From positions 1 through 41,910 of the forward strand of contig JAQTNF010000032.1 of assembly GCA_028713995.1 (NCBI GenBank): 41,910 nt of DNA. The letters run 5' to 3'. The notes beneath the pieces were generated by a model. The model was not told where the DNA came from. It did no database searches and saw only the letters and a program-made list of their open reading frames with translations. The stretch is from Deltaproteobacteria bacterium. Lineage in GTDB: Bacteria; Myxococcota_A; Polyangia; JAAYKL01. A program made the position numbers and the translations under genes. Below are positions 1 to 41,910 of this stretch, piece by piece (the stretch's first letter is position 1; each line of letters opens with the position of its first letter).

Positions 1-543
1 CCCGCGCTTTGCGCCCTCGAAGCCGTTCGAGTGGATCTGGACGAGCTCGCTCTCCCCGTCCTCGTAAGTCGCCTCGGCCGAGACGGCCATGGCGCCGGCC
101 TTGGCGAGGGCCGCGGCCTCCATCTCGGCCGCGTAGGTGTTCCGATCCGAAGGGATCACGCCGGCAACGCCCGGATCGTAGAGCCCGAGCTCCACGTCGC
201 GCCGCCCGGCGTACAGCGACGGATCGGGCATGACGCGGAACGGATCGGGCGTCATGGCGCGGGTGAGCGCCGCCGCGTTGTCGAAGAACTTCTCGAGCGC
301 GCTCCGCCGCAGGTCGTTGGTGGTCGACACCGAGTAGCGCCCGTCCACGTAGAGGGACAACGTGAGGCTGCGCTGGGACGACTCTTGCACCTTGTCCGGC
401 CGCCCGAGCCGGTATGTGACCGAAACGCTGCGGGAGCGCGAGGCCACGGCCCGCGAGTCCTTGACGCCGCGCTTCGCCGCGCCCGCCACGGCCTGCTCGG
501 CCGCGTTCTTGAGTTCCTTTTCGGCGTTCCTGTCCGCAGTCAT
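1..543 (-). CDS. TldE/PmbA-like protein, 3' end cut by window edge
   Basis: The reading frame starts at an ATG whose complement is at 541-543 and stays open to base 1, so about 181 N-terminal residues are visible and the C-terminus lies outside the window. It begins MTADRNAEKELKNAA and continues through a segment typical of the N-terminal half of TldD/PmbA proteins (DLRRSALEKFFDNAAALTRA, then a Tyr-Ala-Ala-Glu stretch and EDGESELVQIHSNGFEG). In this family TldD is the metalloprotease subunit and TldE/PmbA its partner. The start overlaps the stop of the upstream tldD-like gene in an ATGA, so translation is probably coupled. No signal peptide is visible, in contrast to its neighbour. The assignment to the PmbA/TldE side rests on the gene pair and on the absence of the metal motif in the visible part. 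Confidence 0.85.
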   Translation of the reverse strand, partial: MTADRNAEKELKNAAEQAVAGAAKRGVKDSRAVASRSRSVSVTYRLGRPDKVQESSQRSLTLSLYVDGRYSVSTTNDLRRSALEKFFDNAAALTRAMTPDPFRVMPDPSLYAGRRDVELGLYDPGVAGVIPSDRNTYAAEMEAAALAKAGAMAVSAEATYEDGESELVQIHSNGFEGAKRG

Positions 544-2093
544 GAGTTCACCCCGCCGACCGTGATTTCCGAAACCTTGATCGTGGGCAGGCCGAGGCTC
601 ACCGGCACGCCCTGCCCGTCCTTGCCGCACGTCCATGTGCCCTGGTCGATGGCCTTGTCGTTGCCCACCATGACCACCTTCGTAAGCGTGTCCGGCCCGT
701 TGCCGATCAGGTTCACGTCCTTGACCGGCGCGGTGAGCCTGCCGTCCTCGATGAGGTAGCCGGTCTTCACGTAGAAGCTGTAGTCGCCCGCGCCGATGGT
801 CACCTCGCCGTTTTCGAAGTCCACCGCGTAGAGCCCCTTCTTGACCGACTTCAGGATCTCGGCCGGATCGTGCGGGCCGTTCTCCATGCAGGTCACGCGC
901 ATGCGCGGCAATGGCGCGCAGCGGAAGTCCTCGCGCCGTCCGTTGCCCGTGCGCGGCACCTTGAAGTGCTCCGCGCTGATGCGGTCGTGCAGGTACGAGA
1001 CGAGCGTGCCCTTGTCGACGAGCACCGTGCGCTGCCCCGGCGTGCCCTCGTCGTCCACGTTGAGCGCGCCGCGCGACCCGGGCTCGAGCGCGGTGTCCAC
1101 GATGGTGACGAAGTCGGCCGCGATCTTGCGGCCCATCATGGACGAGAAGATGGAGATGCCCTTGCGGTTGAAGTCGGCCTCGAAGCCGTGGCCCATGGCC
1201 TCGTGGAGCAGGATCCCGGACGTGGCCGGCGCGAGCACCACCGGCATCCCGCCCGCCGCCGGCTTGATTGCGTCGAACAGGAGCATGGTGCGCCGCACGG
1301 ACTCGGCCGCCACCTTGTCGAGCAGGCTCTCGGGATAGAAGCCGGGGCCCGCGCGCTGGCTGCGCGAGTAGCTGTTCGTCTCGCGCCGGCCGCCCTTCTC
1401 GGCGGAGCACGTGGCGTACACGAACGTCATGGGTCGCATGTCCTCGGCCCAGATCCCGTCCGAGTTGGCGACGAGCACCGCGTCGTCCTCGTCCCAGAAG
1501 CGCACCGACGCCTTGATCACGCTCTTGTCGCCGGAGGCCACCTTCTCGCCCACGCGGGACACGATGCCGATCTTGCGCGCGGGCGGCACCTCGATCCACA
1601 CCTGCGCCTGCTCGTACAGCCGCGGCATCTGCACCGGCGCGAACGAACCCGGCGCCTTGCCGGCGCTCCCGCTCGCGATGGCCGCCGCGGTGTCGGCCGC
1701 CGCAAGCAGGCTCGCCTCGGCCAGCTCCTCGGTGAAGGCGTACCCGGTCTGGTCGCCCTTGAGCACACGGATGCCGGCGCCGAGGTCGACCTGGGCGTAG
1801 GCGCGATTGACCTGGCCGTCCTCGAACTCGATGTAGTCGCCGACCTTGTGCTCGACGAACACCTCGGCGAAGTCGCCGCCCTTGCCGAGCGCGCGCGCGA
1901 TGACGCGCCGGACGAGGTCCTCGTCGACCCCGAACGAGCGCGCGAAATAGCCGGTCCCCAAGCCGCCCGCGATCGACGGCCCCCGGCCCGCGGCCTCGTG
2001 GGCGCACGCGGAGACGAGCGTGGAGCCGGCCGCCACGGCCGCGAAGCCCGCGGCCCCCTGCTTGAGGAAATCCCTCCTGCCGATCTTGGGCAT
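540..2093 (-). CDS. tldD: TldD-family metalloprotease with Tat/lipoprotein-type signal
   Basis: This 517-residue protein has the family metal motif HEAMGH at residues 297-302 followed by GFEAD, and the usual C-terminal TCGKDGQG and SLGLPTIKVSEI segments. TldD with TldE degrades or trims peptides and unfolded regions; E. coli TldD is cytoplasmic. Here the N-terminus reads MPKIGRRDFLKQGAAG, a twin-arginine motif, followed by a hydrophobic stretch and LVSAC, which resembles a lipobox. The start is supported by GAGGAGAGG directly upstream. A longer open frame reaches further upstream but it runs through the HD-GYP gene and is not credible. The stop overlaps the start of the tldE-like gene, and the start lies 2 bases from the end of the HD-GYP gene, so these genes are co-translated. 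Export is an inference from the N-terminus only. Confidence 0.93.
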   Translation of the reverse strand: MPKIGRRDFLKQGAAGFAAVAAGSTLVSACAHEAAGRGPSIAGGLGTGYFARSFGVDEDLVRRVIARALGKGGDFAEVFVEHKVGDYIEFEDGQVNRAYAQVDLGAGIRVLKGDQTGYAFTEELAEASLLAAADTAAAIASGSAGKAPGSFAPVQMPRLYEQAQVWIEVPPARKIGIVSRVGEKVASGDKSVIKASVRFWDEDDAVLVANSDGIWAEDMRPMTFVYATCSAEKGGRRETNSYSRSQRAGPGFYPESLLDKVAAESVRRTMLLFDAIKPAAGGMPVVLAPATSGILLHEAMGHGFEADFNRKGISIFSSMMGRKIAADFVTIVDTALEPGSRGALNVDDEGTPGQRTVLVDKGTLVSYLHDRISAEHFKVPRTGNGRREDFRCAPLPRMRVTCMENGPHDPAEILKSVKKGLYAVDFENGEVTIGAGDYSFYVKTGYLIEDGRLTAPVKDVNLIGNGPDTLTKVVMVGNDKAIDQGTWTCGKDGQGVPVSLGLPTIKVSEITVGGVNS

Positions 2094-2095
2094 GA

Positions 2096-3676
2096 TCACC
2101 TCTCCTCGAGAACCTTGTAGACCTCGGCCGCCTTGAAGAGGCGCACGAGCTCCCCGTCGATGTGGCCGTCCTTGACCTCCATCTCGAGGATGTTGAGCGC
2201 GCGCTCCACGGGCACGGCCTTCTTGTACGGGCGGTCGGCCGCGGTGAGCGCGTCGTAGATGTCGGCCACGGCCATCATCTTGGCCGGCAGCGGGATCTCG
2301 GGGGCCTTGAGGCCGTGGGGGTAGCCGGTGCCGTCGAGCTTCTCGTGGTGCGCGCCGGCGTAGGCCGGGATGCGGCGCAGCGACTTGCCCCATGGGATGC
2401 GCTGCAGGAACGAGATGGTGTGGGACGCGTGGGAGCGGATCTCGGCCAGCTCCTCGTCGGTCAGGCTGCCCTTGGCGATCATGAGCGACTTGATTTCGTC
2501 CTGCTCCAGGTAAGGCTGGCGCTTGCCGCCCACGTCGAAGTACGTGCGCCGCGCGATCTCCTCGATCTTCTCGAAGTCCCCGGCGGCGAGGATCGTGGGC
2601 TCGTTGGCCGCGCGGATGACGCGCCAGCAGTCCTCGATCTCGGCCACGGCCCGCTCCCTCGCCTGGTCGAGGATCGCGAGCTCCTGCGGCGGCGCGCCCT
2701 CCTCGACCATCATCAGGCGGCGGTGCAGGTGGTCGTTCTCGATGGACCTGCGGATGAAGTCGAACCTGGAGCGGATCAGGTTCAGGTTGGGCGGGTAGAG
2801 CTTCTTGGCCTTGACGAGGACCTCCTCGCGCACGCCGACCTTGCCGAAGTCGTGGAGCAGGGCGGCGGTCTCGATCTCCTCGAGCTCGACCTTCGTAAAC
2901 CGAGAGGCTGCGTAGGGTCCGTTGCCGCTGGCGTCGACCACCTCGGCCAGCCTGCGCGTGAGCGCGGCCACGCGGAACGAGTGACCGGACGTGGAGGGAT
3001 CGCGCTGCTCGATGGCGTGCACCGAGGCCCGGATGAACCCGTCGAAGATGCGCTGGATCTCGGCGTAGAGGAACGCGTTCTCCATGGCGATGGCGGCCTG
3101 GGAGGCGAGCGTCTCGACGAGCTCCCGGCTGCGCGCGTCCATGGGCACCACCTCGCGCTCGAAGTCTCCGGGCCTCACGAGCCGGGCCGCGGGGTTCCTC
3201 TTCTTGTTGATGAGCTGGACCACGCCGAGCACGTCGCCGCGCTGGTTCATCATCGGCACGGCCAGGATCGACCGCGTGCGGTAGCCCGTGCGCTGGTCGA
3301 AGCTCGCGTCGAAATGGTACGGCGCGTCGGCGGGAATCGCCGCCACGTCCGGGATGTCGATGGAACTGCGCATGACCGCGGCCGCGCCGGCGATGGAGCT
3401 CGTGGACACGGGCATCACGAACTCCTTGGACTCGTAGGCCAGGCTGTCGTTCTGCGACAGCTTGAACCTGAGCGTGCGGCTCGCGATGTCGTCGCCCTCG
3501 CCCTCGACGACGTAGATGCTGCCCGCGTCCGCACCGCTGATATAGCGGCTCTTCTCGAGGATTGTGCCGAGCAGCGCGTCGAGGTCGGTCACGGCGCTCA
3601 AGGCCTTGCCGATCTCGATGAGCTGGCTGAGCTCGTAGCTCAGTCGGTTCAGGCTCGCCTCAGGATCGCTCCCCAT
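2096..3676 (-). CDS. GAF-domain HD-GYP phosphodiesterase-like protein
   Basis: This 526-residue protein has an N-terminal GAF domain (about residues 15-205) and a C-terminal HD-GYP domain. The HD motif is HDFGKVGV at residues 275-282, and the second half carries SHASHTISFL, then HHEKLDGTGYPHGL, which is the GYP signature. Proteins of this type hydrolyse cyclic di-GMP, here probably under control of a ligand or redox signal sensed by the GAF domain. About 130 residues separate the HD segment from the LTDEELAEIRSH helix, where a standard HD-GYP domain has only a few tens, so this copy carries an insertion rich in charged helices. The start codon lies inside the end of phoH (17-base overlap). 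The metal-binding His and Asp residues appear intact, so activity is plausible but not proven. Confidence 0.9.
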   Translation of the reverse strand: MGSDPEASLNRLSYELSQLIEIGKALSAVTDLDALLGTILEKSRYISGADAGSIYVVEGEGDDIASRTLRFKLSQNDSLAYESKEFVMPVSTSSIAGAAAVMRSSIDIPDVAAIPADAPYHFDASFDQRTGYRTRSILAVPMMNQRGDVLGVVQLINKKRNPAARLVRPGDFEREVVPMDARSRELVETLASQAAIAMENAFLYAEIQRIFDGFIRASVHAIEQRDPSTSGHSFRVAALTRRLAEVVDASGNGPYAASRFTKVELEEIETAALLHDFGKVGVREEVLVKAKKLYPPNLNLIRSRFDFIRRSIENDHLHRRLMMVEEGAPPQELAILDQARERAVAEIEDCWRVIRAANEPTILAAGDFEKIEEIARRTYFDVGGKRQPYLEQDEIKSLMIAKGSLTDEELAEIRSHASHTISFLQRIPWGKSLRRIPAYAGAHHEKLDGTGYPHGLKAPEIPLPAKMMAVADIYDALTAADRPYKKAVPVERALNILEMEVKDGHIDGELVRLFKAAEVYKVLEER

Positions 3677-4691
3677 CGTCGCTCCCCGTGCGTCCGGCGC
3701 CCTGGCCGGAACCGTTGTGTCCCCGGGCCTCGTAAGCCCGGATGATGTCCTGGACCAGCGGGTGGCGCACCACGTCCACCTCGGTGAAGGAACAAAACGA
3801 GATGCCCCTGATGCCCTCGAGCACGCGCCAGGCGTCGACGAGTCCCGAGACCGTGCCCCCGGGCAGGTCCACCTGGCTCACGTCGCCGTTGACCACGGCC
3901 TTCGAGGAGTAGCCCAGCCGCGTGAGGAACATCTTCATCTGCTCGCGCGTGGTGTTCTGCGCCTCGTCGAGGATGACGAAGGAGTCGTTGAGCGTGCGGC
4001 CGCGCATGAAGGCCAAGGGCGCGATCTCGATCTGCCCCTCGGCGACGAGCGCCTGCACCTTGTGCGGATCGAGCATGTCGTCGAGCGCGTCGTACAGGGG
4101 CCGCAGGTACGGGTTCACCTTTTCGACCATGTCGCCCGGCAGAAAGCCCAGCCGCTCGCCGGCCTCCACCGCGGGCCTCGTGAGCACGATGCGGCGCACG
4201 CGCTGGCGCATGAGCTCGGCCACGGCCACGGCCACGGCCAGGTAGGTCTTGCCCGTGCCGGCCGGACCCACGGCCAGGGTGAGGTCGCTCGACCGGATGG
4301 CCTCCACGTAGAGCTTCTGGGCGAGCCCCTTGGGCGTGATCAGGCGGCGGCGGGCCGTGATGTGCACCACCTCGTTGAAGATGGTGTCGAGATCGGCGGC
4401 GGGGTCGTCGGCCAGAATGCGCGCCCCGCGCACGAGATCGACCTCGGCGAACGAGCGGCCGTTGCGGCAGGCGCGCACGAACTGGTCGATGAGGTGCAAT
4501 CCCGCGGTGACGCGGATCGTGTCGCCCTTGAAATGAAGGGTGTGCCCGCGCTGCCCCAGGGACACGCCCAGCTCCCGCTCCAACGCGCGCAGGTGCTCGC
4601 CGCGCGGCCCCAGCACCTTGAGCATCACGTCGTGATCGGCAAACTGGTATTCGTCGCCCAGGGAGGTTCCGTTGTCTTCGGCTCTGCTCAT
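3660..4691 (-). CDS. phoH: PhoH-like ATPase
   Basis: The protein of 343 residues starts MSRAEDNGTSLGDEY. An N-terminal KH-like/PhoH-associated segment (ADHDVMLKVLGPRGEHLRALE) is followed by the PhoH ATPase domain with Walker A GPAGTGKTYLA and Walker B FVILDEAQN. PhoH proteins are linked to RNA metabolism and often lie near ybeY and other rRNA maturation genes; here the partners are instead an HD-GYP protein and TldD/E. A longer frame exists upstream to 4865, but its extra 58 residues have no family resemblance and would overlap the promoter region of the divergent groES, so the ATG at 4691 was preferred. This is the first gene of the leftward operon. Confidence 0.92.
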   Translation of the reverse strand: MSRAEDNGTSLGDEYQFADHDVMLKVLGPRGEHLRALERELGVSLGQRGHTLHFKGDTIRVTAGLHLIDQFVRACRNGRSFAEVDLVRGARILADDPAADLDTIFNEVVHITARRRLITPKGLAQKLYVEAIRSSDLTLAVGPAGTGKTYLAVAVAVAELMRQRVRRIVLTRPAVEAGERLGFLPGDMVEKVNPYLRPLYDALDDMLDPHKVQALVAEGQIEIAPLAFMRGRTLNDSFVILDEAQNTTREQMKMFLTRLGYSSKAVVNGDVSQVDLPGGTVSGLVDAWRVLEGIRGISFCSFTEVDVVRHPLVQDIIRAYEARGHNGSGQGAGRTGSDDGERS

Positions 4692-4767
4692 GCTCTGCCC
4701 AGCAAGAAATAACCCACCTCCCGTGGGGTGTCCAGCGCCCCGGCGGGCGCCGGTGTGAGGCAGCCGG

Positions 4768-4795
4768 TTGACAAGAAACCCTGCGTGGTTACTAT
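4768..4795 (+). promoter_or_regulatory. Promoter of groES-groEL
   Basis: A perfect TTGACA (4768-4773) is followed after 16 bases by TACTAT (4790-4795), a good sigma-70-type pair. It lies about 90 bases upstream of groES in the divergent phoH/groES spacer. No CIRCE inverted repeat was found between it and the gene, so HrcA control at this site is not supported by the sequence. Confidence 0.65.
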
Positions 4796-4885
4796 GCCGC
4801 ACGCCGATCATAGGGCGGAGCCGGGCGGCAAGTGGGAAACAAGCCGGCAAGTTGCCGGAATACAAAGAGAAAAAGGAGGAGCGAC

Positions 4886-6839
<1,954 letters not shown>

Positions 6840-6955
6840 CCCGACCGGCGCCTCTCCTCTATTCTCCCCAGCCCAGCGACGGAAATTCTTCTCCCCGAAG
6901 CCGACTCTTGAGCTATCATTCACCGGGCGCAGTGAAAGATCTGGAGGAGGCGACC

Positions 6956-7156
6956 ATGCAGTGGAGAGTTGTGCTGGAGAGGGATCCGGGAACTGGTGAA
7001 TTTGCCGTCTGGTGTCCCGAGCTGCCGGGTTGCACGTCGGCCGGCGTCACCGAGCAGGAGGCGATGGAGAACATCAAGGAGGCGATTGACCTCTACCTTC
7101 AGCCCGATCCCATCCCACTCGACCCTGGAGCGGTCGAGCACGTGATCACGATCTGA
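6956..7156 (+). CDS. hicB: HicB-like antitoxin, short form
   Basis: The 66-residue protein starts MQWRVVLERDPGTGEFAVWC and contains PELPGCTSAGVTEQEAMENI, the typical HicB core that folds like an inactive RNase H and sits over the HicA active site. It lacks the C-terminal DNA-binding domain of longer HicB antitoxins. An in-frame start 48 bases further upstream is possible, but GGAGGAGG at 6943-6950 favours the ATG at 6956. The stop overlaps the hicA start by one base, so the two are translationally coupled. The antitoxin-first order is the reverse of many hicAB loci. The pair opens the accessory block downstream of groEL. Confidence 0.88.
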   Translation: MQWRVVLERDPGTGEFAVWCPELPGCTSAGVTEQEAMENIKEAIDLYLQPDPIPLDPGAVEHVITI

Positions 7157-7380
7157 TGCCCGGACGCATCCGGCGCATGACGGCGAGGGAGGTTCAGGCC
7201 CTTCTCGCTCGTTTCGGATTCGAGCTGCTCTCTCAAAAGGGAAGTCACCGAAAATGGCGCCAGCCGGACTCGGGGCTGGTGGTGGTCGTGCCGGAGCACC
7301 GCGGTCGCGCCTTGCCGCTCGGCACCTTGAGAAACATTCTCGTCAACGCGGAGATCCCAGAAGAAGAGTGGCGAGGCTGA
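7156..7380 (+). CDS. hicA: HicA-like mRNA interferase toxin
   Basis: This 74-residue protein has the HicA double-stranded-RNA-binding-like fold signature: TAREVQALLARFGFELLSQK, then GSHRKWRQ with the catalytic histidine at residue 31, VVVPEH, and LPLGTLRNILVNAEIP. HicA toxins cleave mRNA and are neutralised by HicB. The length is normal and there is no visible lesion, so it should be active if expressed. It starts in a TGATG overlap with hicB. Confidence 0.92.
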   Translation: MPGRIRRMTAREVQALLARFGFELLSQKGSHRKWRQPDSGLVVVVPEHRGRALPLGTLRNILVNAEIPEEEWRG

Positions 7381-7405
7381 AGCGTCCTGGACAGGCCGGT
7401 TCGAG

Positions 7406-7443
7406 CTGGGGAATAGGCAATAGGCAGTGCCTGGTACCTTTCC
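7406..7443. repeat. Possible REP-type repeat remnant
   Basis: Just after hicA there is a GGAATAGGCAATAGGCA stretch followed by GTGCCTGGTACC, which contains the palindrome GGTACC. Similar A/G-rich iterations followed by a GTGCCTGG-type palindrome occur next to REP-associated (Y1) transposases in several genomes, as remembered. Only one copy is seen in this window and no transposase is present, so this is a weak call. Confidence 0.25.
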
Positions 7444-7445
7444 CC

Positions 7446-7628
7446 CGCACGGAGGACGCCCTGATCGCCGCCACCGCCGCGCACGAAGGCTGCATCCTCG
7501 TGACGAACGACACGACTCTGGCGAAGCGTCCGAAGGAAGCTGGGATCGTCACGTGGTCATCCGAGCAATTCCTGTCGTACTTGGAGGAGTTGGCTCAGGT
7601 CGATGGCGATCCTGTCGTCGGGGGATGA
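7446..7628 (+). pseudogene. Remnant of a PIN-domain (VapC-like) toxin
   Basis: About 60 codons encode TEDALIAATAAHEGCILVTN followed by DTTLAKRPKEAGIVTWSSEQ. This matches the C-terminal half of PIN-domain ribonucleases, with the conserved 'IAATA ... LVTND ... L' pattern holding the last acidic residue. The N-terminal half with the first acidic residues is missing, and no start codon or ribosome-binding site fits. The sequence upstream is the repeat-like stretch next to hicA. It is most likely a deletion remnant of a second toxin-antitoxin locus. The rest of the spacer to 7842 shows no convincing gene. Confidence 0.6.
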
Positions 7629-7842
7629 TCTGCGAGCACTGTATCGACCATCGCTTGACGCCTGCGAGGCGAAGCGTGATCCTCAATCTGGGCGGGCAGG
7701 ACGAAACGACTGCGTTCAAAGGGGATGCGTCGGTTGATGGGGGTATCGAGCGCGAACGTGGTGATTTACACTGTTGCAGCGTTCGCATGACTGTCGCCGC
7801 GTCCGACGTATAGGATGACCGGCGGCAGGCGGAGGTGGATTC

Positions 7843-9687
7843 GTGGTGATCTCCGACGCGGTCGAACTCTATAAGAGAATCCATGACTCCGGGTTCGATC
7901 CGCGCAAGGGTCTCGGCAGGGATAACGCACTGTACCTTGAGTTGCAGTCCCGGCTTGGCTGCTTGCCAGGAACCGGCCTTCCTCAGTTCTTGAAGAGTAA
8001 CCGCATGCCTGCGGACAAGTTCCTGGAGGCCTTTATGGCCGTCGCCGAGCCGTTCTCACTGATGTACCGGGACATCTTCGCTGCGATGAGGAAGTACGGC
8101 GCGACCGCAGGGACTGAGTGCCTCCAAATTCGACTCGAATCGAAGGACGTCAGCTTCAGCATCGACCTGTCTGACTTCGAGCGGTGGTACAAGACCCACT
8201 GTCGAATTAGGCAGCGGATTCGACAGCGACTCTGGACCAAAGAGCAATTCTACCAACTCGCTGACTTCTTGGGCATGCTGGGCGGATCCAGAAACTGGAA
8301 CCACTCGATTCACCCGGAGGATAGGACGTTCATTCCGCCGCCTCCGGCAGTCGCCGAACCGCGCTTTCGTGATGCCCTCGCTATAGTGCATAACGTCCTC
8401 CAGGCGGTCGCGGATCAGATCGTTGCCCAGGAGCGGCCGACGGAGGCCGACCACGTCCGGGCGCTGGGACAAGACCGAGCCGACGAAGCAAGTGACGAAC
8501 GCTTGGATTGTTCGCTTGCCTACGAGATTTTCCCGTCGGTCCTCGGGCAGTACCAGGATCTCAGCAATCGGATTGTTGCCAGCGAATGGCACCTCGAACG
8601 CCTGCCCCAAGCACTAACGTTCTTCGACCGCATCCTGGCTGGCGTGAGGACTGCCGAGTCGGACACCGAGACGGACGTGGAGTTGTTCGACAAGATTTTG
8701 GAACTGCCGTTTTGGCAGTACCGCTGGTACGTCTACGAAATCTGGATCACGCTCCACGCGGCAGCGCCCCTCACTGAGTTCGGCTTCAAGCCCACGTTGC
8801 TTGATGGTGGCGTGCTCCCGTTGAAGCGGGCCCATGGATCGGAGTTGGGTGAGTTCACCGACCAGAATGGCCGCAGGCACGTCGTCGCGGCCCAGGTGAC
8901 AACAGCTGTTCCTGGCAAGCGGGCGCGGTCCATACAACGATCGATCTGCCCGGACGTGCGCATCGCGTCACGGCCTTGCCATGAAGCCGATGCGACCATC
9001 GTGATCGTGGAGTGCAAGCAACGACGCACCATGACGGCTCGAACGCTCAGGATGAACGCGGCTGCCTACGAGAAGGGCGCGCCAAGGAGCGTGGCGAATA
9101 TCTTCGTCAACTATGACGCTTTCCCATCCACGGTGGTTGGCCATCGCACTCGTCTGATATCGCCATGTCAGCCCAAGAACCCGCAAGCGATCGAACTACT
9201 TCAGCGCCTCATTCGCGATGCACTTGCGAGTGCCGGAGTCCAGCCTCCGCGTCCGGCATTCGAGGCGATTCTGTTAGACGTCAGCGGTAGCATGGAGGAC
9301 CAGTACGGGGATGCTGGGATCCAGGGTGTCTTACTCGCATTCTTGGAGGAAAACCCGGGATGCCGCGTGTTCTACTTCAACGACGATCTGATCGAACCTG
9401 CCGAAAGAACCCACGGAACGAGCGTCCAAACGATCCGGTCTCGCATATCCGGGGGCACGAATCTTCGCCGGACGCTGCAGACTCTCGGTCGCACGCTCCC
9501 GACCGCGACGCGAATTGTCGTCCTCACCGACGGCGACTACGGTCAGGTGACCGCCGACTTGCGGAGCCGGTATCAGTTGTCCGAGTGCCTGCCAAACGCT
9601 ATGGCGGCGAAGTCAGACCTATGGAAAATCGGCCAGGCGGCTCGCGATGCGGGCGATCGGACTGGCGAGGGAAGTGGACAACAATGA
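7843..9687 (+). CDS. Large protein with PD-(D/E)XK-like motif and C-terminal VWA domain
   Basis: This 614-residue protein starts at a GTG 7 bases after GGAGG (7831-7835); a second GTG follows directly. Residues 1-340 are not recognised and are rich in Trp/Tyr helices (for example YRWYVYEIWITLH). Around residues 365-425 there is a nuclease-like core: PDVRI with Asp371, then IVIVECKQR with Glu390 and Lys392, then a Tyr-Glu-Lys helix and IFVNYD. This fits a PD-(D/E)XK fold. Residues 470-600 form a von Willebrand A domain with an intact metal site: DVSGS (Asp479, Ser481, Ser483), Thr539 in SGGTNL and Asp563 in VVLTDGD. No signal peptide or membrane segment is seen. Its base composition is less GC-rich than that of the flanking core genes, which suggests transfer. 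The function is unknown; defence against mobile DNA is an inference from the domain pair. Confidence 0.8.
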   Translation: MVISDAVELYKRIHDSGFDPRKGLGRDNALYLELQSRLGCLPGTGLPQFLKSNRMPADKFLEAFMAVAEPFSLMYRDIFAAMRKYGATAGTECLQIRLESKDVSFSIDLSDFERWYKTHCRIRQRIRQRLWTKEQFYQLADFLGMLGGSRNWNHSIHPEDRTFIPPPPAVAEPRFRDALAIVHNVLQAVADQIVAQERPTEADHVRALGQDRADEASDERLDCSLAYEIFPSVLGQYQDLSNRIVASEWHLERLPQALTFFDRILAGVRTAESDTETDVELFDKILELPFWQYRWYVYEIWITLHAAAPLTEFGFKPTLLDGGVLPLKRAHGSELGEFTDQNGRRHVVAAQVTTAVPGKRARSIQRSICPDVRIASRPCHEADATIVIVECKQRRTMTARTLRMNAAAYEKGAPRSVANIFVNYDAFPSTVVGHRTRLISPCQPKNPQAIELLQRLIRDALASAGVQPPRPAFEAILLDVSGSMEDQYGDAGIQGVLLAFLEENPGCRVFYFNDDLIEPAERTHGTSVQTIRSRISGGTNLRRTLQTLGRTLPTATRIVVLTDGDYGQVTADLRSRYQLSECLPNAMAAKSDLWKIGQAARDAGDRTGEGSGQQ

Positions 9688-9711
9688 GACCGAGAGTGAG
9701 GTAGATCTCGG

Positions 9712-10260
9712 ATGCTGGATCCCAGCGGGGCTCGGCAGGTCGTGCGGCGGCTGTGGCGCGAGGCTCTTGTCCCCGGCCGCTGCTGGCTTTGCGTCGTGAA
9801 GGGGCGCTTCGCGACGGCCCTGATCCTGCACTATCAGATGAAGCTCAAGCCGCGATCCCCCGAGATCCGGCGCAAGCAGCAGTTCGAGCGGGATTGCCGC
9901 AAGGTGCTCGGGCGCGCGGGGTTCTCCACTGTATTGATCCAGCCCCCGCAGGGAGCACCGTACTCGTACTACAACGTGAGCCGCTATCAGATGCCTGAGC
10001 TGACGCGCCAAGCGAAGATCGAGGCGGATCGGATGTCCCGGCGCCAGTGGGGGCCACAGGATGAGCCCGGCTGGAAGTGCTTGTTCGGCACCCAGGACCG
10101 GATCGAGATGTGGTCCACGTCGGTCGAACGGCGTGGGGATCTCTATCGAGTGATCGAGGGGGCGTGGGACTCCTCCACCGGGCCATCCGAATACCGGGAG
10201 AAGGTCGCGTACGTCGGCGGCCGCCGTGGGGCCATGCTCTACGCAGGCTACGCGGGGTAG
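9712..10260 (+). CDS. Hypothetical protein of the accessory block
   Basis: The open frame gives 182 residues and is not recognised. The better-looking part starts near an internal ATG at 9838 (MKLKPRSPEIRRKQQFERDC) and contains TQDRIEMWSTSVERRGDLYR and a C-terminal EYREKVAYVGGRRG. The first 42 residues are less convincing, so the true start may be 9838. No ribosome-binding site settles this; GAGG near 9698 fits only the upstream start loosely. It lies 24 bases after the VWA gene on the same strand, so co-transcription is likely. No membrane segments or catalytic motifs are evident. Confidence 0.55.
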   Translation: MLDPSGARQVVRRLWREALVPGRCWLCVVKGRFATALILHYQMKLKPRSPEIRRKQQFERDCRKVLGRAGFSTVLIQPPQGAPYSYYNVSRYQMPELTRQAKIEADRMSRRQWGPQDEPGWKCLFGTQDRIEMWSTSVERRGDLYRVIEGAWDSSTGPSEYREKVAYVGGRRGAMLYAGYAG

Positions 10261-10265
10261 GCCGG

Positions 10266-10289
10266 GCCGCCACTTCGGCCGCCACTTCG
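10266..10289. repeat. 12-base tandem duplication
   Basis: The unit GCCGCCACTTCG occurs twice in tandem in the short spacer between the orphan gene and the nuclease-like gene. It is not linked to any recognised element. Confidence 0.8.
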
Positions 10290-10333
10290 GGCGCCCCCCT
10301 TGTTCCAGGCAGGAGCGCGTCGTATCTTGAGGC

Positions 10334-11173
10334 ATGGACGAGGCCGTCGACGCCCGAAGCGCGGCGCAACTCCACGCCACCGAACTCCACTGGGCGGCGT
10401 TGGAACTCTGGATGCACCTTGCCCAGCGCGAGGTGCGCCGCGTGGCCAATGAGCGCGATCGGCTCCTGGCCGAGTGGGATCGCCTGCTGCAGGACCTCGG
10501 GGGCGACCCGGCCCGGCACGTGTGGTCCCGATTCCGGCCGCTCCGGCTCTCTCGAGAGGAGGATTGGTCGGATTGGCTCGCCCACCTCCTGGAGCACTCG
10601 ACCACGGGGCGCTTCGCGCAGCGCCTTCTCGGGGACGCACTTCCGGGCGTGGACGACCTCGCTGCGCCGACCGTCGCGCGTGAGCAGCGCGTCAGCGAGG
10701 GCGATCGCCGAGCCGATCTCGTGATCACGTGGCGGAGCGGCGCGAGAACCCACATCGAGGTCAAGATCTGGGACGAGAGCTTCGAGAAGACGTTCGACAC
10801 GGCCGAGAAGCTGGAGTGCCAGGAGATGGTCGGCTCGGGGACGTTCACGCACTTCGTCCTCGTGCCGCCCGGCAACAGTGACACCTGGCGCACGGTGGCC
10901 GGGGCAGGGCGCCCGTCGAACGCTCCGGCGGTAGCCGAGCGCACCTGGTTCGACGTGGCCGTAGCGCTTCGTGCGGCGCTCCGGGATGGGGGCGAGGGGC
11001 TTCCCTGGCGGGTGTGGGCGTGGTCGTTCACGGGCGCGGTCGAGCAGGGGATCCTCGGCTGCCCGCGCATCCTGCGTCGAGAGGCAGGGGCCGAGGCGCA
11101 CGCGCCCCTGTCGTCGCTGGAACCGATGACGCAGCAGGTGGAGATCATGAGGAGAGCACAGGACCATGGTTAG
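10334..11173 (+). CDS. PD-(D/E)XK nuclease-superfamily protein
   Basis: This 279-residue protein has an N-terminal helical region (coiled-coil-like, NERDRLLAEWDRLLQDLG) and a nuclease-like core. EEDWSDWLAHLLEHS resembles the helix that opens this nuclease family. RRADLVITW carries Asp128, and HIEVKIWD carries Glu142 and Lys144, giving the D-x13-E-x-K spacing of PD-(D/E)XK enzymes. A helix with CQEM and a beta strand (HFVLVPPG) follow, as expected for the fold. Proteins of this kind occur in restriction and other defence loci, but the substrate is unknown. The stop overlaps the next gene by 8 bases, so the two form a translationally coupled unit. The ATG is preceded closely by TTGAGG, a weak ribosome-binding site. 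Confidence 0.75.
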   Translation: MDEAVDARSAAQLHATELHWAALELWMHLAQREVRRVANERDRLLAEWDRLLQDLGGDPARHVWSRFRPLRLSREEDWSDWLAHLLEHSTTGRFAQRLLGDALPGVDDLAAPTVAREQRVSEGDRRADLVITWRSGARTHIEVKIWDESFEKTFDTAEKLECQEMVGSGTFTHFVLVPPGNSDTWRTVAGAGRPSNAPAVAERTWFDVAVALRAALRDGGEGLPWRVWAWSFTGAVEQGILGCPRILRREAGAEAHAPLSSLEPMTQQVEIMRRAQDHG

Positions 11174-11657
11174 GCAGGACGACCTGTTCTTCCGGGAGGG
11201 GCTCCGCCTCTTCGCCGAGGCCCGGAGCACGTTGGTACACTTCCAGAGCCTCGCGGAGGGGCGCATCCGGGACGTACTGATGCGGCTGCGGGACTGGGGC
11301 AAGTTCCGCCCCGCGAGCACACCGATCTCGGTCAAGACGGGCACCTACAGCAACGCCATCGAGGGCACCTGGATCAACGGTGTGATCTCGGGCCGCGACA
11401 GCGCCGGGAACGGACTTGCGCTTGTGCTGGGGATCTCCTGGGACTGGCCTCTGTTGGAGCCGCTTATCGTGTACGGCGGTTTCTCGGGCACGGGATCGAA
11501 GGGCATCCTGCCGACGAGCCCTGACCCGGCTCGGCCCCGGATCAAGGTGACGCCGCAGGCCCAGTGGCCGCGCCTGTACGTCGTGCCCGAGGCCGAGCCG
11601 GACATCACCGCAGACCTGGAACTCGTGATCGGCGAGATCCTGCGGTACGTCCGGTAG
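11166..11657 (+). CDS. Hypothetical partner of the PD-(D/E)XK protein
   Basis: The 163-residue product begins MVRQDDLFFREGLRLFAEAR and is not recognised. It has a helical N-terminus followed by a strand-rich domain (GTYSNAIEGTWINGVISG, LALVLGISWDWPLLEPLIVY) and ends LELVIGEILRYVR. No membrane segment, metal motif or DNA-binding motif is obvious. The start lies within the last codons of the nuclease-like gene, so the two proteins probably act together; an immunity or specificity subunit is one possibility, without direct support. Confidence 0.65.
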   Translation: MVRQDDLFFREGLRLFAEARSTLVHFQSLAEGRIRDVLMRLRDWGKFRPASTPISVKTGTYSNAIEGTWINGVISGRDSAGNGLALVLGISWDWPLLEPLIVYGGFSGTGSKGILPTSPDPARPRIKVTPQAQWPRLYVVPEAEPDITADLELVIGEILRYVR

Positions 11658-11748
11658 CGCGAAGGAGCGCTCATCCCGATGGCGAACACAGTGCTGGGCG
11701 GTGGTTGACGACGAACGCAGCGAGAGCGCGGTGCTTGGCGAGGGGTTC

Positions 11749-11836
11749 GTGATCACAAACGCCCACTTCATCCTGTACGTGGTGGACCAGCAGCGCAGCG
11801 CGCAATTCTACGCCAGCGCGCTGGGCATCCCCGCGC
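11749..11836 (+). pseudogene. 5' fragment of a glyoxalase/VOC-family gene
   Basis: From a GTG at 11749, preceded by GCGAGGGG, the frame encodes [20 protein letters not shown] and then [10 protein letters not shown]. This is the classic first beta strand and helix of vicinal-oxygen-chelate (glyoxalase/bleomycin-resistance) proteins. The coding homology stops at 11836, where groEL sequence begins in another frame. The rest of the gene (roughly 100 codons) is absent from the window. Confidence 0.7.
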
Positions 11837-12571
<735 letters not shown>

Positions 12572-12580
12572 CCCGCTCCC

Positions 12581-12608
12581 TTGATCCCCGGCCCTCCCCT
12601 GCTATCAT
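12581..12608 (+). promoter_or_regulatory. Promoter of the candidate selenoprotein gene, leaderless layout
   Basis: TTGATC (12581-12586) is followed after 16 bases by TATCAT (12603-12608), with TG one base before the -10 (TGCTATCAT). The ATG lies only 6 bases after the -10, so transcription would start at or next to the first codon. Confidence 0.55.
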
Positions 12609-12614
12609 CCATAC

Positions 12615-12830
12615 ATGGACCCTTCACGGAAAAGACGCCTCTCGTTCACCCTGGGCCTTGGGATCCTCGGCGCGGGCGCGGGGGGGGCCCTGGCCTTCCT
12701 CCTGAGGCAAACGGGCGCCTCGTGAAACATCCTCTGTTCGCCGGTGGTCACCGGCCTCCTGGGGGCGTGGATCGGCGGCTCCGTGGGCTCTGATCTGGGC
12801 CTGCGCTTCGGCGTCAAGCCGCGCGACTGA
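12615..12830 (+). CDS. Small membrane protein with in-frame TGA, candidate selenoprotein
   Basis: From the ATG at 12615 the frame encodes 36 residues (MDPSRKRRLSFTLGLGILGA, then GAGGALAFLLRQTGAS), a TGA at 12723-12725, and 34 further residues (NILCSPVVTGLLGAWIGG, then SVGSDLGLRFGVKPRD) up to a TGA at 12828-12830. Read through, it is a two-helix membrane hairpin in which the TGA residue and a cysteine four residues later sit in the loop (U-N-I-L-C). The second helix resembles, from memory, small redox proteins of the DUF6132 type, which carry two cysteines before a Gly-rich helix. A hairpin with a GGUC loop lies 20 bases after the TGA (see next entry). If selenocysteine is not inserted, this would be a nonsense-mutated pseudogene. 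No homologue comparison was possible. Confidence 0.55.
12740..12755 (+). promoter_or_regulatory. SECIS-like hairpin after the in-frame TGA
   Basis: GCCGGT (12740-12745) and ACCGGC (12750-12755) form a perfect 6-bp stem closing a GGTC loop. The loop starts 20 bases after the TGA. Bacterial SECIS elements have a small apical loop with an early G, 16-37 bases after the UGA. The E. coli fdhF element, as remembered, also has a GGUC loop, about 18 bases after its UGA. Chance occurrence in GC-rich DNA cannot be excluded. Confidence 0.5.
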
Positions 12831-12833
12831 CGA
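12801..12833. repeat. Left copy of a 33-bp repeat flanking the diguanylate cyclase gene
   Basis: This stretch matches 14083-14115 at 31 of 33 bases, with an exact 20-bp core at 12814-12833. Similarity continues weakly for about 12 more bases with a 3-base gap. It contains the C-terminal codons (LRFGVKPRD) of the candidate selenoprotein. Read on the minus strand it spells the last codons (VVSRAA) of the J-domain protein encoded further right. Confidence 0.85.
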
Positions 12834-12883
12834 CGAGGGGCTCGGCGGTCGACAGATCCCTCGAAAGGGATTAGGTAGAAACC

Positions 12884-14062
12884 ATGAATTCCGACGCCGC
12901 GCCCCTGCTGCACGTCGAGACCCTGTTGATCGTCTACCTGATGGTGGCGGTGCTGATGCTGGGGGTCATCGTCGGCGGCGCCTGGCAGGCGCGCGGGCGT
13001 CACGGTTTGTGGTTCTGGAGCGGTGCGTTCGCCGCGGTGGCGCTTTCGCAGGTGCTGCGCCACCTCATCGTGTGGTTCGACGGCCCGGCGCCGCTGTATA
13101 CCATCGGCCATGTTGGCGGCGTCGTATCGGACGCACTCGTGCTGCTGGGCGTGCGCGCGTTCCTCGGCCTGCGGTTGCGCTGGCTGCCGGTGCTGGTGTT
13201 CACAGTCCTGGCGGCGCTGGTCTCGGCCGCAACGGTGGCGTTTGGCATGCGACTGTGGATCTCGCTGTCGTGCTCCTTGCTTGCCGGCGGTCTGTTGTGC
13301 CTCCTGGCGTTGCTGCCGGTGGCGCGCGCCTGGCGCAGCGAGGGAGGCTTTCCACTGTCCTTGATGGTCACGGACTTGGGATTGTCGGTGCCTGTGAATT
13401 GGCTGCGCGCGGTGATGGTGATCCCTGGCATCAGCGGCTCGTACGCGCAGGCCACGCAGGCCAATGCGCTGTGGCTCATGGTCTTCATCGCCCTGCTGTT
13501 GCTGCAGGGTTTTGCCTTGCTGCTGCTGATCAACTCTCGATTGCAGCAGAAGATCCTGTCTCTGGTCGAGGTCGACCCGCTGACCGGCCTGCTCAACCGC
13601 CGCGGGCTCGAGAACCGCATCGCCCGGCTGCTGCACCGCGCCGAGGGCTCGCCGCATGGCCTGACCATGGCCGCCGCCATGGTGGATATCGACCACTTCA
13701 AGAACGCCAACGACCGGCACGGCCATGCTGTCGGCGACGAGGTGCTTTGCGACCTCGGCCGTCGGTTGCAGTTGCAGGTGCGGCCCAACGACCTGGCGGT
13801 GCGCCTGGGCGGCGAGGAGTTCGCGGTGGTCTGGTTCGATGTGAATGCCGAGATGGTTCGCGGCATGGCCGAGCGGCTGCGCCAGGCCGTGGAGGGCGAG
13901 CCGTTTCAGACCGAGGCCGGTGACCTGCGCGTGTCGGTCAGCGTCGGCGTGGCCGCGCAAGGCCTGCCCCGAGAGTCGCTCGACTCCTTGTTGCGGCGCG
14001 CCGATGTCGCACTTTATGAGGCCAAGCGCGCCGGCCGCAACCGGGTGGTGCAGGCCCCATGA
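12884..14062 (+). CDS. Membrane-anchored diguanylate cyclase
   Basis: This 392-residue protein has an N-terminal membrane domain of about six or seven helices (residues 10-225; for example VYLMVAVLMLGVIVGGAW and LWLMVFIALLLLQGFALLLL) and a C-terminal GGDEF domain. The active-site motif is GGEEF at residues 309-313. A product-binding I-site, RPND, lies five residues before it, so the enzyme should make cyclic di-GMP from two GTP and be feedback inhibited. DPLTGLLNRRGLE marks the start of the domain. Codon use is rich in TTG and CTG and less extreme in GC than the neighbours, which suggests transfer, perhaps from a betaproteobacterium (inference). The gene lies between two copies of a 33-bp repeat. 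Confidence 0.93.
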   Translation: MNSDAAPLLHVETLLIVYLMVAVLMLGVIVGGAWQARGRHGLWFWSGAFAAVALSQVLRHLIVWFDGPAPLYTIGHVGGVVSDALVLLGVRAFLGLRLRWLPVLVFTVLAALVSAATVAFGMRLWISLSCSLLAGGLLCLLALLPVARAWRSEGGFPLSLMVTDLGLSVPVNWLRAVMVIPGISGSYAQATQANALWLMVFIALLLLQGFALLLLINSRLQQKILSLVEVDPLTGLLNRRGLENRIARLLHRAEGSPHGLTMAAAMVDIDHFKNANDRHGHAVGDEVLCDLGRRLQLQVRPNDLAVRLGGEEFAVVWFDVNAEMVRGMAERLRQAVEGEPFQTEAGDLRVSVSVGVAAQGLPRESLDSLLRRADVALYEAKRAGRNRVVQAP

Positions 14063-14082
14063 GCGGGCTGGGTCTGCTGACG

Positions 14083-14115
14083 CTGCGCTCCGGCTTCAAG
14101 CCGCGCGACTGACGA
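14083..14115. repeat. Right copy of the 33-bp repeat flanking the diguanylate cyclase gene
   Basis: This is the partner of 12801-12833, with two mismatches. It contains the stop and last codons of the leftward J-domain gene (minus-strand IVSRAA and stop). On the plus strand it still spells LTLRSGFKPRD and stop, a close echo of the C-terminus of the small membrane protein. Confidence 0.85.
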
Positions 14116-15163
14116 TGGCGAGGAGCTCGACCCGGACGGCGGACAACGGAGAGAGGGCGAGCGCCTTGACGGCGAAGGACCTTGCGCGCGCGAGATCGCC
14201 TCTGCCCTGGGCAGAGCGCGCCGCCATGAGCAGCGAGTCGATGTCGTCGCGCCTGGGCGCCGCGCGTCTCACCACCTTCACCCTCCCGATGACCACGGGC
14301 CGCTTGCGGCGCGAGCGCTTCAGCCGATCGTAAGCCGCGCTGACCGAGGCGTAGGCGCTGCCCGCAAGGGCCGCGTCGGCGGCCGGCATGCCCGCGAGAC
14401 GATCCGGGTGGAGGGCGAGGGAGAGCCGGCGAAACGCCTGGTCCACCTCGGGCTCCAAGGCGTCGGGCGCCACGCGCAGAAGCACGTGATCCGGAGCGCC
14501 GGCTCGCAGGGCGCGGACCACGCGCACGGCGTCGGTGACACGCGGGAGGAACCCCGGCTCCCACTCCTGCCCCCACAGGCCGAGGAGGTTCAAGGCCACG
14601 ACAAGCGCGCCCGCGTGACCGGGCTCGAGGCCGCGTTTCCACAGGATGAGCGGGACCGGCGTGGGTCGCGCGAGCCGCGTGAGGAAGGCCTTCTCGTCGG
14701 CCGCGAGGGGCAGGCGCCTCGTCTCGGCAAGAGCGCGCTCGTCGAGCCGCAAGGTGTTCACCGGGATGCGCTCCGCGAGCTTGCGCGGATCAAACAGCTC
14801 GCGCCTGCGCGTCACGCCGTCCACGACCGCCGCGGCAGGATCAACGTGCGGCCCGGATGCGATCGCGATCTCGTTCGGGGTCCAGATCACGTGGGGCCGC
14901 GCAAGGCTGAACAGGGCCCGCACGCGCTCGCGCAGGGGCGAATCCGTCCGTGGCCCGCTGCGCGGCAAGGCCCCGTCCGAGGCGTCCATCGCCACGACCT
15001 CGGCGATGGAGCCCGCAAGAAACCGGATGACGTGCCTGGATCCCTGGTCCTTGACCTCGATCTCGCCGCTACGCCCGAGCTTGCGGGCCTCTGCGAGCGC
15101 GGCGCCGAGCATCAGCAGGCCCGAGGCCGGATCGCGCCGTTCGATGGCGGGAAAGTTGTTCAT
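14096..15163 (-). CDS. DUF4388-like/J-domain protein
   Basis: The 355-residue protein begins MNNFPAIERRDPASGLLMLG. The first 110 residues (GEIEVKDQGSRHVIRFLAG) resemble the DUF4388/PATAN module that is abundant in myxobacteria. A J domain follows at about residues 226-287, with HPD at 252-254 and a final helix SAAYDRLKRSRRKR. A C-terminal helical repeat ends AARSAQGRGDLARARSFAVK. It probably recruits DnaK in a signalling setting; the partner is unknown. The start was chosen at MNNF. Upstream there is no Shine-Dalgarno sequence but TACAGT lies 8 bases before the ATG, as in other leaderless candidates here. The last codons lie within the 33-bp repeat. Confidence 0.8.
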   Translation of the reverse strand: MNNFPAIERRDPASGLLMLGAALAEARKLGRSGEIEVKDQGSRHVIRFLAGSIAEVVAMDASDGALPRSGPRTDSPLRERVRALFSLARPHVIWTPNEIAIASGPHVDPAAAVVDGVTRRRELFDPRKLAERIPVNTLRLDERALAETRRLPLAADEKAFLTRLARPTPVPLILWKRGLEPGHAGALVVALNLLGLWGQEWEPGFLPRVTDAVRVVRALRAGAPDHVLLRVAPDALEPEVDQAFRRLSLALHPDRLAGMPAADAALAGSAYASVSAAYDRLKRSRRKRPVVIGRVKVVRRAAPRRDDIDSLLMAARSAQGRGDLARARSFAVKALALSPLSAVRVELLAIVSRAA

Positions 15164-15171
15164 TGACCACA

Positions 15172-15177
15172 ACTGTA
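15172..15177 (-). promoter_or_regulatory. -10-like element close to the J-domain gene start
   Basis: On the minus strand TACAGT ends 8 bases before the ATG at 15163. No ribosome-binding site lies between, consistent with a leaderless or nearly leaderless transcript. Confidence 0.35.
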
Positions 15178-15237
15178 GGGGCGTGCCAGGCCAGAGCGCA
15201 ACTTCCTGGCCTCCGGTGGTTTTCACGCGCGGGGGCG

Positions 15238-15630
15238 TTACGCCTTCAGGACCGGAAGGAGCTCATGGGCAAAGGCCGTCGCCCGCTCGAGGATGGGCGC
15301 TGCGGCTCCCTCGTCGAGGCCCACCTTAATCCTGAGCGCTTCGAGGAGCTCGAGCTCCTCGGGGCTCTGCTCACCGTCGATGAACGTGAGGATCGTGGCC
15401 TGCTGCAGCACGAGCTCCGCGTCGCTCCGGATGAGCCCGGCCGTGTCGACGTCCTCGAACGAGCGCGGCTTCATGGCCCACTTGCGGATCTCGTCGCCTT
15501 CCTCGGGCTCCGCGCCGAAGGCGTCGATCATGGCCTCGACCACCTCCATCTCCTCCGCCGCGACCCGGCCGTCCGCCCAGGCCATGGCTACGAGCAGCTT
15601 GAGACACGTTTTCTTGTCGTCGCTCAGCAT
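15238..15630 (-). CDS. TerB-like protein
   Basis: The 130-residue product begins MLSDDKKTCLKLLVAMAWAD and has the TerB-type all-helical pattern: 'AMAWADGRVAAEEMEVVEAM' with an acidic AWADG loop near the start, and a second acidic segment TFIDGEQSPEELELLEALR. TerB-like domains are associated with tellurite resistance and membrane stress systems, but stand-alone copies have no settled role. No ter operon partners are near. GAGGAGGGG directly upstream of the ATG supports the start. A larger open frame continuing to 16224 is an artefact of the repeat region of the divergent gene. Confidence 0.75.
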   Translation of the reverse strand: MLSDDKKTCLKLLVAMAWADGRVAAEEMEVVEAMIDAFGAEPEEGDEIRKWAMKPRSFEDVDTAGLIRSDAELVLQQATILTFIDGEQSPEELELLEALRIKVGLDEGAAAPILERATAFAHELLPVLKA

Positions 15631-15719
15631 CGTCCCCTCCTCAAGTTGGAGAACCCATTGTGGCCGACGGGCCCCAGCCTCGCAATTCGTCAAATTCGAA
15701 TGATGCGCGGTCCACGAGA

Positions 15720-15728
15720 TGATATATT
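15720..15728 (+). promoter_or_regulatory. Extended -10 promoter of the LamG lipoprotein gene
   Basis: TGATATATT gives an extended -10 (TG, one base, TATATT) in an AT-rich pocket about 57 bases before the lipoprotein start. No good -35 hexamer is visible. The surrounding spacer (15631-15784) holds nothing else that can be named. Confidence 0.5.
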
Positions 15729-15784
15729 CTTTTCTTACGCATGGAATCTGTTTTTCACGGGAGCAGTCCCGAATGGAGGCGCAT

Positions 15785-16861
15785 ATGAAGCTCTTTACAA
15801 CAATCTTGCTCGTAACGGGATTGGCCTGCTGCGTGTTCGGGTGCGGCTCGGCGCCGAGCGGAGATGATGCCGGGAGCACGGACACGCAGGCCTGCAAACC
15901 CGGGGAGGTGAAGTGGTGCCCGTGCGTGAGCGGCGGCGACGGGCAGCAGAGCTGCAAGTCCGACGGCAGCGGGTACTGGCAGTGCGAGTGCGACACGGGC
16001 GGCGACGCGGATGCCGACGCGGATACCGATACCGACGCGGACTCGGACACCGACACAGACGCGGACACGGACACGGATGCAGATGCCGACAGCGACGCTG
16101 ACACCGACACAGACGCGGACACGGATGCAGATGCCGACAGCGACGCTGACACCGACACAGACGCGGACACGGACACGGACACGGACACCGATTCGGACTC
16201 GGACGGCGACACGGACACAAACAACTACGCGCTCAGGTTCGACGGCAGCGGCGACTACGTGCAGATTCCGTCCAACGCGGCCCTTGATTTGGCCGCGAAG
16301 TGGACGGTCGAGGCCTGGTACACAGTTGACGACACGACCTCCACGGGCCCCATCATCCGCAAGGGCGCCAACGCAGTGGCCACGAGCGCCTACTGCATCT
16401 ACCCCGTGTACAATTCCACGACCAACCCGCACGGCGCCTTCACGTACGACAGCGTCCTGAACGCTTACATGGTCGACTCGACCGTGGCCGCGACCGCCGC
16501 AGTCTGGCACCACGTCGCCATGCAGCACGACGGCGCGAACCTGAAGATGTACCTGGACGGTGCGCTCGCCGGCACCACGGCCGCGTCCGGCGCCACGGCC
16601 TACGCGAACACCGCGCTCCTCATCATCGGCGCCAATCTGCACATCACCAGTCTGACGTACCACAAAGGCCTCATCGACGAGGTGCGCATCTCCAAGGTGG
16701 CCCGCTACAGCGGCAGCTTCACGCCGCCGAAGAAGCTTGCCAAGGACGCGAGCACCGTGGCGCTCTGGCGTTTCGACGAGGGCTCGGGCACGACCGTGAC
16801 CGACGAGGTGAACGGGCTCGTGGGCACGCTCCACGGCGACACGGCCTTCGAGGTGCGCTGA
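15785..16861 (+). CDS. Aspartate-rich lipoprotein with LamG-like domain
   Basis: This 358-residue protein starts MKLFTTILLVTGLACCVFGC; the lipobox is probably VFGC (Cys20), though Cys15 is also possible. A Cys-rich segment (CKPGEVKWCPCVSGGDGQQ) follows. Residues about 73-144 are a low-complexity Asp-Thr-Ala-Ser repeat of the DADTDTD type, likely an extended, calcium-binding or spacer region outside the cell. The C-terminal 210 residues form a concanavalin/LamG-like domain, from ALRFDGSGDYVQIP to VALWRFDEGSGTTVTDEVNG. Such domains bind glycans or proteins, so a surface role is likely. GGAGG before the ATG fixes the start. This lipoprotein design is common in myxobacterial relatives. Confidence 0.88.
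   Translation: MKLFTTILLVTGLACCVFGCGSAPSGDDAGSTDTQACKPGEVKWCPCVSGGDGQQSCKSDGSGYWQCECDTGGDADADADTDTDADSDTDTDADTDTDADADSDADTDTDADTDADADSDADTDTDADTDTDTDTDSDSDGDTDTNNYALRFDGSGDYVQIPSNAALDLAAKWTVEAWYTVDDTTSTGPIIRKGANAVATSAYCIYPVYNSTTNPHGAFTYDSVLNAYMVDSTVAATAAVWHHVAMQHDGANLKMYLDGALAGTTAASGATAYANTALLIIGANLHITSLTYHKGLIDEVRISKVARYSGSFTPPKKLAKDASTVALWRFDEGSGTTVTDEVNGLVGTLHGDTAFEVR
16073..16168 (+). repeat. Two perfect 48-bp tandem copies in the Asp-rich region
   Basis: Positions 16073-16120 and 16121-16168 are identical 48-base units encoding 16 residues each, inside a longer run of GACACGG-type hexamers (about 16000-16216). Perfect identity suggests recent slippage or expansion. Confidence 0.9.
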
Positions 16862-16906
16862 ACCTCGGGCGTTTGAATCTCTAAGCTGGTGGAGAAGCGG
16901 CGGTCT

Positions 16907-17026
16907 TCAGTGCGGCAAGCCGGACATGCGCAGTTTGCTCTTGCGGATCTTCTTTTTGAGCTTAGCCTTCTTGCGGACACTGCGCTTGCGATCGTGCTTC
17001 ACGTTCCGCTTTCGATGAATATACAT
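16907..17026 (-). CDS. 39-residue, very basic small protein
   Basis: A minus-strand frame encodes MYIHRKRNVKHDRKRSVRKK followed by AKLKKKIRKSKLRMSGLPH. Eighteen of 39 residues are Lys or Arg and three are His. GAGGAGGA lies 5 bases before the ATG, a strong ribosome-binding site that argues for real translation. It is not one of the small ribosomal proteins I can recognise (L34, L36, Thx). A role in RNA or nucleoid binding is an inference from charge alone. It lies alone, convergent with the lipoprotein gene, in an otherwise gene-free 370-base spacer. Confidence 0.6.
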   Translation of the reverse strand: MYIHRKRNVKHDRKRSVRKKAKLKKKIRKSKLRMSGLPH

Positions 17027-17142
17027 GCCATCCTCCTCGCTCGGGCGCGCCTCAATCCCTTGCGCGCGGACCCAAACCCATACCCGGTCCGATCCCGCGT
17101 GTCAACTCGGCGCCTTGTTCCGCAATCTTCATCAACCGGTTC

Positions 17143-17170
17143 TTGACATGTTTATGAGAGCCTGTATCGT
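17143..17170 (+). promoter_or_regulatory. Promoter of the outer-membrane protein gene
   Basis: TTGACA (17143-17148) and TATCGT (17165-17170) are separated by 16 bases. A leader of about 60 bases follows before the ATG at 17234. Confidence 0.55.
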
Positions 17171-17233
17171 CTTGAACTTGTCGGCTGCAACAGGCGCCAA
17201 CGATGCCGCAACGCGGCTCGAAAGGAGCAATCA

Positions 17234-18391
17234 ATGTTGAGGAAGCTCGCACTTGTCCTCGCGGTGGCCGCGCTCTTCGTCCTCCCCGCCGCCACGTCCC
17301 TGGCGCAGGAAAAGCAGGCGGACGAGGGTTTCGTCGGCCTGGGAGCGCAGTTCACCTGGCAGAACTACAAGACGACCCTGCTCGACTACTCGGGCATGGA
17401 CGCCACCCCCGGACTTTCGTCCACGGCTTACGGCGGCCCGAACTTCGGCGGGTCGTTCCTGTGGGGCATCACGAACCAGATCGTGCTTTCTATCTCGCTC
17501 GACCTGGGCGTGGCGAGCCACACGGTGTTCCCGTACCCGGCCAACGGCTCCGGGGACGTTTCATCCGTGACGGCCACGTACTACTCGATCGGCGGCCTGC
17601 TCGGGCTCAAGTACTACTTCTCGGATCCGGCCCCGAACAGCGTGCATCTGTACCTGAGCGGCGGCATCGGCGCCTACTTCGCCGGCACGAACACGAGCGC
17701 CAAGATCGACGACGCCGAGATGGCCCTCAAGGATCAGACGTGTGGCACTAATGACGACCCGGATCAGTGCTGGGATGAGTGGAAGGCCAATCAAGGCAAC
17801 GCCGCGGCGCTGCAGGCAGCGGAGGATTTGGACGACGACGCGAACAGCGCGCTCAAGAAGCGCCTCAACATGATCGGCGATCTCTCGTCGCCCATCGTGT
17901 TCCAGCTCGCCGTGGGCGCGGAGTTCTTCGCCAGCCAGTACTTCAGCATCGGCGCGGACGTGCTCGGCCTCAGGCTGGCGTATGCCTGGAGCAACGTGGG
18001 CAAGGCCGCCGGCACGTCGACCGGCACTTCGGAGGCCTGGTGGAGCGGCGAGCAGAGCTACCTCAACTTCTACATCTATTCGGGCCTGACCATGACCTTC
18101 AACCTGACCGGCGGCGGCGAGGCCAAGAAGGAAGAGCCCCCGCCGACAGATGCGGGCTGGGGCAACCCGGCTCCGCAGCCCGCGCAGCCCACGTGGGGCA
18201 CTCCGGCGCCCACGCAGCCCGCGGGCGGGGGATGGGGTGGTGGTGGCAATTGGAACGCGCAGCCGCAACCTGCCCCGCAGCCGCAGCCTGCCCCGACACC
18301 GGCCCCGCCAGCGCCCGCTCCCGCTCCGCAGCAGCCGGGCTGGGGCACGCAACCTCCGCCTCCGCCTCCGCCGCCCCCTCCGGGCTACTGA
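17234..18391 (+). CDS. Outer-membrane beta-barrel-like protein with Pro/Gln/Gly-rich tail
   Basis: The 385-residue protein has a signal peptide (MLRKLALVLAVAALFVLPAA, likely cut near SLAQ). A strand-rich region of about 270 residues follows, with patterns of OmpA/OmpW-like barrels (FVGLGAQFTWQNY, SVTATYYSIGGLLGLKYYF, VFQLAVGAEFFASQYFSIGA, YIYSGLTMTFNLTGGGE). Residues from about 293 are low-complexity Pro, Gln, Ala, Trp and Gly, ending in a run of prolines and GY. The central insertion (DQTCGTNDDPDQCWDEWKAN) may be an extracellular loop with one disulfide. AAAGGAG before the ATG supports the start. The ligand is unknown. The tail may lie in the periplasm or at the surface. Confidence 0.8.
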   Translation: MLRKLALVLAVAALFVLPAATSLAQEKQADEGFVGLGAQFTWQNYKTTLLDYSGMDATPGLSSTAYGGPNFGGSFLWGITNQIVLSISLDLGVASHTVFPYPANGSGDVSSVTATYYSIGGLLGLKYYFSDPAPNSVHLYLSGGIGAYFAGTNTSAKIDDAEMALKDQTCGTNDDPDQCWDEWKANQGNAAALQAAEDLDDDANSALKKRLNMIGDLSSPIVFQLAVGAEFFASQYFSIGADVLGLRLAYAWSNVGKAAGTSTGTSEAWWSGEQSYLNFYIYSGLTMTFNLTGGGEAKKEEPPPTDAGWGNPAPQPAQPTWGTPAPTQPAGGGWGGGGNWNAQPQPAPQPQPAPTPAPPAPAPAPQQPGWGTQPPPPPPPPPPGY

Positions 18392-18483
18392 TTTTTTCCG
18401 TCCCCTCCCAGGTTTCCGCCACGGCAACGGCAGTTGACTTTTAGCGTGGCGACATTAACTGTATCCCGTTTTACGAAACAGCC

Positions 18484-19575
18484 ATGGCGAAGCGCGACTA
18501 CTACGAAATCCTTTGTGTTTCCCGCGGCGCGGACATGCGCGAGATCAAGCAGGCGTACCGCAGACTGGCCATGGAGCTGCACCCGGATCGCAACCCGGAC
18601 AATCACGAAGCCACTGAAAGATTCAAGGAGGCCGCGGAGGCGTACGACGTCCTGTCCAACACCGAGAAGCGCGAGCTCTATGATCGATTCGGGCACGACG
18701 GGCTGCACGGGCAGACCGGCTTTTCGGGCGTGGAAGACATCTTCACCCACTTCGGCGATGTGTTCTCGGACTTCTTCGGCGGCGACTTCTTCGGCGCAAG
18801 GCGCAGGTCGCGTCCACCTCGCGCGGCGCGCGGCGCGGATCTGCGCTACGACCTCACCATCAGCTTCGAGGACGCCCTGCGCGGTGTGAAGCGCAAGCTG
18901 GACATCGCTCACCTCCACAGGTGCCCGGATTGCGAAGGCACCGGGGCGGCGGCGGGCACGGCCCCCGAAGCCTGCCCGATCTGCGGCGGGCACGGCCAGG
19001 TCGTGCAGCGCAGCGGGTTCATGACGCTCACCACCATCTGCCCGAAGTGCGCGGGTGCGGGCACGTGGGTCGCCACCCCATGCGGACGCTGCAATGGCGC
19101 CGGTCGGGCCCAATATACGAGGACCGTGACCGCCACCGTGCCGCCGGGCGTTGACACGGGCATGCGCCTGCGCCTCGCGGGAGAAGGCCAGCACCCGGAG
19201 AGCAACGGAACGCCGGGCGATCTGTATGTGTTCATCCACGTGGAGCCGCACGAGCTGCTCGAGCGCGACGGTGACGACCTGCACTGCGAGCTCACGGTGC
19301 CCTACACGCGCGCGATCCTGGGCCACACGGCCGAGATTCCGGTCGTCGACGAGGTGGTCCGGGTGGAGATCCCGCGCGGCGTGCAGCCCGGCGACCGGGT
19401 CCGCGTCAAGGGAAAGGGAGCGCCGCACGTGGGGCGCTCCGGCAACGGCGATCTGGTGGTCAGCGTGAGGGTCGCCCTGCCCAGGGAGCCGAGCGAGGGA
19501 GAGCTTTCGCTCCTCGAGCAGATCGAGCGTTTGGCCGCAGCCCCGCCGGAACGGCGCCGCGCGCGCAAGAGTCAT

Positions 19576-19581
<6 letters not shown>
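18484..19581 (+). CDS. dnaJ: Chaperone DnaJ
   Basis: This 365-residue protein has a J domain with HPD at residues 33-35 and a short Gly/Phe-rich linker (DVFSDFFGGDFFGARRR). All four zinc-binding repeats are present (CPDCEGTG, CPICGGHG, CPKCAGAG, CGRCNGAG), followed by the two beta-rich substrate-binding domains. It stimulates DnaK and binds unfolded clients. No dnaK or grpE is adjacent, so it may be a second DnaJ of the genome. TTGACT at 18434-18439 could be a -35, but no clear -10 goes with it. The 3' end overlaps the convergent phosphorylase gene by 6 bases. Confidence 0.95.
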
Positions 19582-20880
<1,299 letters not shown>

Positions 20881-20886
20881 GGGAAG

Positions 20887-20895
20887 AAAATATCA
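20887..20895 (-). promoter_or_regulatory. Extended -10 of the phosphorylase gene, leaderless layout
   Basis: On the minus strand TG-A-TATTTT ends 6 bases before the GTG start at 20880. This places the likely transcription start at the start codon. Confidence 0.45.
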
Positions 20896-20952
20896 CAACG
20901 CAAATTCTTTCGAGCCGAGAGTTTTGCGAGTTGCAGTTCTGACCGAATGAAG

Positions 20953-20966
20953 TTTCACAAGTGAAA
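20953..20966. promoter_or_regulatory. Palindromic operator-like site TTTCAC-AA-GTGAAA
   Basis: A perfect 6-2-6 inverted repeat lies in the 261-base spacer between the leftward phosphorylase gene and the rightward receiver gene. It has the form of a small dimeric-repressor site. No regulator is known, and one copy proves little. Nothing else in the spacer can be named. Confidence 0.3.
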
Positions 20967-21141
20967 GAAACCGGGGCCACCCGCTGGAATCAGGACGTGG
21001 ATTGTCCGCTGGAAAATGGCCAAAATCCGCAAAATCCATGGCAGTGCCCCAGGGCGCGAACCCGGGCATGCTCGTTGCATAAGATCAACACCAGCCCGAT
21101 TTGTACTCGGGGCTCGAAAGTCGAGGAACGAGGACCACGTG

Positions 21142-21669
21142 ATGCCTGCCCTGAAGCGCGAGACCGGACCGAGCGTGCTCGTCGTGGACGACGATCCGAA
21201 CGAGTTGCGTGCGCTCGTCATCGGGCTCAGGCTCGAGGGGTTCGACGCGGCCGGCGCACCGGACGGCTCCACGGCGCAACGTATGCTCGCCGAGAAGACC
21301 TACGCCGCGGCCATCATCGACCTCATGATGCCCGAGATCAACGGGCTGCAGCTGGCGCGGGCGCTGCGGACGAGCTTCCCCGCGGTGATCACGATCCTGA
21401 TGTCGGCATACCACCTCTCTCCCAAGCAGCTGTCGCGCGCGGACACCGGTGCGATGGGTTTCGTGCCGAAACCCTTCCGGTTCGACGAGCTGGTGCGTTT
21501 CATCCGCTCCAAGATCGATCCCAGGGCCGCGTCCGATGCGCCGTTCGAGAGCCGGCGGGGGACACGCACCAGGAACGGCGAGCCCGACTTCTTCCCGCCG
21601 TTCGAGATTCCGTCCAAACGGTCGAGCCAGATCCCGGCCCTCGTCCAGAACGGCGCGACGACCAAGTAA
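21142..21669 (+). CDS. Single-domain response regulator
   Basis: The 175-residue protein starts MPALKRETGPSVLVVDDDPN. Receiver features are all present: acidic pocket Asp16/Asp17, phospho-acceptor Asp60 in AAIIDLMMP, a Ser in ILMSAYH, and the conserved Lys in GFVPKPF. After the receiver (about residue 125) there is only a disordered tail (SRRGTRTRNGEPDFFPPFEI), so it has no output domain and must act by protein contact, like CheY-type regulators. A longer frame upstream exists, but CGAGGA before this ATG and the family start favour the shorter form. No kinase is adjacent. Confidence 0.88.
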   Translation: MPALKRETGPSVLVVDDDPNELRALVIGLRLEGFDAAGAPDGSTAQRMLAEKTYAAAIIDLMMPEINGLQLARALRTSFPAVITILMSAYHLSPKQLSRADTGAMGFVPKPFRFDELVRFIRSKIDPRAASDAPFESRRGTRTRNGEPDFFPPFEIPSKRSSQIPALVQNGATTK

Positions 21670-21690
21670 GCGCGCGCGTCCTTCATCCCG

Positions 21691-21699
21691 TGCTAGACT
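21691..21699 (+). promoter_or_regulatory. Extended -10 of the TSP3 outer-membrane protein gene, leaderless layout
   Basis: TGCTAGACT (TG, one base, TAGACT) ends 7 bases before the ATG at 21707, with no Shine-Dalgarno sequence between. Confidence 0.45.
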
Positions 21700-21706
21700 G
21701 CGCTCC

Positions 21707-22807
21707 ATGGTGCACTGTCTGAACGCCCCGCGAGCCGCGGTCCTTCTCGCCTTCTGCGTGTTCTCGTCCGCGGAAATGGCGAAGGCCGAGGCCCAGGGGT
21801 GGCCGGTGCCGCGGTTCACCGAGCCCCCGCTCGCGCCGGACGCCGGCCACGTGGTCGAGGGAACGGCCGTGGCGCCTGCGCTCTCCTGGCACGCGTCTTT
21901 GACCGCGGGCTACGCGTACGGCCTCGGGGGCGCTGAGCGCGCGTCGCGGGCGAGGGCCGACATCTCATTCGGCCTCGGCCTGCCCTTCGACCTGGAAGCG
22001 GCCGTGGCCCTGCCCGCGGCCATCACCCTCGGCGCGCGCGAGGGAAGCGAGCCCGGCGCAGGATCGCGTCCCTTCGAGGGCATGGGCGAGGACGGTCCGG
22101 CCGTCGGCGATCTCAAGGCCGGCGTGTTGTGGCGCGCCCTCGATTCATCGCGTGGCGGTCTCGGCCTGCTCGTGGGGCTCGAGGCCACGGCTCCCACCGG
22201 CGAGAACGGAAGCCTGATGGGAGAAGGCGGTTTCACGGCAGAGCCGCTCGTCTCGCTCGCGGGACAGATGCTCGGCACGCGGATCTCCTTGAATCTGGCA
22301 TACCGGGTGCGTCCCGAGCATACGACCATCGCGGACGGCCGGGTGTTCGAGCAGGACGACGACCTCGTATGGCGCGCGGGCGTGCGCATCCCGGTCAAGC
22401 ACGACGTGGCGTGGTCGGTCGAGGGCGAGGGCACGGTCGGTTTGTCTACGAGCGAGGGCGCGTGGCCGCCGTCGCAGTCGCGGCCCGTGTGGCTGGGCGC
22501 AGGCGTGGACCTGCCCATCGGGCGGCTCCACCGGTTCGGGCTCTTCGCGGGCGTCGGCGTGGTGGGACGGATGTCGCCGGCGTTCTCCGGCGGGGCGCGC
22601 TTCACGTTCCTGCCGGTGCTGCCGGACGAGGACAACGACGGTGTGGCCGGCGGCGCGGACGAGTGCCCGCTCATCCCCGAGGACGCGGACGGTTTCGAGG
22701 ACTCGGACGGGTGCCCGGATCTCGACAACGACAGCGACGGGTTTCCGGACGACGAGGACCGCTGCCCAAATGAGCCCGCCCGCGAAGGCTCCGCGGACGG
22801 TTGCTGA
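21707..22807 (+). CDS. Outer-membrane protein with thrombospondin type 3 repeats
   Basis: This 366-residue protein has a hydrophobic signal-like start (APRAAVLLAFCVFSSAEMAK). A strand-rich region of about 260 residues follows, like a transporter-type barrel (SLTAGYAYGLGG, FDLEAAVALPAAITLG, RISLNLAYRVRPEH). The end is a calcium-binding TSP3 array from about residue 307 (DEDNDGVAGGADECP, DADGFEDSDGCPDLDNDSDG). In related proteins an OmpA peptidoglycan-binding domain often follows TSP3; here the protein ends right after the repeat at ADGC. This may be a natural short form or a truncation. It starts 38 bases after the receiver gene but seems to have its own promoter. Confidence 0.82.
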   Translation: MVHCLNAPRAAVLLAFCVFSSAEMAKAEAQGWPVPRFTEPPLAPDAGHVVEGTAVAPALSWHASLTAGYAYGLGGAERASRARADISFGLGLPFDLEAAVALPAAITLGAREGSEPGAGSRPFEGMGEDGPAVGDLKAGVLWRALDSSRGGLGLLVGLEATAPTGENGSLMGEGGFTAEPLVSLAGQMLGTRISLNLAYRVRPEHTTIADGRVFEQDDDLVWRAGVRIPVKHDVAWSVEGEGTVGLSTSEGAWPPSQSRPVWLGAGVDLPIGRLHRFGLFAGVGVVGRMSPAFSGGARFTFLPVLPDEDNDGVAGGADECPLIPEDADGFEDSDGCPDLDNDSDGFPDDEDRCPNEPAREGSADGC

Positions 22808-22817
22808 ACCCGCACTT

Positions 22818-24266
22818 TCACAGCCCGAGCTCTTCGATTGCGGCGCGCCATGCGCCGAACCCGCCTCCGGCGCGCTCCGCGGCGACGGCGGCGAGCGCGG
22901 CCTTGCGTCCCGAGTGCGCGAGCTTCCAGTCGAGCCACGACCATCGCGGCGACGTGGGGAGCACGGTCGCGCGGCCGGCGAGCGCGCTTCGCAGCAGGGC
23001 CACGCGGCGGCGGATGACGCCCGGATCGGCCATGGGCTCGCGCGCGAGCGGTGTGCCGGGTTTGGGCACGAACGCCTGCACGGCCACCGAGAGCCTGAGC
23101 CTCGCGTCGAGGGAACGGACGAGCGCGGCCAGCTCGAGCACGTCCTCGTCCTCCTCGGTCGGAAGACCGGCCATGGCGTAGATCTTGAGGTTCCTCGCGC
23201 CCGCCGACGCGGCCACGCTGGCGGCACGCGCGAGGTCGTCGCCCGTGATGCCCTTGCGGATGCGATCGCGCAGGCGTTGCGACGCGCCGTCCGCCGACAG
23301 CGTGATCGTCGCGAGGCCGCCCGCGACCAGGGCCGAGGCCAGGCCCGGAGTGAGGCGATCGGCCCTAATGCTGGAGAGCGACGCGCGGCGGCCGCGGGCC
23401 ACGACGGCGCGCACGATATCCTCGATCTCCGGGTGGTCGGTCACGGCCGCGCCCACGAGCCCCACCCCGGGCGCGCCCTCGGTCACGGCCGCGAGGATGC
23501 GCGCCGCAGGCACGGCCCGGAACACGCCTGCTCCGCCGGATCGCCGCGCGAGCACGCAGAATGCGCAGGCCCTGGCGCACCCGCGCGTCGCCTCCACGAG
23601 GAAGAGATCTTTGAGCTCGGCGGCCGAAGACCAGGTGGCGGCGAACGCCGGCAGCACGCCGACGGGCGCCACGGCCGGCTCGGGCGGCTCAGGCTCAAGA
23701 AGCGATCGCCACAGCCCGCACCGCGACGTGCCGATGGCGTCAAGGAATTCGTCGCGACCCCGGGCCGACACAATCGCCTCGCCGAGCGGTTCGAGCAGCT
23801 CCTCGGCCTCGCCCACGACCACCGCGTCCGCGAAGGGCGCGACGAGCCGCGGGTCGAGCGACGTGAGCGGGCCTCCCACGATCACCGGCGGATCGTCCGC
23901 GCCGCGTTCGGCCGCCAAAGGCGAGAGGCCCGCGGACCTAAGCAGGCGCACGAGCCCCTGGAGCTCGGTCTCGCACGACACGGAGAACGCGATCGCGCGT
24001 GCCGCAGCCACGGGCCGTCCGGTCTCGGCCGCGAGGAGTTGCCCCACGCGCCCCGGACCCTCGGCCGCGAAGAACCGCACGCAGGTGAGGCCGGGAAGCG
24101 CGTTCCACGCGCGGTACACGGTCTGGAAACCGAGCGAAGAGACGGCCACGCCGTACGGCGCGGGATAGCCGAGGGCCACGATGGCGGGGGTTTCCCTGCG
24201 GATCGTCCCGCGCTCTCCCGCAAGCAGCGCCGCGCGCCGCGCTCCTGTGCTCAGGGCTCTCCTCAT
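22818..24266 (-). CDS. Radical SAM protein with B12-binding-like N-terminus
   Basis: The 482-residue protein has an N-terminal part resembling a cobalamin-binding/Rossmann module (PPVIVGGPLTSLDPRLVAPF, ADAVVVGEAEELL). A radical SAM core follows, with the cluster motif CARACAFC (C-x3-C-x2-C) in VEATRGCARACAFCVLARR. The barrel continues to IYAMAGLPTEEDEDVLELA. These enzymes cleave S-adenosylmethionine to start radical chemistry. The substrate cannot be assigned; YgiQ-like and methylthiotransferase-like relatives share the layout. TATACT lies 8 bases before the ATG and no ribosome-binding site is seen. Confidence 0.85.
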   Translation of the reverse strand: MRRALSTGARRAALLAGERGTIRRETPAIVALGYPAPYGVAVSSLGFQTVYRAWNALPGLTCVRFFAAEGPGRVGQLLAAETGRPVAAARAIAFSVSCETELQGLVRLLRSAGLSPLAAERGADDPPVIVGGPLTSLDPRLVAPFADAVVVGEAEELLEPLGEAIVSARGRDEFLDAIGTSRCGLWRSLLEPEPPEPAVAPVGVLPAFAATWSSAAELKDLFLVEATRGCARACAFCVLARRSGGAGVFRAVPAARILAAVTEGAPGVGLVGAAVTDHPEIEDIVRAVVARGRRASLSSIRADRLTPGLASALVAGGLATITLSADGASQRLRDRIRKGITGDDLARAASVAASAGARNLKIYAMAGLPTEEDEDVLELAALVRSLDARLRLSVAVQAFVPKPGTPLAREPMADPGVIRRRVALLRSALAGRATVLPTSPRWSWLDWKLAHSGRKAALAAVAAERAGGGFGAWRAAIEELGL

Positions 24267-24274
24267 GCGGGCCG

Positions 24275-24280
24275 AGTATA
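24275..24280 (-). promoter_or_regulatory. -10 TATACT close to the radical SAM gene start
   Basis: On the minus strand TATACT ends 8 bases before the ATG at 24266, a leaderless-type layout. Confidence 0.4.
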
Positions 24281-24308
24281 CGGCGAAACGGGTGGGGAAT
24301 CGCCCTCC

Positions 24309-24338
24309 TTGCCCGCATCGCGGCGACTTTGGTATAAG
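24309..24338 (+). promoter_or_regulatory. Promoter of the NtrC-type regulator gene
   Basis: TTGCCC (24309-24314) and TATAAG (24333-24338) are 18 bases apart. They precede a leader of about 50 bases with a ribosome-binding site for the GTG start at 24398. Confidence 0.45.
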
Positions 24339-24397
24339 AGCCCCGTCACCTCATGACCGGAAGCCCGGGACCTCGCGGGGGCTCTAGGAGAGCGCAA

Positions 24398-25744
24398 GTG
24401 GCTCGGATCCTCATCGTCGACGATCAGAAGAACATGCGCACGACGCTCGCGATCATGCTGCGCAACGCGAGCCACGACGTGTCCGAGGCCAAGGACGGCG
24501 CGGACGCGTTCCAGGCGATCGACGACGAGGCGTACGATCTCGTCATCACCGATCTGCGAATGGGCAAGGTGGACGGCATAGACGTGCTCCGGCGAGTGCG
24601 CGAGGCCTCGCCGCTCACCGAGGTCATCGTCATGACCGCTTACGGCACCATCGAGTCCGCCGTGGAGGCCATGCGGCTCGGCGCCTGGGACTACATCCAG
24701 AAACCGTTCACCGACGACGAGCTCCTCGTCAAGATCGACAAGGCCCTCGAGCGCCGGTGGCTGTCGGGCGAGCTGTCGGTGCTCACCCAGGAGTTCAAGG
24801 AGCGCTACAGGTTCGAGAACATCGTGGGCAGATCGCAGCCCATCCGCGAGATCCTCTCCCGCGTCATCAAGATCGCGCCGACGGACACCACGGTCCTCAT
24901 CACGGGCGATAGCGGCACGGGCAAGGAGCTCATCGCCAAGGCGATCCACGCCAACTCGAAGCGCGCGAACCGCATGTTCGTCCCGGTCAACTGCGCGGCA
25001 ATCAGCGAGACGCTGCTCGAGAGCGAGCTCTTCGGCCACACGCGCGGCGCTTTCACCGGCGCCGTGAGCACGCGCAAGGGGCTCATCGAGGAGGCGGACG
25101 GAGGCACCTTCTTCTTCGACGAGATCGCGGAGACCTCCTTGTCGTTCCAGGCCAAGCTCCTGCGCGCCATCCAGGAGAAGGAGATCCGGCGCGTCGGCGA
25201 CAACAAGGCCATCCACATCGACGTCCGCGTCATCGCCGCCACCAACCAGGACCTGCAGAAGGCCATTGCGGAGAAGCGTTTCCGCCAGGATCTCTACTAC
25301 CGGCTCAACGTGGCGCGCTTCTTCATCCCGCCGCTCAACGAGCGGCCCGAGGACATTCCCATGCTCGTCGAGCATTTCCTCAAGAAGTTCTCGAAGCGCA
25401 TGGGCCGCACCGTGCGCCTGGGCGAGGGCGTGATGGAACGCCTCATGTCCCACAAATTCCCTGGCAACGTGCGCGAGCTCGAGAACCTGGTGGAGCAGGG
25501 CGTGGCCCTCACGATCGACGGCGAGATGCGCATCGGAGACCTCGCGCAGGGCGAGGACACGGTGACCATGGAACGCCAGGGGCTCGAGGACATCATCGCC
25601 GTGGCCGAGCGCCAGGCCATCCAGGCCGCGCTGGTGCACCACAAGAGCACGGAGAAGGCGGCCGAGGCCCTCGGACTGTCGGCCACCACCTTGTGGCGCA
25701 AGATGAAGAAGCTCGGCATCGAGAACCCGAACCGGCGGCACTGA
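24398..25744 (+). CDS. NtrC-family sigma-54-dependent response regulator
   Basis: The 448-residue protein has a receiver domain (Asp8/Asp9 pocket, phospho-acceptor Asp52 in LVITDLRM, Lys in QKPF) and an AAA+ domain with Walker A GDSGTGKE and the sigma-54 contact loop GAFTGA intact. The C-terminal Fis-type helix-turn-helix is AAEALGLSATTLWRKMKKLG. It should activate sigma-54 promoters when phosphorylated. The start is GTG at 24398, chosen because TAGGAG lies 7 bases upstream and the receiver begins at once (VARILIVDD); an ATG at 24353 would add 15 residues. The kinase encoded at 26740-28692 is a likely partner. Confidence 0.95.
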   Translation: MARILIVDDQKNMRTTLAIMLRNASHDVSEAKDGADAFQAIDDEAYDLVITDLRMGKVDGIDVLRRVREASPLTEVIVMTAYGTIESAVEAMRLGAWDYIQKPFTDDELLVKIDKALERRWLSGELSVLTQEFKERYRFENIVGRSQPIREILSRVIKIAPTDTTVLITGDSGTGKELIAKAIHANSKRANRMFVPVNCAAISETLLESELFGHTRGAFTGAVSTRKGLIEEADGGTFFFDEIAETSLSFQAKLLRAIQEKEIRRVGDNKAIHIDVRVIAATNQDLQKAIAEKRFRQDLYYRLNVARFFIPPLNERPEDIPMLVEHFLKKFSKRMGRTVRLGEGVMERLMSHKFPGNVRELENLVEQGVALTIDGEMRIGDLAQGEDTVTMERQGLEDIIAVAERQAIQAALVHHKSTEKAAEALGLSATTLWRKMKKLGIENPNRRH

Positions 25745-25753
25745 AACCGAAGA

Positions 25754-26743
25754 ATGCGGATCGGCCCGTACGAGATCACGCAGGGCGCGTTTCTGGCGCC
25801 CATGGCCGGGGTCACCAACCCGGCGTTCAGACAGCTGTGCCGCGAGATGGGTGCGGCGCTTTCGAGCACGGAGCTCGTCTCGTGCCACGCGCTCGTCTAC
25901 GTCGCCCGCAAGCAGAGCCACAGGCAGCGCAAGCTGGGTCAAAAAACCTTGGCGCTTGTCGAGCGCTACCCAGGCGAGAGCCCGTTCGCGGTGCAGATCT
26001 TCGGCCGCGACCCCGATGTGATGGCCGAGGCGGCGAAGGTCGCGCAAGGAGAAGGCGCCGAGATCCTCGATCTCAACTTCGGCTGCCCGGCGCGCAAGGT
26101 CGTCAAGGATGGCAGGGGTGCAGGCGCGGCCCTCATGCTCGATCCCGCGCTGCTCGTCCGAGTCGCGGCCGCCGTCGTCGCCGCGGTCAACGTTCCTGTT
26201 ACGGCCAAGATCCGGCTCGGGTGGTCGCCCGCGACCCGCAACGCGCCGCTCGTGGCGCACATGCTCGAGGGCGCCGGCGTGCAGGCTCTGTGCGTCCACG
26301 CACGCACCCGCGATCAGATCCACTCCGGGCCGGTCGACCTCGACACCCTCACCGAGGTGCGCGCGTCCGTGTCGATCCCGGTCGTGGGCAACGGCGGCAT
26401 CCGGTCGCGCGCGGACGCCGTCGCCATGATGACACACACCGGCTGCGAGCGCGTGGCCGTGGGCCAGGCGGCGCGCGGCAATCCGTGGATCTTCGGCGAG
26501 ATCCTGGGCGTCGCGGTCGAGCCCGATCTCGCCGCGCGCGTGCGGGTCTGCCGCAGGCACCTCGCGCTCTTCGCGGCTGAGGCCGGCGAGAGCCGCGCCG
26601 CGCTCGAGATGCGCAAGCACGCCTGTTGGTACCTGAAAGGCTTCCCCGGCGCCGCGTCGTTCCGCAAGAAGCTCGGCACCGCGGTGGACGTGGTCACGTT
26701 CGAGCGCCTGCTCGACGACGTGCTGGCCGAGGGCGATCTCTAG
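25754..26743 (+). CDS. dusB: tRNA-dihydrouridine synthase, DusB-like
   Basis: The 329-residue protein is a flavin-dependent Dus enzyme: FLAPMAGVTNPAFRQLCREM at the start, the catalytic Cys111 in LNFGCPARKV, tRNA/FMN-site LCVHARTRDQ, and VVGNGGIRSRAD. It reduces specific uridines of tRNA to dihydrouridine. Length is normal. It follows the NtrC-type gene by 9 bases, so it is likely co-transcribed. Its TAG stop and the TAG of the convergent kinase gene share the palindrome CTAG. Confidence 0.92.
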   Translation: MRIGPYEITQGAFLAPMAGVTNPAFRQLCREMGAALSSTELVSCHALVYVARKQSHRQRKLGQKTLALVERYPGESPFAVQIFGRDPDVMAEAAKVAQGEGAEILDLNFGCPARKVVKDGRGAGAALMLDPALLVRVAAAVVAAVNVPVTAKIRLGWSPATRNAPLVAHMLEGAGVQALCVHARTRDQIHSGPVDLDTLTEVRASVSIPVVGNGGIRSRADAVAMMTHTGCERVAVGQAARGNPWIFGEILGVAVEPDLAARVRVCRRHLALFAAEAGESRAALEMRKHACWYLKGFPGAASFRKKLGTAVDVVTFERLLDDVLAEGDL

Positions 26744-28692
26744 GCCGTGTACATCCGGATGCGGAACGTGGTCCCCACGCCGACCTCGCTCTCGAGCAGG
26801 ATCTCGGCGTTGTGGTTGACGAGGATGTTGCGCACGATGGACAGGCCGAGCCCGGTGCCGTGCCCTTCCTTCTTGGTTGTGAAGAACGGTTCGAACACGG
26901 CCTCGCGGTTCTCGGGCGGAATGCCGTGCCCGGTGTCGCTCACGCTCACCTCGATACGGTCCTCGCCGAAGGACGCGGCCTTGATGGCGATGCGCCCGCC
27001 GTCCGGCATGAGCGCGTGGCACGCGTTGGTGAGCAGGTTCACGAAGACCTGCTCCATCTGCCCGCGGATGCCGTAGATCGGCCCCAGGTCCGCGGCCACG
27101 TCGAGGGTCACATCGGCTTTCGCCTCGTGGACGATGTGCTCGCAGAACGACAGCGCCCGCTCGAGGAGCTCGCCGACCCGGACCAGCACCGGCTCCTCCC
27201 CCGACGGCCGCGCGTACGTCACGAGCGCCTTGGTGAACGACTGGATGCGCGCCGCGCCCTCGATGATGCGATTCAGCCTGGCGAGGTCGCTCTCCTCGAC
27301 GCGCCCCTCGAGCTTCTTGGCCAGGTACGAGGCGTACACCGAGATGGACGTGAGCGGGTTGTTGAGCTCGTGGGCCACGCCGGCCGCCACCTGTCCGAGC
27401 GTGGCGAGCTTCTCGGAGTGGATGACCTGCTTCTGCAAGGCGCGCACCTCGGTCAGATCCTGCCCCACGAAGATGACGCCCTCGACCTCGCCGAAGGCGG
27501 TCAGGATCGAAGCCGTGTTGAAGGCCACGTGCGCGAACCCCGTCCCGTCCGCGCGCGGAATGCGCAGCTCGATGTTGGAGGTGGGCTCGCCGCGCAGCGC
27601 GTTCAGGGCCGCGGGCAGGAGCCTCGCCTGCTCCGAGTCCGGCACGAGGGTGAGGAGCTCCGCGCCGACGATGTCCCTGCGATCGTACCCCGTCAGGCGT
27701 TCGAGGGCCTGGTTGACCACCGTGATGCGGCGTTCCCGGTCGACCACGATGACGGGCGCATTGGCCCGGTCGAGCAGCTTCTCGAGGTAGTCCTTGAGCA
27801 GGAACGTCTCGGCCACGAGCCCGGCGTTGCGCAAGGCGGTACACATCAGGAGCGCGAGGGGCTCCATGAGCGGCCGATCCGCGGTGAGCGGAGGGTTCTC
27901 GTCGTCGTACTCCAGGTTCACGAGGCCGTAGAAGCTCTTGCCGTCGTACAGGGGCACCTCGAAGCCGGTCCTCCCCTTGTCGAAGACGGGCTCGTACGTT
28001 TTTGTGGAGCGGATCCTGCCCGTGGTGAAGAAGAGCGCGGCCGGGCCGCGGGTGAGGCCGTGATAGCGGCTCGCGGTCTCGGTGACGGCGATCGAATCGC
28101 GCGCCTCATTGCGCAGCCGGCCGCTCGCGTACACGGAAGACAGGGCGAGCGTCGCGGGATCCACGATGCGGATGGCGAGCAGCCGTCCGGGGAAGAGGCG
28201 CTCGAAGGTCTCGGCGAAGAGGTGGACGATCTCCTCCTCGCGCATGTTCACGTTGATCTCGCGTGAGAGCGCGATGAAGGCCTCGAGGAGCTGATGCCCC
28301 GTGGGCGGCGACCTCCCGGGCTCCTCCTCCGGGGTCGCGCTCGTCATGCTCGAGCGCTGTGCGTCGCGGCCCGGGACGAAGACGCAGCCGAACGACAACC
28401 CCACCTTGCCCACGTGGAGCGTATACGCCTCCCCGCCGAGCAGCACCTCGATCGGCGCGATTTCGCGGTTCGCGAGCGGTTCGAGGGCCGGCCAGCGCTC
28501 CCGCTTCTCGCCGGTCAGATCCGCGATCTGCTCGAGCCGGACGGTGCGAGGGATGGCCGCAAGCCCGCACGCCTCGCTGAACCTCGCATTGTACCAAAGG
28601 ATGCGCCGGTCGCCGTCGCAGGCGACCGCCGGCAGCGGCACGTGCTCGAGCCCGAAGACGTACGGGCCGATCTGCGGGCTCGTCCCGTTCAT
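26740..28692 (-). CDS. PAS/GAF histidine kinase
   Basis: This 650-residue soluble kinase has a PAS-like N-terminus (residues 15-105, PLPAVACDGDRRILWYNARF), a GAF domain (about 135-295) and a PAS domain (about 300-415). A HisKA helix with the phospho-acceptor His441 (GVAHELNNPL) and a complete HATPase domain follow (N box NLLTNACHAL, G1 DTGHGIPP, G2 GHGTGLGLSIV). It has no membrane segment, so it senses an internal signal. The start overlaps the stop of the upstream kinase-like gene in an ATGA. It converges on dusB and the NtrC-type regulator, its probable target. Confidence 0.92.
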   Translation of the reverse strand: MNGTSPQIGPYVFGLEHVPLPAVACDGDRRILWYNARFSEACGLAAIPRTVRLEQIADLTGEKRERWPALEPLANREIAPIEVLLGGEAYTLHVGKVGLSFGCVFVPGRDAQRSSMTSATPEEEPGRSPPTGHQLLEAFIALSREINVNMREEEIVHLFAETFERLFPGRLLAIRIVDPATLALSSVYASGRLRNEARDSIAVTETASRYHGLTRGPAALFFTTGRIRSTKTYEPVFDKGRTGFEVPLYDGKSFYGLVNLEYDDENPPLTADRPLMEPLALLMCTALRNAGLVAETFLLKDYLEKLLDRANAPVIVVDRERRITVVNQALERLTGYDRRDIVGAELLTLVPDSEQARLLPAALNALRGEPTSNIELRIPRADGTGFAHVAFNTASILTAFGEVEGVIFVGQDLTEVRALQKQVIHSEKLATLGQVAAGVAHELNNPLTSISVYASYLAKKLEGRVEESDLARLNRIIEGAARIQSFTKALVTYARPSGEEPVLVRVGELLERALSFCEHIVHEAKADVTLDVAADLGPIYGIRGQMEQVFVNLLTNACHALMPDGGRIAIKAASFGEDRIEVSVSDTGHGIPPENREAVFEPFFTTKKEGHGTGLGLSIVRNILVNHNAEILLESEVGVGTTFRIRMYTA

Positions 28693-30143
28693 GGCGTCCC
28701 GCCCCCTTCGTCCGGCTCGTCGGCGCAGGCCTTCTCGAGGTCGATGATTCGCGCTTCGCCGACGTAGGATTTGGTGGTGTACTGGGTGATGCGGCTGAGC
28801 CGGCGCACGATGGTCGCCATGCGCTCCGACTCCTGCTCGAGCGTGGAAAGGACGCGCTCCGCGGCCTCGCCCCCGCCGTGGATGCGGCGCAGCATGGCGA
28901 GGCTCGTGAGGATCGACGTGAGCGGCTGGTTGATCTCGTGGGCCGCGGCGCCGGCCAGCTCGACCATGACGGCCTGCTTCTCAGACGCGATGAGCCTCTC
29001 CTGGGCCTCATTCAGGCGCCGCGCGATGGCTCGCTCGTCGGTCACGTCGCGCATCGTGAGCAGGACCATGCCCTTCTCGCCGAACAGGGAGCCGGCCGCG
29101 ACCGAGAGCACGCGCTGGAAACCACACTCGGGGCGTGTGCGCAGGTCGACGCCGCGCCGCGCCCGATCATGCTTGAAGTCGGCGAGGAGCCCCTCGAAGC
29201 GCTCCCCGTCGGCGGGGTCGAGGCAGTCGGAGAACGGCCTGCCCTGCATCTCTGCCTCGGTGAGGCAGATGAGGGACGCGGCCTCGGGATTGGCGAAGAG
29301 CACCGCGCCGCTCCCGTCGAGGACCGTCATGCCGTCCACGGCGCCCATGAAGAAGTCGCGATATTTTCGCAGGGAACGCAGCTGGCTCAGGGTCTCGATC
29401 TGGGCCTTCTGCATCTCCATGGTCCGAGCCTTCAGGTGCTCCGTGACCTCCGCATTGCGCAGGGCGATGGCCGTCGCGCCGGCCACGGTCCGGCAGAAGG
29501 CCTGCTCGCGCTCGTGGAACTTCTCGCGCTTGCCCGAGAAGCGCAGGAAGATGACACCCACGGCCTCGCCGTCCTTGGCGATGGGGAAGAGGGCCACCGA
29601 GGTGACGTGGGCCGTGCGCAGGCTCGGCAGAACGTGCTCGAGGAGCGCCGAGCTCGCCACGTCGTCGATGACGATGGGCTCGCCCTTGGACACGGCCATG
29701 TCGATCTCGGGGTAGCGTTTGAGATCGATGGGGAGGCTGCGCACCTTGGGGTCGTCGCTCGAGGCGATGACGAAGCCGTAGTCGCGCTGCGGCCGCACCA
29801 GCACCATCGAGCAGCGGTCCACGTCAAGCTCTTCCGACAGCAGCCTCGCCACGCCGTAGAGGCTGTCGAGGATGTCGCCCGAGCCCACGAGCTTCGAGGT
29901 GATCTCGACGAGCAGCGCCGAGTCGCGCGCCGCGCGGGCCATGTCCTGCGCGTCGAGCAGCACGAGCTGCCGGACGTTCTGCGGATCGGAAGAGATCTCG
30001 TTCGGCGTCGCGCGCCGGCACGCCACGCCGGCCCCGCCGAGGACCCGGACGATCGCGGTCACGAACGGATCGTCGCCGGCGACGACGAGTATCTCCTCAT
30101 TTTTTTCCACGGCTCCACTATACGCGACTCGCCCGCGGCCCAC
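28689..30143 (-). CDS. Receiver-like/GAF/PAS protein with HisKA helix but no ATPase domain
   Basis: The 484-residue protein has a receiver-like N-terminus (EKNEEILVVAGDDPFVTAIV ... LVLLDAQD), a GAF domain (about 80-235), a PAS domain (about 265-370) and a HisKA segment with His402 (AAAHEINQPLTSILTSLAML). It ends 80 residues later without N, G1 or G2 boxes, so it cannot bind ATP for phosphorylation by itself. It is coupled by ATGA to the complete kinase gene and may form mixed dimers with it or serve as a phosphotransfer or docking partner (inference). The GTG at 30143 gives the longest form; a GTG at 30110 is an alternative start close to the receiver-like domain. Confidence 0.82.
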   Translation of the reverse strand: MGRGRVAYSGAVEKNEEILVVAGDDPFVTAIVRVLGGAGVACRRATPNEISSDPQNVRQLVLLDAQDMARAARDSALLVEITSKLVGSGDILDSLYGVARLLSEELDVDRCSMVLVRPQRDYGFVIASSDDPKVRSLPIDLKRYPEIDMAVSKGEPIVIDDVASSALLEHVLPSLRTAHVTSVALFPIAKDGEAVGVIFLRFSGKREKFHEREQAFCRTVAGATAIALRNAEVTEHLKARTMEMQKAQIETLSQLRSLRKYRDFFMGAVDGMTVLDGSGAVLFANPEAASLICLTEAEMQGRPFSDCLDPADGERFEGLLADFKHDRARRGVDLRTRPECGFQRVLSVAAGSLFGEKGMVLLTMRDVTDERAIARRLNEAQERLIASEKQAVMVELAGAAAHEINQPLTSILTSLAMLRRIHGGGEAAERVLSTLEQESERMATIVRRLSRITQYTTKSYVGEARIIDLEKACADEPDEGGGTP

Positions 30144-30180
30144 AACGACCGCAAGTCGGGTAAAGCGACGCCGCGGCCTG

Positions 30181-30189
30181 TGCTACGAT
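30181..30189 (+). promoter_or_regulatory. Extended -10 of the spermidine-synthase-like gene, leaderless layout
   Basis: TGCTACGAT (TG, one base, TACGAT) ends 5 bases before the GTG at 30195. No ribosome-binding site lies between. Confidence 0.4.
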
Positions 30190-30194
30190 GGGCC

Positions 30195-32438
30195 GTGCGG
30201 TTCGAGGCGAGATCACCGGAGATCCTGGGCGCTGCGCTCGGCGCGTGGGCCGCGCTCGCCCAGGTGGTGCTCGTGCGCGAGGCCCTCGGCGTGTGCGGAG
30301 GCAACGAGCTCGCGGTGGGGCTGGGGCTTGCGGGGTGGCTCGCGGGCGTGGGCCTGGGCGCGCTCTTTTGCGGCGCGTTCCGCGACAGGGCCGCGCTGCT
30401 CGCTCCCTCGGCCGCGCTCGCCCTGCCCGTGACCGTCCTCGGTCTCGCGATGTTGAGGCTCGACCGCGCGCTCCTCGGAGTCCCCGCGGGCGGCGATCCC
30501 GGTCTTTGCGCGCTGGCCGCGCTGCTGTGCGTCGGCCTGGGGCAGGGCGGGCTCGGAGTGGGCGTGCTCTTCACGGCGTCGGCCGCGGCCTCCCCGAGCA
30601 AGGAGGGATCGCCGGTGACGCGCCTGTACCTGGCCGAGGCCGCAGGGGCGCTGGTGTCCGGGCTCGTCTTCGCGTTCGTGCTCGCGGGCCGGGCGGCGCC
30701 CATCGCGGTGCTGGCCGTAGGCGCGGCGCTCGTGCTCGCGGCAATGGCGCTCACCCGCCCGTCCCGCGCGGCGCGCTTCGTATGCGGCGGCCTCGGACTC
30801 GCGCTCCTCGCCGTCGCCTTTACCGGGCCGGCCGCACGGCTCGACCGGGCCCTTGAGGAGCGCGCCTTCGCATCCCTCGGCGCCGGGGCTCTCGCGGCCT
30901 CGGCCGAGAGCCCGTACGGACGCCTCGAGCTCGGACGCTCCCTGGGCCAGAGCCAGCTCGTGACCGACGGGCGCGTGACCTTCGCGTTCCCGGATCCCTG
31001 GGATCGGCCGGTGCCCGTGCACCTCGCCATGACGGAGCACCCGCACCCGCGGCGCGTGCTCCTCCTCGGCGGCGGCCCCACGGACCGGCTCGAGGCGGCC
31101 CTCGCCCACGGCCCGTCGCGCGTGGTGCTTACGGTCTTGGACGATCGCGTGCTCGCGCTCCTTGCGCCGTTCCTGCCGCCCGGGGCGCGCGCGGCGCTCG
31201 CGGATCCGAAGGTGGCGGTCGCGCACGACGACGGACGGAGGTACGTGGGGCGCACGTCGGAGCGCTTCGACGTGGTGTTCGTGGACGCAGGCGAACCCGT
31301 CTCGGCGCGCGCGAACCGGTACTACACCAGGGAGTTCTTCGAGTCGGTGCGGCGCATCCTCGAGCCCGGCGGCTCGGTCACGGTGTGCGTGCCGGGCGGC
31401 GCCACGGTGCTCGCGCCGGAGGCCGCGCGTTTCGCCGCGACCGTCCTCGCCACGCTCGGCTCGGTCTTCCCGCGGGTGGTGATGGTGCCGGGAGTGGAGA
31501 CGACGTTCCACGCCGCGGCTCAAGAAGGCGTGGTCACGAAATCCGCTTCCGAGCTGGCACGGCGGTTCGAGGCGCGAGGCGTGCGCTCGAGGTCGTTCAC
31601 GTCGCGGCGCTTCGACGATCTGCTCGACCCGGACCGCATGACCGAGGCCCTGCGCGAAATCCACGAGCAGCCCGCCGTGGTGAACACCGACTCGAGGCCG
31701 CTCGCGTACCTGGCCGGCATGGAGCTGTGGGAGCGCAGCCTTTCCGCACCGGGCGAGACCCGCGCACCCACGTGGACCGGGCTCGCCGAGCGCTTCGCGA
31801 TCCTGTTCCTCGTCGCGCCGCTCGCGGCGTGGCTGCCGTGGCAGGCGCGCAGGCTTGTGAGCCGGTCGTCCCCGCGCGGCGAGGCGGTCTTCTCCATCGC
31901 CACGACCGGCGCCGCGGGCATGGCCGTGGAGGTGGCCGTGCTGATCGCGTACGAGACCGCGGCCGGCACCCTCTACACCGGGATCGCGCTGCTCACGGCC
32001 CTGTTCATGGCCGGGCTCGGGCTCGGGGCCTACGCGGCCATGCACCTCGTCCCGCGCCGGCCCGCCATCGCGGGGATCGTGGCCGACGCGGCCGTGCTTG
32101 CGCTCCTCCTCGCGAGCGGGCCGCTGCTCGCGAACGCCGCGGGTGCGCCCGCGCTCATCGCGTTCTGGTCGCTTTCGGCTGGTGCCGTCACGGGAGCCGC
32201 GTTCCCGGCGCTCCTCGGCCGTGCCGCCGCGCCCGCAGGCGGCGACGAGCGGCGGGCGGCTCTCGCCATCGAAGCCGCGGATCACCTGGGCGCGAGCCTG
32301 GGCGCGCTCGTCACGGGCGCCATCTGGCTGCCCGTGTTCGGCGTGGCCCGCACGTGCCTCCTGTTCGCCGCGCTCAAGGCCGCCGCGCTCCTCGGTCAGC
32401 TTGCGGCCGTGCGCCGCGGGGCCGGGGTGCCGCGTTGA
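30195..32438 (+). CDS. Membrane-embedded spermidine-synthase-like protein
   Basis: The 747-residue protein has about seven N-terminal membrane helices, a soluble Rossmann domain (about residues 235-500) like polyamine aminopropyltransferases, and a second set of membrane helices (LAERFAILFLVAPLAAWLP to the end). In true spermidine synthases the nucleotide loop reads GGGDG and is followed by an acidic EID; here they read GGGPT and VLDD, so ordinary activity is doubtful. VVFVDAGEPVSARANRYYTR keeps the general fold. Such fusions are widespread but uncharacterised. The GTG at 30195 was chosen because open frame further upstream overlaps the divergent kinase-like gene. The stop overlaps the mutY start (TTGA). 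Confidence 0.82.
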   Translation: MRFEARSPEILGAALGAWAALAQVVLVREALGVCGGNELAVGLGLAGWLAGVGLGALFCGAFRDRAALLAPSAALALPVTVLGLAMLRLDRALLGVPAGGDPGLCALAALLCVGLGQGGLGVGVLFTASAAASPSKEGSPVTRLYLAEAAGALVSGLVFAFVLAGRAAPIAVLAVGAALVLAAMALTRPSRAARFVCGGLGLALLAVAFTGPAARLDRALEERAFASLGAGALAASAESPYGRLELGRSLGQSQLVTDGRVTFAFPDPWDRPVPVHLAMTEHPHPRRVLLLGGGPTDRLEAALAHGPSRVVLTVLDDRVLALLAPFLPPGARAALADPKVAVAHDDGRRYVGRTSERFDVVFVDAGEPVSARANRYYTREFFESVRRILEPGGSVTVCVPGGATVLAPEAARFAATVLATLGSVFPRVVMVPGVETTFHAAAQEGVVTKSASELARRFEARGVRSRSFTSRRFDDLLDPDRMTEALREIHEQPAVVNTDSRPLAYLAGMELWERSLSAPGETRAPTWTGLAERFAILFLVAPLAAWLPWQARRLVSRSSPRGEAVFSIATTGAAGMAVEVAVLIAYETAAGTLYTGIALLTALFMAGLGLGAYAAMHLVPRRPAIAGIVADAAVLALLLASGPLLANAAGAPALIAFWSLSAGAVTGAAFPALLGRAAAPAGGDERRAALAIEAADHLGASLGALVTGAIWLPVFGVARTCLLFAALKAAALLGQLAAVRRGAGVPR

Positions 32439-33529
32439 CCCGCCGCGACAAGAACGCCACCGCCCTCGTCCGCGATCTCCTCGCCTGGTACAGCGCGCAC
32501 AAGCGGCCGCTGCCGTGGCGCGACGCGCCCGCGCCCTACCGGGTGTGGGTGGGCGAGGTCATGAGCCAGCAGACCACGCTCAAGGTGGCGGTGCCCAGGT
32601 TCGAGATCTTCGTGGCGAGGCTGCCCGACGCGGCCGCGCTCGCCGCGTGCCCCGAGGACGTGCTGCGGCGGCTGTGGGCCGGGCTGGGCTACTACGCGCG
32701 GGCCCGCAACCTGCAAAAAGGCGCGAGATACGTGACGGACGACCTCGCGGGCGCGCTTCCCGGGACGTGCGCGGGCTGGCTCGACGTGCCGGGCTGCGGC
32801 CCGTACACCGCGGCCATGGTGGCGAGCATGTGCTTTGGCGAGCGGGTGCCGGCCGTGGACGGCAACGTGGTGCGCGTGGCGAGCAGGCTTCTCGGCATGG
32901 CCGAGGGTGTGTGGACCAAGGACGGCCAGGCCCGCATCCGCGAATTCGCGGCCGAGCGCGTGAGACTCTCGGACGCGCCCGGCGACTTCAACCAGGCGCT
33001 CATGGAGCTCGGCGCGACCGTGTGCCGCAAGGCGCGTCCCGCGTGCGGGAGCTGCCCGATCGCCAGCGCGTGCCGGGCGCGCGAGGACGGAGCAGCGGAT
33101 CGCATTCCGCAGCCGCGGCCGAGAAAGGCCGGGGTGGACACGCGCGTCGTGTGCGTCGTGCTCCTCGCGCGCGGCCGGGTGGCGCTCGCCCGCAGGGAGC
33201 GCGGCTTCCTTTCGGGCACGGTCGGGTTTCCCGTCGTGACCGAGGGCTCGCGCGAAGCCCGCGACCTCCTCGACATCCTCGGCCGCATCCCCGGTGCCCG
33301 GATCCGTGCGGCGCAAGGCGCATTCCGGCACACGATCACGCACCACCGCATTCACGGCTCGATCCTCGTGGCGCTCCTGCCCGCGCGCGGATCGCCGCGC
33401 GTTGTCGAGGCCGAGCTGGGCCGCGCCCTCGGGGTCTCGGACTTTTCATGGTCGAACCGGGCCGGGGTTCGCGACGCGCTCGGTGCGGCGTTGGACAGGA
33501 AGGCCCTCGACCTCCTGGAGGCCCCGTGA
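32435..33529 (+). CDS. mutY: A/G-specific adenine glycosylase MutY
   Basis: The 364-residue protein has the glycosylase active-site segment GEVMSQQTTLKVAVPRF with the catalytic Glu, the helix-hairpin-helix DVPGCGPYTAAMVASM, the catalytic Asp in VPAVDGNVVRVASRL, and an iron-sulfur motif C-x6-C-x2-C-x5-C (CRKARPACGSCPIASAC). A Nudix-like C-terminal domain (VVCVVLLARGRVALARRERG) checks for 8-oxoguanine. It removes adenine mispaired with 8-oxoguanine. The start appears to be TTG, overlapping the previous stop; no ATG or GTG fits better. Confidence 0.93.
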   Translation: MTRRDKNATALVRDLLAWYSAHKRPLPWRDAPAPYRVWVGEVMSQQTTLKVAVPRFEIFVARLPDAAALAACPEDVLRRLWAGLGYYARARNLQKGARYVTDDLAGALPGTCAGWLDVPGCGPYTAAMVASMCFGERVPAVDGNVVRVASRLLGMAEGVWTKDGQARIREFAAERVRLSDAPGDFNQALMELGATVCRKARPACGSCPIASACRAREDGAADRIPQPRPRKAGVDTRVVCVVLLARGRVALARRERGFLSGTVGFPVVTEGSREARDLLDILGRIPGARIRAAQGAFRHTITHHRIHGSILVALLPARGSPRVVEAELGRALGVSDFSWSNRAGVRDALGAALDRKALDLLEAP

Positions 33530-34578
33530 CGAGCCGCCTGTACGCGTGCAGGCCGGGCCGCGAGCGCGTCCTCGCGGATGAGCTCGCCCGCGTGCTGCCC
33601 GCGTCGCGCCACGAGGTGCACGGAACCGGATGGGTGGAGAGCCGACTCGCGTCAGGGGACGCGGCTGCGTCGCCGTGCCTGGCTTTTGCCGCGCAGTGCC
33701 TGCCAGATCCCGAGCCGATCCAGGCGCCGTCCGTCTCGGCCACCGCTCAGGCCGCGGCGCAGCTCGTCATGGAGCGCCTGAGCGGACACGAGGGCCCGTG
33801 GCGGTTCCACGTGTTCTGCGTCGAGACTCCCGGATCGACGGTGCGAGCGTCGCGCTGCGGGCTCGTGGAGAAGCAGGTGCTCGATGCCTTGCGCCGCAGA
33901 CAGAAGAGGCTCGTCGCAACGCGCGTGGTCGTGAGCGCGCGGCCGTGGGAAAGGGACGAGATCCTCGTGCAGGTGGCGCTCGTGGAGCCGAGGCTGGCGT
34001 TCTTCTCGGTGGCCGGGTCCGCGGAGCGCGAGCGGCTCAAGGGCTGCATGTCCCGCTTCCCGGGCGGCGTGGTGGAGGTCTCCGAGGATCGCGCGCCGCC
34101 GTCGCGCGCGTACCGCAAGCTTCTCGAGGTCGAGCTCCGGCTCGGACGGCGCATCTCGAGCGGCGAAACGTGCGTCGATCTCGGCGCCTCGCCCGGCGGC
34201 TGGACGCACGTGGCCCTCGGACGCGGCGCGCGCGTGATCGCCGTGGATCGCAGCCCCTTGCGCGCGGACCTCATGGCCCACCCGCACCTCACGTTCGTGC
34301 GCGGCGACGGCTTCTCGTTCGAGCCCGAGGACAAGCCCGTGGATTGGCTCCTTTCGGACATCATCGCCTTCCCGGTCCGCACCATCGGGCTCCTCGAGCG
34401 CTGGCTCGCGAAACGCTGGTGCCGTTGCTTCTGCGTGACGATCAAGTTCCGCGGGCAGGACGACTACCCCGAGCTCGAGCGGCTCAAGGCGATCCTCGTC
34501 GCTTCCGGCGCGGACTTCCAATTGCGGGAGCTCACGAACAACAAGAACGAGGTCACGGCCTTCGGCGAGCTCGGGTGA
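33526..34578 (+). CDS. rlmM: RlmM-like 23S rRNA 2'-O-methyltransferase
   Basis: The 350-residue protein has an N-terminal THUMP-like half and a C-terminal FtsJ/RrmJ-type methyltransferase. DLGASPGGWTHVALGRGARV is the S-adenosylmethionine site, followed by AVDRSPL, an Asp in WLLSDI, Lys in VTIKFRG and Glu in NEVTAFG, giving the K-D-K-E pattern with the earlier SRAYRKLLE. The E. coli enzyme methylates C2498 of 23S rRNA. The GTG start overlaps the mutY stop (GTGA), so translation is coupled. The substrate is inferred from the family. Confidence 0.85.
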   Translation: MTSRLYACRPGRERVLADELARVLPASRHEVHGTGWVESRLASGDAAASPCLAFAAQCLPDPEPIQAPSVSATAQAAAQLVMERLSGHEGPWRFHVFCVETPGSTVRASRCGLVEKQVLDALRRRQKRLVATRVVVSARPWERDEILVQVALVEPRLAFFSVAGSAERERLKGCMSRFPGGVVEVSEDRAPPSRAYRKLLEVELRLGRRISSGETCVDLGASPGGWTHVALGRGARVIAVDRSPLRADLMAHPHLTFVRGDGFSFEPEDKPVDWLLSDIIAFPVRTIGLLERWLAKRWCRCFCVTIKFRGQDDYPELERLKAILVASGADFQLRELTNNKNEVTAFGELG

Positions 34579-34602
34579 CGGGAGTGACGCGATGATCGCG
34601 CC

Positions 34603-35082
34603 TCACCTCATGATGGAGTCGCGCGTCACGATCGAGTCGCTCTTCTTTAGCCGCAGCTCGCGGGTCGTGTCGCGGAAGCGCTTGATGACCACGGGCAGCA
34701 TGGCCGCGGCGATGGACGGGCGCTCCCTGAGCAGGGCGAGCATGCTCCACTGGGTGAGCACGAGGCAGTCCACCTCGCCCACGGCGCGCAAGGTGGCGAC
34801 CCGCTCCGCGCCGTCGATGACCGAGAGCTCGCCCACCACGGCGCCCTGACCGATCTCGGCCACGGGCACCACCCGGCCTCCCTCCATCTCTTCTTCCACG
34901 CGCACGCGTCCCGACACGATGAGGAAGGCGGCCACGCCGCGCTCGCCCTGTCTGCAAATCGTCTCGCCCTCGGCGTAGCTCGACTCGGAGCACGACTTGG
35001 CAAGGGCTTTGAGATCCCGCCGGCCCAGCCCTGAGAAGATCTCGACCCGGGTGAGGAAGTCCACGCGAACCCTCCAGTGCAT
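34603..35082 (-). CDS. Cyclic-nucleotide-binding-domain protein
   Basis: The 159-residue protein is mostly one cNMP-binding domain: LTRVEIFSGLGRRDLKALAK, GETICRQGERGVAAFLIVSG, and the phosphate-binding cassette GQGAVVGELSVIDGAERVAT. The Arg of the cassette that contacts the cyclic phosphate is in the expected region (ERVAT). No helix-turn-helix follows, so it is not a CRP-type regulator. It may be a stand-alone sensor or adaptor. The start overlaps the recN stop by one base (TGATG), which couples it to recN. Confidence 0.85.
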   Translation of the reverse strand: MHWRVRVDFLTRVEIFSGLGRRDLKALAKSCSESSYAEGETICRQGERGVAAFLIVSGRVRVEEEMEGGRVVPVAEIGQGAVVGELSVIDGAERVATLRAVGEVDCLVLTQWSMLALLRERPSIAAAMLPVVIKRFRDTTRELRLKKSDSIVTRDSIMR

Positions 35083-36758
35083 CACCGCTCCTCCTGCGCC
35101 CCCTCGCCCAAAAGCTCCTCGGCCGCCTCGTGCGTCTTCTTCGTGATCCGTTCGCCGCCCAGCATGCGCGCCAGCTCCTCGACGCGCTCGTTCCGTTCGA
35201 GGCGCGTTACCACCGTGACCGTGCGCCCTCCGCGCGAGTCCTTCGATACCCGGAAGTGGGCGTCGGCCAGGGCCGCGATCTGGGGCAGGTGCGTGATGCA
35301 CACGACCTGGTGGTGGCGCGAGACGTCCTTCAGCTTGCGGCCCACGGCCGAGGCCACGGCGCCGCCGATCCCGGCGTCGACCTCGTCGAAGATGTAGGTC
35401 CCCACCGGGCCCACGCCGGCGAGCGCGCGCTTGATCGCGAGCATGAGCCGCGACAGCTCGCCCCCCGAGGCCACCTTGCGCAGGGGGTGCGCGCCTTCGC
35501 CAGGATTGAGGGCGGTCAGGAACTCGGCCTGGTCCTCGCCGGTCGGGCCGAGACCCGAAGCCTCGGGCTCGAGGCTCACCTCGAAGGTCGCGCCGACAAA
35601 GGAGAGATCCGTAAGCTCGCGCGTCACCGCGGGTGAGAGCTTGCGCGCGGCCTTGCGCCTGTCGCGGGTGAGCGCGCGCGCCCACTCCCCGGCCTCGGCC
35701 TCTGACCGCGCGACCTCGGCCTCGGTCTCGGCCACGGCCTCCTCGTGGCGAACGAGCGCGTCCATCTCGGCCGCCAACGCGGCCCGCGCCGCGATCACGC
35801 CCGCGAGGTCCGTGCCGTGCTTTCGCATGAGCCTGCGCAGCACGTCGCGCCGCTCCTCGAGACCTTCGAGGCGATCGGGCTCGCCCGAGATGCCGCGCTC
35901 GTAGGCCGCGAGGCGGCGCGCCGCGTCCTCGACGAGGGTCGTGGCCTCCGACAGCTCGCGCGCGTCCTCGGCCAGCGACGGATCGATGCGCGTGGCCTCC
36001 TGCACGGCGTGGGCCAGGGCGCCCAGGCGTTCGTAGATGGAGCCGTCGGCCTCGTAGAGCTCGTCCGCGCTTCTGCGCGCGGTCTCGAGGAGCTGCTCCT
36101 TGTGGCGCAGGAGCCCCACCTCGCGCTCGAGGCGCTCGAGCTCGTCCGGCTGCGGGGCGACGTCGTCGATCTCCTTCAATTGGAAGGCCAGGTAGTCGAG
36201 CCGCTTCGCGCGATCCCGGTCCTCGGCCCGGAGCCGTTCGAGGCGCTGTCGCGCGGCCTCTACGCCCGCGTGGAGCTCGCCCATACGGCGCGTGCGCTCC
36301 GAAAGCCCGCCGAAGCCGTCGAGCAGGGCGAGCTGGCTCGAAGGATCGAGCAGGGCGTGGTGCTCGTGCTGGCTCGACACGTTCGCGAGGCCCTCGGCCA
36401 GCGAGCCGAGCACGCCGAGCGAGGAGAGGCGGCCGTTCAGGTAGCAGCGGTGCCTGCCGTCCGAGGGCACCACGCGGCGCACGAGCAGCTCCCGCGAGTC
36501 GGGCAGGCCCGCGTCGATGAGCCGGGCGCGTACCGCGGCTTCGTCCGACACGTCGAAGAGCCCCTCGACCTCGGCCTCCACGGCCCCGCGCCGCACGAGC
36601 TCGCTCGCCGCGCGCCTTCCGAGCAGGAGGTCCATGGCCGCGGCCACGAGCGACTTGCCGGCCCCGGTCTCTCCGGTGAGCACGTTGAAGCCCGGCGCGA
36701 GGGTCAGGTCGAGCTGCTCGATGAGGACCAGATCGCGCACCTTGAGCTCTACGAGCAT
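35082..36758 (-). CDS. recN: DNA repair protein RecN
   Basis: The 558-residue protein is an SMC-like RecN: Walker A GETGAGKS near the N-terminus, a long coiled coil (residues about 150-380, with ERLRAEDRDRAKRLDYLAFQ), the signature KVASGGELSRLMLAIKRALA, and Walker B YIFDEVDAGIGG. It acts in double-strand break repair with RecA. Length is normal. It lies 7 bases downstream of the DJ-1/PfpI gene on the same strand. No SOS box was recognised nearby. Confidence 0.95.
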   Translation of the reverse strand: MLVELKVRDLVLIEQLDLTLAPGFNVLTGETGAGKSLVAAAMDLLLGRRAASELVRRGAVEAEVEGLFDVSDEAAVRARLIDAGLPDSRELLVRRVVPSDGRHRCYLNGRLSSLGVLGSLAEGLANVSSQHEHHALLDPSSQLALLDGFGGLSERTRRMGELHAGVEAARQRLERLRAEDRDRAKRLDYLAFQLKEIDDVAPQPDELERLEREVGLLRHKEQLLETARRSADELYEADGSIYERLGALAHAVQEATRIDPSLAEDARELSEATTLVEDAARRLAAYERGISGEPDRLEGLEERRDVLRRLMRKHGTDLAGVIAARAALAAEMDALVRHEEAVAETEAEVARSEAEAGEWARALTRDRRKAARKLSPAVTRELTDLSFVGATFEVSLEPEASGLGPTGEDQAEFLTALNPGEGAHPLRKVASGGELSRLMLAIKRALAGVGPVGTYIFDEVDAGIGGAVASAVGRKLKDVSRHHQVVCITHLPQIAALADAHFRVSKDSRGGRTVTVVTRLERNERVEELARMLGGERITKKTHEAAEELLGEGAQEER

Positions 36759-36765
36759 GGGTCCC

Positions 36766-37320
36766 TTATTTCCGGGCCATCACGCCCGCATCGACCTCGG
36801 CGACTGCGTGTCCCCCGAGGAGCTCGCGCAGGAGGGCGTACGCGAACTCCATAGCCGTGCCCGCGGCGCGGCTCGTCACGATCCGGCCGGACACGGCCAC
36901 GCGATCCTCCACGTAGCCCGCGGCGGGCATGTCGCCGCGCACGGACGGATGACTGGTGAACGGCCCATCGCCGAGCACGCTCGCCTCGCGCAGCACGGTT
37001 GGCGCAGCGCAGATGGCGGCTACGAGACGACCGCTTCCGGCAGCGTCGCGCACCGCGGCGAGGATCCGCGCGTCCGCCTTGAGCGCGTTCGTGCCGCCGA
37101 GACCGCCCGGGAGCACGATGAGGTCGTAGGGGCCGCAAGCGAGCGCCTCGTCGAGGGTCGTGTCCGGCGTAACCGCGATGCCCGAGCGTCCGGTGCGCGG
37201 ACCGGCCTCGAGCCCGGCCACCACCACGCGCACGCCGGCCCTGCGCAGGACGTCGATGACCGTGATCGCCTCGATCTCCTCGAACCCGTCTGCCAGTGGA
37301 ACGAGCGCTGTCTTCGTCAT
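36766..37320 (-). CDS. DJ-1/PfpI family protein
   Basis: The 184-residue protein begins MTKTALVPLADGFEEIEAIT and has the DJ-1 elements: Glu15 in GFEEIE, nucleophile Cys104 in AAICAAPTVL, and TSRAAGTAMEFAYALLREL. It resembles YajL/ThiJ-type proteins linked to protection against oxidative and carbonyl stress; exact activity is debated for this family. It is the first gene of the leftward recN operon, and TAGCGT lies 6 bases before its ATG. Confidence 0.9.
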   Translation of the reverse strand: MTKTALVPLADGFEEIEAITVIDVLRRAGVRVVVAGLEAGPRTGRSGIAVTPDTTLDEALACGPYDLIVLPGGLGGTNALKADARILAAVRDAAGSGRLVAAICAAPTVLREASVLGDGPFTSHPSVRGDMPAAGYVEDRVAVSGRIVTSRAAGTAMEFAYALLRELLGGHAVAEVDAGVMARK

Positions 37321-37326
37321 GCGAGA

Positions 37327-37335
37327 ACGCTACCA
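37327..37335 (-). promoter_or_regulatory. Extended -10 of the DJ-1/recN operon, leaderless layout
   Basis: On the minus strand TGGTAGCGT (TG, one base, TAGCGT) ends 6 bases before the ATG at 37320, with no Shine-Dalgarno sequence between. Confidence 0.45.
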
Positions 37336-37445
37336 GAACCGGCCTTCGAGCGCCATCGCCCAACGCCCGGAACTTGCTCCCCGGGCCTCCATGGATCACA
37401 TCCATGACTATCCGGCCCAGTCCCGCGGTCCAAGAGGGAAGGGGG

Positions 37446-38180
37446 ATGCGAGGAAGCATGCGAAGGCTCGCCCGAATCGTGGTCCTCATGGTCGTGGTGC
37501 TGACGGTCGCCTCGCCCGTCGCGGCCCGCTCGGCCCGCGCGCGCGCCCTGCGCCTCGGCCTTGGCACCCGCGCCGCCGCGAGCCTGCTCCTTTCCGGACA
37601 CCCCAAGCCCGCCTGGGTCCGCGCCGCGGGCAAGGGCGCGCATCCGCGCACGCTGCTCTTCCCGGTGCGAGGCGGCGTGTTCGGCCGCGGCTTCGGCGAC
37701 GGCGAGGACGGCGGCCACCTGGCCGTGGACATCTCGGCGCCCATGAGGACGCGCGTGCGTGCGGCGGCGGGCGGCATCGTGGGCTACGCGGGCGACGGCG
37801 TGTCCGGCTACGGCAACCTCGTGCTCATCGTGCACCCGGGCGGTTGGGTCACGCTCTACGGCCACAACGACAGCCTGCTCGTGCGCGCCGGACAGCGCGT
37901 GTCGCGCGGCCAGCCCGTGGCGCGCCTGGGCCAGACGGGTATCGCCCGCGGTCCGCACCTGCACTTCGAGCTGGCCGTGGACGGACGCTTGTGCGATCCG
38001 TCGCCCCTCATGAGACCGCTGCCGGCGCGTCGCAACGGCAAGTCCGCGGTGACGAGGCCGCTCGCGTGGCTCGGCGGGCCGGTTCCCGAAGGGCTGCGCT
38101 GCGAGCCGCGCTCGGGCAAATCCGGCAGCAAGGGACCAACGCGGACCGATCCCGCGGACGCCGGTCCCGCGGGCGAGTGA
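37446..38180 (+). CDS. M23-family peptidase, secreted
   Basis: The 244-residue protein has a signal peptide (MRRLARIVVLMVVVLTVASP) and a LytM/M23 domain with the zinc ligands in HLAVD (H-x3-D) and HLHFEL (H-x-H), plus GYGNLVLIVHPGGWVTLYGH. Such enzymes cut peptidoglycan cross-links or activate amidases. Zinc ligands appear intact, so it may be active. GAGGGAAGGGGG precedes the first ATG; the ATG 12 bases later (37458) is preceded by GAGGAA and is an alternative start. The C-terminus is a basic, Pro-rich tail. Confidence 0.85.
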   Translation: MRGSMRRLARIVVLMVVVLTVASPVAARSARARALRLGLGTRAAASLLLSGHPKPAWVRAAGKGAHPRTLLFPVRGGVFGRGFGDGEDGGHLAVDISAPMRTRVRAAAGGIVGYAGDGVSGYGNLVLIVHPGGWVTLYGHNDSLLVRAGQRVSRGQPVARLGQTGIARGPHLHFELAVDGRLCDPSPLMRPLPARRNGKSAVTRPLAWLGGPVPEGLRCEPRSGKSGSKGPTRTDPADAGPAGE

Positions 38181-38263
38181 GCTTCGGCCTAAAACTTGCG
38201 CCGTTGCACCGTCGCCCCTTACGTTCTGATGGAAAGAGGCACACAGCCGGGAGGAGCGACGCG

Positions 38264-38497
38264 ATGGAATTCAACTACCGCCTGGAGAAGAACCCGGAAA
38301 CCGTCATCGACAAGGTCTGCCAGCTCGCCCAGGACCGCCTTGTCGTGAGCGGCAACAGCCGCCGCGGTACGTTCACAGGCGCCTTCGACGGCAGCTACAG
38401 GGTCGAGGGCGATCGCGCCAAGATCGTCATCCGCCGCAAGCCTCTTTTTGTGACCTGGACGCTGGTCGACAAGGGGCTCAAGTACCTGGTGGCGTGA
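38264..38497 (+). CDS. Small conserved-looking protein of unknown function
   Basis: The 77-residue product reads MEFNYRLEKNPETVIDKVCQ ... FTGAFDGSYRVEGDRAKIVI ... PLFVTWTLVDKGLKYLVA. It has no signal or membrane segment and looks like a compact alpha-beta fold in which strands alternate polar and hydrophobic residues. GGGAGGAG lies before the ATG and supports translation. I do not recognise the family. It sits alone between the M23 peptidase and the glycosidase-like gene. Confidence 0.7.
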   Translation: MEFNYRLEKNPETVIDKVCQLAQDRLVVSGNSRRGTFTGAFDGSYRVEGDRAKIVIRRKPLFVTWTLVDKGLKYLVA

Positions 38498-38556
38498 GCG
38501 CCGAACGAGTTTTTACGACGAAGAATCAATGTCTTCTCCCGCGCGTCGTTGGCTGG

Positions 38557-38562
38557 TAACGT
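38557..38562 (+). promoter_or_regulatory. Possible -10 of the phosphodiester-glycosidase-like gene
   Basis: TGGTAACGT (TG, one base, TAACGT) would start transcription about 30 bases before the ATG at 38599. This argues against the upstream GTG at 38563 as the start. Confidence 0.3.
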
Positions 38563-38598
38563 GTGCTGGCCGGCGACGGCCGGATCGAATCGCGGCGC

Positions 38599-41226
38599 AT
38601 GAGAGCCCTCACTTCCCACCTCGTCACGCTCGCAACCGCAGCGGTGCTCGCCGCGGGCTATGCCTTCACCAATGCGGCGCCTCGCTCGGACCGCGAGGGA
38701 GGAGGTGGGCTCGCGCCCGCCCTGGCTGCGGCCACGGGGCTCGAGATCCGCGGCGTGCCCTGGCTCCCGGAGCCGGACGAGAGTCCGGGTCGGTTCGGGA
38801 TCCTGTCCTGGCATGAGACCTTCTTCGTGGGCGGCGCCCCGGGCAAGCCCGCGGATCTCTACAAGGCCGAGATCCGCGTCGGGCCGGACGACCGGCTCGT
38901 GGCGGTCAAGGGCCTCGCGAATTTGACCAATTCCCCGGACGGAGACGACGTCCTTGTGGCTGCGGCGGCGCCCTACGTGGTGGTCGCCACGCGCGTGCTG
39001 GGACAGATCCGCTCTCTCACGATCCTCGATCTGCGCGGACGCGAGGTGCCCCGGGGCGGCGAGTGGTCGCTTCTGCAACGTCTTCTCGCGCGGCTTACGG
39101 ATCTGCGTGAATCCGGACGCTGGGCCGGGCTCAGCCGCAGCGTCGTGCGCTTCGGCCGTCCGCCCGAGGAGGTACGGGCGTCGGTCGTGACGAACGGGCT
39201 CGCGCCGTTGGTCGCGCTGGCATGGAAGGACGTCCTCGGTAACGGCGGCTCTGCGCGTGTGGATCCCGCGGCCGGAAGGAGCACGAGCCCGCAGCTGGAG
39301 GTCGTGCGCGAGGAGCGCCTGCCCAAGCGCCCGGTCCTGTGGCTCGTTGACACGGCGCGCGCCATGCCCTTCATCGGTCCGGGCCCCATCGAGTGGGCCG
39401 AGGAGCGCGTCTTCGCCCTCAAGGATCGGTACATGCGGATGCGCTACGCGCTCACGGGCAGCGCCGGCGGGCCCGGGGCCACGCAGGAGCCGGACGCAGG
39501 GCCGCCCGTCCGTCTCATCCGGCTCGCGCCCGGGCTCGAGGTGGGCGCGGAAAATCCCGCGGTCGGGTGGCCGCCCAAGACCGTGGTGTCGCCGGCGTTC
39601 TCGGATCCGCAACCGGGCGAGGGCGTGTGGCGGCCGGCCACCTTGGCCTTCACACCGGTCCTGCCGGGCGCTCCGCCGTCCGTGTACCGCACGTTCGTCC
39701 GCACCGATCGGCAGCGTCCGTACGTCCGTGTGGAGCTCCTGGCCATGGACATGCGGCAGCTCGAGCTCCACATGGTGGGCGGCTTCGAGGACCCCAAATC
39801 AACCACGGGCAGCTGCGGCACGGGCCGCATCCCCCGCGATCCGGATCTCCTGCCGCGCGTGGTGGCCGCGTTCAACGGTGCGTTCAAGACCGAGCACGGC
39901 TCCTACGGCATGATGGTGGACCGCAACGTGCTCCTGCCGCCAGTCGACGACGCCGCGACCGTGGCGCGTGTGGAGGGCGGCCGCACGCTGATGGGCTCGT
40001 GGCCGAGGGGCATGCCCCTCCCACAGTCCATGATCTCGTTCCGCCAGAACATGGACCCGCTGGTCGAGGGGGGCGTGGTCAATCCCAGGCGCAGGTACTT
40101 GTGGGGCTTCACGCTCGGCAAGGACTTCACCCAGATGAACACCGACCGCTCCGGCCTGTGCATGACGCCGTCGGGCGCGCTCGTGTACGCCTGGGGCGAG
40201 GATCTCTCGGCCCAGACCCTGGGCGCGGCCATGAACGCGGCGGGCTGCACGTACGGCATGCACCTCGACATGAACCCGTACCACACGGCCTACATCTTCT
40301 ACGGGTTCAAGGCCCCGCTCGATCCCAAGAAGCCGGAGTTCGAGAGCAAGATGGCCATCCCGGCTCAGCAGTTTTCTCCGCTCCGGTACGTAAACGGCGC
40401 GCCGAAAGACTTCTTCTTCGTGGCGCTGCGCGGCTCCGGACCCGAGCCGGGCTGGAGCGCCGAGGGCCTCGCGCAGCCGGCTCCGGCGTTCGTGCCCGCC
40501 TTGGTGCGCGACGCTTCGAGAGGGCCGGCCCTGTGGGCGATCGACTTGCGGCGCGCGCGGTCTAGGCTCACAGCCGGGAAGGTGCCGGAAGCACTGAAGC
40601 CCGCCGCGGATAAGAGCGACGACGAGGCCCTGCTCGCACAGATGGCGCTCGGGGCCTGGTCGGCGCAGCGGGGCCAGATGTCAGGCGGCGCGGTGCTGGC
40701 CGAGATGCGCGAAGGCGCGGCCACGCTCGTGGTGCGTGAGGATGGTTCCCTTGCCGTGGGTGCGTGGCCAATTGCGACAGTGGGGGCGCCGGGAATGCTC
40801 GACGCGGTGCAGGGCGAATGGCTCGTGCGCGACGGTCACAGGTCCGAGGCGAGCGGCGAGCCCGAGCTCGTGGCCGCAGGTGTGGGCACGAAAGGCTGGC
40901 TGGTTTTAGGATGCGGACCGCGCTCGGCCCTGGCCGATGCCATGATCGCGGCGCATGTGTCCGAGGCTGTCGCCTTCCCATCATCGGCGGCCGTGCCGTC
41001 GGTGCTCGTACGTGGCGCGAGCGGCATGATGGACGCCGAGGGAAGACCGGTGTCTGCCGTGGACGCGCTCACGAGCATGCTGCGACTGACGGGCAGCCCT
41101 GTTCCGCTCGCGGCAACGCGGATCGAGGCGACGTTCGCTCCGGGATACAGGACCCCGATCGACGCCAAGCCAACCCCATGGCACGCGCCGTCCGCCACCC
41201 GAGTCGACGGCGAGAAACGAAAATGA
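38599..41226 (+). CDS. Exported protein with phosphodiester-glycosidase (NAGPA/DUF2233)-like domain
   Basis: The 875-residue protein has an N-terminal signal or anchor (HLVTLATAAVLAAGYAFT). The middle third carries segments typical of phosphodiester glycosidase/NAGPA-like domains: VVAAFNGAFKTEHGSYGMMV near residue 420, SGLCMTPSGALVYAWGEDLS near 515, and MHLDMNPYHTAYIF near 553. The flanking N-terminal 350 and C-terminal 250 residues are not recognised. A role in cell-envelope sugar phosphodiesters is possible by family only. A GTG at 38563 would extend the frame by 12 residues. The ATG was chosen because the signal-like segment starts there, although no ribosome-binding site is evident. The gene ends 49 bases before the first rRNA promoter. 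Confidence 0.78.
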   Translation: MRALTSHLVTLATAAVLAAGYAFTNAAPRSDREGGGGLAPALAAATGLEIRGVPWLPEPDESPGRFGILSWHETFFVGGAPGKPADLYKAEIRVGPDDRLVAVKGLANLTNSPDGDDVLVAAAAPYVVVATRVLGQIRSLTILDLRGREVPRGGEWSLLQRLLARLTDLRESGRWAGLSRSVVRFGRPPEEVRASVVTNGLAPLVALAWKDVLGNGGSARVDPAAGRSTSPQLEVVREERLPKRPVLWLVDTARAMPFIGPGPIEWAEERVFALKDRYMRMRYALTGSAGGPGATQEPDAGPPVRLIRLAPGLEVGAENPAVGWPPKTVVSPAFSDPQPGEGVWRPATLAFTPVLPGAPPSVYRTFVRTDRQRPYVRVELLAMDMRQLELHMVGGFEDPKSTTGSCGTGRIPRDPDLLPRVVAAFNGAFKTEHGSYGMMVDRNVLLPPVDDAATVARVEGGRTLMGSWPRGMPLPQSMISFRQNMDPLVEGGVVNPRRRYLWGFTLGKDFTQMNTDRSGLCMTPSGALVYAWGEDLSAQTLGAAMNAAGCTYGMHLDMNPYHTAYIFYGFKAPLDPKKPEFESKMAIPAQQFSPLRYVNGAPKDFFFVALRGSGPEPGWSAEGLAQPAPAFVPALVRDASRGPALWAIDLRRARSRLTAGKVPEALKPAADKSDDEALLAQMALGAWSAQRGQMSGGAVLAEMREGAATLVVREDGSLAVGAWPIATVGAPGMLDAVQGEWLVRDGHRSEASGEPELVAAGVGTKGWLVLGCGPRSALADAMIAAHVSEAVAFPSSAAVPSVLVRGASGMMDAEGRPVSAVDALTSMLRLTGSPVPLAATRIEATFAPGYRTPIDAKPTPWHAPSATRVDGEKRK

Positions 41227-41274
41227 GTGAGTTGATGGTGAATTTGGGCCGCAAAAAAGTTCGCGGAAATGTTC

Positions 41275-41303
41275 TTGACACCCCTTGGACCGGTGCGTAT
41301 ATA
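41275..41303 (+). promoter_or_regulatory. rRNA promoter P1
   Basis: TTGACA (41275-41280) and TATATA (41298-41303) are separated by 17 bases. An A-rich stretch upstream (41251-41270 region) could act as an UP element. Confidence 0.75.
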
Positions 41304-41345
41304 TGGCGCGCTTTGCGGGTCGGAAATGAAGTGGTGAGTTTGTAG

Positions 41346-41374
41346 TTGACCTGCGATGAGTAAGTTGGCATAAT
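41346..41374 (+). promoter_or_regulatory. rRNA promoter P2
   Basis: TTGACC (41346-41351) and CATAAT (41369-41374) are separated by 17 bases, a second strong sigma-70-type promoter downstream of P1. Confidence 0.7.
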
Positions 41375-41412
41375 GAAAAACTCCGCTGCTGGCCTACACC
41401 CACAGCGAGTTT

Positions 41413-41424
41413 GGTCTTTGAAAA
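41413..41424 (+). promoter_or_regulatory. boxA-like antitermination element in the rRNA leader
   Basis: GGTCTTTGAAAA resembles the boxA element (TGCTCTTTAACA in E. coli) that recruits NusB/S10 in rRNA leaders, and it lies at the expected place between promoter and 16S gene. Confidence 0.55.
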
Positions 41425-41470
41425 CTGAGCAGCAGGAAGATAACGACGACGGGTCCCGAACACAGAGCCC

Positions 41471-41493
41471 GCCGGGAGCTCAACCTTCCCGGC
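41471..41493 (+). other. Leader hairpin before 16S rRNA
   Basis: GCCGGGA (41471-41477) pairs with TCCCGGC (41487-41493) around a 9-base loop. It is probably part of the rRNA leader fold or of the processing stem region; without the 3' flank of 16S this cannot be resolved. Confidence 0.4.
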
Positions 41494-41504
41494 AGACCAA
41501 GATT

Positions 41505-41910
<406 letters not shown>

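Follow-up and report, generated by a model that had tools for sequence, protein, structure and literature searches.

What does an in-frame TGA mean in a gene for a very small membrane protein? The question is raised by an open reading frame on the forward strand at positions 12615-12830 of the window, by which we mean the whole 41,910-nucleotide stretch that was analysed. The frame begins with ATG, crosses a TGA at 12723-12725 and stops at a second TGA at 12828-12830, giving a product of 71 residues, MDPSRKRRLSFTLGLGILGAGAGGALAFLLRQTGAS-U-NILCSPVVTGLLGAWIGGSVGSDLGLRFGVKPRD, that is conserved in relatives. Standard gene calling would truncate it at codon 36. On re-reading the sequence, we found the frame running cleanly through the first TGA to the stop ending at 12830, exactly as a preliminary description had claimed. 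Since the same frame is terminated by TGA, UGA is not reassigned throughout. Hydropathy also agrees with the earlier claim of one helix before the TGA and another after it: there are two hydrophobic stretches, a putative first membrane helix at about residues 9-32 (12639-12710, + strand) and a putative second one at about residues 43-61 (12741-12797, + strand), the latter also seen in a structure model. This model, of low confidence (pLDDT 66), has a helix at residues 3-32, a loop and a helix at residues 43-61; among solved structures we found none matching the protein. The loop between the two stretches reads TGAS-U-NILC-SP, with the TGA at residue 37 and, four residues further on, the cysteine that had been noted there (Cys41, 12735-12737, + strand), presumably the resolving one. 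We consider it very probable, on the comparative evidence presented below, that this is a selenoprotein of a new family, built as a 71-residue helical hairpin in the inner membrane. This reading follows from the conservation of the UGA, the covariation of a downstream hairpin, the presence of the selenocysteine (Sec) machinery and the existence of a Cys counterpart.

The hairpin lies at 12740-12755 on the forward strand. Its 6-bp stem (GCCGGT/ACCGGC) is perfect and encloses the loop GGTC (12746-12749), which begins 20 nt after the UGA, precisely as first described. The loop resembles that of the E. coli fdhF SECIS itself. As in fdhF-type elements, the stem-loop comes right after the UGA and has a GG-initial loop at 20 nt, but the host protein is another one and the window stem, a candidate SelB target, consists of the 6-bp core only. 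The published bacterial SECIS model places a loop of 3-9 nt, starting with G, at 16-37 nt after the UGA (PMC13188914), and both the geometry of the window hairpin and the earlier statement that it falls within the bacterial range agree with this model. We took as defining features of a SECIS a G in the first two loop positions, a covarying stem and a loop 16-37 nt after the UGA. Rfam matched neither a SECIS nor any other family in this region or in its relatives. Taken alone, the window hairpin is weak evidence, suggestive only. A full stem arises in about 11% of synonymous recodings that keep the peptide fixed and follow local codon usage, and a comparable stem with a 4-nt loop follows 0.7% of the 864 TGA triplets of the window. 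An ordinary nonsense mutation, leaving a dead or truncated gene of 36 residues and a hairpin formed by chance, could thus draw on the fraction of window TGAs followed by a comparable stem (3.8%) and on a fold z-score of only -0.93, which is unremarkable.

The relatives give a different picture. A protein search of 96 genomes returned 10 matches, the window's own included, and all 10 have an in-frame TGA at the same codon. A profile search across 318 genomes of the class (Myxococcota) brought the TGA members to 13. We also scanned about 85,000 species with a DNA pattern made of the TGA, the spaced Cys, the Pro and the hairpin. It gave 35 matches, of which 14 score 45-103 bits against the family profile; the other 21 fall below 18 bits and were dismissed as chance. 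The good matches come from genomes labelled Myxococcota, Myxococcales, Deltaproteobacteria, Vicinamibacteria and Acidobacteria, plus one unplaced "Proteobacteria" MAG; eight were in genomes already found and six are new UGA members, Vicinamibacteria among them. Three further candidates (L046, L047 and L131) were also rejected as chance matches, being frames within other genes, lacking a start or having the wrong motif. With Cys in the core motif, a scan of the genome collection found 13 sequences, with no relative among them. In total, homologue searches allowing TGA, as had been proposed, found UGA at the window codon in 19 genomes with family members and in seven with more distant relatives of the DUF6132 type (see below), i.e., in 26 genomes. 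In an alignment of 17 family members, G34, U37, C41, P43, G47, G50 and G54 (window numbering) are invariant, the helices are glycine-rich, and the in-frame UGA is flanked by coding conservation on both sides.

The covariance test proposed for the hairpin was passed. We analysed the stem in the 12 members that were found by protein searches and align without gaps; the thirteenth, L039, lies outside this set, and its stem sits at the same position but differs, with the loop 21 nt after the UGA. All 72 stem cells of the 12 members are paired, with double changes at three of the six pairs, and the covariation is 0.485 against 0.200 in shuffled alignments (0 of 500 shuffles as high). The pair at columns 18-33 occurs as C-G, A-U, G-C and G-U, and that at columns 21-30 as G-C and A-U, with third codon positions on both sides; the pair at columns 23-28 occurs as U-A, U-G and C-G. 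Structures slid along the same alignment reach at most 58% pairing, and RNAalifold, unprompted, predicts the same six stem pairs. Under a codon-aware null, 1.6 full stems would be expected among the 12 members and 12 are observed; the product of the probabilities is 1e-11, or 6e-9 after thinning. Once the relatives are added, the putative SECIS is thus far above chance. A TGA shared by 26 genomes from two phyla, within a protein conserved on both sides and followed by a covarying stem, argues against a nonsense mutation. In practice, that explanation is refuted by the conservation of the UGA and of the reading frame past it, and we regard it as extremely improbable.

How does this family relate to known proteins? 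Alignment of the family profile with that of DUF6132 (PF19628) by hhalign gave a probability of 97.5% and an E value of 6.7e-12 over 53 ungapped columns, with the UGA falling on the second conserved Cys of DUF6132. The family shares with the Cys form of DUF6132 its length, its two-helix plan and the NP and YGA region. However, DUF6132 has the motif GC-x4-C-P-I-T-S-N-P, whereas the window family has U-x3-C and lacks the first Cys (17 of 17 members), so that the GC-x4-C motif is missing. Pfam gave the window protein no DUF6132 match, and the best E value among the 17 members was 0.004, below the cut-off. By these alignments, the family is a predicted Sec-using branch of the DUF6132 superfamily, the relation holding at the superfamily level only. 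Sweeps of the class and of the phylum also yielded proteins with the motif GCRTGTCPITSNPYxSTxYGAxMG, and the eight that were aligned are all DUF6132; a dedicated DUF6132 search in the class, which covered six genomes, added little. DUF6132-type proteins in which UGA stands in place of the second Cys codon were found in Myxococcota (L111 and L115) and Acidobacteriota (L127, L128, L130 and L132), together with an intermediate form with UGA, L126, also in Acidobacteriota. Three of them (L127, L128 and L130) are over the Pfam cut-off for DUF6132. The stems of L111, L115 and L132 have seven to nine pairs, with loops 18-20 nt after the UGA, and the hairpins of L126-L128 are weaker or shifted. In these DUF6132-type proteins the UGA lies at the same column as in the window family, but the first Cys is kept and there is no Cys41. 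Their C-x4-U would therefore be a second, separate Sec arrangement. We tentatively propose, giving it somewhat less than an even chance, that DUF6132 and the window family together make up a superfamily of very small membrane proteins with two helices and a redox role, in which Sec is used by Myxococcota and Acidobacteriota in at least two ways, as C-x4-U and as U-x3-C, the partner Cys having switched side.

The homologues without Sec bear on another explanation, in which the UGA is read by a suppressor or near-cognate tRNA carrying Trp, Arg or another residue, as a programmed read-through without selenium. An Arg homologue had been named in advance as an observation against a selenoprotein, and one does exist: L052 has the Arg codon CGA at the site, as such read-through might predict. 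Yet L052 is a paralogue whose genome also holds a UGA copy (L042), and one pair of the L052 stem is broken, so that the observation stands and the refutation does not. A relative with Cys at residue 37, which had also been anticipated, was found in L101, a true orthologue (GGS-C-TILCRPLVAG), and Cys is the residue at this site in the DUF6132 relatives too, against the read-through explanation. Each of the two non-Sec homologues has one broken pair of six, at different stem positions, a further argument against read-through without selenium. Losing one pair is the pattern expected where Sec use has been lost, which the two sequences appear to follow. These two homologues offer a small, naturally occurring experiment on how the SECIS works.

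The Sec machinery argues in the same direction. Of the components whose detection had been suggested, three are encoded in the window's own genome: selA (441 bits), selB (351 bits) and selC, i.e., tRNA-Sec (70.7 bits), with the anticodon TCA according to ARAGORN. Within the taxonomic family of the window genome, selA was matched in six of the seven TGA genomes, once as a fragment, and in none of the seven genomes without the gene (Fisher p 0.002). It is also present in all six of the further genomes found by the DNA pattern and in all seven genomes with UGA-containing DUF6132-type proteins, that of L126 included. Across the superfamily, selA is over the cut-off in 23 of 26 UGA genomes vs 11 of 27 Cys-DUF6132 genomes (Fisher p 3e-4, for genomes that are phylogenetically non-independent). 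The selA match is absent from two TGA genomes, G012 (86% complete) and G046 (67% complete), which is most simply explained by gaps in these MAGs. The co-occurrence of selA, and the presence of tRNA-Sec and SelB, leave read-through without selenium very improbable.

If the product is indeed a selenoprotein, what could it do? SelB and tRNA-Sec would recode UGA 37 using the downstream hairpin as SECIS. Sec would take the place of the second Cys of DUF6132, the first Cys would have been lost, and a new Cys would have arisen four residues past the Sec. The two residues might then form a reversible selenenylsulfide, U37-C41, by which the protein would work on the surface of the membrane as a relay for thiol/selenol redox reactions. 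The preliminary description had proposed such a U-x3-C redox pair, and we find it plausible. Basic residues at both termini suggest an N-in/C-in topology, which would make the Sec-Cys loop face the periplasm. From the Cys relatives, a partner of the relay could be a thioredoxin-fold or DsbD-type protein. Around 29 Cys-DUF6132 loci, which have 99 neighbouring proteins in all, the Pfam family seen most often is thioredoxin (PF00085), with 5 occurrences, and in three lineages a Cys-DUF6132 gene comes right after a thioredoxin gene (L107 and L118) or a DsbD-type gene (L049) on the same strand. The DsbD-like gene in question, from Myxococcota, lies at L049:2-1498 and has a thioredoxin-like end with WCAAC. 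Near the Sec-type genes, we found no thioredoxin-type CxxC motif.

A membrane thiol/selenol redox relay is the function we favour, though tentatively and as a possibility that falls a little short of even. Ranked next, and rather unlikely, is a selenoprotein in which the Sec and the Cys would serve to carry metals, sulfane sulfur or selenium itself, the protein being a small carrier or part of a transporter and not a dithiol relay. The YeeE/YedE and MerT selenoproteins, which are larger or of different architecture, share with the window family the combination of a membrane protein and a Sec motif; a match in sequence was not found. Both YeeE/YedE (PF04143) and MerT (PF02411) appear as membrane selenoproteins with a Sec motif in a 2026 catalogue (PMC13188914), so that a carrier would have precedents, and the glycine-rich helices would suit packing into an oligomer. 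However, genes for heavy-metal or sulfur transport are not recurrent nearby, and the thioredoxin and DsbD neighbours of the Cys-DUF6132 genes favour a redox role.

The surroundings of the gene add information on its expression. The claim that a -10 element precedes the ATG was supported and extended: a sigma-70-like promoter is predicted at 12581-12608 (+ strand), with the -35 element TTGATC, a 16-nt spacer and a TG-extended -10 element, TATCAT, ending 6 nt upstream of the ATG (one such pair found vs a mean of 0.0 in shuffled sequences). The selenoprotein gene is thus likely to have a leaderless start. Further upstream, positions 11690-12571 encode only the C-terminal part of groEL (Pfam Cpn60 positions 333-489), and the start of a VOC/glyoxalase-like gene, just upstream and in another frame, runs into groEL at about 11.91 kb. 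This junction could reflect truncation of a gene or a join made during assembly. A small inverted repeat without a T run (ATCCCT-CGAA-AGGGAT, window 12856-12872) lies between the selenoprotein gene and a downstream gene for a GGDEF protein. No relatives of the gene were found in viral contigs.

Five related genomes, from three genera, have a chemotaxis operon with genes for CheY, CheA, CheW and likely receptors directly downstream of the family gene (L133, L134, L136, L137 and L138). This arrangement, together with the GGDEF protein of the window, could indicate a redox sensor that reads the redox state of the periplasm and feeds it to the adjacent signalling genes. Against such a sensor, the chemotaxis arrangement is absent from the window genome and from the other lineages examined, and the protein itself has no signalling domain. 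We consider a sensor improbable, and keep the redox relay as the favoured reading.

Has this family been described before? A May 2026 review counts 119 prokaryotic selenoprotein families or subfamilies, and most of the characterised ones have thioredoxin-like folds (PMC13188914). To judge from its table, it includes no DUF6132-like family and no two-helix family with U-x3-C (PMC13188914). The U-x3-C spacing recurs in the LULAxC selenoprotein TsoA (NF045695), listed in the same catalogue (PMC13188914), but the motif flanking it in the window family is different. None of the 17 members was matched by the selenoprotein models of NCBIfam 20.0 at E values up to 10, and the Sec-containing DUF6132 proteins are likewise without a model. 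We found no descriptive paper on DUF6132 in the literature searched, which left subscription papers and preprints outside. Hence, the family is not yet in the catalogues searched, and may have been described earlier in such subscription papers or preprints.

These results could have consequences for both branches of the superfamily. A protein of about 70 residues, built as a hairpin of two membrane helices, is unlike the mostly thioredoxin-fold selenoproteins characterised so far. If our interpretation of the superfamily is true, few integral-membrane selenoproteins would be smaller than its Sec-containing members, which would represent a novel type of selenol relay in the periplasm. For DUF6132, they provide a functional lead, since its second conserved Cys lies at the position where Sec would be used instead.
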